Both the position numbers and the translations under genes were made by a program. 55,924 bases of DNA, from positions 1 to 55,924 of the IMG/VR virus record IMGVR_UViG_3300037246_000792. One strand, written 5' to 3'. This DNA comes from a virus. Within the stretch, counting starts at the first letter, position 1; each line of letters opens with the position of its first letter. The notes beneath the pieces are model-generated. The model was not told the origin of the DNA. It ran no database searches and saw only the letters and a program-made list of their open reading frames with translations. Shown here piece after piece: positions 1 through 55,924 of the stretch.

Positions 1-127
1 TGGAGCGGTAGCTGATGCAGTGGTGGCAACAGCAGGTGTATAGGCCCAGCAGGCCAGACTATCTTGACCCATGGCCAAGGCACGTGAAGGCCCCCAGCAA
101 GGATCCCTATGGCCGTGACATAGTAAG
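1..127. repeat. Terminal direct repeat, left copy (assembly overlap)
   Basis: Bases 1-127 are identical to bases 55798-55924. An exact overlap of 127 bases at the ends of a contig is the usual mark of a circular assembly graph path with k = 127, so I read it as a closure overlap rather than a biological terminal repeat. The join restores the 3' end of the small gene after the portal and the start of the minor head protein gene. Confidence 0.93.
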
Positions 128-1952
128 CCCCCTGGACCGCCCTGAGAGCGCAGAGGATCCACTGCCACCTAAGGGCATGGCTGAGTTTCCGCGCGCCCTG
201 GTGAGTGAGAGGGACGTGGTAGAGGAGCTTGAGAAGGGGCTGAGGGTGAAGGCCCCCAAGCTGCGCCGCATCCTGTTTGCCACTTGGAACGCGAACAAAC
301 AGGACATCAAGTTTGATGAGCTGGTTGAGCAGCTCCGCAAGGACGATGGTTTGGGGCTCGTTGATGGCTGGATGCCTGGATGGACAGCCAGATACAACAA
401 GGTGGTTGCTGAGAAGATAGCGCCCATCTGGGAAGCTCAGGCAAAGGATGGGGATGACCTCATGGTGCCTGGCCTGGCTGGACTGCCCAACGTCAGCCCC
501 GCCATGCTCGATGACCAGGAGTTCAGCCTGCATGCCTACCTTGACCGCTGGGTGGCTCATCGTGGTGCTGACTTCGTCACGGAGATCAGTGAGACTGACA
601 GGCGTGCGCTCAATGCCATCATCAGGCGCAACATCGGGGCAGGTGGTGACCAGCTGGGCCCAACGGAGCTGGCGAGGGTGCTCAGGGCGAGCGTGGGGCT
701 ACGAGAGCAGCAGGTGCACCAGATGTATGCCCTTGAGGCTGAGATGTCAGAGGATGACGTACCGGTAGGCAAGCGCAACGATATCTTGAACACCAGGGCA
801 GCCAGGCTGATTGCAAGACGGGCCAACGTGATTGCACGCACTGAGCTGGCGTTTGCTTTCAACTTCGGCATGCAACAGAGCATGGTTGCGGCGCGTGACT
901 CAGGCATGCTGCTGGGCTATCGGACGGTCAAGATCTGGTATACCCAGCTTGATGAGAGGGTGTGCACCTTCTGCGGTCCGCTGCATGAGAAAGAGGTGGG
1001 GCTGGATGACACCTACCCAGGGGCCACCAAGACGTTGCCCAACACCTATGTGCCACCAGCTCACCCTCAGTGTCGGTGTGTCATCCTGTATGAGCTGGTT
1101 GAGGTGGAGGTTGAAGCTGAGGTTCCAGCTCCTGAGCCTGTTGCAGTAGAGGCAAAGCCAGAGCCTATTCCTGTGCTGCCTGAGCCTGATGACCTCCTGC
1201 TGCAGCCGCTCACTGGCAGCTCCGCGTTAACTGAGGATCAGAGCTGGCAACTCATCAACGCTCAGCTTGCTTCCATGAGGGCTGATCAGGGCGGTATTAA
1301 CCCAGAGGTCAAGGCCATCAAGAAGGTGCTGCGTGAGCTGAGAGCGTTGGGCAATGAGACGCCTGCGTTTGTTGACCATCAGATTGACCAAGAGGTTGAC
1401 CAGACTGACCGTGACGGCAACCCCATTGGCAAGATCAATATGCGTGAGTTCATCGGTGCAAAGACAGGCAACTTCTTTGCTCAGGTGAATCCTGCAGCCT
1501 ATCCGCCTGAGGGGAAAAGCACTCCGCTGAAGATACGTTCTGAGGGGTTTGGCAATTCGTTTGAGCAGAAGGTGGCTGGCGATATCGTGAGGCTTGGACA
1601 CCCCAGCCAGCCTGAGGTCAACCATGAGCTTGGGCATTGGCTTGAGATGAGAAATGGGCGGAATCATGACCTGGCCAAAGCCTTCATCAATCGCAGAACA
1701 AAAGGGAAAGGCACCAAGACAATACGTGAAGCGGTTGGCATTGATCGTGACGGAACCGTTGCCCTGGGTGACTTCTACTCTGCCTATGTTGGCAGGGTCT
1801 ACAAGGGGAAGTGGAGGTCAACAGAGGTGATCGCCATGGGTGCTCAGCGCATGACAAAGCTGAAAGACGCGGTGCGTTTCTTCAGGGAAGATCCTGAGCA
1901 TTTTGCAGTTACTGTGCTGGCTATGTCGGGAGGTGCAGGATGGAGGAAGTAA
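15..1952 (+). CDS. Minor head protein (Mu F / SPP1 gp7-like) with C-terminal zincin-like domain
   Basis: 645 aa. The middle (about residues 270-365) matches the Mu F-like minor head family: an ARTELAFAF helix, then a zinc-type CxxC pair (C317, C320) and a CRC pair (C353, C355) after PPAHPQ. These proteins sit at the portal vertex and act in head assembly or DNA delivery. After a proline and glutamate-rich linker (about 370-400) comes an extra 240-residue domain with HELGH at 537-541, followed by a glutamate in STEVIAMG, as in metallopeptidases of the HExxH...E type. The gene follows the portal and the small gene across the circular join, and starts 3 bases after a stop codon. The family call is firm; peptidase activity is inferred from the motif alone. 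Confidence 0.88.
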   Translation: MQWWQQQVYRPSRPDYLDPWPRHVKAPSKDPYGRDIVSPLDRPESAEDPLPPKGMAEFPRALVSERDVVEELEKGLRVKAPKLRRILFATWNANKQDIKFDELVEQLRKDDGLGLVDGWMPGWTARYNKVVAEKIAPIWEAQAKDGDDLMVPGLAGLPNVSPAMLDDQEFSLHAYLDRWVAHRGADFVTEISETDRRALNAIIRRNIGAGGDQLGPTELARVLRASVGLREQQVHQMYALEAEMSEDDVPVGKRNDILNTRAARLIARRANVIARTELAFAFNFGMQQSMVAARDSGMLLGYRTVKIWYTQLDERVCTFCGPLHEKEVGLDDTYPGATKTLPNTYVPPAHPQCRCVILYELVEVEVEAEVPAPEPVAVEAKPEPIPVLPEPDDLLLQPLTGSSALTEDQSWQLINAQLASMRADQGGINPEVKAIKKVLRELRALGNETPAFVDHQIDQEVDQTDRDGNPIGKINMREFIGAKTGNFFAQVNPAAYPPEGKSTPLKIRSEGFGNSFEQKVAGDIVRLGHPSQPEVNHELGHWLEMRNGRNHDLAKAFINRRTKGKGTKTIREAVGIDRDGTVALGDFYSAYVGRVYKGKWRSTEVIAMGAQRMTKLKDAVRFFREDPEHFAVTVLAMSGGAGWRK

Positions 1953-2242
1953 CCATCAGGTTCAGCAGCTCTGTCCGTGAGCTTGGCGTGGTAGTTTCGA
2001 GCAAGGGCAAAATCTCCATTGAAGGTGAGCTGAAAGAGGTTCTGAGCGCATGGTTCAAGGGCAAGCATAACGCAGTGATCTCTGATGGTTCGTTCTATGG
2101 TCGGCGCACTGATGACACCAGCTGGCTTGTGCAGGTAGGGACTGCATTGATCGCAACTGGCGAGATGGGGCCAGGCGTAGACATGACATGGGATGGCCCG
2201 CTGATGCCCTCTCCTGACTTTGCAGCTGGACTGCTGGTCTAG
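1940..2242 (+). CDS. Hypothetical protein, 100 aa
   Basis: It overlaps the end of the minor head gene by 13 bases, which suggests translational coupling. The protein is acidic to neutral with alternating hydrophobic residues typical of a small beta-rich fold (for example VTIRF, KISIEG). No Cys cluster, membrane segment or signal peptide is visible. Its place between minor head protein and protease suggests a head-related or accessory role, but I do not recognise the family. Confidence 0.7.
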   Translation: MEEVTIRFSSSVRELGVVVSSKGKISIEGELKEVLSAWFKGKHNAVISDGSFYGRRTDDTSWLVQVGTALIATGEMGPGVDMTWDGPLMPSPDFAAGLLV

Positions 2243-2321
2243 CTGGCCTGGAATTGACAGCTAAAAAACCTGGGCGATCCTGAGACCGTTGGCGACAGAA
2301 CGCAACGCACCAGGGTCCACC

Positions 2322-3350
2322 ATGGGTCAGCCGCACCTCAAAACTGTAGACTTCGCACACCTCAAAGCCTTCGGTGACACACGCATCATCGAGGGTTTTG
2401 CGTCGATTACTGGCGTCAAAGATCTCCACAACGAGATCATCGAGGCTGGTGCATTCAAGGGTGCGCTGAAGCGTGGTGGAGCTGGTGTTGTAATGCTCTG
2501 GCAGCATGACACCACGCAGCCCATCGGTATCAGTCTTGAGATGGAGGAACAGAGCAAAGGTCTGTGGTTCCGAAGCCAGTTGGCCAACACCAGGCTGGCC
2601 GATGAGGTGCTGGAGCTAACAGCTGCCAAGATCGTCACTGGCATCAGCATTGGGTTTGACATCGTCAAAGAGAGCTGGGATGGCGATCCCTATGGCGACA
2701 AGTGGATGGACGCTGTCCGCCACATCAAGAAGGTCAAGCTGTGGGAACACAGCGTTGTGACCTTCCCAGCCGCCGTAGGTGCCAGGGTGCAGCACGTCCA
2801 GAAGCTGTGGACGCCTCCCCGCATGGGCTGGCCTGAGCTGGGCAGCAGGACCAAGGCAGAGGAGCCAGCTGACCAGGTGGAGGGTGTCACTGACCTCATC
2901 ACAGCTGCGATGGAGAGTGCCCAGGGCAATGAGGATGAGTTGATGACCGCCATGATGGACGAGGCCGGTATTGATGCCACTGCCCTAGATGAGATTCTCA
3001 ACGGCTCCAACCCATGCCCTACCGCCAGTGTAGTCCGTGGTTTGGCCAGGGGGTTGGGTATTGATGAGGATGAGCTGGTGACCGCTGGTGCGGCCAAGGG
3101 CTGTCCCTACACACCCACCAAGTCTGCAGGTGATGAGATGTTCAAGACTCTCAGCGACGAAGATCGTGAGACTCTCAAGAATGCAATGGGGCTGATGCAG
3201 TCAGCTCTTGACGATGGCGACAGTGGAAGCAAGGGCGCCAAGCCTGATGCTACCAAGGCCGATGACACCACATTCGCTGTCAAGCTAGACAGCAACAATG
3301 AGCTAGGAAACTGGCTTGACAACCGGACTGGAGGAAACGCAGATGCCTGA
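2322..3350 (+). CDS. HK97-type prohead protease fused to an XRE-like helix-turn-helix
   Basis: 342 aa from ATG 2322; a TTG at 2289 would add 11 residues. Residues 1-150 match the Peptidase_S78 family that cleaves the scaffold from the capsid protein: an FxGxAS-type start (EGFASITG), catalytic His in MLWQHD (H62), catalytic Ser in TGISIGF (S109), and a late KLWEHSVVTFPA block. This spacing fits HK97 H65/S114. The C-terminal part (about 205-263) is unusual: TAMMDEAGIDATALDEIL and LARGLGIDEDELV look like an XRE-type helix-turn-helix, followed by an acidic tail. The gene precedes and overlaps the capsid gene by 8 bases, the standard order. Confidence 0.92.
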   Translation: MGQPHLKTVDFAHLKAFGDTRIIEGFASITGVKDLHNEIIEAGAFKGALKRGGAGVVMLWQHDTTQPIGISLEMEEQSKGLWFRSQLANTRLADEVLELTAAKIVTGISIGFDIVKESWDGDPYGDKWMDAVRHIKKVKLWEHSVVTFPAAVGARVQHVQKLWTPPRMGWPELGSRTKAEEPADQVEGVTDLITAAMESAQGNEDELMTAMMDEAGIDATALDEILNGSNPCPTASVVRGLARGLGIDEDELVTAGAAKGCPYTPTKSAGDEMFKTLSDEDRETLKNAMGLMQSALDDGDSGSKGAKPDATKADDTTFAVKLDSNNELGNWLDNRTGGNADA

Positions 3351-4830
3351 GAGTATCACCAAGGCAATGGAAGCTCTGTCGACTTTGCGAAAGGACTTTG
3401 ACGTCCTCGGCGCAAAGCTCATGGTCACCATCCAGAACCAAGACGCTGCGATTCTGAAGAATGGCAAGGGAAGTGAGGAGATCGGCAAGCTGCTGGATGC
3501 TCACAACGCCAAGTGGCTGGAGATTCAGAACGACGTCAAGGGCCTGAGCACTCAGATGGTTGATGCCTTGGCAGGTGTCGAGCGCATGAAGTTCGCGACC
3601 GCTGCCAGGCACATCAGCCTTGGGCAAGTGTTCGTCAGCTCTGACCAGTTCAAGGCCATGAAGACCGATGGCCAGTATCACAGTGCGAAGATGGAGGTTA
3701 AGGGTGGATTTGTCCGCCCGTCGCACCGGAAAGAAACGGCCATCACCGACGCGAGTGCTGGTGCGCTGGTGCAGGAGTTTCGGTATGACCAGGTCATCCA
3801 AGACCCGCTGCGTCCACGTCGCATCGCGGACCTGATTCCCTCTATCAACGTCAGCCAGTCCTCTGTTGAGTATCCGCGTGAGAATCTCACCTTCGAGTTG
3901 TACGCGGAGTTGTTTAGCCAGGCAGCCAGCGGTCAGGCTGACCTGATCATTGGCACCCTGGAAGGTCGCAGCAAGGCGCGCGGATTCATCGACGGCGCTA
4001 CCATCAGCATCGCGTTCGGCACTGGTGCGGTCGAGACGAAGATCATCGACTCGATCAACCACTCGACTGGCACCATCACTCTCACCACCAACCTGGCCAA
4101 CACCCACGCTGCTGGCATCAGCATCACGGCTGACTCTTTCGAGTTCACTCCTGAGGCGCAGATCAAGCCTCTGAGTCGCATTGAGTACGAGCTGATTGTT
4201 GAGACTGTGAAGACGCTGGCCACCATCATCCCGTTTTCCAAGCAAATGATGGATGATGCTCCGGCGCTCCAGGGCTTGCTTGACAGCCGCATGCACGAGT
4301 TCTTGGAGCTGAGTCTTGAGAACCAGCTCCTCAATGGTGACGGAACCACCAACCAGTTTGAGGGGATTCTCAACAACCCAGACATCCAGACGTATTTGCA
4401 GTCCAGCGGGACTGTGGGTGACACCAAGCTGGACGCCGTGCGTCGGTCGTTCACACAGGTCTTCTTGGCGTTCTACCCTGTTGATGGCGTGGTGTTCCAC
4501 CCCAGCGACTGGGAGGACATTGAGCTGAGCAAGGGGAGCGATGGGCATTACATGTTCATGCAGGCCCAGCTCTCGCCTGGCGTCTCTCAGATCTGGCGGG
4601 CCACTGCTGTCCAGTCCAGTGCCATCACATCGGGCACCTGGCTGGCTGGTGCGTTCCGCCTGGGCGCCATCATCTGGGACCGTCAGCAGGCCAACGTGTC
4701 TGTCAGTGACCAAAACCGGAATTGGTGGGAACGGAACATCCTCGGTCTCCGTGCTGAGGAGCGCAAGGCGTTCTCTGTCGTGCGTCCGACGTCGTTCGTG
4801 GCAGGCACATTTGACGGTGCGCCCGCCTAG
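3343..4830 (+). CDS. Major capsid protein, HK97 fold
   Basis: 495 aa. I chose ATG 3343 because GGAGG lies 8 bases upstream; an upstream TTG at 3316 is less likely. The first 100 residues are helical (TLRKDFDVLGAKLM), like the HK97 delta scaffold removed by the protease. The HK97 fold follows: ALVQEFRYDQVIQDPLRPR, VETVKTLATIIPFSKQMMDD and a C-terminal end at RPTSFVAGTF. Between the E-loop strand (about residue 184) and PEAQIKPLS (about 266) there is roughly 80 residues more than usual, rich in Thr, Ser, Ala and Gly and probably a beta domain. Capsomers assemble on the portal encoded at 54.1 kb. Confidence 0.95.
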   Translation: MPESITKAMEALSTLRKDFDVLGAKLMVTIQNQDAAILKNGKGSEEIGKLLDAHNAKWLEIQNDVKGLSTQMVDALAGVERMKFATAARHISLGQVFVSSDQFKAMKTDGQYHSAKMEVKGGFVRPSHRKETAITDASAGALVQEFRYDQVIQDPLRPRRIADLIPSINVSQSSVEYPRENLTFELYAELFSQAASGQADLIIGTLEGRSKARGFIDGATISIAFGTGAVETKIIDSINHSTGTITLTTNLANTHAAGISITADSFEFTPEAQIKPLSRIEYELIVETVKTLATIIPFSKQMMDDAPALQGLLDSRMHEFLELSLENQLLNGDGTTNQFEGILNNPDIQTYLQSSGTVGDTKLDAVRRSFTQVFLAFYPVDGVVFHPSDWEDIELSKGSDGHYMFMQAQLSPGVSQIWRATAVQSSAITSGTWLAGAFRLGAIIWDRQQANVSVSDQNRNWWERNILGLRAEERKAFSVVRPTSFVAGTFDGAPA

Positions 4831-4865
4831 CATGCTCGCCAGGCTGACACACCTGGCTTGAGCTG

Positions 4866-4903
4866 AGGGGGCTGGTTGGTTCCTGTTCACCACCCAGCCC
4901 CCT
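4866..4903 (+). terminator. Strong GC hairpin after capsid gene, possible terminator
   Basis: AGGGGGCTGG (4866-4875) pairs perfectly with CCAGCCCCCT (4894-4903), and the stem can extend inward by 4 pairs with one mismatch. It lies in the 136-base gap after the capsid gene. No T run follows, so it may be a processing or mRNA-stability hairpin rather than an intrinsic terminator. A related hairpin follows the sheath gene. Confidence 0.5.
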
Positions 4904-4966
4904 CCAGAACCCACACCAAGGGGCCTAGCTGCCCCGCAGAAGGCTCAGAGGCCCTGGAGGCATACG

Positions 4967-5485
4967 ATGGCAAGGTTGGTTGAGATTCGATCGCTCAAGC
5001 CCTTCAAGGGGCCAAGGAGCCGCAAAGTGATGCCGGGTGAGGAGGTGCTTTGTCAGGAGAACTTTGCAGCCTGCAAGGTGCGGGCTCGTCAGGCTGAGTA
5101 TACGGCCGGTGGTCCACCTCCGACGATTCCACGCAGGGTCAGCGGTGTGCCTCGCCGGAGTGGTGGGATGCTGGTCGCGCCAGTGAACCCAGACAAGCGG
5201 CCTGTGCCCAAGCCCAAGAGACCAATCGGTCCTGATGAGACCAAGGTCATTGAGCCTGAGGAGCAGAAGGGCCAGGGCCATTGGGGTCCTGATGACAAGC
5301 CGGTTGAGACTGCACCAGGCGGGCCCACCGACAACAAGGCCAGCCACGGCCAGAACGATGGCAACGACGCCAAGGGCAAGCTGCTGGATGCTCTGGATGC
5401 TGCTGGTGTTGATGGCTATGACCGTCGGTTCTCTGTTCAGAAGCTGCAAGAGGCGCTTGAGGAGGCAGCTGGTGGCAACGGTTAG
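4967..5485 (+). CDS. Hypothetical protein after the capsid gene, 172 aa
   Basis: GGAGG lies 7 bases before the ATG. The N-terminal 50 residues look folded; the middle (about 50-130) is proline, glycine and charge-rich and probably disordered; a short C-terminal helix (FSVQKLQEALEEA) ends the protein. Position between capsid and connector genes suggests a virion or head-completion role. I do not recognise the family. Confidence 0.78.
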   Translation: MARLVEIRSLKPFKGPRSRKVMPGEEVLCQENFAACKVRARQAEYTAGGPPPTIPRRVSGVPRRSGGMLVAPVNPDKRPVPKPKRPIGPDETKVIEPEEQKGQGHWGPDDKPVETAPGGPTDNKASHGQNDGNDAKGKLLDALDAAGVDGYDRRFSVQKLQEALEEAAGGNG

Positions 5486-5948
5486 CGCAACCCTGACATG
5501 GGCAGCGTTTGGCTCTGAGGTGCAAGCGCACCTTGGGGCCTCTGATGCTGGTGATGTTGCGGCGCTGACGCGCTGGCTGGCCACTGCCACCAGGCAGGCT
5601 GATCAGTACATGGGCCATGACTGGACGATGGGTGCGGTGGGTGATGGTGACGATGAGACACGCACCCCTGAGTCTCTTCAGGTTCTGCTAGGCGCTGGGC
5701 TTGCTGATGGTGCTGACATCCCGTTGCCTGATGATGTTGAGTTGGGAGTGCTGGAGTGGTGCAGGATCGCATGGGAGATCATGGGGCCGACCGCTCGACC
5801 CTATGGACTGACCAGTGCCAAGACCGGAGATCTATCAGAGGGCTACGCGGTAGGGTCACGTATCCGCGGTGGCAACCTTTCGACTCGTGACATTACATCA
5901 GACGTCAATTCGTTCTGGTTCCCATACCGGGCTGACTACAGCATCTAG
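5472..5948 (+). CDS. Head-tail connector, gp6-like
   Basis: 158 aa from GTG 5472, which follows GAGGAGGCAG inside the upstream gene and overlaps it by 14 bases. The N-terminal half (VQAHLGASDAGDVAALTRW, ATRQADQYMGHDW) is helical and resembles gp6-like connector proteins that form a ring under the portal; the C-terminal half ends in a PYR-type tail. The order capsid, connector, neck is conserved in HK97-type myophages. The function is assigned from pattern and order. Confidence 0.75.
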   Translation: MATVSATLTWAAFGSEVQAHLGASDAGDVAALTRWLATATRQADQYMGHDWTMGAVGDGDDETRTPESLQVLLGAGLADGADIPLPDDVELGVLEWCRIAWEIMGPTARPYGLTSAKTGDLSEGYAVGSRIRGGNLSTRDITSDVNSFWFPYRADYSI

Positions 5949-5957
5949 GAGAGGACA

Positions 5958-6572
5958 ATGAGTACCGCGAGCATGGTCGAGATTCAGACCCTTCTGCGCA
6001 CCCTGCCCAACCGCAGTGACGATGGGAGCAACCGTGTGAAGGCGCGGGCCATCGCACGATCGCTAACCCATGTGGATGGTGCTGACACCACCCTTCTGAC
6101 CACGGACGGGGCTGGTCTGTCAGCCTCCGTGTATGACATCGACATGGCGGTTGGGTCGGTCACTGTCGGAGGGCTTCAGGAGACCCTTGCGGCCATGGAC
6201 GATGTTGATCTGCTGACTGCAGGCGAGTTCACCAGCATTGACCTCAACGGCGACCAGGCCATCGCTCTTGCTGCCGACGGGACCGACGTCGAAGTTGCCA
6301 TTTTTGCCTGCATCGTCAACAGCCTGGTGGTCCGCCGTGCCGTCTTCGGCGCTGTCGCTGCAACTGGCGCAGCTGTTCCGCCTACGCCAGCTCAGTGCGC
6401 AGCCGCGATGGCCCTGGCCGCAGAGGCCAACTACCTGCCAAGCGAGCTGGGGGTCATCATCGCTCGCATCCTTTACGACCGCGTGGCTACGGCTACGCTC
6501 GCTGCTACTCACAGAGCAGCCGCAAGCCTTGATTCTCTCAAGGACGAGCGGCTGAATGGCCTGTTGGCCTAG
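5958..6572 (+). CDS. Hypothetical head/neck-region protein, 204 aa
   Basis: AGGAGAGG precedes the ATG. The sequence is rich in Ala, Val and Thr with a beta-like middle (VGSVTVGGLQETLAAMD) and an Ala-rich helical C-terminal third (about 125-195) ending in LKDERLNGLLA. No membrane segment is convincing. It sits between the connector and the neck genes, so a virion role is likely, but the family is not recognised. Confidence 0.72.
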   Translation: MSTASMVEIQTLLRTLPNRSDDGSNRVKARAIARSLTHVDGADTTLLTTDGAGLSASVYDIDMAVGSVTVGGLQETLAAMDDVDLLTAGEFTSIDLNGDQAIALAADGTDVEVAIFACIVNSLVVRRAVFGAVAATGAAVPPTPAQCAAAMALAAEANYLPSELGVIIARILYDRVATATLAATHRAAASLDSLKDERLNGLLA

Positions 6573-6582
6573 GGGTTAGGTG

Positions 6583-7074
6583 ATGGCGCAGAAGGGGAAA
6601 GTTCAAGACATTGATCACGGCTGGATAGCTTTTCGAGAGCTGCTAGACACGCTCAATGATCACGAACTCGTTGTTGGCATAGTGGAAGGTGCAACCGCAA
6701 CCTATGCCGCTGCCAACGAATACGGGGTGCCCAAGGATGACGGCTCACGCATCCCATCCCGCCCCTTCATGCGCCACACCATCGACGTCAACGCCAAGCG
6801 CTACTCAGAGATTCTCAAGCGGGCCATCGGTAGGCAGATCAAGCTGAGAGCCCCTGACCTTCAGCCTCTCTTCGTTCTGGGTATCAAGGTCCGCAATGAC
6901 ATGATTCGGACGATCGTCAGCTGGAAGGATCCAGAGAACGCACTGAGCACGCAGAAGGCCAAGGGGCGCAAGGGGAAGCCGGTCAACAACCCCCTGGTGG
7001 ACACTGGGCACATGCAACGCTCCATCGTGTTTGAGATTCGACGCAAGGGCTCAACGCCCAAAGTGCAGAGCTAG
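6583..7074 (+). CDS. Neck / tail-completion protein (HK97 gp10-like)
   Basis: 163 aa from ATG 6583; a GTG sits directly in front. The block VGIVEGATATYAAANEYG followed by IPSRPFMRHTID is the typical signature of tail-completion or head-tail joining proteins of the HK97 gp10 / virion morphogenesis type. VDTGHMQRSIVFEI near the end also fits (usually DTGxLxxSI). It completes the neck after DNA packaging, between connector and tail genes. Confidence 0.78.
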   Translation: MAQKGKVQDIDHGWIAFRELLDTLNDHELVVGIVEGATATYAAANEYGVPKDDGSRIPSRPFMRHTIDVNAKRYSEILKRAIGRQIKLRAPDLQPLFVLGIKVRNDMIRTIVSWKDPENALSTQKAKGRKGKPVNNPLVDTGHMQRSIVFEIRRKGSTPKVQS

Positions 7075-7077
7075 GCT

Positions 7078-7428
7078 GTGGCGCTGGTAGGAGCACGCAC
7101 ATTGACGGTTCGACGCACCACCTCAGGTGAGTTTGTGGATGGCACCTATGAGACCACCACAACGACCCTGACTGTGCGTGGCACTCTGCACCCACTGGGT
7201 GACAGAGACCGTCAGCTGCTGCCTGAGGGGCTACGTAGCAGCGCCAGAGCCAAACTCTACACAACCACTGAGCTGACCGTGATGACCACTGACCAGCCTG
7301 CTGACCGCATTGTGCTGGGTGGTCGTGACCTTGTGGTCACTGCTGACTCCGATTGGTTTGATGCTCACATCGGTGGTGTTCCGCACTATCGGTACATCCT
7401 GACTGAGCCCAGCCATGAGGAGGTCTAG
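7078..7428 (+). CDS. Head-closure / neck protein, 116 aa
   Basis: GTG start 3 bases after the previous stop. A small all-beta protein: LTVRRTTSGEFVDG, then LTVRGTLHPLGDRD and GGRDLVVTADSDWF. This pattern (RxxxGxYVDGxY..., GxxxP) is common in head-closure or stopper proteins between connector and tail-terminator genes. No conserved catalytic residues are seen. Assignment rests mostly on order and size. Confidence 0.65.
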   Translation: MALVGARTLTVRRTTSGEFVDGTYETTTTTLTVRGTLHPLGDRDRQLLPEGLRSSARAKLYTTTELTVMTTDQPADRIVLGGRDLVVTADSDWFDAHIGGVPHYRYILTEPSHEEV

Positions 7429-7430
7429 CC

Positions 7431-9344
7431 ATGCCTCCAGTACGCACAGAGGCTGAGGGTGCCCTGAGGGATTGGGTGGAGCTGGTGCTGCAGGGTGAGG
7501 AGGCTGACCTGCCTGTCATCTGGGAACACCAGGCAGCGCCTCGCATCGCGGGCAACTATGCCACGGTCCAGATCCTCAGCGACATAGCTACCAGTCTGCC
7601 GGTTCACTCCACGACTGACGACGAGACAGACGACAAGTTTGACCACCACATCGACAGTCCCCGCCAGGGGACATTTGCCGTTAAGGTCTACGGTCCTGAC
7701 CATCGGGACTTGTCGCTAGCTCTTGAGATGGCTGTTGATGACCCTTCCAGTCAGGATCATTTCACGACCACCAACGTGCATGTGATGCAGCCGATCGGTG
7801 GGCTGCCCTATGAGCAGGTGCAGAGGCAGACGATCTTTGAGGGGTTCACCCCGATAGACTTCCCCTTTGTGTATGGGGCTCGTCGTACGGTCCTGGTGGA
7901 CATCATCGAGACTGTTACCGCCAATGCTGATGAGATAGCCGAAGCTGCAGCTGTCTACCTTGGCGCGTTCAATTCCACCTCCTTGTTCCCTGATGCAACG
8001 GCATTCGACGCAGACCGTCTGGTGCGCCTTGTAAGCGGCTCCAGTGTTGCCTATGACGCCAGGTCAGATGCAACGCGCTGGGACCCTCTGACGCGTGCTG
8101 GGCTGCCTCCTGAGTTTGCTGACACGGCTGCTCTGGCTGTGGGTGATTGGGGCGGACATGGCATCGAGCTGCGCACTGTCGTTGGTGATGTGCGCAGAGT
8201 CACTGGCGGCAGCCTGTATGAGCGTGGCTTGGCTGCGTGGCTGAGGCTGGCTGCTGCTGGTGTGCCACCTGTCTATGCAAACACAACAGCGATGGAGCTG
8301 GTGGCGGCTGAGGGTGACGTTGGCCTGATTGGTGGCAACCTGTACCAGATAGTGAGTGGGTCAGCTGCGCGCATGTTCGTTGAGGGTGAGGTGAACACCT
8401 ACGCGGACGCTGCAGCGATGCAGGCTGCCCTAAGCGCTGGTGGTATTGGCCTGGTGACAGGTGATGCCGCCAACACCGTGCGCCTGATGGTTGGTGCTGT
8501 GGCTACCTTGCTGGCGGTGCCAGCGCCCAGTCCAGCTGAGCCCACGTTAGCCGCTGTGTATGCCACTGCGGGGCCAGCTGATGGGCAGATGGTCGGACTT
8601 TATAACTCCACCACTGGCAACATGGTTGGTGTGTGGTGGTACTCGACACTCTTTGGCGGTTGGCTGCCTCAGTGGATCGATTGGAAAGCCGCCGGTGCCC
8701 AGGGTGCTACGATATTTGCAGGCCACATCACGGCTCATGCCGGCGCCGGGTTCACCTGGAACGTTGACGGGATGAGGCTTGTGGGTACCACAGCGCTTAA
8801 CGATGCCAGTGTCCAGATCACATCCGGAACGATATCATGGCCGGTGTGGAATCAGTTGCGATCGTGGAGTGTCACACATGTTGGTACATTTGAATGGCTT
8901 AGCACATGGTCCACATCACAAACGGCGTACATTGGGTGGTCGCTCATTGACGGTGTTATTGCTGGAGATATGCGCCAAACCAGCTTTTCTGGACGCTCAG
9001 CGACCATCACACTTGATGCCTTTTCGTCCTCTGTAAGCTCAGGCTCTTGGCAATCCCCTGATAACGCATCGGGAGTTGAGCATGCTTGCAATTCGATGCT
9101 GAATGTGACGCAGCGTGTCAACAAGCCGTACATCGAAGCGCACCAGAACTGGGATGAGGGGAACGCGAGCCACCATAGCCTTGCCACTTTTACTGGCGTC
9201 ACCCAGGTGAACATTGTCAGCCCCGCCACTGCCATCTTGTATGCACGCTTTAAGTCCCAGGTCGCAAGCGGTGGCGCAAACACACTGACTTACAGACCCA
9301 AGACATCTCATTACTCTTGGGGCCTGTCGCCAGTTAGGATTTAG
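7431..9344 (+). CDS. Tail terminator (gp12-like) fused to repeat modules and a receptor-type C-terminus
   Basis: 637 aa. Residues 1-165 resemble gp12-like neck/tail-terminator proteins: LPVIWEHQAAPRIAGNYATV, then a GTFAVKVYG strand and VQRQTIFEGF. The family is usually about 150-180 aa. Residues 165-350 carry about four imperfect modules of 35-50 residues built on YADAAAM...GLVTG..., with a shared start (FPDATAF, FADTAAL, VYANTTAM, TYADAAAM). Residues 400-637 are Trp, Ser and Gly-rich and probably a beta-sandwich, like adhesin or decoration domains. Codon use shifts to less CTG/GC-biased codons after about 8700, which suggests the end was acquired. The N-terminal call is good; the extension's role is inferred. 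Confidence 0.75.
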   Translation: MPPVRTEAEGALRDWVELVLQGEEADLPVIWEHQAAPRIAGNYATVQILSDIATSLPVHSTTDDETDDKFDHHIDSPRQGTFAVKVYGPDHRDLSLALEMAVDDPSSQDHFTTTNVHVMQPIGGLPYEQVQRQTIFEGFTPIDFPFVYGARRTVLVDIIETVTANADEIAEAAAVYLGAFNSTSLFPDATAFDADRLVRLVSGSSVAYDARSDATRWDPLTRAGLPPEFADTAALAVGDWGGHGIELRTVVGDVRRVTGGSLYERGLAAWLRLAAAGVPPVYANTTAMELVAAEGDVGLIGGNLYQIVSGSAARMFVEGEVNTYADAAAMQAALSAGGIGLVTGDAANTVRLMVGAVATLLAVPAPSPAEPTLAAVYATAGPADGQMVGLYNSTTGNMVGVWWYSTLFGGWLPQWIDWKAAGAQGATIFAGHITAHAGAGFTWNVDGMRLVGTTALNDASVQITSGTISWPVWNQLRSWSVTHVGTFEWLSTWSTSQTAYIGWSLIDGVIAGDMRQTSFSGRSATITLDAFSSSVSSGSWQSPDNASGVEHACNSMLNVTQRVNKPYIEAHQNWDEGNASHHSLATFTGVTQVNIVSPATAILYARFKSQVASGGANTLTYRPKTSHYSWGLSPVRI

Positions 9345-9347
9345 TCC

Positions 9348-9608
9348 ATGACGTTGCTAGAACAAGTGCAGTGGCTGGTTAACAACAACCCAAAGGTGAC
9401 TGCCGAGATGGCGCATGCGTGGCGCGATACGGTTGGCGAAAGTGGTGCAACGATAGGCCAGCTCAAAGGATCTGAGGTCTTGAGTGTTAACACCGATGGT
9501 GCAACCACGATCACGTTTGAATTAGAGGTGAAAGACAGCGTGTTTCTCACCCTGACAGAAGATCAAAACGCAGAGCATGGCTGGGCTGTGCAACATGAAA
9601 GGAGATAG
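9348..9608 (+). CDS. Hypothetical protein, 86 aa
   Basis: It starts 4 bases after the previous gene and shares its less GC-biased codon use, so it may have arrived with the end of that gene. The N-terminus is helical (LLEQVQWLVNN), the C-terminal half beta-like (ATTITFELEVKDSVFLTL). It could be a partner or chaperone of the upstream adhesin-like domain; that is speculation from adjacency. Confidence 0.65.
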   Translation: MTLLEQVQWLVNNNPKVTAEMAHAWRDTVGESGATIGQLKGSEVLSVNTDGATTITFELEVKDSVFLTLTEDQNAEHGWAVQHERR

Positions 9609-9611
9609 GAC

Positions 9612-10976
9612 ATGAGTGGAGCAACCCTTGATTACAACGTTGATGTGAGCGTCAGCACCAGTGCAGCCCCTGTGTCTGCTGCTGGCTTTGGCGTACCAAT
9701 CTATGCCGCAGATGCGGCAAACCTTGGTGTGGGCTTCACAGAGCGTGTGAGGTTCTACAATGAGACCAGCGAGGCCGCTGCAGATAGCGACCTGAGTGCG
9801 GTTGAGCTGGCCGCTGTGACGGCTGCTTTCTCACAGAGCCCAAGGGTGTCAACGGTTGGCGTGGCACGCATCGAGGCTGACGTAGCCCAGGTGTACACCT
9901 ACACGTTCACTGGCTCCCCTGAGGTGGGTGATGTCATCAGCATCACCATTGACGGTGAGCTTGGCACTCACGTCGTAGATTCCACGGTGCTCAACGATGA
10001 GGTGAGTGACCTACGCACGGCACTCGGCACTGCCTTGACTGCGTTGGATGTGACTGTTGGCGGTGCTGACGCTGTCATCACTGTCACCGCTGATGTGGCT
10101 GGTGATGAGTTCACGCAATCCAGCTCCATCGTTCTGAATGACGCTGGCAACCTGGCAGTCGGCGCAGTAGAGACCGCCGCCAATGTCAGCATCTCAACGG
10201 AGCTGGCTGAGGTGCGCTCTGAGTCCGATGCTTGGTATGGGCTGGGTATCTTCAGCCGCGTTGCCCTGCAGATTCAGCGTGCAGCTGCCTGGGTGCAGGG
10301 TGAGGCTGGCGATGTGCTCTTCATCGGCCAGAGTGCCGATGCTGATGTGTTGACCACTGCTGACACGGACATCGGCAACACCCTCAATCAGCTCAGCTAC
10401 TCACACACTGCCATCATCTACCACGCAACATCCTCTCAATTCGCTGACATGGCATGGCTGGGCATGAAGCTGGAGGCCGACCCTGACCAGGTCACAACGA
10501 CCTGGAAGTACGCCACCTTGGCCGGTGTCACTCTGGGCAGCCTGACCCCGACTGAGCGCACCAACGCACTGGCCAACCATTGCAGCGTCTACCTGTCATT
10601 CTTCGGCAACGGTGGGACTGGTGATGGCAAGTTGGTCAATGACATTCCCATTGATGTGAAGATCACGGCCGACTGGACCAAGGCACGCATCAGGGAGCGT
10701 GTGGCTCAGAAGTTCACCGATACCTCCAATGCCAACTCGAAGGTGCCCTACACTGACCCAGGCATTGGCATCTTCGTTGCCATCCTTGAGTCAGTTCTGA
10801 AGGACGGTGAGAACATCGGACACTTCGCCATTGGCTCCACATCGGTCACGTTCCCGCTGTCCAAGGACGTTTCCACTGCCACCAAGGCAAGCCGTGAATT
10901 GACACTCAGCTTCATCGCTGTGACCGCTGGGGCCATCGAGTCAGTCACCATCACAGGCAACGTGTCTGTGGACTAG
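9612..10976 (+). CDS. Contractile tail sheath protein (DUF3383-like)
   Basis: 454 aa. The order (terminator, sheath, tube, chaperones, tape measure), the size, and blocks such as QSPRVSTVGVARIE, MAWLGMKLEADPDQVTTTW and YLSFFGNGGTGDGKLVN fit DUF3383-type sheath proteins. The C-terminal domain (IRERVAQKFTD, VPYTDPGIGIFVAILESVL) is the conserved sheath core. An extra beta module lies at about 91-190 (YTYTFTGSPEVGDVISITI...ADVAGDEFTQSSS), facing outward in comparable sheaths. A similar module recurs in the gene at 20885. The sheath contracts to drive the tube through the host envelope. Confidence 0.9.
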   Translation: MSGATLDYNVDVSVSTSAAPVSAAGFGVPIYAADAANLGVGFTERVRFYNETSEAAADSDLSAVELAAVTAAFSQSPRVSTVGVARIEADVAQVYTYTFTGSPEVGDVISITIDGELGTHVVDSTVLNDEVSDLRTALGTALTALDVTVGGADAVITVTADVAGDEFTQSSSIVLNDAGNLAVGAVETAANVSISTELAEVRSESDAWYGLGIFSRVALQIQRAAAWVQGEAGDVLFIGQSADADVLTTADTDIGNTLNQLSYSHTAIIYHATSSQFADMAWLGMKLEADPDQVTTTWKYATLAGVTLGSLTPTERTNALANHCSVYLSFFGNGGTGDGKLVNDIPIDVKITADWTKARIRERVAQKFTDTSNANSKVPYTDPGIGIFVAILESVLKDGENIGHFAIGSTSVTFPLSKDVSTATKASRELTLSFIAVTAGAIESVTITGNVSVD

Positions 10977-10988
10977 AGATACCCGCAA

Positions 10989-11020
10989 GGGGCTGGCTGT
11001 GACTTACTGCGGCCAGCCCC
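10989..11020 (+). terminator. GC hairpin between sheath and tube genes
   Basis: GGGGCTGGC (10989-10997) pairs perfectly with GCCAGCCCC (11012-11020) across a 14-base loop. No T run follows. The stem repeats the GGGGCTGG/CCAGCCCC core of the hairpin after the capsid gene. It may set relative levels of sheath and tube mRNA by partial termination or by blocking 3' exonucleases. Confidence 0.5.
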
Positions 11021-11056
11021 GCCGACAAGCAACGACACACCAGCGAGGTGAAGAGA

Positions 11057-11488
11057 ATGGGACTCCTGAGAACTACAGACATCAAGGCCGTGCAAGTGAT
11101 TGTGAACGGCGTGCCCATGTCAGGCTTTGCTGCTGGTGATGCGGTAGTGGTGGAGCCTGAGGGTGAAGAGTGGACGATGCACTTTGGTGCAGATGGTGAC
11201 CCCACGAGAGTCAAGCAAAACAAGCCAGGTGGAAAAATCACCATCAGGCTGGCTGCCACGTCACTCCTCAACAATGTCCTTGACGGGTTTGCCGACCTGG
11301 ACAACGCCAGCCGAGCATTGCCAGTGGCAATCCTGGTGCTGGACACGCTGAGCGGGACAAGCGCATTCTGCCCACAGGCAACGCTTGAGCAGAAGCCTGG
11401 CGTAACTTTCGGGTCTGACCTCCAAGAGAAAGAGTGGGTCTACCTCTGCGGCTCACTGACGCTGAAACATCAAGGCTCGCTGTTCTAG
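11057..11488 (+). CDS. Tail tube protein (DUF3277-like)
   Basis: 143 aa from ATG 11057, with GAGGTGA upstream; a GTG at 11048 is less likely. Size, place right after the sheath, and motifs such as AVQVIVNGVPMSGFAAGDAV and GEEWTMHFGADGDPTRVKQN match DUF3277 tube proteins of contractile tails. The protein stacks as hexameric rings forming the inner tube around the tape measure. Highly expressed structural gene; the flanking hairpin may protect its message. Confidence 0.88.
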   Translation: MGLLRTTDIKAVQVIVNGVPMSGFAAGDAVVVEPEGEEWTMHFGADGDPTRVKQNKPGGKITIRLAATSLLNNVLDGFADLDNASRALPVAILVLDTLSGTSAFCPQATLEQKPGVTFGSDLQEKEWVYLCGSLTLKHQGSLF

Positions 11489-11517
11489 ACAGCGACTGAA
11501 CACAAGGGAGTGTGAAA

Positions 11518-12045
11518 ATGGCTGGTAGAGAACCAATCCAGATGACGATCAAGGGTGATGATGGCGAGGACCACAGCTACGTGGTCATCCCGCACGGCGC
11601 AGCTGATGGCTGGCCGCTGGGGCTCAAGCTCCTCAACCTCATTGCCCCAGTGGTAGGGACTGCCCTTGACTCAGTGACGCTGGGGCTGGAGGAAGTTCCG
11701 AAAGCGCTTGGTCAGGTGACTGAGGACCTGGCCAAGATGGCCAAGAGTGGGTTCTCAGTGGGCGGGATTGGCGTTGCAGTAGGCGCCCTGGCTGGCCACA
11801 TCATGGATGACAAGAAGGTGCTGAATGAGCTGTTGGCATACACGACGCGCGACGGTCAGCAGCTCACCAACATTGCCGCTTTCACCTCTGCATATCAGGC
11901 CAACTACGGTGAGCTGGCTATGGCGATCTATGAGGTGGCAAAGGCGAATTACGGCCCTTTTTTCGCCCGAATGCTTGGCGGTTCGTCGAGCGGCAAGCTG
12001 GAGGCAGTCATGGAAAGACTCAAGGGGACCCAAGGGCAGTCATGA
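11518..12045 (+). CDS. Tail assembly chaperone, 175 aa
   Basis: I use ATG 11518, with GGAG upstream, rather than GTG 11512. It lies between tube and tape-measure genes, where myophages place assembly chaperones that coat the tape measure. The protein has a short beta N-terminus (YVVIPHGAADGWPLGLKLL), a Gly/Val-rich hydrophobic middle, and a helical end (YGPFFARMLGGSSSGKLEA). It overlaps the next small gene by 4 bases (ATGA). I looked for a slippery heptamer for a -1 frameshift near the end and found none convincing; a run of six T at 11959 is the only candidate. Confidence 0.78.
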   Translation: MAGREPIQMTIKGDDGEDHSYVVIPHGAADGWPLGLKLLNLIAPVVGTALDSVTLGLEEVPKALGQVTEDLAKMAKSGFSVGGIGVAVGALAGHIMDDKKVLNELLAYTTRDGQQLTNIAAFTSAYQANYGELAMAIYEVAKANYGPFFARMLGGSSSGKLEAVMERLKGTQGQS

Positions 12046-12230
12046 GTGAGGCCGCGGAGAGCGGCTTAAACGTTTGGATCTGGTGGCCCGCACTGAGAGG
12101 AGGATGGGATCCCGTTGAGATTGGCACGCGCTGGTCAACATGGGATACGGTCCTTGCGGTGCGGGCCTTAGTGTTTGGGTCGGTTCTGGAGTGGGCGGGC
12201 TCACCGCCACCACCACCTAAGGCGAAGTGA
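12042..12230 (+). CDS. Second tail assembly chaperone-like protein, 62 aa
   Basis: It starts inside the stop of the first chaperone gene (ATGA), so it is probably made by re-initiation instead of the classical frameshift. RWSTWDTVLAVRALV resembles the RWSxxDLLDAxxxL helix of the downstream half of chaperone pairs. The protein is Trp-rich at the N-terminus (WIWWPALRGGW) and ends in a PPPPP tail. Function is inferred from order. Confidence 0.72.
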   Translation: MSEAAESGLNVWIWWPALRGGWDPVEIGTRWSTWDTVLAVRALVFGSVLEWAGSPPPPPKAK

Positions 12231-12239
12231 GGGGAAGGG

Positions 12240-14210
12240 ATGGCTGGCAGCATCGTAGTCAGAGAGCTACTGACCCGTCTGGGTGTTCAGGCCGACACGT
12301 CCAATGTTGACGCTTTTGCTCGCGCTGTGGCTGACGTCAAGGGCGAGATGCAGCAGGCTGCTGGCGTCGCTAAGGGCGTCCTGACTACTGCCCTAGGCAA
12401 CCTGGCTGCCTCCCTTGCGCGAGGCGTAGGGATGGCTGCCAGGTCCGCTGCCATGGACCTGCTGCAGACCAACTTTGAGGCTGAGCGCATGGGCGCCAGT
12501 CTTGAGACCATCACCGGTTCTGCAGAGGGGGCAGTGGCTGCGTTTGAGCAGATCAAGCGCTTCACTGCTGACACCCCGTTCGCACTGGCCAATGTCACTG
12601 AGGCATGGATTCGTCTAGCCAATGTGGGCATTGAGCCAACAGACGAAGTGATGAAGTCGGTGGGTAACACCGCTGCTGCATTCGGGAAAGACATCGTTGA
12701 GTTTGCTGATGCGGTTGTGGCCGCTACCACTGGCGAGATGGAACGGCTCAAGATGTTTGGCATCGTTGCCAAGCAAGAGGGCAGCAAGGTCACCTTCACT
12801 TTCCGCGGCGTAAAGACAACCATCAAGAAGGACTCCAAGGAGATCGCGAAATTCCTGTTTGACCTTGGCAACAACCAGTTTGCCGGTGCTCTTGAAAGGC
12901 AGATGAAGACGCTGCCTGGCTTGTTCTCCAACCTCAAGGACAACGTGTCTTTGTTCTGGTTGACGATGGGAAAAGAGGGTGGCCTCAATGATGCAATCCG
13001 TGAGCTGCTCAAGGCGTTGATCGGCACCAGCGCAGCAGGCAAGCCACTGGCTGTCATCCTTGGGCGCATCCTCGCCAATGCTGTGCGCAAGCTCACAGCT
13101 ACCATCGAGTTTTTGAGGCGCAACAGCGATGGCATCATGAAGGTGCTGTCTGGCTTGCTCAGTCTCGTTGTGCTGCTTGGCCTGCAAGCTGTCTTGACAA
13201 GTAAGTGGTTCAAGAACTTGTCACTTGTGCTTCAAAGGGGATTCGTGAAGGGGAAGATTACTGCAGCTTTCAAGGCACTGAATGCAGCGATGACACCAGC
13301 CACCATCAAGGCTGTGCTGCTGGCTGCAGCCCTGCTGATAGTGTTCCTTGCCATTGAGGATTTGGTCGGCTTCATGACTGGCAAGGATTCTGTGATTGGG
13401 CAGATCCTTGGCGACAAAGAAGAGAAGCGCCTACGCACTGCAATCCAGAAGATCGTTGATGCGTTCATGAAGGGGTGGAACGCCATATCAGGAGCGCTTG
13501 AGAAGTTCGACGTTGACCCCTTCAGTCTCATCGCGATCGGCATTGAAATGTTGATCTTGGCGTTCGCCACCCTGATTGTGCTGCTGGTTTGGCTTGGTGA
13601 GCAGGCTGGCATCGTGGCCGCCAAGATCACCATGTGGTTTGTTGAGAAGCTGCTGCCTGACTTAAAGGCAGCATGGGAGTTGCTGCCTGCATTCTTCATC
13701 TGGCTTGGAGGGATCATCAATGGGATCATTGACGCCCTTTGGGGTGGCATAGTCGCATCAGCCAAGCAGACCCTTGGCGTACTTGAGGCTATCTTTGGCG
13801 GTATGTTCAACGCCTTTAAGATGGTCTTCATTGATCCAGTGCTGCTGCTTGTTGACCTCCTTGGACGAGCACTTAGCGCGGTGGTTGATGGCGTGCTGGC
13901 CAACACCAAGCGCACCATTCAATGGGTGGTTGACAAGGTGGGCTGGGCACAGAATGCACTTGAGGACATCGGCATTCTGTCTGCGTCTGGCGGTGGCTTT
14001 GCGCAAGGGGCTCAGGCAATCGCCCAATCAGCAGGACTCGTGGGTGCACCTGCCACGACTGGCGGTCTCAACGTCGGTGGTGTGACAGCCAGTGTCACCG
14101 TCATCACTGACAGCAACGACCCTGAGGCTGTGGGTGAGGCTGCTGCAGCTGGCACGGCCGACGGGATGGACAGCGCGTTGCGCGATGCTGAGCGCGCCCT
14201 AGCGTTCTAG
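12240..14210 (+). CDS. Tape measure protein
   Basis: 656 aa. The N-terminal half matches the tape-measure domain: TNFEAERMGASLETITGSAE, FTADTPFALANVTEAWIRLAN, then VGNTAAAFGKDIVEFADAV. Long hydrophobic helices follow at about 302-316, 358-377 and 429-452, fitting the part that enters the host membrane during DNA ejection. The C-terminus is Gly/Ala-rich. The length suggests a short contractile tail, about 100 nm if the usual 1.5 angstrom per residue holds. It sits right after the chaperones and before baseplate genes. Confidence 0.95.
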   Translation: MAGSIVVRELLTRLGVQADTSNVDAFARAVADVKGEMQQAAGVAKGVLTTALGNLAASLARGVGMAARSAAMDLLQTNFEAERMGASLETITGSAEGAVAAFEQIKRFTADTPFALANVTEAWIRLANVGIEPTDEVMKSVGNTAAAFGKDIVEFADAVVAATTGEMERLKMFGIVAKQEGSKVTFTFRGVKTTIKKDSKEIAKFLFDLGNNQFAGALERQMKTLPGLFSNLKDNVSLFWLTMGKEGGLNDAIRELLKALIGTSAAGKPLAVILGRILANAVRKLTATIEFLRRNSDGIMKVLSGLLSLVVLLGLQAVLTSKWFKNLSLVLQRGFVKGKITAAFKALNAAMTPATIKAVLLAAALLIVFLAIEDLVGFMTGKDSVIGQILGDKEEKRLRTAIQKIVDAFMKGWNAISGALEKFDVDPFSLIAIGIEMLILAFATLIVLLVWLGEQAGIVAAKITMWFVEKLLPDLKAAWELLPAFFIWLGGIINGIIDALWGGIVASAKQTLGVLEAIFGGMFNAFKMVFIDPVLLLVDLLGRALSAVVDGVLANTKRTIQWVVDKVGWAQNALEDIGILSASGGGFAQGAQAIAQSAGLVGAPATTGGLNVGGVTASVTVITDSNDPEAVGEAAAAGTADGMDSALRDAERALAF

Positions 14211-14220
14211 GAGTGAGGCC

Positions 14221-14805
14221 ATGGCACAGGCTCGAATCATCGATCAACTACTTCAGAGCTGGGTGTTTGACGTACTCAGCTCCGAGAAGTGGGTAGACAA
14301 GACCAACTGGACAAGCCATCCAGTTGAGAGCGGCATTGAGATCAGCGACCACGCTATCCAGCTTCCCACGTCGCTGAGCCTGATGGGCATTGTGTCAGAC
14401 AGCCCACTGCCTCCTGAGCTGCCCCTACCGCTGCGTGCCAGGTGGGCCTATGAGCGGCTGCTGACTCTCAAGAATCTTGGCCAGACTGTGACGGTGGTGA
14501 CTGGGCTGAGGGTCCTACAAGACATGGGCATTACGTCCGTGTCTCTGATGCGCGACCGCAAGACTGGCAATGCCATTGCGCCACGCGTTGACCTCAAGCA
14601 AATCCGAATCGTTGCCAGCATCACCGTCCCTATCCCACCAGCTCTACTGTTGGCAGCTGCAGGTGATGCGGCAAGCAAGGCAGATGCTGGCACTCAGTCT
14701 GCTGCAGCCTCTGCGTCTACCGCCCCAGCCAAGACCCTTGCCAAGACCCTCACCACTGGCTTGGGTGGTACTGACGTGGCTGGGCTCGTCATCGGAGGTG
14801 GCTGA
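14221..14805 (+). CDS. Baseplate Dit-like protein
   Basis: 194 aa. The motif series VFDVLSSEKWVDKT, HPVESGIEISDHAI and LSLMGIVSDSPLPP is characteristic of Dit-like N-terminal domains of phage tail proteins, which join tube to hub. The C-terminal quarter (about 140-194) is low complexity, rich in Ala, Ser and Thr, and probably disordered. It follows the tape measure and overlaps the plug gene at TGATG. The role is known for the family, the details inferred. Confidence 0.8.
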   Translation: MAQARIIDQLLQSWVFDVLSSEKWVDKTNWTSHPVESGIEISDHAIQLPTSLSLMGIVSDSPLPPELPLPLRARWAYERLLTLKNLGQTVTVVTGLRVLQDMGITSVSLMRDRKTGNAIAPRVDLKQIRIVASITVPIPPALLLAAAGDAASKADAGTQSAAASASTAPAKTLAKTLTTGLGGTDVAGLVIGGG

Positions 14806-15173
14806 TGTTGCTCTTGCCTGTGTTCGCTGGCCAGTCCCAATTCAGCTACATCGTGCGGCTGGACAATGCTGAGTACCGACTGCGCTTCACGTGGCTTGAG
14901 CGTGCTGCCAGCTGGTATCTGGATGTTGAGTTGCCTGATGGCACACGGTTGGCAACGGGTCGGCGCATCTGCACAGGGTGGAACCCACTACACAGAGACC
15001 AAGACCCAAGGCTGTGGAGTGGCTACCTCCTACCCATCCACGTTGATGGCGACCTGGACGACATGACGCAGCAGTCAGACCTCGGCTCTGTAGTGGACCT
15101 GTTCTACCTGGACGCCGATGAGGTGGTCAGCTCCAACACCACTGGGACTCTCACCATCGTGGTAGCTCCGTGA
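14805..15173 (+). CDS. Baseplate plug protein (Pam3 gp18-like)
   Basis: 122 aa starting in the TGATG overlap. FSYIVRLDNAEYRLRFTW followed by RAASWYLDVELPDGT and TGRRICTGWNPL is the pattern of the small plug domain named after cyanophage Pam3 gp18, found in compact contractile tails. It seals the distal tube or hub before contraction. Overlaps the hub gene by 4 bases (GTGA). Confidence 0.8.
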   Translation: MLLLPVFAGQSQFSYIVRLDNAEYRLRFTWLERAASWYLDVELPDGTRLATGRRICTGWNPLHRDQDPRLWSGYLLPIHVDGDLDDMTQQSDLGSVVDLFYLDADEVVSSNTTGTLTIVVAP

Positions 15174-15979
15174 GTCTGACCTACTTCAACCGCGTTGTGG
15201 ATGTGCGCATAGGCCCCCCTGGTGGCTTTGGTAGGTCATGGACTGATATGCGGGTTGACTTTAAAGTGAAGCGCACCACCAGGCGTGACCCAGGGCGTGC
15301 GACCGTCAACCTCTACAATCTGGACACTGTAAGCCGTGGCATCATCGAGGCAACGGGCGTGTCCCTGATCCTGCGTGCTGGCTATGGCTTGATTCCGTTC
15401 CTGCTGTTCTCAGGTGACGTGAGCAAGCGTGGACGCAAAACGACCCGTAAGGGACCGGACATCATCACCACGATAGAGGGAGGTGACGGTGAGCTACTCC
15501 ACCAAGACATCGCTTTCGACATTGCCTACACCGGACCCATCGACAACCAAACTATCCTCCTGCAGATCCTGGCCGCTATGGCTACTGGCTTGGCTCCTGC
15601 TGACCCTCTGTTGCCGATGGTCTACCCGCAAGGGGCTGTCTTCTACGGCTCCGCAGCGGACGCGCTAGACACCCTGTGTGGGGATGTGGGGCAGGAGTGG
15701 AGTATTCAGGACGGACTGCTGCAGATCTTGCACCCCAGCAGCACACGCAAAGACGGGGCTGTCCTACTCACCAGTGAAACGGGGCTCGTGGGAATCCCCA
15801 CCAAGACTGACAAGGGGCTCAACCTGGTGTCACTCCTCAACGGCAACATCAAGCCTGGCTCTCTGGTGTCGGTTGGCTCTCTGACCTACACCGGATTTGC
15901 CAAAGCTAAGAAGGTCGAGCACGTTGGAGACACGCACGGCAAGGTGTTCCACACCAAGATTGAGGCGCGTGAGCTATGA
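15170..15979 (+). CDS. Baseplate hub protein (gp27/gp44-like)
   Basis: 269 aa from GTG 15170 inside the previous stop. VDFKVKRTTRRDPGRATVNL followed by YNLD and a GYG strand is the usual start of hub proteins of simple contractile tails. LLTSETGLVGIPTKTDKG and NGNIKPGSLVSV fit the later domain. The trimeric hub links the tube to the spike encoded next. It overlaps the spike gene by 4 bases. Confidence 0.85.
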   Translation: MSLTYFNRVVDVRIGPPGGFGRSWTDMRVDFKVKRTTRRDPGRATVNLYNLDTVSRGIIEATGVSLILRAGYGLIPFLLFSGDVSKRGRKTTRKGPDIITTIEGGDGELLHQDIAFDIAYTGPIDNQTILLQILAAMATGLAPADPLLPMVYPQGAVFYGSAADALDTLCGDVGQEWSIQDGLLQILHPSSTRKDGAVLLTSETGLVGIPTKTDKGLNLVSLLNGNIKPGSLVSVGSLTYTGFAKAKKVEHVGDTHGKVFHTKIEAREL

Positions 15980-16668
15980 GTGGAGGCGAGACACCGAGGC
16001 TAGAGGATCTGCTACGTGACGCCATGCAGAGCGCCGTCAATGGCATCCACGTGGCGCTACCTGCTCAGGTGGTGGTGTACAACCCAGCTACTCAGCGCGT
16101 GAGCGTCAAGCCAGCCGTGAAGCTTCGCACCAGCTCAGAACCTGACGAGGTGACCGGCCTGATCCCCACCAGGTCAATGCCGATGATCCCTGATGTGCCG
16201 GTAGTGTTCCCCACTGGTGGTGGCTATGCCCTGGTGCACCCTCTTGTGGCCGGTGACTGGGTGTTGCTGGTGATCGGCTCACACACCATGGCTGAGTGGT
16301 TGACGACTGGCACGGTGGAGGCTGAGCCCCTGACTGGCAGGCGTCACAACCTGGCTGATGCGTTCGCTATCCCTGGTGCTGTGCCAGTTACTCAGCCCAG
16401 GTTGAACGCTGTGACCGGTGGGACTGACCTCCTGATGGGTAGGCAGGACGGAACCACGGAGGTGGCTGTAGGGGCTACTGACGTGCGCTTGGGCACCAGA
16501 GCTGCAGTGAATCCAGTGGCCCTGAGCATTGCCAATGAAGCTAATTGGGGCCTGTTCGATGCGTGGGCAACCACTGTGCAGGCAATGCTTGCTGGGCTTG
16601 GGTTGCCTATCACCCCGCCTTGGTCATCCCACACCAACACAGCAGCCACCAAGGTCAAGGCTATCTGA
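15976..16668 (+). CDS. Membrane-puncturing spike protein (Gp138 N-terminal OB domain)
   Basis: 230 aa. VALPAQVVVYNPATQRVSVK is the typical first strand of the Gp138 family, followed by PVVFPTGGGYALVHPLVAGDWVLL as in other spike OB domains and LADAFAIPGAVP. A Gly/Thr-rich beta stretch follows, as in short beta-helix spikes. The trimer tips the tail tube and pierces the outer membrane. Translation of the next gene overlaps at TGATG. Confidence 0.85.
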   Translation: MSGGETPRLEDLLRDAMQSAVNGIHVALPAQVVVYNPATQRVSVKPAVKLRTSSEPDEVTGLIPTRSMPMIPDVPVVFPTGGGYALVHPLVAGDWVLLVIGSHTMAEWLTTGTVEAEPLTGRRHNLADAFAIPGAVPVTQPRLNAVTGGTDLLMGRQDGTTEVAVGATDVRLGTRAAVNPVALSIANEANWGLFDAWATTVQAMLAGLGLPITPPWSSHTNTAATKVKAI

Positions 16669-17276
16669 TGGCGCATACTCCACATTGGCAGCAGATTACC
16701 GATAGCCTCAACAGCTACGCCAGCAGCATCATTGGGTCAGCCTATGACACCATCAGTTCGTTTCTCATTGCTGGGCTGTGGGAGGTCATAGGCAGGGCGG
16801 TTGCTGACTTTGGAAACGAGCTGCTGCAGGCTGGTGCTATCTACATTTTCCAAGGCGTCAATCCCACAGCAACAACAGGCGCCTACGCGCCATTTGGCAA
16901 TTGGAATTCTGACGGAGTTGATGGGCTGAGCACCGCCAATATCACACCAGTCAAGGCGGCTGGTCTTGTCAGGACTGCAGACCCTGGGCTGTATGTCGTG
17001 CTTGCACCTGTTAGCTTCTCAGGTGCGACGGCTGGCAATGTGATATTTGACTTTGAGATCCACCACTTTGATGCCAGTGCGCCCGCACTGATTCCCACTG
17101 GCTACGCCTTCAAGCGTAAGCTGGGCCCGGCTGGTGATGTTGGCGCTGCCATTGCGGTAGCGCTCGTCCGGCTAGATGAGGATGACGAAGTGGAGGTGCT
17201 GGTTTTGAACTACACAGGCAGCAAGACGATCATTATCGAGATGGCCGCCCTCATCCTCATTCGGATAGGAGCATGA
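16668..17276 (+). CDS. Baseplate-region protein with C1q/TNF-like C-terminal domain
   Basis: 202 aa from ATG 16668. The N-terminal 65 residues are helical (LNSYASSIIGSAYDTISSF, FGNELLQAGAIYIFQG). From about 95 on there is a jelly-roll pattern: GLYVVLAPVSFSGATAGN, FDFEIHHFD, then VALVRLDEDDEVEVLVLN and TGSKTIIIEMAALILI. This resembles C1q/TNF-like head or tail fibre domains. Lying between spike and gp25, it is probably a small trimeric baseplate or fibre protein. Family not certain. Confidence 0.72.
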   Translation: MAHTPHWQQITDSLNSYASSIIGSAYDTISSFLIAGLWEVIGRAVADFGNELLQAGAIYIFQGVNPTATTGAYAPFGNWNSDGVDGLSTANITPVKAAGLVRTADPGLYVVLAPVSFSGATAGNVIFDFEIHHFDASAPALIPTGYAFKRKLGPAGDVGAAIAVALVRLDEDDEVEVLVLNYTGSKTIIIEMAALILIRIGA

Positions 17277-17277
17277 C

Positions 17278-17409
17278 GTGAGAGTGTCCAGCAGGCTCGT
17301 ACAGCCCGACCAGCCCCTTTGCCACCTGGCACAAGGGGCATACTGCTGTGGGCTCACAGCGAGCAAGCGAGACGCCCTAGCGCTGAGGCCTGTGCTATGT
17401 ACAACTTGA
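17278..17409 (+). CDS. Possible 43-aa ORF
   Basis: A GTG start follows the previous stop closely; the ORF reads through a bulged hairpin (17313-17339, GCCCCTT/AAGGGGC with an inner TGCC/GGCA stem) and overlaps the next gene by 13 bases. The peptide has three Cys in LCHLAQGAYCCG and no known motif. It may be non-coding, with the hairpin as the functional element in this 120-base gap. Confidence 0.25.
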   Translation: MRVSSRLVQPDQPLCHLAQGAYCCGLTASKRDALALRPVLCTT

Positions 17410-17819
17410 AACTCAACCCCACCACCTGGGATCTGGAGTTCAGCGATGAGGGGCAGCTGCAGCTAGTGGACGGCGCAGAACTGGTTGCTCAGCGTCTGAC
17501 CTACAGACTGCGCACCCATGTCAATGAGTGGCTGTTAGACGTCACCATGGGACTGGACTACCGAGGCAACATCTTGATCAAGGCTGTTGACCTCGGCCTG
17601 GTACGCGCCGAGATCTTGGTGTTGCTTCAGACGTGCCCAGGTGTGCAGAGAGTGACTCAGCTTGACCTTGACCATGACACCGCGGCTCGTCACCTAGACG
17701 TGACGTTTGCAGTCCTGACGGATGAGGGTGATACGCTGATTGCCACCGCTGAGGGTGATGACCTCCTGTCAGTCCTCGGCTGCCTCATCTTTGTGCCCAT
17801 TGCCCCACTGGTGATCTAG
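17397..17819 (+). CDS. Baseplate wedge protein gp25-like
   Basis: 140 aa from ATG 17397 with GAGG 9 bases upstream. WDLEFSDEGQLQLVDGAELV followed by LRTHVNEWLLDVTMGLDY is the typical gp25/DUF2634 signature, including the EW(L)LD turn. The protein joins sheath to wedge and starts sheath assembly. It sits before the J-like gene as in other contractile systems. Confidence 0.88.
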   Translation: MYNLKLNPTTWDLEFSDEGQLQLVDGAELVAQRLTYRLRTHVNEWLLDVTMGLDYRGNILIKAVDLGLVRAEILVLLQTCPGVQRVTQLDLDHDTAARHLDVTFAVLTDEGDTLIATAEGDDLLSVLGCLIFVPIAPLVI

Positions 17820-17829
17820 GAGACTGACG

Positions 17830-19002
17830 ATGACAGGATTGACAAGCACGGGCCTAGTGGTGAAGCGGGTTGCCGACGTGCGGACAGACCTCAAGGCAGC
17901 CGCCAAAGAGCCCGCCCCTGACGGCTTCGGCGCAGGCGTAGACACTGGCGACGATGGCCCCTTGGGCAAGCTGATTGGGCTAATCGCTGTGGAGCTGGGC
18001 AGCTCCTGGGCTGCCCTGCAGCAAGTCTACGATGCGTTTGACCCAGACGCTGCAGGCAATGAGGCGCTTGAAAATCTGGCTGCTCTGGTCGGTGTCAACA
18101 GGCTCCCCGCTACCAGCACCACGGTCACGCTCCAGGTGGACGGCACAGCTGGCACAGTGATCCCTGCAGGCAGTCTGGCACGTGTTGCCAATGGGCCCAT
18201 CCTAGAGACCACTGAGGAGGTCACTCTGACTGGCTCACCTGATGACGTGGCAGCCCAGGTGGTTGAGACAGGGGCCACAGAGATCCTGGCCACTGAGGTT
18301 GACACCGTAGTCACTGCCATAGCTGGGTGGACGAGTGTCGACAATGCAGCCGATGGCGTGACAGGTGAGGATCTGGAGACAGACGCAGAGCTACGCTTGC
18401 GCAGAGAGGCAAGCCTACAGTCAATCGGCGCTGGCTCGGTGGGCGCCATCAGATCCAAGCTCCTGGCCATCACCGAGATTGACGCAGCCCTAGTGCTGAC
18501 TAATCGAACACTCGTGGTGGACTCCGATGGCCTACCAGGTAAGAGCTTTCGGGCTGTGGTGTGGTCAGGCAGTCCGGCCGCTGCTGACGATGACGACATT
18601 GCCACTGCCATATTTGACAGCATGCCAGCAGGCATCTACCCAGACGGCACAACCGTTGCCGCTGTCACTGACGATCAAGGCATTGCGCAGACTGTGAGAT
18701 GGGATGAGGCATCAGAGCAAGCTGTGTATGTGAATGCAGCGCTGACCACTGGCTCCGACTACCCAGCCGATGGTGATGACCTGGTGAAAGCTGCCATCGT
18801 GACAGCTGCTGCTACACTGAGCATCGGTGATGATGTGGTGCTGTACTCTCTGCTCGTGGCCACTGGTGCCATCACTGGGATTCTCACATGTGTCATCACG
18901 GCGTTGGTTGGCAGTGCTCCTGGTGGTGGTGACACGTCAGACCTTGCGATGGCCAACACTCAGATTGCAACCGTTGCTATCGGCAACGTGACTGTGAGTT
19001 AG
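17830..19002 (+). CDS. Baseplate wedge protein J-like (gp47-like)
   Basis: 390 aa. Features of the baseplate J family: LGSSWAALQQVYDAFDPDAA near the start, NLAALVGVNRLPATSTTVTL followed by GTVIPAGSLA, then ADGVTGEDLETDAELRLRRE, and the VLTNRT and PGKSFRAVVWSG strands. J forms the wedge core that triggers contraction. The 390 aa length is normal. The gene follows gp25 and precedes the I-like gene. Confidence 0.92.
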   Translation: MTGLTSTGLVVKRVADVRTDLKAAAKEPAPDGFGAGVDTGDDGPLGKLIGLIAVELGSSWAALQQVYDAFDPDAAGNEALENLAALVGVNRLPATSTTVTLQVDGTAGTVIPAGSLARVANGPILETTEEVTLTGSPDDVAAQVVETGATEILATEVDTVVTAIAGWTSVDNAADGVTGEDLETDAELRLRREASLQSIGAGSVGAIRSKLLAITEIDAALVLTNRTLVVDSDGLPGKSFRAVVWSGSPAAADDDDIATAIFDSMPAGIYPDGTTVAAVTDDQGIAQTVRWDEASEQAVYVNAALTTGSDYPADGDDLVKAAIVTAAATLSIGDDVVLYSLLVATGAITGILTCVITALVGSAPGGGDTSDLAMANTQIATVAIGNVTVS

Positions 19003-19004
19003 GA

Positions 19005-19583
19005 ATGGCAACTATCACACTCAACACTGAGCACGTTGCAGACGCTCTGGCTAATGCGCTCAGTCAATTCGACGATTCCACCAACCTGCTCACCATGGTC
19101 CGCATTCTTGTTGGCCAGGTGCAGGAGCTGGAGGATGTGGTGGTGTCGTGTTTCATCGACCGCACCATTGACACAGCACAGGGTGCACAGCTCAACCAGT
19201 ACGGTGCAGTGGTTGGTCAGATTCGCGACGGGCTGACTGACTCTGAGTATCGCAAAGTGATCCGTACTCGCATCATGGCGAATCGAAGCAACACCCAGAT
19301 CAACACCATCCTGGCAGTGGTCGCCCTACTCGCTGAGCCACCTGGTGCAGTACGCTACACGCTCTTGCACCCAGCTGCGTATCAGCTGGAGTACACTGTT
19401 GCAGAGCCGACGAGCACGCTGATGCGCAAATGGATTGCCGCTCATGCGCTGGCTGCTACTCCTGCTGGGGTGTCACTGGCTCACATTGCAGAGACCACCC
19501 TACTGAGTGGCTATTTCGGATTCCTAGAAGACGATGACGCCCTGGGCTTTGATGAGGGCATTATGAGCACGGAGATTCTCTGA
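19005..19583 (+). CDS. Baseplate wedge protein (DUF2612 / tail protein I-like)
   Basis: 192 aa. TAQGAQLNQYGAVVGQIRDG followed by LTDSEYRKVIRTRIMANRSN is the hallmark of DUF2612 wedge proteins; the FDEG...MSTEIL ending (GFDEGxx) is also usual. It connects the J wedge to the fibres. The gene ends in TGATG with the fibre gene. Confidence 0.85.
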   Translation: MATITLNTEHVADALANALSQFDDSTNLLTMVRILVGQVQELEDVVVSCFIDRTIDTAQGAQLNQYGAVVGQIRDGLTDSEYRKVIRTRIMANRSNTQINTILAVVALLAEPPGAVRYTLLHPAAYQLEYTVAEPTSTLMRKWIAAHALAATPAGVSLAHIAETTLLSGYFGFLEDDDALGFDEGIMSTEIL

Positions 19584-20875
19584 TGGGAAACAAGCCAACA
19601 TTTGACACCTCAGACGCCTACTGGGCCAGGCTCAGTGCACTGAGTGACACCGAGACTGCGGGCGCTATCACTCAGCCTGATGCGTCCAAGCGCATTGCTG
19701 GGTGGGTTACAGAGAAGCCGCCTCGTACATTCTTCAATTGGTTCTGGAGTCGCCTGGCTCGCGTCGTTGCCTGGTGTGTCAGCTCTCTGGTGCGCCGCTT
19801 CGCTGACACTGAGGAGGCTGGGTGGCTGGATGACTCTGACACTGCGGTGGGTGATGAGTGCGTGATGCGTGCGAACGCACGTCAGGCGCTATCTACACGT
19901 GACAGTGCCACCAGCGCCTCCCCCACCTGGAACAACCCAGCCACCGACGGACGCAGGATCTATCTGTACGGTGGCACAGGTGGCACCAGGGTACGCGCTC
20001 AGGACATGGACGATATCGGTGGGACTGCCATGTGGGATGTAGAGCCTGACGCAGCAGGAGCCGTGCAGGCCATCGCAGCCGATGGGCTGTATGTCTACAC
20101 AGGGCACCTGGCAGCTGCGACAAACGAGGTCTATGCGCTCGACCCTGTAACCGGCGCAACGGTAGACAGCGGGACTGAGAGCAACGCGGTAACCAGCATT
20201 GCGGCCAATGGGGTGCGGGTCTGCTGGGTAGAGAACGACGCCACTGGCATCATGCACACAGCTCCTGTTGGCAACTTCGCTGGCGAAGCTACGCCAGTAG
20301 CTCACGGTGCTTTCGTGCGGGACATCTGCGTTGATGGTGAGTATCTGTTCATCGTCGGCAAGTGGGACGGCTCCAACCGCGATGTGAAGTGCTTGGACAT
20401 CCTCACCCTGGCCACGGTGTGGGCTATCACTCTGGCCACCAGTGACCCAGCTGGCACTCTCCGGATCTGCACCGATGGTGAGTTTGTCTATGTGTCTGGC
20501 ATCGATGATGGCAGCAGCAACACTCTCTATTGCCTCAACAGGACTGATGGCTCTGTGGTCTGGCAGAATGCGCTAGGCAGCACGAGTGCAACAGGGATTG
20601 CCGTGGATGACGAATACCTCTACCTGGCCGATACTGACCTGCTCAAGATCAACAAGGCGCTTGGTGTCACAGTCGCCATTGAGACTGTGCATCAGTACCC
20701 CAGCCGCATCACGGCCTCTCTCAACTGTGTCATCTGCGACTTTGAAGAGAACGGCTCAACCGCTGGATGGATCGCGTTGTGGCGTGGCAACGGTGCCGGC
20801 CGCCGTGGCATGCGTCGAGCTGCCACAGACAAATGGCGCCGTCCATATCACCAGCTCATCCTACCGACCGAATAG
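19583..20875 (+). CDS. Tail fibre protein with beta-propeller (PQQ/WD-like repeats)
   Basis: 430 aa. The N-terminal 90 residues probably attach to the baseplate: RIAGWVTEKPPRTFFNWFWS is a common start of phage tail fibres. The rest carries about six to seven blades with DGLYVYTGHL..., NGVRVCWVE, DGEYLFIVGKWDGS, DGEFVYVSGIDDG, LNRTDGSVVWQ and DDEYLYLADTDLLK. Such propellers bind ligands or host surface polymers. Its place after the wedge genes makes it the main fibre or adhesin candidate. No catalytic residues are seen. Confidence 0.8.
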   Translation: MGNKPTFDTSDAYWARLSALSDTETAGAITQPDASKRIAGWVTEKPPRTFFNWFWSRLARVVAWCVSSLVRRFADTEEAGWLDDSDTAVGDECVMRANARQALSTRDSATSASPTWNNPATDGRRIYLYGGTGGTRVRAQDMDDIGGTAMWDVEPDAAGAVQAIAADGLYVYTGHLAAATNEVYALDPVTGATVDSGTESNAVTSIAANGVRVCWVENDATGIMHTAPVGNFAGEATPVAHGAFVRDICVDGEYLFIVGKWDGSNRDVKCLDILTLATVWAITLATSDPAGTLRICTDGEFVYVSGIDDGSSNTLYCLNRTDGSVVWQNALGSTSATGIAVDDEYLYLADTDLLKINKALGVTVAIETVHQYPSRITASLNCVICDFEENGSTAGWIALWRGNGAGRRGMRRAATDKWRRPYHQLILPTE

Positions 20876-20884
20876 GAGTCTCAC

Positions 20885-21595
20885 ATGGCAACCATTGGAT
20901 ATGATTTGCTTAGGGAGCTGGCTGTGCGTTCCCAGCTCCGCGATCCTGAGTGGGGTGCGCAGTCAGTAGTCAACGCTGCCAGCTCAGTGCCAGGGCCACC
21001 CAGTGCGCTGACTGATGGCGTCAGTGTTGTGGATGCTGTGGTGTGCCTGGTGGCGCTGGTGCTGCGCTCTGACGTGTCGACACAAACCAGCGTGGTGACT
21101 GTCGGCGTGGTGGATGTGTCGTCCACTTACACCATCGACCTGACGCCGCATGGTGAAGCGCTGCAGAACTACACCTATGCGGCTGGTGGTGGTGACACTG
21201 CAGACGACATTGCAGCAGGGCTGGCCACGGACATCCTGACGGGCTCTGATTTTGAGGCTGTGGCTTCCACTGACGGGTCGGGGACTGTGACTATCACGCG
21301 AGTTGATGCGGATGCACAGCAGCCCTATGCGCTTACCCTGAGTGCTACGGCAACAGGCACGCTCACAGAGACGCATGATGCCAGCTGGGCTCAGTGGCGC
21401 TGGTGGGGACTGCTGACGGACCGCACGGAGTGGGTAGAGATCCGCAACGAGGCGAACCCACAGGCTGGCCAGACGATGGTGAACAACCGTGTTGAGCGCA
21501 TTTTGTGCGGTGGGTTCTCGCGCATCTTCATCGAGGTCATGGCTGGCGATGGAACGTCCACACCGCTGGTTGGTCCTGGTGGAACAGAGGAGTAG
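20885..21595 (+). CDS. Tail-associated protein with a beta module shared with the sheath
   Basis: 236 aa. A helical N-terminus (YDLLRELAVRSQLRD) is followed at about 75-160 by DLTPHGEALQNYTYAAGGGD, TADDIAAGLATDIL and SGTVTITRVDAD, the same GDT...DIAAGL...VTIT module seen in the sheath. The C-terminal 70 residues are Trp-rich. It probably sits on the tail surface or fibre. No named family recognised. Confidence 0.68.
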   Translation: MATIGYDLLRELAVRSQLRDPEWGAQSVVNAASSVPGPPSALTDGVSVVDAVVCLVALVLRSDVSTQTSVVTVGVVDVSSTYTIDLTPHGEALQNYTYAAGGGDTADDIAAGLATDILTGSDFEAVASTDGSGTVTITRVDADAQQPYALTLSATATGTLTETHDASWAQWRWWGLLTDRTEWVEIRNEANPQAGQTMVNNRVERILCGGFSRIFIEVMAGDGTSTPLVGPGGTEE

Positions 21596-21598
21596 GTG

Positions 21599-21937
21599 AT
21601 GGCTGACAAGACAAAAGACAATCACAGAACAAGCACCAACGGCATCACGCCAGGACTCGAAACGGCGTCAGCACCTGGCCCGATCGGGGAAAGCGGACAG
21701 CACTCAAGCTATTGGGTCCTGTCTGAAGACGAACGGGCCAAGGGTTTTGTTCGGCCGGTTCGTAGGTCCTACGTCCACACCAAGTGCGGCAGCGTCACAA
21801 CCATGAGCACGGCTCTTGCTGAGACTTACGCACGGAACCCTACGTTCTACGGTGCAACGTTTTGCTGCGCATGCAAGACGCATTCACCCGTCTCAGAGTT
21901 TGTGTGGGACAAATCAAGCGAGGTGGTTGGTTCATGA
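21599..21937 (+). CDS. Conserved phage protein with Cys-based FCCxC motif
   Basis: 112 aa from ATG 21599. The block DERAKGFVRPVRRSYVH, CGSVTTMSTALAETYARNP and FYGATFCCACKTHSPVSEF is a compact, strongly patterned domain that I recall from other phages, of unknown function. Cys residues suggest a metal site. The first 40 residues are likely disordered. It overlaps the endolysin gene by 4 bases (ATGA), so it may belong to the lysis unit or have a morphogenetic role. Confidence 0.75.
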   Translation: MADKTKDNHRTSTNGITPGLETASAPGPIGESGQHSSYWVLSEDERAKGFVRPVRRSYVHTKCGSVTTMSTALAETYARNPTFYGATFCCACKTHSPVSEFVWDKSSEVVGS

Positions 21938-22845
21938 TTGACAAGGCTGTTGAATACAATCGGAAACGTTGGGATGCCGCTGCCACCAAAGAGGTTCAGC
22001 GGCTCCTTGGTGTGGAGCCAGACGGCTGGTGGGGCCCTGTGACCGTAGGGGCGGTGATCGCCTGGCAGGGCAGGTGCGAGCTGGTGGCTGATGGGATGGT
22101 AGGGCCAGTCACGCGGGCGAGTCTCAGGTCTAGCCTGACTGCCAGGACATGGGCGCTCGTTGATGGGCATGACCTCATGACAGACCTACCAGCACTGCAG
22201 ACGTGGCAATCCTCACCACACGTTGCCAGGCTCCCACGCAGTCGCACCAGGAAGGCCAGCTCCGTCAACGAGATTGTAGTGCATGAGAGCGTGACTAGCT
22301 CATGGCTCACTACTCAGCGAGTGCTGCAGCGCAAGGGCTACGGTGTGCACCTTATGGTCACTGAGGATGGCAGTGTTACACAGCACGGTGACCCAGCCAC
22401 TGACAGGATGGTGCACTGTCGTGGTCACAACGGGCCCAGTGTTGGCGTCGAGGTGGTCAACCTGTACCACCCACCTCGCAATCAGGACGGCCCCTGGAGC
22501 ACCAGCATGAGCGCCCCTTGGGCCCATCGTGATCATTACCTGTTGCCAACCGTCGACCAGTGCGGTGCACTCGCTGAGGTGATTGCGTGGTTGGTTGAGG
22601 TGTTGCCCATCCCATGGGTGTGGCATGGCTTTGAGGAGGCGCACAACAGGTGGTGGCTGCACCAGCTGGACAGCCACAGCCGTGCACCTGGCATCTGGTC
22701 GCATCAGCAGGTGGGCGATCACTCTGACGGCTCCTGGCCGCTGCTGGTGGCCTTCCTGCATCTGGATAGAGGGATGACGATTGATGACGCATGGGAGTTT
22801 GCCAGGGTGGCAGCGACTGGTGTGCGTCGGTCTGCTACGCTGTAG
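21934..22845 (+). CDS. Endolysin: N-acetylmuramoyl-L-alanine amidase with peptidoglycan-binding domain
   Basis: 303 aa from ATG 21934. Residues 1-70 form a PG-binding domain (VQRLLGVEPDGWWGPVTVGA, LVADGMVGPVTRASL). The amidase_2 part starts near 108: NEIVVHESVT supplies the first zinc His (H117), and DRMVHCRGHNGPSVGVEVVN (H161 region) the conserved middle. It cleaves the amide between MurNAc and L-Ala at the end of infection. No signal peptide is present, so it needs a holin; small membrane proteins follow directly. Confidence 0.9.
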   Translation: MIDKAVEYNRKRWDAAATKEVQRLLGVEPDGWWGPVTVGAVIAWQGRCELVADGMVGPVTRASLRSSLTARTWALVDGHDLMTDLPALQTWQSSPHVARLPRSRTRKASSVNEIVVHESVTSSWLTTQRVLQRKGYGVHLMVTEDGSVTQHGDPATDRMVHCRGHNGPSVGVEVVNLYHPPRNQDGPWSTSMSAPWAHRDHYLLPTVDQCGALAEVIAWLVEVLPIPWVWHGFEEAHNRWWLHQLDSHSRAPGIWSHQQVGDHSDGSWPLLVAFLHLDRGMTIDDAWEFARVAATGVRRSATL

Positions 22846-22863
22846 TCACTGGAGGGGATGAAG

Positions 22864-23070
22864 ATGGTGTTGAGTCTGACGAAGAGTCGCAAGTTGAGAG
22901 TGCTGCTGCTGATGCTTGGTTGCCTGGCTGCAAATGCACTGGCTGGATACCCGGTGTCATCTGATGAGTTGACCAAGGCGGTTCAGCTGGCGATCGCCTG
23001 GATGATGGGACAGGGGATAGCTGACCATGGCGCGGGTGGCACGACGCGCAAGGAGCCAGTTGATGGCTGA
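22864..23070 (+). CDS. Small membrane or exported protein in lysis cassette
   Basis: 68 aa from ATG 22864, placed 8 bases after GGAGG (an ATG at 22858 is too close). Positively charged start KSRKLRV, then the hydrophobic stretch LLLMLGCLAANALAGY, which could be a signal peptide with an LGC lipobox-like site or a single membrane helix, then an amphipathic helix AVQLAIAWMMGQG. Position after the endolysin makes it a holin or pinholin candidate. Confidence 0.6.
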   Translation: MVLSLTKSRKLRVLLLMLGCLAANALAGYPVSSDELTKAVQLAIAWMMGQGIADHGAGGTTRKEPVDG

Positions 23071-23317
23071 GCATCCATGCAAGGATTGCCAACTGCACGT
23101 GCTGATGGAGTACCGCCTGAAGCAAGCCGAGCTGCGCCAGACGTCACACGATGAGCGCATTGACACAGTAGCCAGCGGCTTGGTGGATGTGGCCGGTGCG
23201 GTTGAGGTGCTCCGCATGGGCCAGCTCTCACGAGCCAACGAGATCAAACTGTGGGTGGCAATGATCGGCGCAGCTGCTGCGGTGGTCGTCTCTGCCCTGC
23301 AAATCTACGGAGGGTAG
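23063..23317 (+). CDS. Putative holin-like protein (coiled coil plus C-terminal membrane helix)
   Basis: 84 aa from ATG 23063, with AAGGAG 8 bases upstream and an 8-base overlap with the previous gene; ATG 23027 is an alternative. CKDCQLH near the start, then a helical region (YRLKQAELRQTSHDERIDTV), then a C-terminal helix LWVAMIGAAAAVVVSALQIY. This layout resembles XhlA-like or other C-tail-anchored lysis proteins. Function is inferred. Confidence 0.65.
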   Translation: MAEHPCKDCQLHVLMEYRLKQAELRQTSHDERIDTVASGLVDVAGAVEVLRMGQLSRANEIKLWVAMIGAAAAVVVSALQIYGG

Positions 23318-23319
23318 TC

Positions 23320-23838
23320 ATGACGCAGGAGACAGACCACAGGGTGTTGGCCTCCAGGGCCAAGGCGAAGGGCAGACTGGCCAGACGCTCCATAATCGAC
23401 AAGCCGCTTGAGAGGCTACGTAAGGCGTCCAAGCCCAAGAGGGTGGGTGTTATGCGGAAACTACTCTCTGGGCTCGCTGGCGGCCTGCTGGGTGGCCTGT
23501 CTGCTGTTCTGATGGTTGCCTTGGTGTTCGCTGTGGTAGGGTGCGGCGGGTTCCCTACGCTCCAACGCATCGACGCGTCAGGCACAGGCACCATCACCAG
23601 TCACTGGGAGGATGCTGACGGTGGCGTGTGGGTGCAGGAAACGAGAGTGCAGGAGGTGGGGCTTGACGTGTCAAGTGACGATCCTGCAGCGTGCACGCTG
23701 GTTGAGGTCAGGATGAACGGTGGGCTGCTTGGTAGTGGCGCCATTGAGGCTACGTCAAGCGCCTCCTGCTTTGAGACGTACGGTGGACCGTACCGCCCCT
23801 TTCGCGCTGGGGCAGCTGCCACGGACTGGGCGCATTGA
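23320..23838 (+). CDS. Membrane or lipoprotein with two possible starts, spanin candidate
   Basis: 172 aa from ATG 23320 (GGAGGG 5 bases upstream). A second in-frame ATG at 23452 (residue 45) has GAGGG 9 bases upstream. The long form has a basic N-terminus, then a hydrophobic helix LSAVLMVALVFAVVGCGGF. From the internal start this becomes a standard lipoprotein signal with VVGC as lipobox (C75 long form, C31 short form). The outer part (about 80-172) has two Cys and beta-like strands. It could be an outer-membrane spanin-like lipoprotein, with the long form as a membrane-anchored variant. Functions are inferred from context. Confidence 0.65.
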   Translation: MTQETDHRVLASRAKAKGRLARRSIIDKPLERLRKASKPKRVGVMRKLLSGLAGGLLGGLSAVLMVALVFAVVGCGGFPTLQRIDASGTGTITSHWEDADGGVWVQETRVQEVGLDVSSDDPAACTLVEVRMNGGLLGSGAIEATSSASCFETYGGPYRPFRAGAAATDWAH

Positions 23839-23923
23839 CTGGTGGGGGTTGGCACGCCAGGCCCTACCTGTGATCCTTGAACTTGTCAGGCTCGGCCTGA
23901 GTACCATAGGAGATGAGACATGA
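23783..23923 (+). CDS. Possible 46-aa ORF ending in ATGA overlap
   Basis: Read from GTG 23783 in the +1 frame over the end of the previous gene. The C-terminal part WWGLARQALPVILELVRLGL is amphipathic to hydrophobic. The stop overlaps the next start (ATGA), as in most adjacent gene pairs here, which is the main support. The exact start is unknown. Nested small genes are common in lysis cassettes, but it may not be expressed. Confidence 0.35.
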   Translation: MDRTAPFALGQLPRTGRIDWWGLARQALPVILELVRLGLSTIGDET

Positions 23924-24228
23924 GCTGGAGCCAACAAGACACAATCCGATACGACTACACAGGCGGGGCTGGCTCTGATGAGCTCCTTGACGATGTGCCG
24001 TCACAGGGTGTTGAGGGCTCGGTGTACTTCCTGCTCGACAACCGCGGGTCAGCGGCTGCCTACCTGAGGAAAGACTCAGGGGATACGGTGGTGCCGACTG
24101 CTGCAGGTGTGCCGGCTGGTGAGGTCACTGAGTCTGGCCCGTACAACTGGCCGTCAGCAGTGCCTACGCTGGTCGGCCTGAATGGTGCCGACGTGTACGT
24201 GACCCCGTTCGTGCGCAACGGGAGGTGA
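23920..24228 (+). CDS. Hypothetical protein, 102 aa
   Basis: ATG inside an ATGA overlap. Polar, beta-like protein: IRYDYTGGAGSDELL, VYFLLDNRGSAAAYLRKDSG and VYVTPFVRNGR, compatible with a small jelly-roll or head-decoration fold. No Cys or membrane segments. It directly precedes the larger possible receptor-binding gene; both may be virion surface proteins. Confidence 0.65.
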   Translation: MSWSQQDTIRYDYTGGAGSDELLDDVPSQGVEGSVYFLLDNRGSAAAYLRKDSGDTVVPTAAGVPAGEVTESGPYNWPSAVPTLVGLNGADVYVTPFVRNGR

Positions 24229-24231
24229 GCT

Positions 24232-25254
24232 GTGAGGCAATCAGACTTCAAGCACCGCTCACGCACCGGACGTAAGCGATTCACCGACCTGCCTACGCTG
24301 GCGGCCTTCCTGGCCAATGACGCCAACACTGGACGAGTGGAGCCACTATATCCGATTGGCGGTGGAGGTGATGACAGTAGTCGGATTCTGCATTTGTTGT
24401 GGGACGGTGTGTCAGTGCAGGCCGTTGGGCACTCTTTGCTTGATAGGCTCACGCCAACCCTGCACGGTGAAATAGCTGCTGGATCTGGCACTGCATACAC
24501 GCTGCAGGCTGGGCATGGTCTGCCAGCCTCTGGCACTCTGCGTCTGTGGGATGTGTCTGGTGCAACAGAGGCGGGCGCAGACGTGTCGTTCACGGTGTCA
24601 GGGGATGCCTTGACGCTTGGCGCATCGAGGACACTGGCTGCTGGAGACTACGTGTATGCCCTGCAGGGAAAGTATGTGTCTGAGCTGGACCTCGGAAGCT
24701 CAGGAGACCTCGTCCCTGTTGAGGGCGTGGTCACCATTTCCAGTGATGGAATTGTGGTGGTCGATGGCTCTGCGTATTGGAATATTCCGAACGCTGGCAC
24801 AGATGAGACTGGATTCCCGTCCTGGTATATCCATGGGCTGTTTCAGCTGGATGCCACAGCGCCCGTGATCGACGCTGTGGCAGGTGTCGGAATCTACAGC
24901 GATGCTACACACCATGCGGTTGTTGGGTCGAACTACAGCGGTGCTGTCTGGCACAAAGGTGGGTCGTATGGTGTGGTGGCTGCGCCTACTCTGTGGCGTA
25001 TCGCAGCTACGACACATGACCCAACGGCGTCAGATGTCCATACCTATTGCCATGGATCGTATTCAGACGGCACCGATCTGCATGGCCACTACAATGCAGG
25101 CACTGCGGCTGCACACGGCTGGGCTGCGAACTCTGCAACGAATGCGGCACAGATTGGCTCAGCGGGCATTGCGGGGCTGATGATGATTGGCAAGCCTGGT
25201 GCGACTGGTAGCACATCCATCACTGTGAGCGAGCTGTCATTGGTGGCTCAATGA
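24232..25254 (+). CDS. Candidate receptor-binding / fibre protein, 340 aa
   Basis: GTG start 3 bases after the previous gene. Residues 1-60 are helical and polar, with FTDLPTLAAFLANDANT. The middle is Gly/Ala/Thr-rich beta (LPASGTLRLWDVSGATEAGA). From about 175 on, repeated aromatic strands (YWNIPNAG, WYIHGLFQLDATAP, YSDATHHAVVGSNYSGAVWH) suggest a lectin-like sandwich, comparable with LamG-type adhesins. The His-rich stretch DVHTYCHGSYSDGTDLHGHY is notable. Location among lysis and fibre genes supports a host-surface role. Confidence 0.62.
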   Translation: MRQSDFKHRSRTGRKRFTDLPTLAAFLANDANTGRVEPLYPIGGGGDDSSRILHLLWDGVSVQAVGHSLLDRLTPTLHGEIAAGSGTAYTLQAGHGLPASGTLRLWDVSGATEAGADVSFTVSGDALTLGASRTLAAGDYVYALQGKYVSELDLGSSGDLVPVEGVVTISSDGIVVVDGSAYWNIPNAGTDETGFPSWYIHGLFQLDATAPVIDAVAGVGIYSDATHHAVVGSNYSGAVWHKGGSYGVVAAPTLWRIAATTHDPTASDVHTYCHGSYSDGTDLHGHYNAGTAAAHGWAANSATNAAQIGSAGIAGLMMIGKPGATGSTSITVSELSLVAQ

Positions 25255-25357
25255 TGCAACCAGCCGTCTGTTCTTCGGCCGTCAGTTGATAGAATCGAGC
25301 ACAATCAAGACCAGCATGAGGGCGGCCAATGGGTCGCCTTCATGCGTTGGAGGTAGA

Positions 25358-25831
25358 GTGATCAAATCAATCCTAGTCCTTGTGATGCTCCTACATCATG
25401 GCGCACCTGCTGACCTAGCAGTGGCCACCGTCGGCGCAGCTGCTGTGCATGATGTAGAGGTGCAGCACCTTGGCGGCTTCCTGATCGTTGGCCATCCTGG
25501 TGCCAGGTACTCAGGTCGCTGTGGTGACTACGTGAATGGTCGCGGGACGACATGTGGGCCCTACCGTTTGGCTGAGCTTTGGCCCATGACATTTGGCTAC
25601 GAGCTCGCCGATCGTGATCGTCCATGGCCAGCGTCTGCCATGGCTGCTAGGCTGCTCAGATACAGCCAGCAGAAGCATGAGCGATGCGACACTCAACACG
25701 ACTGGCGTGCACACATGCGGTCACGTGATCGCGACAGTGTACGTGCAGCTTGGAAGGTGAGGCGCAGTCACATGGCAGAGTTGGCTGTATGCCCACAGCC
25801 TTGGTGCTCCATTGCCACCTACCTACCATGA
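25358..25831 (+). CDS. Exported Cys-containing protein of unknown function
   Basis: 157 aa from GTG 25358, which follows GGAGG with good spacing. VIKSILVLVMLLHHGAP looks like a signal peptide or membrane anchor. The mature part has Cys in SGRCGDYVNGRGTTCGPYRL and WP...YELADRDRPWPASAMA, then a helical region with ERCDTQHDW, and a late VCPQPWC. Cys pairs suggest disulfides in the periplasm. The GPYRLAELWP segment resembles muramidase or transglycosylase-type motifs only weakly. It is the last gene of the late unit, before a large hairpin. Confidence 0.6.
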   Translation: MIKSILVLVMLLHHGAPADLAVATVGAAAVHDVEVQHLGGFLIVGHPGARYSGRCGDYVNGRGTTCGPYRLAELWPMTFGYELADRDRPWPASAMAARLLRYSQQKHERCDTQHDWRAHMRSRDRDSVRAAWKVRRSHMAELAVCPQPWCSIATYLP

Positions 25832-25955
25832 CCTACCTATACCTACCTACCTGATCTCACTTACCTAGATCACTACTCAGTAGGTAACTCAGTAGCTTCT
25901 GCCTACCTAGCTACATGCCTACTCAGTTAGTTACCTACCTACTCATACAGCTACC
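25817..25955. repeat. YACCTAC-rich low-complexity tract
   Basis: About 140 bases dominated by CCTAC/TACCTA units, beginning in the last codons of the preceding gene. It contains the inverted repeat TTACCTA (25861-25867) / TAGGTAA (25881-25887), an inner CTAC/GTAG hairpin (25873-25883) and ACTCAGT repeats. No gene is visible. The pattern looks like iteron-type protein binding sites, for example of a replication origin or transcription switch between late and early regions. Confidence 0.6.
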
Positions 25956-25970
25956 CTGGAGCCCAGAGCA

Positions 25971-26027
25971 GGTGCAGCCCACCCAGCCCCTAAAACTCAT
26001 TCGGAGTTTAAGGTCTGGGTCTGCACC
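25971..26027 (+). terminator. Large hairpin after the late operon, probable terminator
   Basis: GGTGCAG (25971-25977) pairs with CTGCACC (26021-26027), CCCAG with CTGGG, and the tip AAACTC (25993-25998) with GAGTTT (26004-26009) around an ATTCG loop. The stem has a 4-base bulge and small mismatches. Only GTTCTT follows, so the T run is weak. It closes the late transcription unit and separates it from the control region; its near symmetry could also stop leftward RNA. Confidence 0.6.
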
Positions 26028-26448
26028 GTTCTTGCGTCGGAGGTGGCTTTTCTCTGCCACCCTGTCTGCCCGTCGCTAGCGCCTTTGGTTCCTTGCCTCG
26101 TGACTTGTCAGGTCATGAGACCCAGCGCGCAGTCCTCAGTTCGCCCTTGCGCGGCACTCTCTGGAAGCCCCCCTGGTGAGTGCGAGCACCCATACGGGTG
26201 CGCTCTGGACCCAGGGTACACTAGACCGACCATCCAAAGCCTGGCCACCGTAGGCCCATCGCTGAGATACAGCAACCTCGGTTTTCCAAACGTCAAGAAC
26301 CGTGCCAATAAAAATGCAAAGTGAGGGTTAAAAGACAGCAAATAGTGGGTGAAATAAGGGGACGTCAAGAGCCGTGCCAGAAAATAAATTATCTTGCCCA
26401 GCCGCGAAGGGCCCTAGAGGCCGCTCAAAACGTTTCGAGTTTCAGCCC
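26028..26448. promoter_or_regulatory. AT-rich control region with a pair of direct repeats
   Basis: No convincing gene in these 420 bases. ACGTCAAGAACCGTGCCAAT with AAAAAT after it (26290-26315) recurs as ACGTCAAGAGCCGTGCCAGA with AAATAAAT after it (26362-26389), 72 bases apart. Both copies end in an A/T stretch, in the most AT-rich part of the window (about 26270-26400). These may be repressor, activator or origin sites upstream of the early genes. No promoter can be named with certainty. Confidence 0.5.
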
Positions 26449-26676
26449 ATGTCGCAGTATGGGGTGGGGTGCTCTGACGATTGTTCAGTGGTGATCGGTG
26501 CCCTAGGGCAGCATCAAAACACGTGCCACGTTTGCGAGGGGTCCGCGTGCATAAAATGCTTGGACGATTGGCGCTTGAGGTGCTGCTATGGATGCACAAA
26601 TAAATCGTACATCGTGCACAGTTTTTTTGTTGACCCTGCACAAAATATCTGTAGGGTGAGGGTCCAGGTTGATTAG
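26449..26676 (+). CDS. Possible Cys-rich zinc protein, 75 aa
   Basis: From ATG 26449 (a GTG at 26374 would lengthen it). The core CHVCEGSACIKCLDDWRLRC with CYGC after it has RING-like spacing of Cys pairs. Codon use is less GC-biased than in neighbouring genes and no strong ribosome-binding site is seen, so it may be a recent import or not coding. The many other Cys-ribbon proteins of this phage make it credible. Confidence 0.35.
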   Translation: MSQYGVGCSDDCSVVIGALGQHQNTCHVCEGSACIKCLDDWRLRCCYGCTNKSYIVHSFFVDPAQNICRVRVQVD

Positions 26677-26898
26677 CGGCCTGGGCAGACATAGCGCATC
26701 AGCCGGCCCGACAGGGGATAGCAAACAGGGTGATGCGACGGGGCAGACGACATGAGCCCCTGAGTGTTGTGGGAGCTGTAAAGCACCCCCGCTGACTGGA
26801 AGCGACGCTTACCCTGAGGGGCAGCGTAGGAATGGGATCGAGCGCCAAGGCAGCGAAGGCACGACGAGGTTGAGACCTTAGAAGATGTCAGTTCAGAA

Positions 26899-26969
26899 GC
26901 GTGGTCAGAGTCACACACAATCAACGAGTGACGCAGGCTGAGGGCTGGGTTCAATTCCTGGCACACGCA
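26899..26969 (+). ncRNA. Degenerate tRNA-like element A
   Basis: T-arm like segment CTGGG-TTCAATT-CCTGG (26945-26961) with GU pairs, followed by CACACGC, whose last five bases pair with GCGTG at 26899. A GTCAC/GTGAC arm lies between. No canonical D or anticodon arm exists. It is the weakest of four such elements and is followed directly by the structured RNA at 26970. Confidence 0.35.
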
Positions 26970-27108
26970 TTGCTCAGCCCTAGGCTGATGGTCGGTGTGT
27001 GGATACAGCGCATCGCAACTGGTTGATCCTGGAGATGGTGCATCAGGTAGAGTGCATCACGTGTGGCCAGGCAGGCAGCGTGAGTCCAGAGGCCGCGGGG
27101 CTGAGCAA
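26970..27108 (+). ncRNA. Structured RNA 1, closed by TTGCTCAGCCC/GGGCTGAGCAA
   Basis: TTGCTCAGCCC (26970-26980) pairs perfectly with GGGCTGAGCAA (27098-27108), enclosing about 117 bases without a gene. The left strand can instead form a local hairpin CAGCC-CTA-GGCTG (26975-26987), so the closing stem could switch. The interior has GGTAGAGTGC and repeated GTGCATCA. The TGCTCAGC/GCTGAGCA core is shared with structured RNA 2 at 28365. It lies 40 bases before the start of the next gene, in the position of a 5' leader. Confidence 0.55.
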
Positions 27109-27148
27109 GTCAATCCGATAACAGGTCAACATCCAACAGGAGACCACA

Positions 27149-27352
27149 ATGTACGTAAGTCAATACACCAAGAACGTAATCGCTGACATGACCGACGATC
27201 ACATCCGTGCGATGCAGGCTGAGGCGCGTGAGCATGGCGATGAGGAGATGGAGGGTCTGTGTGATTGGGCCCTGCAGGGCGACGAGGCGGCGCGCTTCAT
27301 CGTCGGTCGCGCCCTCGCAGATGCACGCGCCATGGATGACGACGATAGTTGA
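27149..27352 (+). CDS. Small acidic early protein, 67 aa
   Basis: AACAGGAGACCAC precedes the ATG. All-helical and acidic (MTDDHIRAMQAEAREHGDEE, CDWALQGDEAARFIVGRAL), ending in DDDDS. No family recognised. It is preceded by the leader ATAACAGGTCAACATCCAAC that recurs before the gene at 27525. Such small acidic early proteins often bind host enzymes, but nothing here shows a target. Confidence 0.75.
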   Translation: MYVSQYTKNVIADMTDDHIRAMQAEAREHGDEEMEGLCDWALQGDEAARFIVGRALADARAMDDDDS

Positions 27353-27524
27353 GGTGATGCCGTTATTGTTCGCGGCATCAGGGGTGGGCTCAATCCCTGC
27401 AGAGATAGACGGTGCGACGCCACTGGCACTGCAATTGAGCCACGGTGGCAATCCGGTCCGGCGTGGGTGTTGTGCCCTGCGCCGGGCCACCACATAACAG
27501 GCCAACACCCAACAGGAGGCCATG
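27353..27524 (+). promoter_or_regulatory. Structured 5' leader of the gene at 27525
   Basis: This 172-base gap holds three stems: TGATGCCG/CGGCATCA (27355-27380), CCAC-TGGC/GCCA-GTGG (about 27419-27447), and GGTCCGGCG (27455-27463) with CGCCGGGCC (27480-27488), nine pairs with one GU. It ends in ATAACAGGCCAACACCCAAC (27494-27513) and AGGAGG, matching the leader of the gene at 27149 with the same 31-base spacing to the start codon. A 46-aa reading frame from 27357 covers the region but overlaps the stems. Confidence 0.5.
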
Positions 27525-27812
27525 ATGAGTGACCAGACAACAGACGCAGTCCGCACCGAGCGCCGCCGAGTGAGACGCAGCCAAGTCGCCAACCTGCAGC
27601 GGATGAACGGCGTGCTGACTGAGGGGCTGGGTATCGCAATCTACCTGGAGGCTCGCTATCAGATGGCAGTGGCAACGTACGGTCCACAGGTGCGGAGGGT
27701 CACGATCCTCGCAGATGAGCGGCGCTCCTATGGCCCTGCTCACGTGGCTATCGGCGTCTGGGTGGAGTCAGGCGCAGCCAGGACGTGGAAGCGCTCACAG
27801 GGGGATGCCTGA
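27525..27812 (+). CDS. Hypothetical early protein, 95 aa
   Basis: Start at the second of two tandem ATGs, 5 bases after AGGAGG and with the same leader spacing as the gene at 27149. N-terminus is basic (RTERRRVRRSQVANLQR), then helical, with a C-terminal beta half (AVATYGPQVRRVTILADE, HVAIGVWVESG). Possibly nucleic-acid binding. Overlaps the following gene by 8 bases. Confidence 0.72.
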   Translation: MSDQTTDAVRTERRRVRRSQVANLQRMNGVLTEGLGIAIYLEARYQMAVATYGPQVRRVTILADERRSYGPAHVAIGVWVESGAARTWKRSQGDA

Positions 27813-28203
27813 TACGGCTCCCACTGTTGACCGTATCCTGGTGACGCAGCCACGTGAGCAGTGTTGGGCTGAGCTGGATGGTGTGCTGTGGAATGTTCAC
27901 GCATACCCAATCGGCAAGGATGGGCAGCTTTGTTTTGCCCCTGCTTTCGATCGTGACCATTGGGAATGTGAGATGAGGTGGCGCGCTGGTGACGATGGCC
28001 CGCGTGACCCTGATGAGGCTGAGCGGGTGGCCATGCTTGAAGTGCTGGCAGATGAGGGCTGGACGGGTCGGCGCAATTGGCATGGGATACCGTGCGGCAA
28101 GTGTGGCGGTGATGGCTCTGCGCAGGATGAGGCTGATGAGTTCGTCTGTCGTGTGTGTTGTGGTGGAGGCATCAAGGTTGATGAGCACGGGCCTCAGGGA
28201 TGA
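27805..28203 (+). CDS. Early protein with DnaJ-like zinc knuckles, 132 aa
   Basis: From ATG 27805 after GGGG. The N-terminal domain (CWAELDGVLWNVHAYPIGKD) is not recognised. The C-terminus has CGKCGGDGSAQ and CRVCCGGG, the CxxCxG pairs of a DnaJ-type zinc finger. Such fingers bind unfolded protein or RNA. Its end is followed by 313 bases of non-coding, structured DNA. Confidence 0.75.
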   Translation: MPDTAPTVDRILVTQPREQCWAELDGVLWNVHAYPIGKDGQLCFAPAFDRDHWECEMRWRAGDDGPRDPDEAERVAMLEVLADEGWTGRRNWHGIPCGKCGGDGSAQDEADEFVCRVCCGGGIKVDEHGPQG

Positions 28204-28245
28204 GGCCAAGGCAGGATGGTGCTCAGTGCGGTGGTGGACGACACA

Positions 28246-28284
28246 CTTGCCAAGGCTGGCAAGGGCAGGGCTCAAGGCCTTGCC
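28246..28284 (+). promoter_or_regulatory. Two mutually exclusive hairpins
   Basis: CTTGCCA (28246-28252) pairs with TGGCAAG (28257-28263), while GGCAAGG (28258-28264) also pairs with CCTTGCC (28278-28284). The strands overlap, so only one stem can form at a time. The second contains the palindrome CAAGGCCTTG. This is the form of a switch or attenuator, but no ligand or terminator is apparent. Confidence 0.4.
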
Positions 28285-28291
28285 GCCGCAA

Positions 28292-28349
28292 TTCGGGGCC
28301 AAGGGTTGGAAGGGTGCACCCAGCTGGGTTCAAATCCCAGCCCCCGAAA
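28292..28349 (+). ncRNA. tRNA-like mini-cloverleaf B, 58 bases
   Basis: TTCGGGG (28292-28298) pairs with CCCCGAA (28342-28348), followed by an A. Inside lie CCAA-GGG-TTGG, the short arm GGGTGCACCC, and a perfect T-arm GCTGGG-TTCAAAT-CCCAGC (28323-28341). All four stems of a cloverleaf are present but the D and anticodon positions hold tiny hairpins, so there is no anticodon loop. It cannot be a normal tRNA. It precedes structured RNA 2 by 16 bases. Confidence 0.55.
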
Positions 28350-28364
28350 GCATTTCTTAGATCG

Positions 28365-28484
28365 TGCTCAGCTCAAGGCAGCGGTTGACTAGGCCCTCAG
28401 TCCAGGAGGGTTCTGGCAATCGGTGATGCTATGTGTTTGCCAGCGCATTGCCCATCGGGGTTGGCCGCTGTCTTGAGCTGAGCA
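28365..28484 (+). ncRNA. Structured RNA 2, closed by a 20-bp stem
   Basis: A 20-base strand at 28365-28384 (TGCTCAGCTCAAGGCAGCGG) pairs with 28465-28484 along its whole length, with a single GU pair. Inside are CCCTC-AGTCCAG-GAGGG, a five-pair stem with seven-base loop that looks like an anticodon arm, and CTGGCAA/TTGCCAG. No gene fits. It ends 33 bases before the helicase start and shares the TGCTCAGC/GCTGAGCA helix with structured RNA 1. Long near-perfect pairing in an intergenic leader argues for selection on RNA structure. Confidence 0.7.
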
Positions 28485-28516
28485 ATGACAACCCCAACAA
28501 CCAATAGGAGGGGAGT

Positions 28517-30205
28517 GTGAGAACAGGGACAATCAGTGAGCAGATCGATGGGACGACAACCGTGCAGGTGGTGGAGCAAGCAGGTGAGCTGGACGTGTTG
28601 CGTGCACAGCTGAGCCAGGCACGTGCAGAGGTGGGCTCTGCTGCGCCCCTCAGGCCGTTCACCTACCGTGGTGAGCTGCTACCGTTTGAGCCGTCCAGCT
28701 ATCAGCAGGCGGTGATTGATGAGGTGCTGGATGGCTCTGGTGACATCGTGGTCAACGCGGTTGCAGGTAGCGGCAAGACTGCAACGCTGGAGCTGCTGGC
28801 CAGATACATCAAAAGCAAGGCGATGTTCGTCGCGTTCAACGCGCACATCGCCAAGGAGCTGAACGCCAAACTCAAGCCCTACGGCATGAGCGCACGGACG
28901 TTGCACTCCGTTGGCTTCGGTGCTCTGCGCTACAAGTTCAAGTTCAGCACCAAGCCTGAGCCTTCTAAGTACCGGAGATTGGCGCGTGAGATACAGGACG
29001 ATATTGCGAGGTGTAGCGCTGTCAACGGTGTCAGGCTGAGCAGCAGTCTGTGTAGCCTGCTGGCCACTGAGTACCCGCTGGGTGAGCTGTTGCAGCTGGT
29101 GGGTCACCTACGCACCACACTGGCTGAGGTGGTTGACAGGCCCACCGTGATGGCATTGGCCAACCAATACGCCATCGGTGTGGAGCCAGGCATGATGGTG
29201 TTCTATGTGCAGGCTCTGCGGTACATGCTCAAGAGAGGGGCAGCGGAGATTGCTGAGGGCCTGGTGGACTTCACCGATATGATCTGGGGCCCGTGGGTCC
29301 ACAACTGCAAACCGTTTCAGCTCAGCTGGGTCCTGGTGGACGAGGCACAGGATCTCAACCCTGCTCAGTTGGATCTGGCCATGCGCTGCAGGTATCGCAA
29401 CGGGCGCATGCTGTTTGTGGGTGACAGGTCACAGGCTATCTACGGGTTCGCCGGTGCCATGGCTGACGGCATTGATCAGATCGTTGAGGCGACCGGTGCC
29501 AAGGAGCTGCCACTGAGTACCTGCTACCGCTGCCCTACCACGCACCTGGAGTTGGCACGTGAGATCGTGCCACAGATTGAGGCTGCACCTGGTGCGCGTC
29601 AGGGTGTGATTGGTGGGTGCAGTGAAGAACAGGTGATGGAGGTGGTTGCACCTGGTGACATTGTGTTGTGTCGCACCACTGCTCCTCTCATCAAGTTGTG
29701 CTTTGCACTCCTCTTGGCTGGCGTGTCAGCGCGAGTCCGTGGCCGCAAGATCGGTGAGGCGTTGGTGGCATTGATCGAGCGACTGGCGAAGCGCAGAGCG
29801 TTCAAATACGCGGAGATGGATAGGGCGGTTGCTCTCTGGCTGAAGCGTGAGAGTGCCAAGGTGCTCAGGCGTAACGGTGGTGACCTGGAGGATAGCCAGC
29901 TCCAGGGACTGCAGGACAGGGCTGACACGGTGATGGCGCTGTGGAGTGGCAGCGATGCCACATCGATTGCTGGCTTGACTCAGGACATCGAAGGATTGTT
30001 CTCAAACGATCGCCCCAGTGTCTGGCTGAGCACGGTGCATCGAGCCAAGGGGCTGGAGGCTGAGGTGGTCTATATTCTGCGGCCGGACCTGATGCCGTTG
30101 CCATTCGCTAGGAAGGGATGGCAGGTGCAACAGGAATACAACTTGCTGTATGTGGCTCTGACACGCGCCAAGCGGGCGCTGGTGATGGTGGAGGGTTCAG
30201 CATGA
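28517..30205 (+). CDS. UvrD/Rep-like superfamily 1 DNA helicase
   Basis: 562 aa, GTG start 6 bases after ATAGGAGG. Motif I is NAVAGSGKTATLE (K87), motif II VLVDEAQD (D275, E276), motif III FVGDRSQAIYGFAGA, motif IV LSTCYRCP, motif V/VI VWLSTVHRAKGLEAEVVY and LLYVALTRAKRALVMVE. The first 65 residues are an extra helical segment. It is an ATP-driven 3'-5' DNA translocase, here probably for replication restart or recombination with the nuclease and Sak4 genes downstream. It is not a DnaB-type helicase. Expression may depend on the structured leader. Confidence 0.92.
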   Translation: MRTGTISEQIDGTTTVQVVEQAGELDVLRAQLSQARAEVGSAAPLRPFTYRGELLPFEPSSYQQAVIDEVLDGSGDIVVNAVAGSGKTATLELLARYIKSKAMFVAFNAHIAKELNAKLKPYGMSARTLHSVGFGALRYKFKFSTKPEPSKYRRLAREIQDDIARCSAVNGVRLSSSLCSLLATEYPLGELLQLVGHLRTTLAEVVDRPTVMALANQYAIGVEPGMMVFYVQALRYMLKRGAAEIAEGLVDFTDMIWGPWVHNCKPFQLSWVLVDEAQDLNPAQLDLAMRCRYRNGRMLFVGDRSQAIYGFAGAMADGIDQIVEATGAKELPLSTCYRCPTTHLELAREIVPQIEAAPGARQGVIGGCSEEQVMEVVAPGDIVLCRTTAPLIKLCFALLLAGVSARVRGRKIGEALVALIERLAKRRAFKYAEMDRAVALWLKRESAKVLRRNGGDLEDSQLQGLQDRADTVMALWSGSDATSIAGLTQDIEGLFSNDRPSVWLSTVHRAKGLEAEVVYILRPDLMPLPFARKGWQVQQEYNLLYVALTRAKRALVMVEGSA

Positions 30206-30471
30206 GTATCCCAATGACGACGAGTGGACTTCAGAGGCGATTGAGTGAGCTGCCAGGCGCAAGGTTGCAGGTTGAGGGGCAGGGTGGTGGATGGCTGGCA
30301 AAGCTGACCATGTCTGGCAGGTTGATCATTCGCCTTGAAGATGGCCTTGATGATGCCGTTGGGCGTGTGGTCACGCTGGCAGAGATGATGGTGCGGGATC
30401 CCCGTCTGCGTGACTCTATTGATGCAGGGACCTGGAGCGTTCAACGCATGCTGGCAGACGCAGAGGACTAG
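30202..30471 (+). CDS. Hypothetical protein, 89 aa
   Basis: ATG inside the helicase stop (ATGA), so likely co-translated. Small alpha/beta protein: LQRRLSELPGARLQVEGQGG, LIIRLEDGLDDAVGRVVTLA, then a helical end with TWSVQRMLADAED. Could be a helicase partner by coupling, but no family is recognised. Confidence 0.68.
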   Translation: MSIPMTTSGLQRRLSELPGARLQVEGQGGGWLAKLTMSGRLIIRLEDGLDDAVGRVVTLAEMMVRDPRLRDSIDAGTWSVQRMLADAED

Positions 30472-30507
30472 GCGCCTGATGGGCGCTGAGAAGACGAGCA
30501 GGCTAAT

Positions 30508-30535
30508 GGGCACTCCGGCAAGGGCTGGGGTGCCC
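30508..30535 (+). terminator. Nine-pair hairpin after the helicase unit
   Basis: GGGCACTCC (30508-30516) pairs with GGGGTGCCC (30527-30535), with one GU and a 10-base loop, followed by TTCGTGCTT. A second stem GCCCCA-AGG-TGGGGC lies at 30559-30573, just before the ribosome-binding site of the next gene. The first may be an intrinsic terminator with a weak T tract; the second may shape the next gene's leader. Confidence 0.5.
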
Positions 30536-30591
30536 TTCGTGCTTAGAATCGAACACAGGCCCCAAGGTGGGGCTATCCAAGGAGTTCAGGA

Positions 30592-32001
30592 ATGGCAAAG
30601 GCAAAGAGCGTTGATGTGGCTGAGATGACACCGGCTGAGAAGAATGAGTTGTTGGAGCGGCTGGCTGAGGACATGGCTGAGGCTGCTGCTGACTGCAATG
30701 GGTCGCTGGTGCAGGCTCACTTTGAGGATGGTGACGAGGCTGCTGATACGCGTGACCGTCAGCGGACGCACAAGAAGGCGCACAAGTTGGCGCTTGAGAT
30801 CCTCAAGAGCGCAGAGCAGGAGATGGTTGACGCCATCATGGCGCGGTGTCCCTACCACGCCGATGACGTCAAGGTGCGCACAGTAACCATCACGCTGGGA
30901 CAGCTGGTGGATCGGCTGGAGAGTGGGGCAGTGGACATGGCACCGCCCTATCAGCGCAATGCTGACTTGTGGAGTAGCGCCAAGGTCTCGCAACTGTTCG
31001 AGTCGATGATCCTGAGACTTCCGATCCCTGTGTTCTACGTCCACGAGAAGGGTGATGTGTGGGCGATCGTCGATGGGCTGCAGCGTTGCGGCGGCATCAA
31101 TCGTGTCTGCATCGGTGGCATGAAGCTTCGCGGTATGGAGTACCTGCAGGAGTTGAACGGCAAGAAGCTGGCCGACCTGCCTTCCAGTCTCAAACGTCGC
31201 ATCGATGAGACGCAACTGACATTCCACGTGGTTGAAGAGTCGACACCCATCGAGGTGGTTTACAACCTGTTCAGCCGCATCAACACAGGGGGCATGAAGC
31301 TGAGTGCTCAGGAGCTTCGCAACGCGTTGCACCAGGGTCCGGCCATCGACGCCTTGCACGCCATGACGGACGACCAAGACTGGATGGCATGCACGGAAAG
31401 CAGCATCAGCGGCAAGCGCCAAGTCGACATGGAGTTTGCCCTGCGATGGTACGCTTTCGCGCGCCATGGAGCTGGTGCACTCAGGGAGTACAAGAGCAGC
31501 GACATGAACGGCTGGCTCAATGGCGCCATGGATGCGCTCAATGGCGAGGCTGACATTGAGCAGATCCGATCGGAGTGGAGTGACACCATGCAGCTGGCAT
31601 TCGCGATCTGGCAGGAGGATGCGTTCCGCAAGCCAGTCAATGAGGATGGCGACGGCAAACGCACTGGCGTCAACAAGGCGCTGTTTGACTCCATCGGCTG
31701 GGCTCTGCATCTGATCGCCATGTCTTGGCGCATCCAGGGGGGCAAGGCCATTGACGTGCTACTGGAGTCCATGGCCGAGCAGGCTGATCAGATCAAGGCG
31801 GAGTTCTTGGCATCCATGGAGGATGATGAAGAGTACATGGCCAGCATCACGCACAGCACGCGTGACAGGAAAGCGGTTGTCAAGCGCTTCAGCGTGGCTC
31901 TGAGGGTCTTGGTGAACAGCTGCGTTGATGTGGGTGATGATCTGGTGGAGAGAGTGCGGAAGTACACCACCGATGATGGTACGGTGGTTGAGCTGTTCTA
32001 G
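30592..32001 (+). CDS. DUF262 (GmrS/ParB-like) domain protein
   Basis: 469 aa. A helical N-terminal extension (1-100) with KKAHKLALEILKSAEQEM, then a DUF262 domain: APPYQRNADLWSS, LFESMILRLPIPVFYVHEKG, AIVDGLQRCGGINR, then NGKKLADLPSSLKRRI and LFSRINTGGMKLSAQELRNA. In full GmrSD enzymes this domain hydrolyses nucleotides and partners a C-terminal HNH nuclease; here the C-terminal half is helical without an HNH motif. In a phage it could exclude competitors, counter type IV restriction, or act on nucleotides. Function unproven; domain call firm. Confidence 0.85.
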   Translation: MAKAKSVDVAEMTPAEKNELLERLAEDMAEAAADCNGSLVQAHFEDGDEAADTRDRQRTHKKAHKLALEILKSAEQEMVDAIMARCPYHADDVKVRTVTITLGQLVDRLESGAVDMAPPYQRNADLWSSAKVSQLFESMILRLPIPVFYVHEKGDVWAIVDGLQRCGGINRVCIGGMKLRGMEYLQELNGKKLADLPSSLKRRIDETQLTFHVVEESTPIEVVYNLFSRINTGGMKLSAQELRNALHQGPAIDALHAMTDDQDWMACTESSISGKRQVDMEFALRWYAFARHGAGALREYKSSDMNGWLNGAMDALNGEADIEQIRSEWSDTMQLAFAIWQEDAFRKPVNEDGDGKRTGVNKALFDSIGWALHLIAMSWRIQGGKAIDVLLESMAEQADQIKAEFLASMEDDEEYMASITHSTRDRKAVVKRFSVALRVLVNSCVDVGDDLVERVRKYTTDDGTVVELF

Positions 32002-32227
32002 GGGGGGGTGTGATGGAACGCAGAGCGAGAGAGAGACTGCCAGAGGGACGCGCACGCGCACCGCCCTCAGGGGTTGTCCTGTGCTCCAGGTAAAACCAGT
32101 GAACAAGGGAAGTGATGTGAATTGAAGTCGCCCAGGATGGCAATGAGGCCATGTCCTGGGAGGTGTGTCCGTAACGGGACAAGCGTGAATGGGTGATGTG
32201 ATGCGATGGTGTGGGTAATGCCCACCA
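32002..32227 (+). promoter_or_regulatory. Structured leader with start-stop element
   Basis: No gene in these 226 bases. CCCAGGA (32131-32137) pairs with TCCTGGG (32154-32160), with an inner TGGC/GCCA stem; GTGGG (32211-32215) pairs with CCCAC (32221-32225). At 32101 GAACAAGGGAAGTG is followed by ATGTGA, a start codon directly before a stop; the same GAACAAGGGA sequence recurs at 32306 before the real start of the next gene. The duplication suggests a decoy or decayed ribosome-binding site. Confidence 0.45.
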
Positions 32228-32300
32228 GCCAGCCGCTAGAGGGTGCGTTCCTTGCGCCTCAACGGTAGCAGAATCAGGGGTTCGATTCCCTTGGCTGGCT
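32228..32300 (+). ncRNA. tRNA-like element C, 73 bases
   Basis: GCCAGCC (32228-32234) pairs perfectly with GGCTGGC (32293-32299). T-arm AGGGG-TTCGATT-CCCTT (32276-32292) is canonical in form, and CCTCAACGGTAGC (32256-32268) looks like a tRNA D-arm, but it lies next to the T-arm. Between acceptor and this segment is a long arm GAGGGTGCG/TGCGCCTC in place of D and anticodon arms. There is no usable anticodon loop. It ends 24 bases before the next start codon. Confidence 0.55.
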
Positions 32301-32323
32301 TTAACGAACAAGGGAGGTGGGTG

Positions 32324-32656
32324 ATGTGTGACCACTGTGGGGATTCCACTTGTGATGGTCCGATTGTGATGAATTTTGATGAGACCGTTGGTGGGCTGGT
32401 CAAGGGTATGGAATGCGCTATCGGCCGGCTAGTCCCCAATGACATGCCAGAGGAAGCGCAAGCCGATCTGATGGTCAAGCTGTTCACTGCTGTGGGCAAC
32501 ACTCTCGTTTCTCGTGGCTCTGTGGTTGCACTGGGGCCTGAGGGCGGAATGAGTCCTGAGAATGTGGCTGATGCCATGAGCATAGGGCTGTCAGTGCTTG
32601 GCGGTTCGATGCAAATCGTAGTGGTTGGCGCACCACCAAAGGCGGAGCGGCACTGA
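32324..32656 (+). CDS. Hypothetical protein with N-terminal CxxC, 110 aa
   Basis: GGGAGGTGGGTG directly precedes the ATG, the strong start signature of many genes here. It begins MCDHCGDSTCDGP, a small metal-binding knuckle, followed by helical segments (EAQADLMVKLFTAVGNTL, PENVADAMSIGLSVL) and a final beta strand MQIVVVGAPP. Family not recognised. Confidence 0.72.
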   Translation: MCDHCGDSTCDGPIVMNFDETVGGLVKGMECAIGRLVPNDMPEEAQADLMVKLFTAVGNTLVSRGSVVALGPEGGMSPENVADAMSIGLSVLGGSMQIVVVGAPPKAERH

Positions 32657-32859
32657 TGGCGTGGCAAAGGATGGCTCTTGAGGTGCTGAGGACAGTGGTG
32701 GTCCCTGTGGTGGTCGCTGTTGCTTCGGTGACTCTCACTGAGGTCATCCGCAGCAGGAGGGGAAGGGGTGGCAGTGCATCGAGAGTACATACCAAGGCCA
32801 GCGCGTCTGACTCTCAAAATGGAGGGAGTGAGGGTTCTAAATCTCAGGCTGGAGAGTGA
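32656..32859 (+). CDS. Small single-pass membrane protein, 67 aa
   Basis: Overlaps the previous stop (TGATG). A membrane helix VVVPVVVAVASVTLTEV follows the start, then a basic stretch IRSRRGRGG and a Ser/Gly-rich polar tail. Predicted inner-membrane protein with cytoplasmic or periplasmic tail. Role unknown; membrane proteins of this size in early regions often act in superinfection exclusion. Confidence 0.65.
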   Translation: MAWQRMALEVLRTVVVPVVVAVASVTLTEVIRSRRGRGGSASRVHTKASASDSQNGGSEGSKSQAGE

Positions 32860-33001
32860 CCAGGCAAGGCGGCTGGTGCGTGCTGTGAGGCAGTTGCAGC
32901 GCACGCACCATCTACACGACAATGACGTTGCTGACATGTTGCTGGCTCTAGTGCTGCAGGAGGTGGCGAGTCAGGCGATACAGGAGGGAGATGATGGGTA
33001 G
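32768..33001 (+). CDS. Hypothetical helical protein, 77 aa
   Basis: GTG at 32768 after AGGAGGGGAAGG, nested in the end of the membrane protein gene by 92 bases in another frame. LRLESDQARRLVRAVRQLQR followed by NDVADMLLALVLQEVASQAI is an amphipathic helical pair typical of small DNA-binding or ribbon-helix-helix-like proteins. An internal ATG at 32819 is an alternative start that would avoid most of the overlap. Confidence 0.6.
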   Translation: MAVHREYIPRPARLTLKMEGVRVLNLRLESDQARRLVRAVRQLQRTHHLHDNDVADMLLALVLQEVASQAIQEGDDG

Positions 33002-33248
33002 TGATGTGGAGGTGAGACGGGAACGCATCATGCGTAACTGTACAGCGCGACTGGCGCAGCTTGACGAGAGCTGGGTTGAGTTTGCGGAGCGCATGGGTGT
33101 GCATCGCAACACGCTGAGATACAAGGTGCGCAAGGCCGCTGAGGGCGGCTTAGACGCACGCCACTGGCTGGCTGAGGCTTTGGGTATCAATGACAACGCT
33201 GTGGACGCAGAGGATGTGCGAGCAGCAACACAGGACAAGGGTGATTGA
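32994..33248 (+). CDS. Helix-turn-helix DNA-binding protein, 84 aa
   Basis: Second of two tandem ATGs, 5 bases after GGAGGG. FAERMGVHRNTLRYKVRKAA is a clear helix-turn-helix with a winged or Fis-like look; the C-terminus is helical. Likely a transcription regulator of the early region, given the position ahead of the recombination genes. It is the only simple regulator of this type seen in the window. Confidence 0.75.
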   Translation: MGSDVEVRRERIMRNCTARLAQLDESWVEFAERMGVHRNTLRYKVRKAAEGGLDARHWLAEALGINDNAVDAEDVRAATQDKGD

Positions 33249-34453
33249 TGGATCTCATGACAAGGGTGTCAAATTCTCAGCGGTCCACGTTTGAGGCGTG
33301 CCGCTTTCTTTGGTTCTTGACGTCGGTGCTGGGGTTGCAGCGTCGAGTTGACGCAGCCCCTCTGGCCATCGGCCGCGCTTGGGGTGACATGCAAGATGCT
33401 TGGTGGGGTGAGCCTGCCACGCATGTTGAGAGTGTTGAGCGGTTGCCTTCTGCAAGGGGTGTGCTGGACAGGTGGGTTGAGAGTCAGGAGGCCATGCTGG
33501 AGGGTGGGTTCAGCACCACTGAGCTGAACCCTGCGTTTGACTTGGATGAGCTGGGTGAAGCGTCGTGCATGCTGTTGAGCATGATAGAGAAATACGATGC
33601 GGCGCACGGCAATTGTCAGGACGATGGGTCAACGCTCATCGGCACTGAGGTGGAGTTGGAGGTTCCGATCCCTGCTCGTCGTGCTGACTCCACAGTGCTG
33701 ACCTTCCTGGGATACCTGGACAAGCTCACGGTCGACGTCTACGGCCAATATTGGGTGGTCGAGCACAAGACTACAGTCAGCGACCTGGACAAGTGGATTG
33801 AGCAGCATGCCTATCAGCCACAGGCAGCAGGCTATGTGTGGGCGCTGATGAAGCAAGGGCACAAGGTGGGTGGGGTTGTCTACGACCTGACTCGCAAGGC
33901 GACTGCTCGTTTGCCAGAGGATTGGGGAGTCTTGAAAAGCGGGAAGTCTCTCTACAAGAAGCCGCCCTCAGTGCTTGACGCTGGCGACTTCGCGCGAACG
34001 CTGGCACTCAATGGGTTCACTGTCGATGGCGATGACTCTCCATTGTGGTACGCGGAGCTGATGGACAAGCTGAACCACCAGCAGAACCCATACTCCAGGC
34101 GCACGGTGCTCAGGTACACTCAGTCCGATCTGGATCGTGTGGCATCAGAGCTATACATTGTGGGTAGTGAGATCCATGCGGCACGTCGCAAGTCAATCCA
34201 TCTGCTGGAGGCCAAGGGGCGTCAGCAGCGGCTCTTGGTTGAGGATCCTGCAAGAGCGGGTATCCATCAAGAGGAGTGGCGTGGTGAGGCTCACAGGGCC
34301 ATCGTTGAGCATGGCAATTGCTATCCTCGCAATCAGTCAGCCTGTCAGCGCTGGGGCAAACCGTGCCCGATCTTGCAGGTGTGTCAGTACAGGCAGCGTG
34401 ACTCAATGGAGCTGGTGCAGCTTCGGAAGCCAAGGGAGGTGAGCAATGGCTAA
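33248..34453 (+). CDS. RecB/Cas4-type Fe-S exonuclease (PD-(D/E)XK)
   Basis: 401 aa from ATG 33248 in a TGATG overlap. Active-site motifs: GYLDK (D158) and VVEHKT (E172, K174), then QPQAAGYVWAL, the typical Q-Y of the RecB family. Four Cys for an iron-sulfur cluster: C18 in FEACRF and C366, C373, C379 in CQRWGKPCPILQVC. These nucleases resect DNA ends. With the Sak4-like ATPase, SSB and helicase it forms a recombination module. It overlaps the next gene by 8 bases. Confidence 0.9.
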   Translation: MDLMTRVSNSQRSTFEACRFLWFLTSVLGLQRRVDAAPLAIGRAWGDMQDAWWGEPATHVESVERLPSARGVLDRWVESQEAMLEGGFSTTELNPAFDLDELGEASCMLLSMIEKYDAAHGNCQDDGSTLIGTEVELEVPIPARRADSTVLTFLGYLDKLTVDVYGQYWVVEHKTTVSDLDKWIEQHAYQPQAAGYVWALMKQGHKVGGVVYDLTRKATARLPEDWGVLKSGKSLYKKPPSVLDAGDFARTLALNGFTVDGDDSPLWYAELMDKLNHQQNPYSRRTVLRYTQSDLDRVASELYIVGSEIHAARRKSIHLLEAKGRQQRLLVEDPARAGIHQEEWRGEAHRAIVEHGNCYPRNQSACQRWGKPCPILQVCQYRQRDSMELVQLRKPREVSNG

Positions 34454-35375
34454 GGCGGGCGATCTGTTCGAGAAGGTTGCAGGGATCAAGGTGCTTGTGT
34501 TTGGTGATCCTGGTGCTGGCAAGACCACATGGGGGGCACAGGCACCCAGTCCCTTGGTGCTGCTTACTGAGCACCATGGCCTGGCTTCGGTGGCATGTGC
34601 CAACCCTGATGCTGATGTGGTGTTGGTGCGCAACTGGACGCACCTGATGGAGCTACTCAAGGAGTTGAAGGCCGGAGTGGCTGAGGGTGGTGCGTCCTAC
34701 CGTGCCACTATCCAGGGGGAAGATCTGACATTTGACACGTTGGTTCTGGACAGCCTGACCAACGTTCACGAATCGATGGTTGAGACCTACGTGGAACCGG
34801 CTGGCGAAAAGGAGGTGATGAGGGCGTGGAACAAGGTCCAGCGGTACACCAAGGCCATGCTGCATGACCTACGATCGCTGCCCTGCAACGTGGTGGCTCT
34901 GTGTCTGGCCAAAGAGACCACCGACAGTGCCGACCGTAGGCGCGTTGTGCCCAGCATGTACGGGCAGATGAGTGGCCAGGTGGGTCAGTTTTTCTCTGCG
35001 GTGGGCTACTCCCACAAGCGCAATGGGGGGTATGCGATCGCATGGGAGTTGGCAGACGCCACCTACATCACCAAGCGCCCACCTGGCAGCAGCAAGCTCC
35101 TGCCCAGCTGCACCTTTGCATCAGACGAGGGTGATGGGTGCACGCTTGGGCAGATGGTTGGGGCGCTGTACCAGGGCGATGAGGCAGCTGCAGCAGCAGT
35201 GCTGTGGGAGCCCAAGGAGGTCAGTGACCGCAAGGCTGAGGCTGAGGCGCGAGTCAAGAAGGCTGAGGCTCTGAGGGCTGAGCAGGACGCCAGGACGGAG
35301 GGCAAGGGAAAGAGCAAGACGAAGGCAAAGAGCAAGGCAGGGACTGCAGGTCAGCAGGACATTGTGTTGCCCTGA
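34446..35375 (+). CDS. Sak4-like RecA-fold ATPase (single-strand annealing)
   Basis: 309 aa. Walker A is FGDPGAGKTTW (K26), Walker B near LTFDTLVLDSL, then VQRYTKAMLHDLRSLPCNVV and AKETTD, matching the AAA/Sak4 family. The last 80 residues are charged and low complexity with KGKSKTKAKSKAGT and a short end QQDIVLP. Sak4 proteins anneal single strands with help of SSB; an SSB gene follows. The nuclease gene before it overlaps, indicating coupling. Confidence 0.87.
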   Translation: MAKAGDLFEKVAGIKVLVFGDPGAGKTTWGAQAPSPLVLLTEHHGLASVACANPDADVVLVRNWTHLMELLKELKAGVAEGGASYRATIQGEDLTFDTLVLDSLTNVHESMVETYVEPAGEKEVMRAWNKVQRYTKAMLHDLRSLPCNVVALCLAKETTDSADRRRVVPSMYGQMSGQVGQFFSAVGYSHKRNGGYAIAWELADATYITKRPPGSSKLLPSCTFASDEGDGCTLGQMVGALYQGDEAAAAAVLWEPKEVSDRKAEAEARVKKAEALRAEQDARTEGKGKSKTKAKSKAGTAGQQDIVLP

Positions 35376-35423
35376 TCGAACTGAACAGGAAACGGCGCAG
35401 AGCGCCATGAGAGGAGTGAGAGA

Positions 35424-35981
35424 ATGGGTAGAGGAGATTTTGATACAGGCGAGGACTATGACATCCAGATCAAGCCAGGTCGTCACCTGGTGCAGATCAC
35501 CAGGGCGGTGGTGGCAGAGTCCAAGAAAGGAAACGACATGATCAGCATGCGGATCCACGTCATCACTGGCCCTGCTGCTGGTGCGTGGTTCCGCGAGTGG
35601 ATCAGCCTGACCCCTGGGCGGAACGGCTACGGCAAGCTCCAGAAGGTCTGTCTGGCCCTGGGTGTCGTCGGGACTCGCAATGACGAGGCGGGGCTTGAGC
35701 CGCATGACCAGGCCAGCGTGCATCAGCACCTCCTGGGCAGGGTGTTGGTGTGCAATACGTCGGTCGAGAAAGGGGAGTGGAACGGCAAGGAGCGCACCCA
35801 GATCCGCGCCGATGGGTATGAGGCATTGCCCGTCAAGGCCGCAGAGGCACTCTTGCTCAAGCACGAGAGCGGCCAGCCCGCGCTTCCAGGCGATGCCTAT
35901 GAGGACTGGGAGGGCAACGATGTGCGACCCGTCGAGGGTGGCGGTGGGTTCTCTGGTGAGGGCGATGGGATTCCGTTCTAG
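35424..35981 (+). CDS. Single-stranded DNA-binding protein (DUF669-like)
   Basis: 185 aa, preceded by GAGAGGAGTGAGAG. N-terminal beta barrel with QIKPGRHLVQITRAVVAESK followed by ISMRIHVITGPAAGAWFREW, then KLQKVCLALGVVG. The C-terminus is acidic and ends GEGDGIPF, the IPF tip that SSBs use to recruit partners. Acts on replication and annealing intermediates with the Sak4-like protein. Confidence 0.87.
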   Translation: MGRGDFDTGEDYDIQIKPGRHLVQITRAVVAESKKGNDMISMRIHVITGPAAGAWFREWISLTPGRNGYGKLQKVCLALGVVGTRNDEAGLEPHDQASVHQHLLGRVLVCNTSVEKGEWNGKERTQIRADGYEALPVKAAEALLLKHESGQPALPGDAYEDWEGNDVRPVEGGGGFSGEGDGIPF

Positions 35982-36003
35982 GCAGGTGGTCAGCAGTGGC
36001 CCT

Positions 36004-36043
36004 GGCCCCTTGTGAGTTGACGCTTGCAAGGGGTCTTTCTTTT
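36004..36043 (+). terminator. Intrinsic terminator after the SSB gene
   Basis: GGCCCCTTG (36004-36012) pairs with CAAGGGGTC (36027-36035), with one GU, followed by TCTTTCTTTT ending at 36043. It lies 23 bases after the SSB stop and just before the ribosome-binding site of the initiator gene. It marks the end of the recombination transcription unit, and downstream genes probably need a promoter or antitermination. Confidence 0.82.
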
Positions 36044-36058
36044 GAGTGGAGGTGGGTG

Positions 36059-36820
36059 ATGAATCAGCTCAAGGTTGTGGCTGGGCTGCTGTATTGGTAT
36101 GCGGTGGCCAACCGGCTGGGTCAGATTGAGGGTAGGAGAGTGGCAGAGCTGTTGGTGTGTGGTGAGGCTGAGGCAATGCGCTTGGTTGTTGGTGCGTGTC
36201 AGATTGACGACAGGCTTAGCGTGAGGCGTGGCGCAGTGATGGTGAACGCGCTACTCATGCCGACTGGCAAGAAGCCAGCACCCAAGGCCAAGACGGACAA
36301 GGCGAGCAGTGCCAACGTCCGTCAAGTGTTTGACCACTGGATGAAGGCAACAGGACGTAAGCGTGGGAAGGCCCAGCTGACGCCAGGAAGGGCCAGGGCT
36401 ATCAGTGCAAGGCTCAAGGAGGGCTATACCGTCAAGCAGCTCTGTGAGGCTGTGGACGGCTGCGCTGGCTCTGCCTGGCATCAGGGAGAGAATGACAACA
36501 ACAGACGCTATGATGACCTGACACTCATCTGCAGGAGTGGTGAGAAAGTGGAGGGGTTTATTGACCTCAATGGCTCAGGGGATAGGGGGAAAGCGAAGGG
36601 TAAAACAGTGCAGACAACCAGCTATGAGCCCGACGATGTCTACCTGGCTGATCTCCTGTACAGCGAGAAGGACCCTGCCGCGGGGCTGCCCAAGTTCACG
36701 GAGGTGCTGAGGGATGCCAGCGCTGACGCCATCGAGCGATGGCTACAGCCTGCCTCCGATTGGTATCATCTGCCCGTCAGCCAGATCCGCGAACAAATAC
36801 AGGGGGTGAGTTGTGACTGA
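36059..36820 (+). CDS. Replication initiator, DnaD/O-like
   Basis: 253 aa from ATG 36059, preceded by GGAGGTGGGTG. The region RQVFDHWMKATGRKRGKAQL followed by SARLKEGYTVKQLCEAVDGC and AWHQGENDNNRRYDDLTLIC is the C-terminal replisome-organiser domain of phage O/DnaD-type proteins, with the YDDL..ICR block. It binds the origin and brings in the helicase loader encoded next (8-base overlap). The initial part (about 1-75) is helical, perhaps a winged helix. Confidence 0.82.
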   Translation: MNQLKVVAGLLYWYAVANRLGQIEGRRVAELLVCGEAEAMRLVVGACQIDDRLSVRRGAVMVNALLMPTGKKPAPKAKTDKASSANVRQVFDHWMKATGRKRGKAQLTPGRARAISARLKEGYTVKQLCEAVDGCAGSAWHQGENDNNRRYDDLTLICRSGEKVEGFIDLNGSGDRGKAKGKTVQTTSYEPDDVYLADLLYSEKDPAAGLPKFTEVLRDASADAIERWLQPASDWYHLPVSQIREQIQGVSCD

Positions 36821-37727
36821 GCTACCTGCAGACATACTGGCCCTGCTGCCAGCTGGGTTCCGAGACGTTAGAGCGCCTGCATTTTGCAAGAGTTGTGGCG
36901 AGGGGATACCGCGCTACCCAGGTGCATGGACCTGCATCGACTGCGCAAGGGCTGAGTGTCAGCTGATGACTGATGAGGCGGTGCAGACCTTCAGTAAGGG
37001 TGAGTATGCTGAGGCTCGCAAGGCGGACGGTGGTGAGTGTGGCAAATGCCCATCGTGTGAGGGTGAGCAGTACATAAGTCAGGACCTGTGGAAGGGCGGC
37101 CATGTGTACGCCACCGCAGAGCCATGCCCAGGCAAGGTGCTACGGCGACGTCTTGATCTGTTTAACGCTGCCAAGTGTCCAGGCAAGCACCATGCGTGTG
37201 GATTCGGAAACTATGAGGTGTTCTCACCTGCCATGGGGGTCATCAGCACATGGGTCAAGCAGTGGGCTGTGGATTACATACCCAACACCATGGGGCAGAG
37301 GGGCATTCTGCTGGGTGGTCGGCACGGAACAGGCAAGACACACCTGCTGGTGGCCCTGGTGCGTCACCTGACTATTGGCAGGGGGATCCCTTGTCAGTAT
37401 CTGGATTGGGGTGACTTGGTCCAGAAGATGCGCAGCGGGTTCAGCAAGAACACAGACAGTGAGGAGGTCCTACGTCCCTACATGACTACGCCTGTGCTGG
37501 TGCTTGATGAGCTGGGTAAGGGCGAGGCCAAGGAATGGAAACTTGACGCATTGGAGGGGCTGATTGACAGGCGCTATCGCAATGAGGCAGTGGTGACGTT
37601 GGTGGGCACCAACTTGGGTGACAAGGATCTGAGGGGCAAGGTGGGTGAGCGCATCATGAGCAGGCTGGCTGAGGGCAGCAGGCAGATGGTGCTTCAGTGC
37701 GATGACTACCGACGCAGGAGGGGGTGA
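36813..37727 (+). CDS. DnaC-like helicase loader (AAA+) with N-terminal zinc fingers
   Basis: 304 aa, GTG start inside the end of the initiator gene. Walker A GGRHGTGKTHLLVALV (K175), Walker B VLVLDELG (D232, E233), sensor VTLVGTN and arginine RIMSRLAEGSR fit DnaC/IstB. The first 125 residues hold Cys pairs in CKSCGEG, CIDC, CGKCPSCEG and a late CPGKHHACG, so one or two zinc sites. It loads the host DnaB-type helicase, as the window has no DnaB. Confidence 0.9.
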   Translation: MTELPADILALLPAGFRDVRAPAFCKSCGEGIPRYPGAWTCIDCARAECQLMTDEAVQTFSKGEYAEARKADGGECGKCPSCEGEQYISQDLWKGGHVYATAEPCPGKVLRRRLDLFNAAKCPGKHHACGFGNYEVFSPAMGVISTWVKQWAVDYIPNTMGQRGILLGGRHGTGKTHLLVALVRHLTIGRGIPCQYLDWGDLVQKMRSGFSKNTDSEEVLRPYMTTPVLVLDELGKGEAKEWKLDALEGLIDRRYRNEAVVTLVGTNLGDKDLRGKVGERIMSRLAEGSRQMVLQCDDYRRRRG

Positions 37728-37731
37728 GCCC

Positions 37732-37932
37732 ATGGAGACTCGCCAAGTACAGGTTAGGGTGGGTGATTTGGAGTTTCAGTTATTCACTCAGTGCCTGGTG
37801 GAGTACTGGTGTTCTGAGTGTGGACGGAAGTGGGCAGAGTGGCAGTTCATACCGACGAGTCAGAACAGGAACAGGCAATGCAAGTGTGGCGCCATGCCGT
37901 GCGATTGCCACGTGTGCAGAGGTGAGACATGA
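37732..37932 (+). CDS. Zinc-ribbon protein, 66 aa
   Basis: ATG 37732 after AGGAGGGGGTGAG. Beta N-terminus (VQVRVGDLEFQLFTQ), then CSECGRKWAEWQF and CKCGAMPCDCHVC, a two-part zinc site. Overlaps the HNH gene by 4 bases (ATGA). One of the set of small zinc proteins in this phage; may bind nucleic acid. Confidence 0.75.
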   Translation: METRQVQVRVGDLEFQLFTQCLVEYWCSECGRKWAEWQFIPTSQNRNRQCKCGAMPCDCHVCRGET

Positions 37933-38348
37933 GTCCGATACGACCAGAGAACAAGGCGCGCTATCCGGCCAACTGGGAGGCCATCAGCAAGCGCATTCGG
38001 TTCGATCGTGCTGATGGTCGATGTGAGTGCACTGGTCAGTGCGGAGCGGAGCATAGGTATGGGATGGGACCTGACCGATGCAATGCGCCTCACGCACAGT
38101 TCATCTGGCGTGATCCTGAGTCCAGTGCATATTTTCGCTATGATGTGACCGGCTATCGTCGTGTGCGCATCATCCTCACGGTGGCTCACCTGGACCATCA
38201 GCCAGAGAATTGCGACGAGTCCAACCTGCTGGCCATGTGTCAGCGGTGCCACCTCAGGTACGACCGTGAGCACCATGCAGAGCAGAGGCGACTGAACAAG
38301 GACAAGGCAGCTGGTCAGGCTGCGCTCTTCAACGGAGGCGATGGATGA
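37929..38348 (+). CDS. HNH endonuclease
   Basis: 139 aa. Two Cys pairs (CECTGQCG, NLLAMCQRCHLRYD) frame LTVAHLDHQPENCDESNLLA, which supplies the HNH residues (AHLDH, N, and H of CHLRYD). This compact form is common in phages near replication or packaging genes and nicks or cuts DNA. Overlaps both neighbours by 4 bases. It may be free-standing homing or part of DNA processing. Confidence 0.85.
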   Translation: MSPIRPENKARYPANWEAISKRIRFDRADGRCECTGQCGAEHRYGMGPDRCNAPHAQFIWRDPESSAYFRYDVTGYRRVRIILTVAHLDHQPENCDESNLLAMCQRCHLRYDREHHAEQRRLNKDKAAGQAALFNGGDG

Positions 38349-38551
38349 CTGAGCTGAAGCGACTTGAGAAGCAATACGCAGATGCGGTGAAGGACTCGGC
38401 CAAGTGGGCGGAGAGGAGGCGATCCCTTCCGCCAGGGTCAACCAGGGCAAGGGTCACCACGGCAAATGCCAGGTGGGCTCAGGCAGCTGAGCATCGTGAC
38501 AGACTGCAAGAGGAGCTTGCGGCCATGCGAGCAAAGACAGGAGGTGGGTAA
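38345..38551 (+). CDS. Small coiled-coil protein, 68 aa
   Basis: Overlaps the HNH gene by 4 bases. Entirely helical and charged: LKRLEKQYADAVKDSAKWAE, then RWAQAAEHRDRLQEELAAMR. A short Pro/Ser break (SLPPGS) divides two helices, suggesting an antiparallel hairpin. No family known. Confidence 0.7.
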   Translation: MTELKRLEKQYADAVKDSAKWAERRRSLPPGSTRARVTTANARWAQAAEHRDRLQEELAAMRAKTGGG

Positions 38552-38793
38552 TGATTGAGGTCAGGATTGCTGTGAGCGTGTGTGAGTGTGGCTCATGGGG
38601 TGCATCAGGGATGGGTAGGGTTGAGGGTGAGTCTGCTGAGAACTTTGCGGCTGAGGAGATGGTTCAGCAGTGCGAGTGTGACGATGAGGGCAGTGAGACG
38701 CGTGTCTCATACGTGACGGCCAAGGTGCCTGAGGTGGTCATCCAGCCTGTGGTCACTGTTGATGCTGAGAGCGTTGATGGTGGTGTGGCGTGA
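38551..38793 (+). CDS. Hypothetical protein with Cys pair, 80 aa
   Basis: GGAGGTGGGTA before the ATG, which overlaps the preceding stop by one base. Starts VRIAVSVCECGSWGASGMG, later QQCECDDEGSETRVSYV: two CxC pairs and beta strands. C-terminal Val-rich strand VVIQPVVTVDAES. Probably a small metal-binding beta protein. Confidence 0.7.
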   Translation: MIEVRIAVSVCECGSWGASGMGRVEGESAENFAAEEMVQQCECDDEGSETRVSYVTAKVPEVVIQPVVTVDAESVDGGVA

Positions 38794-39054
38794 TGGCGCC
38801 TGGTGTGCCACCTAAGGGCGAGCAGGGTTGACGCGCCTTGGTGTGCGTCTGGATGGTCTGTGAGCCCACAGGGGCTGAGCTAGGCCCTGCTGGATAGGTG
38901 TTGACGCGTCTGGCTTGTGTCTGCTACTTCTTGACTTGTGCGGCTCGTTGGTCTGGCGGTTGGCCCCCTGACTCCTGACTGGCGAGTCGCGCACCCACTG
39001 TCAAGGGTGACATTGGTGGCACAACGCAGAGAAGCTCCAGGTGACGGACCTTGC
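38794..39054 (+). promoter_or_regulatory. Gap before csrA with repeated TTGACGCG boxes
   Basis: No gene is evident in these 261 bases. GTTGACGCG occurs at 38827 and 38900, and TTGACTTG follows at 38931; each resembles a bacterial -35 hexamer (TTGACA). Matching -10 hexamers are poor (for example TACTTC after the second). A GGCC-rich stem (AGGGGCTGAGC...GGCCCTGCT) also lies here. A promoter for the csrA-resolvase unit is plausible but not proved. Confidence 0.35.
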
Positions 39055-39207
39055 ATGGTGATACACCGCAAGGTGGGTCAGCACCTGGTGTTGATGACTC
39101 CTGACGGCAAGGTATCAGTCACGATTCATGAGGTGACTGACCTGGATGGTGTGCGCCTGCTGGTCAAGGCACCGCGCAAGGTGCGGGTGTTGCGTGAGCC
39201 AAGATAA
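39055..39207 (+). CDS. csrA: CsrA/RsmA-family RNA-binding regulator
   Basis: 50 aa. VIHRKVGQHLVL, VSVTIHEVTDLDGVRLLVKA and APRKVRVLRE follow the CsrA order (R-K/R-V-G-E..., V-V-x-V..., G-V-R-I-G-I-x-A-P, V-x-V-x-R-E). The key RNA-contact arginine near the end is R47 (E. coli R44). Compared with bacterial CsrA the first strand is one residue short and the E after VG is Q. CsrA dimers bind GGA in hairpin loops or Shine-Dalgarno sequences and block or stabilise mRNAs. In this phage almost every gene has GGAGG before it, so self or host messages are possible targets. Confidence 0.85.
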   Translation: MVIHRKVGQHLVLMTPDGKVSVTIHEVTDLDGVRLLVKAPRKVRVLREPR

Positions 39208-39226
39208 CCAAGGGAGGTGGGTGTTG

Positions 39227-39601
39227 ATGAGAGCAAGGCTAGAGCTGGATGGGCTGGTGACGCCGAGTCAGAACAAGACTGAGCGTGAGCATTGGAGCAA
39301 GAAGTCCAAGCGTATCCGTGAGTATGAGTGGTGCATTGTGGCAGCTACCAAGGGGCAGCAGAAGCCGCACCTTGGGGCCTACGTCAAGGTGCACATCATC
39401 AGTCACCGGTGCGGCAATCCGATATCAGACAGGATGAATCTGGGCGGTGGCTGCAAGCACTTGGTTGACGCTTTGGTGCACATGGGCTGGCTGACAGATG
39501 ACTCTGAGAAATACATGCTGGACACCTACTCTCAAGTGAGAGTCCCGCACAGAGTAGACCAACGCACGGTGATTGAGCTGGAATGGGAGCCAGCGCAATA
39601 G
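39227..39601 (+). CDS. RusA-like Holliday junction resolvase
   Basis: 124 aa from ATG 39227 after GGGAGGTGGGTG. LDGLVTPSQNKTEREHWSKK at the start, then DRMNLGGGCKHLVDALVHMG and WLTDDSEKYM, the D..N....K.L.DAL....DD core of RusA enzymes. It would resolve branched DNA before packaging. Position after the recombination genes fits. Confidence 0.8.
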   Translation: MRARLELDGLVTPSQNKTEREHWSKKSKRIREYEWCIVAATKGQQKPHLGAYVKVHIISHRCGNPISDRMNLGGGCKHLVDALVHMGWLTDDSEKYMLDTYSQVRVPHRVDQRTVIELEWEPAQ

Positions 39602-39626
39602 TTGTGCACATGCAAGGAGTAGTGAG

Positions 39627-39815
39627 ATGGGACACAGGATGTTGAAGTGGTTCAGGTTCGATCATTTGCCACCTAAGCTGGCGGATGTGTCAGAGCCGTT
39701 CGGCAGGTTGGCGTCCAAAATGGATGAGGACTTGCCTGATGGCCCTGAGAAGAGCGCAGGGTTGCGAAAGCTGCTTGAGGCAAAGGATTGCGCCGTTCGC
39801 GCAATGCTGGAATAG
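39627..39815 (+). CDS. Conserved small phage protein, 62 aa
   Basis: ATG after AAGGAGTAGTGAG. MLKWFRFDHLPPKLADVSEP and LRKLLEAKDCAVRAML form a pattern I recall as a widespread small phage protein, usually next to CsrA-, MazG- or replication-related genes; function unknown. All-helical, acidic to neutral. Confidence 0.78.
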   Translation: MGHRMLKWFRFDHLPPKLADVSEPFGRLASKMDEDLPDGPEKSAGLRKLLEAKDCAVRAMLE

Positions 39816-39867
39816 CTGCCACGTGTAGCCCACTGTCAAACGTAAAACACACGCAAGGAGAGCGAAC

Positions 39868-40389
39868 GTGATTGTGACAAACGAAACGGAAGTGCTGGTG
39901 AAGAAAGTGGAGCTGCGTGAGAGCACGCAGACGCCTGAGGGTGCGGACGCATGCCAGGTGCGGATTCACCTGTCGATGGACCTGGACGACGAGCAGGCGG
40001 CTGGGCTGGAGTATGTTGGTGGTGCTGTGGAGGCGCTGCTCGTGAGCAGCCGTGAGCAGGATGGTGAGGATTCAGGCCCCAACACCGTTCAGGTGTCCGT
40101 CAAACGTCCGTTTGGCGCCGTCACTCTGACGATCAAGCTGGGCAAGTCCAAGACCGTCATCCCTGGCGCTACGGTAGCCAACCAGCCCAAGGTGTCTGTT
40201 GTCGAGGGCAAGGCGGCCATTGGCGTGCAGCTTGATGCTGTGGTGCTGCTCAAGGATCTGTCCAAGCTGGGCCGGTACATTGGGATTGATGAGGATGTGT
40301 TGTGCTCCATCAAGGAGGCGCAAAAGACCATCCCTTTCCCGAAGGGGGTGGAGACGAAGACTGAGGAGGGGGCTGAGGCTACTGGGTAG
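39868..40389 (+). CDS. Hypothetical protein, 173 aa
   Basis: GTG start after CAAGGAGAGCG. Beta-rich first 120 residues (EVLVKKVELRESTQT, VQVSVKRPFGAVTLTIKLG), then strand and helix LDAVVLLKDLSKLGRYIGID and a polar tail. It may be a nucleic-acid or partner-binding protein. The gap after it contains tRNA-like element D. Family not recognised. Confidence 0.72.
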   Translation: MIVTNETEVLVKKVELRESTQTPEGADACQVRIHLSMDLDDEQAAGLEYVGGAVEALLVSSREQDGEDSGPNTVQVSVKRPFGAVTLTIKLGKSKTVIPGATVANQPKVSVVEGKAAIGVQLDAVVLLKDLSKLGRYIGIDEDVLCSIKEAQKTIPFPKGVETKTEEGAEATG

Positions 40390-40428
40390 GGCTTCTGTGA
40401 CTGTGTTGAGTGCACACGGTCACCAGGT

Positions 40429-40502
40429 ACGCTTGGCAGCCAATGGGCTGGGCTTTGCCGTTGGGAAGGGCAGAGCGGCTGGTTCGATTCCGGTCAAGCG
40501 TG
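40429..40502 (+). ncRNA. tRNA-like cloverleaf D, 74 bases
   Basis: Perfect acceptor ACGCTTG (40429-40435) with CAAGCGT (40495-40501). D-arm AGCC-AATG-GGCT (40438-40449). An eight-pair central arm GCTTTGCC/GGCAGAGC (40452-40459, 40469-40476) with loop GTTGGGAAG replaces the anticodon arm. T-arm GCTGG-TTCGATT-CCGGT (40478-40494) is canonical. There is no seven-base anticodon loop and no variable region, so it is unlikely to decode. It lies wholly between two genes and ends 13 bases before the start of the small terminase candidate. Confidence 0.65.
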
Positions 40503-40514
40503 TGGAGGTGAGTG

Positions 40515-41090
40515 ATGGCTAGAGGCGGGGCAGGCAGGGCAGGAAGGGCAGCGACGCTGAGGCTGGCCACGTGGCGGTCAAAGTTCTTGGCCATCTACTC
40601 GCAGACTGGCAACATCCAGCAGAGCTGCAGGGTGGTTGGCATCAGCCGTCAACACTTCTATCTGACCGTTAAGAGGTCAGCCAAGTTCGCGGCTGAGGTG
40701 GATGAGGCCAGCAAGGAAGCTGTTGACCTCCTTGAGCAGCATGCAATCAGCATGGCCTTTGGTGGGCTGCACCACTACAAAGATGAGAAGGGTGAGGACA
40801 AGACCAAGTACCTGCCCCCCTCAGAGCGCGTGCTCATCTTCTTGCTCAAGGCCCGCAAACCGGAAGTCTATGGGGACATCCAAAAGGTGGAGCTGACTGG
40901 TGTGGGTGGTGGGGCTGTGGTGATAGATACTGAGAGCGCCAAGAAGCGGCTGCAGATGCTCTCTGCTGACCCTGAGGCCATGGGTGCCCTGAGAGTGCTG
41001 GCCGAACGCGAGAGCGCCCTGACAGACGCTGAGGCAGGTGTGGTGGCATTGCCTGCAGGGCCGAACGGCAAGGGTAACGGAAAGGCATAG
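40515..41090 (+). CDS. Candidate terminase small subunit
   Basis: 191 aa from ATG 40515 after GGAGGTGAGTG. FLAIYSQTGNIQQSCRVVGI and SRQHFYLTVKRSAKFAAEVD form a helix-turn-helix typical of small terminases and phBC6A51-like proteins; PPSERVLIFLLKARKPEVYG is the usual next block. It recognises phage DNA for packaging. Unusually, the large subunit lies about 9 kb further on. A basic N-terminus RGGAGRAGR and long polar tail are extra. Confidence 0.72.
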   Translation: MARGGAGRAGRAATLRLATWRSKFLAIYSQTGNIQQSCRVVGISRQHFYLTVKRSAKFAAEVDEASKEAVDLLEQHAISMAFGGLHHYKDEKGEDKTKYLPPSERVLIFLLKARKPEVYGDIQKVELTGVGGGAVVIDTESAKKRLQMLSADPEAMGALRVLAERESALTDAEAGVVALPAGPNGKGNGKA

Positions 41091-41121
41091 GCATCAGGGC
41101 TGTGCTGTGGGTCAGATAGTT

Positions 41122-41159
41122 GCCAGGTATCAACGTTGTTGGTGCCTGGCTTTTCTTTT
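41122..41159 (+). terminator. Intrinsic terminator after small terminase candidate
   Basis: GCCAGGTATCAAC (41122-41134) pairs with GTTGGTGCCTGGC (41138-41150), 13 pairs including two GU, loop GTT, followed by TTTTCTTTT (41151-41159). This is the best intrinsic terminator in the window. It ends the replication/packaging-start unit before the block of small genes. Confidence 0.9.
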
Positions 41160-41171
41160 GGGAGGGCGGTG

Positions 41172-41723
41172 ATGGACTGGCTGAGGTGGACTGAGAATAT
41201 CGGGCGCATGGTGGTCAGGGCAGCCAGTGGAGGGCGCACCTGGGAACATCGACAGCAGGCGGCCACTGAGGTGCTGCGCATGGCCCAGCAGGCACTCGTT
41301 GAGTGTGAGATGCAGGCAAAGGGCAGCTGCGTGTGTGGGCATCTTGATGGGGCTCATTGGGCAGTCGGTGGAGGCTGCGTGGTGTGCGGCTGCAAGGGGT
41401 TCAGTGAAGCGTTCCCTGTGCTGAGCGTAGGGGTTGAGGAGCGCCAGCAGATGCAGGCTCTGACCGATAGGCAGGACGCTATCAACATGGCCATGATGGG
41501 CATCAAGGCAGGCAAGGTGGATCTGCCAGGGCCTGTGCCGGCGGACAGTCTTTCAGTCACGGTGGGTGGGCTATATGCAGAGCAAGCGTGTGACAGGTGC
41601 GGTGATTGGACCGAGGTGCTGTACGTCGTTTCAACGCGGGCCCAGGTGGTCAAGCAGCCCAACGGCTGGCACCGGTTTTGCGAGCCCTGCAAGGAGATCG
41701 TGATGGGGGTGGGCTATGGGTAG
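41172..41723 (+). CDS. Zinc-binding protein, 183 aa
   Basis: ATG after GGGAGGGCGGTG. Helical start, then CVCGHLDGAHWAVGGGCVVC with GCKGF after it, a zinc site of Cys/His type, later CDRCGDWTEVLYV and FCEPCKEI, a second ribbon. The middle is helical (QALTDRQDAINMAMMGIKAG). First of many short overlapping genes with zinc ribbons; overlaps the lipoprotein gene by 8 bases. Confidence 0.75.
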   Translation: MDWLRWTENIGRMVVRAASGGRTWEHRQQAATEVLRMAQQALVECEMQAKGSCVCGHLDGAHWAVGGGCVVCGCKGFSEAFPVLSVGVEERQQMQALTDRQDAINMAMMGIKAGKVDLPGPVPADSLSVTVGGLYAEQACDRCGDWTEVLYVVSTRAQVVKQPNGWHRFCEPCKEIVMGVGYG

Positions 41724-42111
41724 CTGGCAGGTGACTGGTCAGCTGCTGGCCCTGGTGCTTGTTCTCGTGGGCTGTGCCCTCGATGGTCCTGGTGATGAGG
41801 TTCCGCCTGTGGAGCCTGAGCGCACACCGTTGCAGTGCACTACGTGGACAGACTCAGAGCCGGTGCTTGACCTCACCAACCTGTGTGAGCGGCTCTGCAT
41901 CCAGCATGGGTGGACTGCTGAGCAGCACCGTGACGACCTGAGCCGGCTGGACGTTGCCAATGGCATCGACGCATGCACGCAGATGGCAGCGCACTACCAT
42001 GGGCGTCAAGGGGCTGGGTTCTCATGGTCAGGTAGGCACTACGAAACGGCAATATACTGGCTTGCTGCAATCGCGATTGCTCAGGCCGAGCGAGAGGGTG
42101 ATGGGTTGTGA
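41716..42111 (+). CDS. Probable lipoprotein, 131 aa
   Basis: ATG overlapping the previous stop. N-terminal GQLLALVLVLVGC is a lipoprotein signal with C20 as the lipidated residue (LVGC lipobox). The mature part has four Cys including TTWTD...LCERLCIQHGWTAEQ and DACTQMAAHYHG. Phage lipoproteins can block further infection by binding outer-membrane receptors, or act in lysis; this one is far from the lysis genes, so exclusion is the better guess. Confidence 0.75.
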   Translation: MGSWQVTGQLLALVLVLVGCALDGPGDEVPPVEPERTPLQCTTWTDSEPVLDLTNLCERLCIQHGWTAEQHRDDLSRLDVANGIDACTQMAAHYHGRQGAGFSWSGRHYETAIYWLAAIAIAQAEREGDGL

Positions 42112-42424
42112 CCATAAGTTCTACCAGAATCTGCCTGATGGTGGCCTGTGCTGCACTGAGTGTGGCGTCAAGGATGACCGCATGACGTTTGAGCAGACGC
42201 GTGACCACCTGGTGCAGTTCATCGTTGATGCCAGGCTGGCCATTGAGGACAACAGCCTTGCCGATGCGCTGGCCCTGATGGACAAGGCGTTTGAGCTGGC
42301 GCAGATCAGCAGTGATGGACGGTTGCTGTTCATCGACATAGCGCAAGCTGCTGTTGTGTCGATACAGGCCAGGCTCATGGTGGAGCTGGTGGGTGCGATA
42401 GGCACTGGGGGTGGTGATGGCTGA
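42101..42424 (+). CDS. Zinc-knuckle protein, 107 aa
   Basis: ATG 42101, 11 bases before the previous stop ends. MGCDHKFYQNLPDGGLCCTE followed by CG is a zinc ribbon start, then a helical body with HLVQFIVDARLAIEDNSLAD and ALALMDKAFELAQI. Overlaps the next small gene by 8 bases. No known family; the helical part resembles four-helix bundles. Confidence 0.7.
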   Translation: MGCDHKFYQNLPDGGLCCTECGVKDDRMTFEQTRDHLVQFIVDARLAIEDNSLADALALMDKAFELAQISSDGRLLFIDIAQAAVVSIQARLMVELVGAIGTGGGDG

Positions 42425-42533
42425 GTGGCCTGAATGGCTGTTCTACGTCGCGGTGATGGCTGGCATGGTGATCGTGCTGGCCATTGCCGTATTGCTGGGG
42501 TTCGAGTTGGTGATTGACTCATGGAGGCCATGA
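42417..42533 (+). CDS. Small membrane protein, 38 aa
   Basis: ATG 42417 overlaps the preceding gene by 8 bases after GGGGGTGGTG. AEWPEWLFYVAVMAGMVIVL continues into AIAVLLGFELVI, a single long membrane helix with a polar end SWRP. Too short for routine gene calling but supported by overlap on both sides and a strong hydrophobic segment. Similar tiny membrane protein occurs before terL. Confidence 0.6.
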   Translation: MAEWPEWLFYVAVMAGMVIVLAIAVLLGFELVIDSWRP

Positions 42534-42535
42534 CG

Positions 42536-42766
42536 ATGGGAAAGCCGAGAATCAAGCATGGGAAACGTCGGCGGATTGTGAAGCCTCGACGGCTGGAGCT
42601 ACCGCAGAAGGTGGTGAATGAGGAAACGGGTGAGGCGTTGACTACCAACAGGGTTATCAACATCCCTGGTGGGTCTATAGCGAGGGTTGCAAAGGAGTTG
42701 CAGCCTGGCTCGCTGCCTACAAGAAACAAGGCGCTAGGGCGCAGCACAAGAGGGAGGAGGAAGTGA
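42536..42766 (+). CDS. Small basic protein, 76 aa
   Basis: ATG 42536 lies 8 bases after GGAGG; ATGs at 42521 and 42530 are alternatives. Very basic ends: KPRIKHGKRRRIVKPRRLEL and NKALGRSTRGRRK, with a beta-like middle TNRVINIPGGSIARVAKELQ. Suggests a nucleic acid-binding role. Overlaps the next gene by 4 bases (GTGA). Confidence 0.68.
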   Translation: MGKPRIKHGKRRRIVKPRRLELPQKVVNEETGEALTTNRVINIPGGSIARVAKELQPGSLPTRNKALGRSTRGRRK

Positions 42767-43038
42767 TCAAGATACGTGAGCTGATGGAGTCAGACTGTGC
42801 TGAGTGTGGCAGCCCCATTTGGCCAGCTGGGTATGTGGCGCCTCTGGTCGATGCTGAGGTGGTGGTTCATGGCGTCGTTAGGACTGGCCTGGAGCCAACG
42901 CAATCGCTTGAGACTGGCAGTGCGCCTGGCATACAGCTGCAAGCGACGTACAGGCTCGATGTGGTCTGCTCTGACGCGTGCAAGCGTCTGTTTCTCAAAC
43001 GCAATGGAGGGCGGAGTTATGTGTCAAAAGGAGAGTGA
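42763..43038 (+). CDS. Zinc-ribbon protein, 91 aa
   Basis: GTG start in the previous stop. CAECGSPIWPAGYVAP near the start and CSDACKRLFLKRNGGRSYVS near the end give a two-half zinc site like the FLZ/ MYM-type ribbons that separate Cys pairs by a long loop. The loop is polar. Overlaps the next gene by 20 bases. Confidence 0.7.
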   Translation: MIKIRELMESDCAECGSPIWPAGYVAPLVDAEVVVHGVVRTGLEPTQSLETGSAPGIQLQATYRLDVVCSDACKRLFLKRNGGRSYVSKGE

Positions 43039-43699
43039 GAGTCAGCAGTGCGGCTTTGAGCAGTGCGGTGGTGATGGTGTGGCTACGGTAGAGGCTTGGG
43101 ATGGCCAGAAGATGGTCAGATCACCCATCTGCAAGGCTCACCTTGAGGTTCTAAATGAGAAGTGCTCGGCTGGTTTCCAGATTAGCACTGGGGTGGTGAG
43201 GGCTGAGCCAATGACTGACCCGTCAGAGCCGACCCAGCGCTATCAGTTCTATCGGTGCGACAAGTGCAAGGGCCTTCAGCCCATTGGTGTGGACATTTGC
43301 GTGTGCGGTGGGCAGTTCATCCTTGATGCGCCTGAGCCAACCAAGGAGAGGGTTGAAGGTTGGGACTTCGCCAGTGGCCCTGATGTGACTGTGTTCCAGT
43401 GTCAGTCAAACGAGCCGATTAGGGTGCCCAGTGACCCATTCAGCCCGTCGGTGAGGATGGGCATGTATGAGTTGAGATTGAGCTATGTGGGGCCAGAGCT
43501 GGATCAGTCTGGCATTGACTGGGTGGGTGAGATCAACAAGCTCATGGCGCAAGTCGTCAAGGGCATGCTTGGATTCCACCAGCCGAGCTACCGGGGGTTA
43601 CGTGCAGTTCGGCCACTGCCTCACTTCCCACCTTTTGTGGTGGATACTGGTGACCCGCTTAGGTGCATCTGTGAGAGATGCAAGGCGCTAGACCGATGA
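43019..43699 (+). CDS. Multi-zinc-site protein, 226 aa
   Basis: ATG 43019 after GGAGGGCGGAG. Three Cys regions: CGFEQCGGDG with CKAHL, then RCDKCKGLQPIGVDICVCGG (a rubredoxin-like ribbon), then CICERCKAL at the very end. Between are helical and beta parts without a known domain. It overlaps the methylase gene by 4 bases. Confidence 0.72.
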   Translation: MCQKESESQQCGFEQCGGDGVATVEAWDGQKMVRSPICKAHLEVLNEKCSAGFQISTGVVRAEPMTDPSEPTQRYQFYRCDKCKGLQPIGVDICVCGGQFILDAPEPTKERVEGWDFASGPDVTVFQCQSNEPIRVPSDPFSPSVRMGMYELRLSYVGPELDQSGIDWVGEINKLMAQVVKGMLGFHQPSYRGLRAVRPLPHFPPFVVDTGDPLRCICERCKALDR

Positions 43700-44319
43700 G
43701 CGGGCCACCGTTCAAGCTCATTCTGGCTGACCCTCCGTGGGTGTACAACGACACATGCGACGCTGGGAGCCGCGGGGCTGCTCACAAGTATCCGCTGATG
43801 AGCTTGGCGCATCTCAAGCGGCTCCAGGTGCTCCATGTGGCAGCACGTGACTGCGTGTTGCTCATGTGGGCTACAGGGCCTCTGATGAGTGAAGCGCTTG
43901 AGCTGATAAAGGCTTGGCGCTTCAACTACAAAACGATCGGATTCACCTGGGTCAAGACGACACAGGCAGGCAAGCCGTCCATGGGCATGGGGCACTACTC
44001 ACGCAGCAACGCTGAGGTGGTGCTGCTGGGCACGCGTGGCAATCCAGGGGTTGAGGTGGTCGACTCTCAGTTGTGCCTCCTGGCAACGGTAGGCAGTCCC
44101 AAGGTCGTCAGCCATAGCGTCAATCAGGTCATCATTGCGCCAAGGGGTGAACACTCAGCCAAGCCCCCTGACGTCCATTCTAGGGCCGTTGAGCTGCTGG
44201 GTGACGTGCCGCGCCTAGAAATGTTTGCGAGGGCACAGGTGCCAGGCTGGGTATGCTGGGGCCACGATGTGGGAGTTGATGTCAACGACAAGCTGCCCAG
44301 AATGGGGCAGCTGTTCTGA
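43696..44319 (+). CDS. MT-A70-family adenine-N6 DNA methyltransferase
   Basis: 207 aa. FKLILADPPWVYND (DPPW at 12-15) is the catalytic motif; YPLMSLAHLKRL, CVLLMWATGPLMSEALELIK, TIGFTWVKTT and SRSNAEVVLLGTRG follow, as usual in phage MT-A70 enzymes, then a C-terminal APRGEHSAKPPDV and RLEMFARAQVPGW block. It transfers methyl from SAM to adenine N6, probably protecting phage DNA from restriction. No cognate nuclease adjoins it. Confidence 0.9.
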   Translation: MSGPPFKLILADPPWVYNDTCDAGSRGAAHKYPLMSLAHLKRLQVLHVAARDCVLLMWATGPLMSEALELIKAWRFNYKTIGFTWVKTTQAGKPSMGMGHYSRSNAEVVLLGTRGNPGVEVVDSQLCLLATVGSPKVVSHSVNQVIIAPRGEHSAKPPDVHSRAVELLGDVPRLEMFARAQVPGWVCWGHDVGVDVNDKLPRMGQLF

Positions 44320-44333
44320 ACAGGAGGTGGGTG

Positions 44334-44537
44334 ATGGCTAGGGGTAGTGGTGATGAGGGGGTGGTTAAGTTGGTCCTGCCTGGAAGGCATGCCACATGCA
44401 CTGTGTGCTTTGGTGTTGCTACGGTTGCTCTCAGGGTGGGGGTGACCTGTCGAGCCACGGAGCTGACCTTTTGCGATGAGTGCGTAATGGTCATCCGTCA
44501 GAAGATTGAACAGTGGGTGAACAGAGGTGGGATATGA
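44334..44537 (+). CDS. Zinc-ribbon protein, 67 aa
   Basis: AGGAGGTGGGTG directly precedes the ATG. CTVCFGVATVALRVGV and FCDECVMVIRQKIEQW form a four-Cys ribbon with about 25 residues between pairs. Ends in the ATGA overlap with the ASCH-like gene. Confidence 0.7.
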   Translation: MARGSGDEGVVKLVLPGRHATCTVCFGVATVALRVGVTCRATELTFCDECVMVIRQKIEQWVNRGGI

Positions 44538-45070
44538 GACGAATGAGCTTTGCGTTGACCACATCACAGCTGGTGCTTGGCCAGAAGACTGTCACCAGGC
44601 GGCTAGGGTGGGCATACCTCAAGGAGGGGGATCACCTGCTTGCGGTTGAGAAGTCGATGGGCATCCCCAAGGGCAAGAAGCAGCTCAGGCTGGGGGTGAT
44701 CGAGGTGGTGAGCGTGCGACGTGAGCCGTTGCACCTGGTGACCCCTGAGGAGGTCAGGCTTGAGGGATTCCCTGATGGGGATGTGGATGCGTTCCTTGAG
44801 CTGTTCAGGAGGCAGGGATATGTCGGCTTGAGTGAGGAGGTGACCCGCATTGAGTTCAGGCTGGTGGAGCTGTTCTGTGTGTATTGCAATGGGTGCATTG
44901 AGCCGACCGGCGGTGGTGGCCCTGAATACACAATCCATCGCGATGGGGTTGGCACAGGGCCGGAGCTGCCCTTGTGCGTGGCTTGTGGTGCGTACATCTA
45001 TCCACATCTAGAGCAGATTTGGCGTCATGTTGTGGCCCATCATGGCGGGCCCTACGTGGACGTGGGTTGA
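44534..45070 (+). CDS. ASCH/YqfB-like domain protein with C-terminal Cys region
   Basis: 178 aa from ATG 44534. FALTTSQLVLGQKTVTRRLG, then LKEGDHLLAVEKSMGIPKGK and RLGVIEVVSVRREPLHLVTP match the ASCH-type phage family (the KTxTRR motif and GD...AV strand). ASCH domains bind RNA or modified nucleosides and some have amidohydrolase or nuclease activity. The last 60 residues add FCVYCNGC and LCVACGAY, a zinc ribbon not usual in the family. Confidence 0.78.
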   Translation: MRRMSFALTTSQLVLGQKTVTRRLGWAYLKEGDHLLAVEKSMGIPKGKKQLRLGVIEVVSVRREPLHLVTPEEVRLEGFPDGDVDAFLELFRRQGYVGLSEEVTRIEFRLVELFCVYCNGCIEPTGGGGPEYTIHRDGVGTGPELPLCVACGAYIYPHLEQIWRHVVAHHGGPYVDVG

Positions 45071-45125
45071 GGGTCGCGGGAGGATTCGACAGGTTGAGCA
45101 ACAGACGGAACGGGGGAGGTGAGTG

Positions 45126-45410
45126 ATGGAAGATCTTGAGAAGGCAAAGCAAGCCGTTAGGACTGCGTGCAGGGACAGTGCTGTTGATCTGTCCAGTGAC
45201 CTGGGCGATCTGCTGGATGAGCAAGACCAGTGCACCGATTGCTACAACAGTAGGCCGACCCACTGCCACGATTGCAGTGTCGAGGTGACAGGGCTGAGGG
45301 ACAGCATTCAAGACCTTGAGAGCGAGCTTGAGGAGATCAAGGCAGTCAATGAAACGCTGGTTGAGCGTGTGGCTGACCTTGAGGACGACGCTATGCAGCC
45401 AGGGGGTTGA
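45126..45410 (+). CDS. Coiled-coil protein with Cys pairs, 94 aa
   Basis: GGGGGAGGTGAGTG precedes the ATG. Cys in DQCTDCYNSRPTHCHDC give a small zinc site at about 42-58, followed by a coiled coil LRDSIQDLESELEEIKAVNE and TLVERVADLEDD. Likely a dimer. No function known. Confidence 0.7.
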   Translation: MEDLEKAKQAVRTACRDSAVDLSSDLGDLLDEQDQCTDCYNSRPTHCHDCSVEVTGLRDSIQDLESELEEIKAVNETLVERVADLEDDAMQPGG

Positions 45411-45412
45411 GG

Positions 45413-45712
45413 ATGAGCGCTGAATGGGTCGGGTTGGATGAGGCAGAAGCAAGGGAGGTCCGGCTGAGGGAGGCACTCAGTGAGGTGACCAGCCATTGCC
45501 ACGCGCTGCAGGATGAGCGTGAGGTCATCAGGCGGAGTGCTGCAATCTCCGAGGGTGTGCTGAGGAGACGACTGGAAGTGCTGCAGGGGAGGATTGATAG
45601 GCTACAGTGGTTGGTGGATGAGGGTCTGCCAGTCAGGGAAAGGGGTGACTGGGATGCATTTTGGGGCATTGATGAGAAGTACAAGGCTAAAACATCTTGC
45701 GGCGAGGGGTGA
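45413..45712 (+). CDS. Coiled-coil protein, 99 aa
   Basis: ATG 45413 close after the previous gene and GTTGAGG. Helical: LDEAEAREVRLREALSEVTS, CHALQDEREVIRRSAAI, RRRLEVLQGRIDRLQWLVDE. C-terminus WDAFWGIDEKYKAK. It overlaps the next gene by 41 bases in another frame. Unknown role. Confidence 0.66.
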   Translation: MSAEWVGLDEAEAREVRLREALSEVTSHCHALQDEREVIRRSAAISEGVLRRRLEVLQGRIDRLQWLVDEGLPVRERGDWDAFWGIDEKYKAKTSCGEG

Positions 45713-45875
45713 CCTGGCTGCTATAGTGCAGCTCCGGCGCGAGAACAGGCGCGCTGGAATATGTGTCAAGTGCGGTGATGATAGGGCAAGGGCAGTGATG
45801 CAGGGCTATTGCATCACGTGCCTTGGAGAGTCGGTTGCACGCTTTGGTCAAGCCATGCAGGGGAGGTGGTGGTGA
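45672..45875 (+). CDS. Zinc-ribbon protein, 67 aa
   Basis: ATG 45672 lies in the end of the previous gene; a later start is possible. Basic helix LRRENRRAG followed by CVKCGDDRARAVMQGYCITC, a CxxCG...QGxCxxC ribbon also seen in the gene at 48544. Ends at the next ATG. Probably one of a set of paralogous ribbons. Confidence 0.65.
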   Translation: MRSTRLKHLAARGDLAAIVQLRRENRRAGICVKCGDDRARAVMQGYCITCLGESVARFGQAMQGRWW

Positions 45876-46144
45876 TGGGAACGGCGTATCTGATCTTCTG
45901 GATCAACACAGACACGCTCACTGCTGATGCGGTGGGCATCTACGGTGAGGAGCACCCAACAGGCACATTCAACCTGTTGCCTGCCTGCGTGCTTAGGATG
46001 CGCGGGGAGGGCTATCCGGCCGCAGGGGTGAGTCTCATTCAGTACATGAACAGACATGCGAGGTGGGCAGCTACGCTAGAGGTGCTGCGTACCAACAATG
46101 AAGGGGTGCCGGTGGGCACAGGCAAGGAGCTTGCGAGACGATGA
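45875..46144 (+). CDS. Hypothetical protein, 89 aa
   Basis: GGGAGGTGGTG before ATG 45875, which overlaps the preceding stop by one base. Alpha/beta: YLIFWINTDTLTADAVGIYG, then LLPACVLRMRG and a helix LIQYMNRHARWAATLEVLR. Not recognised. Overlaps the next membrane protein gene by 4 bases. Confidence 0.7.
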   Translation: MGTAYLIFWINTDTLTADAVGIYGEEHPTGTFNLLPACVLRMRGEGYPAAGVSLIQYMNRHARWAATLEVLRTNNEGVPVGTGKELARR

Positions 46145-46332
46145 CAGGATTCAAGCGGTTCAAGGCAGTGGGGCTGATTGCGTGGGCTATCTTTTGCTTC
46201 TGCATGCCGGTGTCTGAGTGGCTCGCTGGGGGCTTGGATGGTCTGGTGGGTGGTCTTGCGCTCGCTGGCTTCCTGACCGCCTTAGGGTGCGGCATAGGTG
46301 TCGGCATAGTCACTTTGGTCAACAGTGTGTGA
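46141..46332 (+). CDS. Two-pass membrane protein, 63 aa
   Basis: ATGA overlap with the upstream gene. Basic start FKRFKAVG, membrane helix LIAWAIFCFCMPVSEWLAG, second helix LALAGFLTALGCGIGVGIVT. Both termini probably inside the cytoplasm. Could be a holin-like or exclusion protein; no lysis gene is near, so unclear. Confidence 0.68.
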   Translation: MTGFKRFKAVGLIAWAIFCFCMPVSEWLAGGLDGLVGGLALAGFLTALGCGIGVGIVTLVNSV

Positions 46333-46373
46333 ATAGGCACTTGTGACTTGTGAACGTGAACAGGGAGGGCGCT

Positions 46374-46448
46374 GTGATACTTCAGGAGAGGATTGAGAGG
46401 GTGGCTAGGGCTATGGGGATGACGTGGAGGCTGGTGGCTTGCTCCTGA
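46374..46448 (+). CDS. Possible 24-aa peptide
   Basis: GTG 46374 after AGGGAGGGCG. The peptide VILQERIERVARAMGMTWRL is an amphipathic basic helix. It fills an otherwise gene-free 145-base gap and has a good ribosome-binding site, but is too short to judge by composition. Confidence 0.35.
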   Translation: MILQERIERVARAMGMTWRLVACS

Positions 46449-46477
46449 GCTGGCCAAGCTTGAGCAGGAGGATTGTG

Positions 46478-46723
46478 ATGTGTGAGGACACGGTGAGAGT
46501 GCGAATCTGCGTGATGACGGAGCCCAATGGCGAGTGGGGTGCCTATGGGGTCTCAAAGTCAGGTGGGCCAGCTCCTGAGGATGATGAGACCTTCATTGGT
46601 GAGGTGCAGGGGGTGGCTAGCTGTGACGTGAGCCTGGTGCGCTTCAGTTACGTCTGGGCTGATGTGCCACTGCCTGTGCAGTCGGTCAATGAGGCCATCA
46701 AGGGGGAGGTGGACGATGGCTGA
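46478..46723 (+). CDS. Hypothetical protein, 81 aa
   Basis: ATG 46478 after GGAGGATTG. Beta-rich with single Cys residues: VRVRICVMTEPNGEWGAYGV, DETFIGEVQGVASCDVSLVR, FSYVWADVPLP. Possibly a small beta barrel. Overlaps the next gene by 8 bases. Confidence 0.68.
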   Translation: MCEDTVRVRICVMTEPNGEWGAYGVSKSGGPAPEDDETFIGEVQGVASCDVSLVRFSYVWADVPLPVQSVNEAIKGEVDDG

Positions 46724-47075
46724 GTCAAAGGTGAGGAGCGTGTTGAGACTCTGCAGCTATGTGGAGGGTGGTGAGCCAAGTGAGCTGAACAGTAGCTGTG
46801 AGGGGGCTGTTGCGTTTGTAGACTGCAAGGGCCTTGGCTTCTGTGATGAGCATTGGAAGCCTGACCTCAGCCAGGTTGAGACAGATGAGGAGGCTGAGGC
46901 AGGTCATGCCGAGTGGAAGGCTGAGCAGGACAGGCAGAAGCGCAGGAGGGATGCCTATGACCTGGTGTGTGCTGAGCTGAGGGATGCGGGGCAACATAGG
47001 ATCGCTGATGTCATCAGTCAATTGAAGCTGCACACTGATGAGCTGGATGCTGGGCCAGATGGGGTGCAGTCATGA
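46716..47075 (+). CDS. Hypothetical Cys-containing protein, 119 aa
   Basis: ATG 46716 after GGAGGTGGACG. Starts with a Cys/His region (LCSYVEGGEPSELNSSCEGA, CKGLGFCDEHW), a likely zinc site seen in other genes here (compare CKAHL at 43019). Then an acidic helix and a C-terminal helix YDLVCAELRDAGQHRIADVI. Overlaps the next gene. Confidence 0.68.
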   Translation: MAESKVRSVLRLCSYVEGGEPSELNSSCEGAVAFVDCKGLGFCDEHWKPDLSQVETDEEAEAGHAEWKAEQDRQKRRRDAYDLVCAELRDAGQHRIADVISQLKLHTDELDAGPDGVQS

Positions 47076-47329
47076 TGCTTGAGGGGGCAACGTTCTACGT
47101 GGTGCAGGAGTCATGGGGGCCAGGGCGTGCGGTAAAGCGGATAGTGACCTGTGAGGCAGGTGGCTATGTGGGTGAGTACGTTGTGGTCGGCACTGAGTGG
47201 ACGTGGGCTGACGTGGCTGAGTTCTGCGGGATGGCTGAGCGTCGATGGCTCAAGTGCTTCTGTGTCCACCAGGGGCCATGCAAGGGCAAGTATGAGTGTG
47301 ACTGTGTGCTGATCAGGAGGGCAAGGTGA
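47072..47329 (+). CDS. Hypothetical protein with C-terminal Cys cluster, 85 aa
   Basis: ATG in the previous stop (ATGA). Beta strands ATFYVVQESWG and GEYVVVGTEWTWADVAEF, then LKCFCVHQGPCKGKYECDC, five Cys in 17 residues. Metal binding is likely. Overlaps the next gene by 4 bases. Confidence 0.68.
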   Translation: MMLEGATFYVVQESWGPGRAVKRIVTCEAGGYVGEYVVVGTEWTWADVAEFCGMAERRWLKCFCVHQGPCKGKYECDCVLIRRAR

Positions 47330-47532
47330 GAGCACAGGCCATCAGGGGCAGGTTGGCGGTCTACGTCTGCCTGCGGTGCACGGTGTCCCACATGGGTGCT
47401 GTGCGTGAGCTGTCACCCCTTGGGGCCTTGGCGGTGGGTAGCTCCTGGGCAGCCTTAGATCTGCTGCTGTGGGAGCTGGGTGAGGAGATCAAGCAGGCGC
47501 AGGGAATGGAACAGCAACGACGGTGGAGGTGA
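47326..47532 (+). CDS. Hypothetical protein, 68 aa
   Basis: GTG in the preceding stop (GTGA). VYVCLRCTVSHMGAV contains one Cys pair with a nearby His, then a hydrophobic helix LAVGSSWAALDLLLWELGEE. Small fold unknown. Confidence 0.65.
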   Translation: MRAQAIRGRLAVYVCLRCTVSHMGAVRELSPLGALAVGSSWAALDLLLWELGEEIKQAQGMEQQRRWR

Positions 47533-47535
47533 GTG

Positions 47536-47853
47536 ATGGTTCTTGGGAATGCGAAAGGTGTGTTGCTTGAGGTGCTTGATGAGAGGCTGAGGCAAGATGC
47601 TCATTGGGGTGAGCGGGACCACTTCGACGGCACAACGTCCGCGTTCAAGGCTTCTGCAGAGGCTGCGAAGCGTGCGACCGACAGATTCGCAAAGGCAGGG
47701 CGTGTCAGATGGCGACACATTCTCGATGAGGAAGTGCAAGAGGCGTTCGCGGAGATTGACCCAGTGAAGCTGCGTGCTGAGCTGTTGCAGGTGGCAGCTG
47801 TAGCGGTTGCGTGGATCGAGTGCATTGACAGACGGCAAGGAGGTGAGCGGTGA
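47536..47853 (+). CDS. MazG-like (all-alpha NTP pyrophosphohydrolase-type) protein
   Basis: 105 aa from ATG 47536 after GGAGGTGAGTG. VLDERLRQDAHWGERDHFDG, then RVRWRHILDEEVQEAFAEID and LRAELLQVAAVAVAWIECID match small phage MazG-like proteins, with the EE..E motif (LDEEVQEAFAE) and ELxQVAxVAxAWIE. Such enzymes hydrolyse (d)NTPs or alarmone-type nucleotides, cleaning the pool or damping host stress. Metal-binding E residues are present; substrate unknown. Confidence 0.8.
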   Translation: MVLGNAKGVLLEVLDERLRQDAHWGERDHFDGTTSAFKASAEAAKRATDRFAKAGRVRWRHILDEEVQEAFAEIDPVKLRAELLQVAAVAVAWIECIDRRQGGER

Positions 47854-48044
47854 GTGAGTGGTTCAACAGTGACCAGGTGTCGGCCGTGCGGTCATGCGCA
47901 TCGGCTGGGCATAGCTGGAGCAAGGACGATCGGGAGCGTTGCAGGGGCTGTGGTTGGCCTCGTGACATGGTGTGTCAGCATCGAGGCGGAACAAAGGCTG
48001 AGCCTTGCTCATGGTGCAAGGAGCAGGAGGTGAGTGGTGAGTAA
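47850..48044 (+). CDS. Zinc-ribbon protein, 64 aa
   Basis: GTG in the previous stop after AAGGAGGTGAGCG. Cys at RSCASAGHSWSKDDRERCRG (CxxxxGHxW...RCxxCGW, a common bacterial zinc ribbon) and CSWCKEQ at the end. Overlaps the next gene by 8 bases. Confidence 0.68.
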   Translation: MSEWFNSDQVSAVRSCASAGHSWSKDDRERCRGCGWPRDMVCQHRGGTKAEPCSWCKEQEVSGE

Positions 48045-48480
48045 CGGGATTCTGGTTGATTGGCATTTGGTCTGCGACACCTGCAACGTGGAGCAGCTCT
48101 TCAGATCTGGATCGGGTGAATATGGCAACGGGGTCGCATACCCACTGGCGCTTCCGGCCGGATGGTTGGTTAGGCGCGACCAACTGGCCGGCGACTCGCA
48201 CACCTGCCCTGAGTGCCAGATCCTCGAGCTGGAGTGTAAGGACCAGTCGCTTGAGCAGGAGATCGGGGTGTTGATGTTGGCGTTCGGTGAGAGTGCAAGC
48301 ACGATACAGATCTCGGCCCCGACGCCAACCCCCGACAGCAGTGCCGAGACGTGGATGATTGTGCTGCCTGGTGCGCCATCGATCGTGGTCTGCGAGGGTC
48401 CGACGCTGGAGCTGGCATGGTGGGCAGCCATCGCCAAGCACAAGGGAAAGGGCAAACCCGAACCACGAGTTCAAGAATAG
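48037..48480 (+). CDS. Hypothetical protein with zinc site, 147 aa
   Basis: GTG 48037 after GGAGGTGAGTG (a second GTG sits at 48034). CDTCNVEQLFRSG and CPECQILELECKD give a zinc ribbon with a long insert; the C-terminal half is alpha/beta (TWMIVLPGAPSIVVCEGPTL, LAWWAAIAKHKGKGK). A short hairpin tract follows (CCGAAC/GTTCGG) just before the next ribosome-binding site. Confidence 0.68.
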   Translation: MSNGILVDWHLVCDTCNVEQLFRSGSGEYGNGVAYPLALPAGWLVRRDQLAGDSHTCPECQILELECKDQSLEQEIGVLMLAFGESASTIQISAPTPTPDSSAETWMIVLPGAPSIVVCEGPTLELAWWAAIAKHKGKGKPEPRVQE

Positions 48481-48543
48481 CCCAATTTGCCGGGGCCAGC
48501 TTCCCGGAAGTCCGAACAGACAGTTCGGGTAAGGAGGTGAGTG

Positions 48544-49149
48544 GTGACTGAAGAGCAGGAGTTTATTGATTCTCTTGAGAGGGCTAAGCAGACAAGGGCA
48601 GGGCTGTTTGAGCACGCCAGGATGGCCATTGCTGAGCCTGACATGGGTGAGGCTGTGGAGCTGTGCCAGAGGCTGGGTGAGCGTGTGTGTGCTCTGGGGA
48701 TGGTAGATGGGCATGGCAGGGAGATGTTCACTGGCCTGGTGCAGATGGTCACTGACGTGCTCAAGGTGCGGCTGATGTGGGCTGAGCAGCAGCCTGAGAT
48801 CGAGGTCAGGGAGGCCATCAGAAAGAACAGGGCCATCAAGGGTGCGTGCTGTGCGTGCTTCAGGTGCAGTGTGAGGAGGTCAGAGCACCTAGAGGATGGC
48901 TGGCTGTGGCTGTGTCCGGTCTGCAGTGACAGGGAGGTGGCTGCCATCATCAAGGAGCGGCTTGGTGTCGTTCAGGGCCAAGTGCATGTGACGAGCAAGG
49001 GGCCAGGCCCCTGCTGTAGCTGTGCAGGGTGTGGGGTGATGCGGGACAGAACTACTCAGGGAGAGTGTGTCTCGTGCTTTGGAAAGAGGACAGGGCACAT
49101 AACCAACAGCGACGCGTGGCTTTGTGATAGCTGCAAAGGAGGTGAGTGA
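48544..49149 (+). CDS. Helical protein with two zinc ribbons, 201 aa
   Basis: GTG 48544 after AAGGAGGTGAGTG. The first 100 residues are helical (QEFIDSLERAKQTRAGLFEH, GEAVELCQRLGERVCALGMV). Then CCACFRCSVRRSEHLEDGWL with WLCPVC, and CCSCAGCGVMRDRTTQGECV with SCFG and LCDSC, two related ribbons. The second matches the ribbon of the 45672 protein (CxxCG...QGxCxxC). Overlaps the next start by one base. Confidence 0.7.
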   Translation: MTEEQEFIDSLERAKQTRAGLFEHARMAIAEPDMGEAVELCQRLGERVCALGMVDGHGREMFTGLVQMVTDVLKVRLMWAEQQPEIEVREAIRKNRAIKGACCACFRCSVRRSEHLEDGWLWLCPVCSDREVAAIIKERLGVVQGQVHVTSKGPGPCCSCAGCGVMRDRTTQGECVSCFGKRTGHITNSDAWLCDSCKGGE

Positions 49150-49388
49150 TGGCTGAGGCGGAGATCAAGGTGAAGGTGAGAATTGAGGTTGATGTGAGAC
49201 TTGAGACCAAGGGCGGATGCTTTGTCTGCAATGGCAGCATCCCACCCTTTCATGAGCTGCCTGAAGTGTTGCTATGGGGCACCAGGGTGTTTCAGTTTGA
49301 TTGTCAACTCCCCACTGTGATTGTCTACCGTGAGGCATTCGCGGTGGCTCTGGTGCGGTGGGACAGCAATGAGGAGCAAGCGACATGA
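49149..49388 (+). CDS. Hypothetical protein with Cys pair, 79 aa
   Basis: AAAGGAGGTGAGTG before the ATG is close to perfect complementarity with the 16S rRNA tail. Alternating strand IKVKVRIEVDVRLETKGG, then CFVCNGSIPPFHELPEVLLW, later FDCQLPTVIVYREAFAVALV. Probably a small beta protein with one half ribbon. Overlaps the next gene by 4 bases. Confidence 0.68.
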   Translation: MAEAEIKVKVRIEVDVRLETKGGCFVCNGSIPPFHELPEVLLWGTRVFQFDCQLPTVIVYREAFAVALVRWDSNEEQAT

Positions 49389-49648
49389 GCGAATACAAAC
49401 CAAACGGACATCCACCGCATGGCTATGAGAGTTCATGTGAGCCGAATGAGCATGGCTGGGCTATCTGGAAGCCAACTGAGACAGGCAGCACGTGCCCTAA
49501 CTGCGACGCCAAGCCAGCTGAGACTGAGGAGGGTGAGCTGATGGCGTTGCAGTGCCCAGAGTGTGAGAGCCCTGGGTGTGTTGAGTGTTTCCTTGATGGC
49601 CGTGGCAATGTGTGTCCTGAGTGCCAGGACGAGGAAGGTGACTGGTGA
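49385..49648 (+). CDS. Zinc-ribbon protein, 87 aa
   Basis: ATG in an ATGA overlap. Three Cys pairs: CPNCDAK, CPECESPGCVECF, CPECQDEEGDW. Acidic and Pro-rich at the N-terminus (YKPNGHPPHGYESSCEPNEH). Pattern of CPxC pairs resembles zinc ribbons of transcription or ribosome-associated proteins. Overlaps the next gene by 4 bases. Confidence 0.72.
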   Translation: MSEYKPNGHPPHGYESSCEPNEHGWAIWKPTETGSTCPNCDAKPAETEEGELMALQCPECESPGCVECFLDGRGNVCPECQDEEGDW

Positions 49649-49947
49649 GCGACGATAGAGACATGAGCAAGCCGGTTGAGGTGAGGTTGCTAGGCAGCAA
49701 GGGGGCAGCCCTCAAGGCAGCTGTGATGGGTGGTGCACTGAATCGATATGTTGACTTGGTGGCCACCTTCAGAACGCTTCTGACTCAGGGCTGTGACCCC
49801 TACCTGAGCAAGCACAGGAAAGCTGAGGCGCTGCAGATGCTCAATGGCTTGGTGGTGACGTTGATTGAGCAGCAGGAGCTGATGGTTTTCATTGTTGAGC
49901 CAGAGGGTGAGACAGACGCAGAGGATGAGAGTAACAAGGTCCACTGA
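49645..49947 (+). CDS. Hypothetical protein, 100 aa
   Basis: GTG in the previous stop. Strand EVRLLGSKGAALKAAVMGG, then helix YVDLVATFRTLLTQGCDPYL, then helix EALQMLNGLVVTLIEQQELM and an acidic end. Likely helical bundle. Unknown. Confidence 0.66.
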   Translation: MSDDRDMSKPVEVRLLGSKGAALKAAVMGGALNRYVDLVATFRTLLTQGCDPYLSKHRKAEALQMLNGLVVTLIEQQELMVFIVEPEGETDAEDESNKVH

Positions 49948-49957
49948 GGAGGTAGAC

Positions 49958-50311
49958 ATGAGCACGATGATTGACGTGACGCTTGAGGGCATGGCCAGGA
50001 AGGCCATCGAGGCTGAGGCTGCTGTGGTGTTCCCTGGCCTCACCTGGGACTGGGGGCCAGGTAATCAATGGTTGAAGTCAAGGGAGAAGCTCTTTCTGAT
50101 GGTCGAGGGTGAAAGTGCGCATCTGCTGATCGAGTTCATCCCTGCTGAGCCTGAGGAGCGTGAGCACTACAGGGCTACCCTTGGCCCTGCTGAGCAGGTT
50201 GGCTATTCGGTGTATGGCTGCCTCAAGCCCATCAAGAACAAGCTGGAGGCTGTGCGGAGCTACCTCAAGACCTTCCTGCGTGAGCCCAACGCCAAGTGGG
50301 TTGCTGAGTGA
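49958..50311 (+). CDS. Hypothetical protein, 117 aa
   Basis: ATG 49958 after GAGGAGGTAG. Helix LEGMARKAIEAEAAVVFPGL, then NQWLKSREKLFLMVEGESAH and LLIEFIPAEPEEREHYRATL, an alpha/beta layout, and a final helix NKLEAVRSYLKTFLREPNAK. Overlaps the small membrane gene by 4 bases. Confidence 0.68.
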   Translation: MSTMIDVTLEGMARKAIEAEAAVVFPGLTWDWGPGNQWLKSREKLFLMVEGESAHLLIEFIPAEPEEREHYRATLGPAEQVGYSVYGCLKPIKNKLEAVRSYLKTFLREPNAKWVAE

Positions 50312-50415
50312 TCGCCTGGACTGACATCGCCCTGGTGGCCGCTGCCCTGGCCTATGGGCTCGCCATGGGTGGGGTGATGGTCGCGATGGACTGGATGCTG
50401 GACAGGTGGACATGA
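50308..50415 (+). CDS. Tiny membrane protein before terL, 35 aa
   Basis: GTG in the previous stop (GTGA) and stop in the terL start (ATGA). The peptide is one membrane helix: ALVAAALAYGLAMGGVMVAM with W/D flanks. It links two genes by overlap at both ends, good support for coding despite length. Similar to the 38-aa membrane protein at 42417. Confidence 0.6.
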   Translation: MIAWTDIALVAAALAYGLAMGGVMVAMDWMLDRWT

Positions 50416-51764
50416 GCGCGCAGACCATCACCACCGCCATGCCTGAGGACTGGGAGTATCGCATTGACTCCTTTGCTGCCCATGAGAGCAAGGGTGGTGA
50501 GTTCGAGTTCAAGGTGTGGCCGTACATCGGTCACATCGTGGACAGGGTGCAGCCTGGCATCGTGCGTGGTGGTGGTCGCTCTCTGGTCAGCATGCCACCT
50601 CAACACGGCAAGTCGGAGCTGCTGAGCAGGTGGCTGGTGACTTGGTTCCTGAAGTGGAACCCCACCAAGAAGGTCATCCTCTGCAGCTATGCGGCCAATG
50701 TCGCTGCTAGATGGGGTGCCCAAGTCCGTGACTACTTCGATGCCAGGGGACTGCTGAACCCAAAGAAGACGGCGGCCAATGACTGGGAGTTGAAGACAGG
50801 CGGTGGCATGGTCACTGCTGGTGTGGGTGGTCAGATCACCAGTCGTGGCGCTGACCTGCTCATCATGGATGACCCGCACAAAAACTGGGATGAGGCTCAC
50901 TCACCCACCAAGCTGGAGACTCTGCGCAACTGGTTTGTGTCGACCTTCTACACCCGTCAGCGCGGTGGGGCGTCTGTGGTCGTCATACAGACGCGCTGGC
51001 AGCAGGGTGACCTGATAGGGTGGTTGCAGGACGAGAAGGGCGCAGAGGGCTGGCAGGATATCAGGATCCCTGCCATCGCTGAGCGTGACGATCCGATAGG
51101 CAGGGCAGAGGGTGAGATCCTCTGTCCTGCCATGTTTTCAGCTGCTGAGCTGGCGCTGAAGAAAGAGACGCTTGGTCGCACCATGTTTGCTGGGATGTAC
51201 CAGCAAGACCCTGAGGCCAGTGGTGGCAACATCTGGGACACTCGGTGTTTTCGGTACTGGAGAGAGCTACCGGACAACCCATGGCTGTGGCTGCAGTCAT
51301 GGGATATGGGGTTCAAGGAGTCCGGTGACAGCTGGGTTGTGGGTCAGGTGTGGTGCGCCAAGGATGCGGGCAGGTATCTGGTGCACCAGGTCCGTGGGCA
51401 CTGGGGATTCACGACGACATTGGAGGCGATGAAGGCGTTGGGGATGGCCTATCCACAGACCATGGGGCTGGTGCTCATCGAGGACAAGGCCAATGGCCCT
51501 GCCCTGATGGACGTGCTGAGGCGGTCAGTGCCTGGGCTGATAGCTGTGGAGCCTGCAGGTAGCAAGCTGGCAAGGGCGTTGTCAGTGCAGGGAACGATTG
51601 AGGCAGGCAACGTGTGGCTGCCTCACCATGCGCCATGGGTGCCTGGATACATCAAGGAATGTGGGCTGTTCCCAAGTGCCACCCACGATGACCAGGTGGA
51701 TACGACCAGCCAGGCGCTGCAGAGGATGAACAATCAGCCGCGCTTTCACATTGGTGTTTTGTAA
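50412..51764 (+). CDS. terL: Terminase large subunit (TerL)
   Basis: 450 aa from ATG 50412; GTG 50406 is in frame but the overlap with the upstream stop favours the ATG. Walker A MPPQHGKSELLSRW (K67), Walker B LLIMDDPHK (D153, D154), coupling motif VVVIQTRWQQGDLIGWL. The RNase H-like nuclease has SWDMGFKESGDSWVVGQVW (D298), VLIEDKANGPALMDVL and THDDQVDTTSQAL (D426, D427). It translocates DNA into the prohead through the portal and cuts at the end. Confidence 0.95.
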   Translation: MSAQTITTAMPEDWEYRIDSFAAHESKGGEFEFKVWPYIGHIVDRVQPGIVRGGGRSLVSMPPQHGKSELLSRWLVTWFLKWNPTKKVILCSYAANVAARWGAQVRDYFDARGLLNPKKTAANDWELKTGGGMVTAGVGGQITSRGADLLIMDDPHKNWDEAHSPTKLETLRNWFVSTFYTRQRGGASVVVIQTRWQQGDLIGWLQDEKGAEGWQDIRIPAIAERDDPIGRAEGEILCPAMFSAAELALKKETLGRTMFAGMYQQDPEASGGNIWDTRCFRYWRELPDNPWLWLQSWDMGFKESGDSWVVGQVWCAKDAGRYLVHQVRGHWGFTTTLEAMKALGMAYPQTMGLVLIEDKANGPALMDVLRRSVPGLIAVEPAGSKLARALSVQGTIEAGNVWLPHHAPWVPGYIKECGLFPSATHDDQVDTTSQALQRMNNQPRFHIGVL

Positions 51765-51777
51765 CAGGAGCTTAGAC

Positions 51778-52023
51778 ATGGCAAGTGAACTTTCAAGACC
51801 TTTCGAGGGTGCACCGTTTGATGGTGCTTTTGACCCTGCTACTCGTGGGTCACTCCATCCAAGCTGTAGCCTTACAGGCAGACTAGGTGAGCCAGCGAGT
51901 TGTGGTGGTGAATTCATTTGCCCAAAGTGCTTGCGGCTTGTGGGCTGGTGCTTCGGGTGTGCTGATGACCAACCTGCCGTGTGTGATGACTGCTGGTCAT
52001 CGTCTAAGGCTTCCAGCCCATGA
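51778..52023 (+). CDS. Zinc-ribbon protein, 81 aa
   Basis: ATG after CAGGAGCTTAGAC. N-terminal polar region FDGAFDPATRGSLHPSC, then CPKCLRLVGWCFGC and CDDCWSSS give a compact zinc site with an FGCADDQPAVCDDC ending. Overlaps the next gene by 4 bases (ATGA). Confidence 0.7.
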   Translation: MASELSRPFEGAPFDGAFDPATRGSLHPSCSLTGRLGEPASCGGEFICPKCLRLVGWCFGCADDQPAVCDDCWSSSKASSP

Positions 52024-52370
52024 TGTGGCCAGAGACACCAGAGCAGGTCCGTCGTTTTGCAAAGTCTATAGCTGATTTAGGGAGGAGCGTGATACAGGCA
52101 AACTATCATCACCGCTGCTGTTGTGGTGGTCAGTGCTGTGGGTGCTCTTGTCACTGCTGCTGTGGGAGGGTCCAGCGGGACACCGGCGTGGTCACCTTCA
52201 CATCAGACACGGCGACGCTTCCAGTCTGGCCATCGCTTGAGCCTGAGAAGCGCAGAGGTGACCCAGCTCCTGAGGCTGTGGTTGATGAGGTGAGGCCACT
52301 GAGGTCACAGGTGAGGGGTGGGTTGAGAGTGTCAAGATATCAACGAAACAGGAGGCAGCATCGTGGGTAG
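52020..52370 (+). CDS. Protein with extreme Cys cluster, 116 aa
   Basis: ATG in the previous stop. An N-terminal helix (PEQVRRFAKSIADLGRSVIQ) leads into HHRCCCGGQCCGCSCHCCCG: ten Cys and a His in residues 33-48. Density is like metallothioneins or metal-cluster proteins, not like ordinary zinc ribbons. The remainder is polar with basic end RVSRYQRNRRQHRG. Overlaps the nuclease gene by 8 bases. No family recognised; the frame is supported by neighbouring overlaps, and codon phase is normal. Confidence 0.62.
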   Translation: MMWPETPEQVRRFAKSIADLGRSVIQANYHHRCCCGGQCCGCSCHCCCGRVQRDTGVVTFTSDTATLPVWPSLEPEKRRGDPAPEAVVDEVRPLRSQVRGGLRVSRYQRNRRQHRG

Positions 52371-53052
52371 AACAGGAATGACAGAAGCAGATCTAGCAAA
52401 GAAGGTGGTGGTCTGGCTTGAAGAGAACGGCTGGGATGTCTACCAAGAGGTGCAGCCCAGGGGCACTGAGAGGGCTGCAGACATCGTGGCAACGTGTGGA
52501 CAGTTGGTGTGGATCGTTGAGTGCAAGATGAGTCTGGGGCTCTCTGTGCTTGCTCAGTCGCACCTTTGGCATGGATGGGCTCACTATGTGTCTGTGGCTG
52601 TGCCTACTGTCAGGGGTAGAGGAGGGCGGCATTACTCCAGGTATTACGCCAAGCGGTGCCTGAGAAGGGACGGGGTTGGGCTCATTGAGGTTGGAGGCTT
52701 TGACGCGTCTGAAAAGGTCAAGCCGTCGCTGAACCGTAGGGCATCCCATGCCAAGGAGATGCGGGATGGTCTTGAGCCTGAGCACAAGCACTATGCAGCT
52801 GCTGGGTCTGCTGATGGTCGACGATGGACACCGTTTAGGCGGACGTGTCAGCGCCTGGTGGATGCGGTCAAGGCTCAGCCTGGCATCCAGCTCAAGGACC
52901 TCATTGACTCAGTAGATCACCACTACGCTTCTGATGCCTCTGGCCGTGCTTGCATAGCTAGGCTGACCAGGGAGGGGGTGATTGACGGGCTGAGGTGCGA
53001 GCGAGTGGGCAAGCGTGTCAGATTCTACTTGGATGAGCAGGGAGGTGAGTAA
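52363..53052 (+). CDS. PD-(D/E)XK nuclease-like protein with C-terminal winged helix
   Basis: 229 aa, GTG after AGGAGGCAGC. DLAKKVVVWLEENGWDVYQE, then AADIVATCGQLVWIVECKMS gives D40 and E53-C-K55 of the PD-(D/E)XK fold; the following LSVLAQSHLWHGWAHYVSVA helix and strand fit. The C-terminal 70 residues (VKAQPGIQLKDLIDSVDHHY, ACIARLTREGVIDGLRCER) look like a winged helix. Possibly a homing, packaging or anti-host nuclease next to terL. Confidence 0.78.
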   Translation: MGRTGMTEADLAKKVVVWLEENGWDVYQEVQPRGTERAADIVATCGQLVWIVECKMSLGLSVLAQSHLWHGWAHYVSVAVPTVRGRGGRHYSRYYAKRCLRRDGVGLIEVGGFDASEKVKPSLNRRASHAKEMRDGLEPEHKHYAAAGSADGRRWTPFRRTCQRLVDAVKAQPGIQLKDLIDSVDHHYASDASGRACIARLTREGVIDGLRCERVGKRVRFYLDEQGGE

Positions 53053-53369
53053 TGGGTGATTTTTGGCCAGAGAGCAACAGGTGCCTCAACTGCAACGGCG
53101 TGGTCAGACGCAGGCTCTGTGGTCGCTGCTACGACAGTGAGGCCACCAGGCTAGCTGAGCGTGTGCACCGTGAGGCTGCTGCAGTCATTGCCTCTGAGGG
53201 CATCAACATTGAGGCACTGGAGTTTGCCCAGGCCATTGCTGATCGGGAGGTGGCCTTGATGATGCTGAGTGCAGCCAGGCGAGAGGTGGACAGGCTGAGG
53301 GCTGAGATCTCTGTGATTCAAACTCAGCGCCTTGCTCCTCTGAGTAATGCGTTCAAGGGGGGTGGCTGA
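53052..53369 (+). CDS. Zinc-site plus coiled-coil protein, 105 aa
   Basis: ATG after GGGAGGTGAGTA. CLNCNGVVRRRLCGRC is a four-Cys knuckle at about 11-26; the rest is helical (LAERVHREAAAVIASEG, ALMMLSAARREVDRLRAEIS). Like the 45126 gene it pairs a small zinc site with a coiled coil. Confidence 0.68.
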   Translation: MGDFWPESNRCLNCNGVVRRRLCGRCYDSEATRLAERVHREAAAVIASEGINIEALEFAQAIADREVALMMLSAARREVDRLRAEISVIQTQRLAPLSNAFKGGG

Positions 53370-53578
53370 TGGCAAAGTTTGACCGACGGCTGGTGATACA
53401 TCCTGACATTGAGCTGGCACTTGGCGTGGCTGCGGCTGCTGCATATGTAGAGCGACACCAGGGCAAAAAGGAGCCAGGCTTTAGCAATGGTGTCATTTAC
53501 ACCATGACTGACGGCTCAAGGCTGTACGTCTATCATACCAAAATGACGGTGGTGGTTCGGTCTGCAGGGAGGGAATGA
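53369..53578 (+). CDS. Hypothetical protein, 69 aa
   Basis: Starts at the previous stop (TGATG). Helix IELALGVAAAAAYVERHQGK, then beta hairpin NGVIYTMTDGSRLYVYHTKM and TVVVRSAGRE. Compact alpha/beta fold, family unknown. Confidence 0.68.
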   Translation: MAKFDRRLVIHPDIELALGVAAAAAYVERHQGKKEPGFSNGVIYTMTDGSRLYVYHTKMTVVVRSAGRE

Positions 53579-53581
53579 ACA

Positions 53582-54043
53582 ATGGCAGTGGCATGGATGA
53601 CGCTGGTGGAGACAGACAGGCGAAGAGATGGCTGGGCCCAGGTGGGCAGGCTGGTAGACACTGAGCAGGAGGCAATCGAGCAAGGAGGTGAGCGCCGTGG
53701 ACGTATCAGGGCGCTCCTGGTGCGTCTGCCCTACAACAGGGGCAAGCTGTGGCCTCAGGGGGCTGGTGATGACGAGACAGCACCAGCCAGCTGGAGCGGC
53801 CAGCGTGCCAAGTTCGAGGTCTACAGCGCAGATGAGCGGTGGGATACGTTTCATGCAATGTCAGCCTTGGCCGTCAGCAGGGGCACTGAGGCTGCCCAGC
53901 TCCGACGTGAGTTGAGGCGTGCGCGGCTGGAGCTGCAGCGCCTGAAGGCAGACAGGGGCGCTCAGCGTGTCAATGGGAGGCAAGGGCCTGAGCTGCCTGG
54001 CACTGAGACGGTGGTGATTGATAGCAACGCCCCTGGGCTTTGA
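53582..54043 (+). CDS. Hypothetical protein, 153 aa
   Basis: ATG after GGAGGGAATGAAC. AWMTLVETDRRRDGWAQVGR then EAIEQGGERRGRIRALLVRL, a polar middle and a coiled-coil helix AAQLRRELRRARLELQRLKA. It ends 55 bases before the portal gene; a hairpin follows. Basic enough to bind DNA, but nothing specific. Confidence 0.68.
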   Translation: MAVAWMTLVETDRRRDGWAQVGRLVDTEQEAIEQGGERRGRIRALLVRLPYNRGKLWPQGAGDDETAPASWSGQRAKFEVYSADERWDTFHAMSALAVSRGTEAAQLRRELRRARLELQRLKADRGAQRVNGRQGPELPGTETVVIDSNAPGL

Positions 54044-54059
54044 CCGTCGCCATCGACGG
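54044..54059 (+). terminator. Short perfect hairpin before the portal gene
   Basis: CCGTCG (54044-54049) pairs with CGACGG (54054-54059), loop CCAT; a second small stem GGCTA/TAGCC follows (54059-54079). No T run. It separates the small-gene block from the head operon and may be a weak terminator or message stabiliser. Confidence 0.4.
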
Positions 54060-54098
54060 GGCTAGCCTTGCCGTAGCCATCACCTCAGGAGACATCCC

Positions 54099-55508
54099 AT
54101 GGGCTGGATAGACAGACTGCTACGACGCGACGTGCAAAAGGAAGTCAGGCCACTAGTGCAGATGGGGCCACGCAGAATGGCCGAGCTGGCCGCTGGTGAG
54201 TTTGATGCAGGTATGGTGGGGCCGGGTGAGCTGAAGTTTGCCCTGTCGCAGACCCTGCCTGTTCGCTGGTCAGGTAGGCCAATGTGGTCGCAGTGGGATG
54301 TCGAGACCGCGATTGAGAAGGGGCTCAAAGCCAGCACGTGGGTCTATGTCTGCATCATGCGGAACACCAACGCCTTGGCCTCGCTGCCATGGGAGGTGCA
54401 GGTACAGCAGGCTGATGGTCGGTGGGTGTCAGTCCCTGGCCATCCTCTTCAGATGCTCATTGACAGACCTAATCCGTATTGGTCGAGACAGCGCCTGATG
54501 TCTCTGATTGTGATGGAGCTGCTGCTTGCTGGTAACTCACTGGTCTGCAAGGTCCGGCTGAAGGGTGGTGAGTTTCCGGTCAACATCTTCACGGTCAGGC
54601 CCAACCGCATAGCTCCCATCCCATCCAAGGACATCGGCGCTTTGGGCTATGAGGTGCAGTCACAGGATGGAACGCGGTACTTCATTGGTCGCAAGGACGT
54701 TGCCCACATCCAGCTCCCTGACCCTGGGAATCACTATTGGGGACTGAGCCCACTGAAGGCGGCCAGCAAGGCCATAGACGTAGACCGTGAGGCGGCCAGT
54801 TGGCAGAAGTCCACGCTTGCCAACATGCTGATCCCACCAGGAATGTTCACGATCACTGGCGGGGCTGCCCTGACTTCTGAGCAGTTCACAGAGCAGCAAG
54901 AGATCCTGAAGAAGCGCTATCAGGGGGCACTCAACGCCAGGTCCCCGCTCCTGCTCGGTGGTGACGTCAAGTGGACGGAGCTGAGTCAGTCAGCAAAAGA
55001 CCTTGACTTCATGGAAGGGCGCAGAATGTCACGTGAGGAGATCTGCGCCATCCTCGGTGTGCCGCCTCCTGTGGCTGGGATCTTGGAGCGGGCCACCTAC
55101 TCCAACATGGGAGTAGCTAGGCAGATCTGGTGGGAAGATACGCTGCTGCCACTGCTGGAGCTGATCTCCACAACGCTCACCAACCAACTCGCTTCTGAAT
55201 GGGGCACCAACGTCAGACTCATGCCTGTGCTGTCTGGGGTGCCCGCACTGCTTGAGGACTTCAGCCGGCGTGTTGGCATCAGCAAGGAGTTGTGGGCTAT
55301 GGGGGTTCCGTTCAATCAGGCCAGCGACAGGCTCAGCCTTGGCATGCAGGTGCCTGGTGGTGACATCGGCTATATCCCAGCCAACCTGCAGCCTGTGGTT
55401 GACGGACAGGGCCCCATGGGGTTTGAGGATATGCTGGGCCAGGGGCTTGATGACGAGGGCACCAAGGCAGGCAGGGTGGCTCAGTTTCATAAGTGGCTGG
55501 GGCGGTAG
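54099..55508 (+). CDS. Portal protein, HK97 type
   Basis: 469 aa, ATG after CTCAGGAGACATC. Typical blocks: TWVYVCIMRNTNALASLPWE near the start, HPLQMLIDRPNPYWSRQRLM, LIVMELLLAGNSLVCKVRLK, VAHIQLPDPGNHYWGLSPLK, then SREEICAILGVPPPVAGILE and ATYSNMGVARQIWWEDTLLP. The dodecamer forms the vertex channel through which terminase packages DNA. It begins the head gene cluster, which continues over the circular join. Confidence 0.95.
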   Translation: MGWIDRLLRRDVQKEVRPLVQMGPRRMAELAAGEFDAGMVGPGELKFALSQTLPVRWSGRPMWSQWDVETAIEKGLKASTWVYVCIMRNTNALASLPWEVQVQQADGRWVSVPGHPLQMLIDRPNPYWSRQRLMSLIVMELLLAGNSLVCKVRLKGGEFPVNIFTVRPNRIAPIPSKDIGALGYEVQSQDGTRYFIGRKDVAHIQLPDPGNHYWGLSPLKAASKAIDVDREAASWQKSTLANMLIPPGMFTITGGAALTSEQFTEQQEILKKRYQGALNARSPLLLGGDVKWTELSQSAKDLDFMEGRRMSREEICAILGVPPPVAGILERATYSNMGVARQIWWEDTLLPLLELISTTLTNQLASEWGTNVRLMPVLSGVPALLEDFSRRVGISKELWAMGVPFNQASDRLSLGMQVPGGDIGYIPANLQPVVDGQGPMGFEDMLGQGLDDEGTKAGRVAQFHKWLGR

Positions 55509-55511
55509 CTG

Positions 55512-55808
55512 ATGTATTTTCAGTGGGGCAGCGTAGTCGTGGCCATAGAGACCAACACATCGAGCAATTGCCTTGTCTACGCTCTTCACGCATGGGCTCA
55601 GAGCGGGTTCCGTGGCCGTGTGTGCATGACGCACTGGGGTCGGCCATGGCCGCATTTTGCTTGGGTCGTTGGCGACTGCATATATCATTGGCGTGGGGGG
55701 CCAATGCTCCCCTGGTGGCGCCAGCTGTGGTTCAGGGGTTCACCAGTGGTGGACTACGGTGGCCAGGGTGAGCAGGGTGCCGTTGAGCGGCATGAGGTGG
55801 AGCGGTAG
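55512..55808 (+). CDS. Conserved small protein after portal, possible Cys-His fold
   Basis: 98 aa, 3 bases after the portal stop. VVAIETNTSSNCLVYALHAW and RPWPHFAWVVGDCIYHW show a Cys followed by a His in contexts like papain/NlpC-type folds (NC..YA... and PHF). I recall related short phage proteins with NCLVYAL and WPHFLW next to portal genes. Enzyme activity is unproved. Its 3' end lies in the duplicated terminal 127 bases, and its stop is 3 bases before the minor head start. Confidence 0.72.
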   Translation: MYFQWGSVVVAIETNTSSNCLVYALHAWAQSGFRGRVCMTHWGRPWPHFAWVVGDCIYHWRGGPMLPWWRQLWFRGSPVVDYGGQGEQGAVERHEVER

Positions 55809-55924
55809 CTGATGCAGTGGTGGCAACAGCAGGTGTATAGGCCCAGCAGGCCAGACTATCTTGACCCATGGCCAAGGCACGTGAAGGCCCCCAGCAAGGA
55901 TCCCTATGGCCGTGACATAGTAAG
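55798..55924. repeat. Terminal direct repeat, right copy (assembly overlap)
   Basis: Identical to bases 1-127. It contains the last codons of the gene at 55512 and the first 38 codons of the minor head protein, which therefore appears truncated here at the right edge only because the circle was opened within it. Confidence 0.93.

Follow-up and report, generated by a model that had tools for sequence, protein, structure and literature searches.

In the early region of phage T7, RNase III sites lie between early genes, with hairpins just upstream of genes, and mitochondria punctuate their transcripts with tRNAs. RNase P and tRNase Z act on the t-elements of haloarchaea, one of which sets the 5′ end of 5S rRNA (PMC4326828). 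In murine gammaherpesvirus 68, the TMER RNAs consist of a tRNA-like unit followed by a hairpin, the two being parted by RNase Z (PMC3482243). The C4 antisense RNA of phages P1 and P7 is cited in PMC11143913 as a non-tRNA substrate of RNase P. Further, 5′ hairpins can stabilize mRNA in E. coli and Bacillus (PMC3997798). Here we describe a phage genome in which tRNA-like elements directly precede a hairpin, a ribosome-binding site or both.

The window, by which we mean the whole 55.9-kb phage record, carries a terminal direct repeat of 127 nt, and its proteins (sheath, tape measure, baseplate, portal, capsid and terminase) are those of a contractile-tailed phage. Every gene called across the window with a simple codon model lies on the + strand. 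The structured leaders lie where the rightward replication module begins; there, small genes without an assigned function, at 27149, 27525 and 27805, are followed by a gene for a UvrD-like helicase at 28517 (Table 1). A candidate promoter for the rightward early operon, picked out by eye and missed by a sigma-70 scan, is only a lead.

Other features of the genome are recorded here in their own right. The gene-poor 1.4 kb between the tail and early modules (25255–26650) contains CCTACCTA-type repeats (25820–25945) and A/T-rich stretches, and is a possible origin or regulatory region. An early gene at 30592–32001 encodes a GmrSD_N (DUF262-type) domain, whose family is known elsewhere for restricting modified DNA. 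The gap at 38794–39093 in the early operon is strongly structured (z = −3.5) and has no tRNA-like element. Behind the major capsid gene, the gap at 4831–4975 contains the inverted repeat GAGGGGGCTGG/CCAGCCCCCTC and is, on the − strand, the second most over-stable window of the genome.

Table 1. Positions of the leaders, tRNA-like elements and neighbouring features in the phage record
Feature	Start	End	Strand	Description
Candidate promoter of the rightward early operon (only a lead)	26629	26656	+	TTGACC, 16 nt, TAGGGT; by eye
Element 1	26899	26969	+	T-arm GCTGGG-TTCAATT-CCTGGC (26944–26962); partial 5-bp acceptor GCGTG/CACGC
Hairpin A	26970	27108	+	Closed by TTGCTCAGCCC/GGGCTGAGCAA
Leader A with ribosome-binding site	27119	27148	+	ATAACAGGTCAACATCCAACAGGAGACC; resembles leaders B (p < 0.001) and C (p = 0.006)
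67-aa gene behind hairpin A	27149	27352	+	No family match
Leader B (third intergenic leader)	27353	27524	+	Weak structure only (z = −1.5)
Element 2 (63 nt)	28228	28290	+	7-bp outer stem; two or three inner stems
Element 3 (~56 nt)	28293	28349	+	6-bp acceptor TCGGGG/CCCCGA on 6-bp T-arm GCTGGG-TTCAAAT-CCCAGC
Hairpin C	28362	28487	+	~25-bp unbroken helix; three-way junction with two inner hairpins
Leader C with ribosome-binding site	28493	28516	+	CCCAACAACCAATAGGAGGGG
UvrD-like superfamily I helicase gene behind hairpin C	28517	30205	+	
Element 4 (73 nt)	32228	32300	+	Perfect 7-bp acceptor; T-arm AGGGG-TTCGATT-CCCTT
Element 5, full cloverleaf, tRNA-Pro(GGG)	40428	40503	+	ARAGORN; RF00005, 30.4 bits against a gathering score of 29

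The T-arms upstream of the hairpins belong to larger tRNA-like elements. Scanning for a T-arm joined to a 7-bp acceptor gave four matches scoring at least 10 (28228–28290, 28293–28348, 32228–32300 and 40429–40502); shuffled genomes averaged 0.25. Each of the four falls in a sense-strand gap, gaps accounting for 10% of the genome. A control scan of six phages and four other contigs returned mostly genuine tRNAs, along with a few coding-sequence matches at 9.6–10.6; because the latter reach these scores, the two matches at 10.0 and 10.2 in our phage depend no less on position and folding than on score.

Element 5 is the sole tRNA called by ARAGORN and is marginal: it alone passes the threshold of the tRNA model RF00005, narrowly, whereas elements 1–4 do not; its 4-nt D-loop lacks GG, and a G–G mismatch lies beside the anticodon loop. 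Its stems form with a probability of at least 0.88 in context, and the start codon of the gene for the small terminase subunit (40515) follows 12 nt downstream. A usable anticodon loop is found only here; elements 2 and 3, at 63 and 56 nt, are too short to hold a D-arm as well as an anticodon arm with a 7-nt loop and U33. Element 3, too short for a tRNA, has two tiny inner hairpins and no anticodon arm; both of its stems reach ~0.99 when it is folded in the full 313-nt gap, and 12 nt separate it from the start of hairpin C. Element 4 lacks a normal anticodon arm, lies 23 nt upstream of the next start codon (gene 32324) and folds well alone but poorly in a long context. Element 1 ends directly at the start of hairpin A, with no spacer, and its folding is weak, the partition function giving 0.01–0.26 for the T-arm and 0.01–0.80 for the acceptor, depending on context. 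The fold of element 2 has a z-score of −4.1, and its presumed T-loop, CTCAAGG, is mostly paired in the minimum-energy fold; a loop that is probably paired makes this element a doubtful tRNA mimic. Acceptor and T stems that stack to ~12 bp with a T-loop are therefore present, as drawn, in elements 3, 4 and 5, absent from element 1 and doubtful in element 2, and the stacked stems are stable in context in elements 3 and 5 only.

Several familiar RNA classes were considered and set aside. ARAGORN called no tmRNA, permuted or not, and, with introns allowed, just one implausible 1.6-kb case; no T-box was matched in Rfam; and an attP site at a tRNA 3′ end was rejected, no integrase being found among the scanned ORFs, which included nearly all large ones. 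Neither hairpin matched an Rfam family at gathering or relaxed thresholds. In other phages, we noted an unannotated 67–69-nt tRNA-like cloverleaf with an incomplete anticodon loop in Salinibacter virus M31CR41-3 (35631–35699), between the SSB gene and the next gene, and, by a relaxed ARAGORN scan, a tRNA-Trp-like sequence in Xanthomonas phage DIBBI (2083–2155), beside normal tRNAs and absent from the annotation of the record.

The structure ahead of the helicase gene, hairpin C, is strongly supported as real and beyond chance. The pairing put forward in a preliminary description of this DNA, TGCTCAGCTCAAGGCAGCGG at 28365–28384 with 28465–28484 through one G–U pair, is correct, as are the 80-nt spacer and the 32-nt distance to the start codon, and the helix extends inward to ~25 bp through further G–U pairs. 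Folded in 550 nt of context, this helix has a pair probability of 0.96. The fold has a z-score of −5.9 and ranks first among 5,580 windows of 130 nt, taken on both strands, for over-stability corrected for G+C content. One inner hairpin (28392–28412; CCCTC-AGTCCAG-GAGGG) had been likened to an anticodon arm; it does have a 7-nt loop, but lacks U33.

Hairpin A, ahead of the 67-aa gene, is not by itself above chance. Its proposed closing helix exists, with TTGCTCAGCCC (26970–26980) and GGGCTGAGCAA (27098–27108) forming 11 perfect base pairs plus one T–G pair around a 117-nt spacer, 40 nt from the start codon as had been given, and has a probability of 0.96–0.99 when folded in context. Helices of at least 11 bp nevertheless number 15 in the genome against 7–16 in shuffles, which places this one within chance, and the fold z-score of about −2.8 was obtained at the hairpin's own chosen borders. 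What makes hairpin A credible is its likeness to hairpin C in helix core, T-arm and leader.

This likeness, also part of the preliminary description, holds at each of the three places. The 8-bp outer core common to the closing helices of A and C arises in 6 of 20,000 shuffles of leader A (p ~3 × 10⁻⁴). The T-arms ahead of both hairpins (26944–26962 and 28323–28341) are real and mutually alike (p < 0.001); canonical T-arms with every pair formed number just four in the window, each in a gap on the + strand, and these are two of them. The ribosome-binding leaders A and C are likewise similar (p = 0.006), and leader B, ahead of gene 27525, has 28 nt of ribosome-binding leader in common with A but not the TGCTCAGC helix. 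The interiors of hairpins A and C are not alike (p = 0.2). The shared T-arm, outer 8 bp and leader thus argue weakly for the suggestion that the two copies form an RNA family, and with unrelated interiors they do not establish it. As for the roles proposed for them, cis leader or small RNA, the structured leaders beside tRNA-like elements are there, and a separate small RNA fits less well than a cis leader: each hairpin lies 32–40 nt from a start codon, and a scan of these leaders detected no intrinsic-terminator-like site.

From the sequences, their predicted pairing, their positions and their excess over chance, we infer transcription as one unit, cleavage and protection, and tentatively favour reading these regions as cis-acting RNA-processing leaders, each a tRNA-like cut site followed by a protective 5′ hairpin. 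One long rightward transcript would span the leaders. The T-arm stacked on the acceptor stem, ~12 bp in all, would be presented to host tRNA-maturation nucleases, with RNase P acting 5′ and RNase Z 3′ of the tRNA-like element, and the polycistronic RNA would be cut there. After the cut, the downstream message would begin at or near the stable hairpin, which, placed 32–40 nt before the start codon and with the ribosome-binding leader behind it, would guard the new 5′-monophosphate end against 5′-end-dependent decay. Genes 32324 and 40515 have the tRNA-like element immediately next to the ribosome-binding site, and no hairpin would be needed there.

Several observations favour these processing leaders. 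First, all called genes share one strand. Second, four tRNA-like matches occur where 0.25 are expected, all in sense-strand gaps, and the elements directly precede a hairpin, a ribosome-binding site or both. Third, folding in context gives high pair probabilities for elements 3 and 5 and for the closing helices of A and C. Fourth, there are precedents in the haloarchaeal t-elements (PMC4326828) and in mRNA-stabilizing 5′ hairpins (PMC3997798). Against this reading stand the poor acceptor of element 1, the instability of element 4 in a long context and the probable lack of a true T-loop in element 2. Further, hairpin C begins 12 nt, not 0 nt, past element 3, and the T-arm-like sequence of leader B, before gene 27525, has no acceptor.

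RNase III cuts long duplexes of about two helical turns, and hairpin C offers a long unbroken helix of roughly that length directly upstream of a start codon. The nearest rival explanation is accordingly that RNase III cuts helix C and, less clearly, hairpin A, separating the messages, while the tRNA-like stems would be either coincidental or degenerate tRNA genes. We consider this unlikely: hairpin A has just 11–12 unbroken pairs, and the presence of tRNA-like elements in front of four or five genes would be left unexplained. Cutting of helix C by RNase III would nonetheless be compatible with the processing leaders, as it fits the same general purpose.

The put RNAs of phage HK022 are cis-acting antiterminator RNAs, and the start of an early operon, with two copies in one operon and structured RNA near ribosome-binding sites, is a setting that would suit either a cis antiterminator or other polymerase-modifying leader, or a site for a phage RNA-binding protein controlling translation. 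An RNA bound by protein or polymerase should keep its loops, however, and the interiors of A and C are unrelated (p = 0.2); convincing intrinsic terminators, moreover, were not found in the region scanned, which counts against antitermination. We judge this explanation decidedly unlikely.

The same unrelated interiors would suit decayed or divergent phage tRNA genes lying beside an unrelated strong hairpin, the likeness being left over from a local duplication and serving no function today. Element 5 still scores above the tRNA model threshold (30.4 bits), and odd tRNA-like genes occur in other phages, such as the 67–69-nt one of Salinibacter virus M31CR41-3. Decay would not, however, keep hairpin C as the most over-stable window or element 3 intact in both stems, and we find this account improbable. 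Least probable is a trans-acting small RNA of ~120–200 nt, freed by tRNA-type processing as TMER RNAs are and sharing their part order of a tRNA-like unit and then a hairpin (PMC3482243), since it would have no defined 3′ end, neither a terminator nor a second tRNA-like element being found behind the hairpin, and the leader continues straight into the ribosome-binding site.

Relatives of the leaders were sought in two ways. The pattern of TGCTCAGC, spacer, GCTGAGCA and leader recurred in IMG/VR only in an essentially identical sister contig (dataset 3300043173) and was absent from 84,980 GTDB species genomes. Searches with the helicase, terminase, GmrSD-like protein, sheath, Sak4 and capsid returned identical sister contigs or proteins of 27–41% identity without the leaders, and these six proteins led to no phage close enough for alignable leaders; blastn gave no match to known phages. 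The nearest non-phage helicases, at 41% identity, come from Chloroflexi MAGs and are apparently chromosomal, without such a leader; this likeness is a weak hint to the host. The arrangement is an observation from one genome, and the processing mechanism is plausible but unproven.

A broader form of the processing reading, which we hold to be somewhat unlikely, is that truncated tRNA mimics punctuate the polycistronic transcript of the phage, with host RNase P and RNase Z freeing the messages and hairpins standing behind the cut where needed. If cleavage were shown, this would be a phage case of mRNA 'tRNA punctuation', and minimal tRNA mimics, overlooked by tRNA finders, could be RNA-processing signals in phage operons. 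The search recipe would then be T-arm plus acceptor stems in sense-strand gaps.

The leaders can be set against the known systems one by one. The T7 sites are not known to have a tRNA-like partner, and the helix in our phage is longer and closes a junction. Element 2 resembles mascRNA and menRNA (RF01684) in aligning over the entire short cloverleaf model, but its 17.3 bits are far under the gathering score of 42.5. As with C4, the leaders would be a phage RNA that is a putative non-tRNA substrate of RNase P; unlike C4, an antisense regulator, they match no Rfam family at threshold. They share with stabilizers of the ompA/papA type a stable 5′ hairpin before a ribosome-binding site (PMC3997798), with the difference that those start at a promoter, whereas the 5′ end in the phage would come from cutting. 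Like the TMERs, they place a hairpin immediately 3′ of a viral tRNA-like unit; the TMERs are Pol III genes yielding microRNAs, whereas the phage leaders imply no eukaryotic promoter or free small RNA. Finally, as in the t-elements of Haloferax volcanii, a tRNA-like stem that is not a tRNA lies directly upstream of another RNA (PMC4326828); there it is found in an archaeal chromosome before 5S rRNA, and here in a phage, before mRNA hairpins and genes, with cleavage as the prediction.
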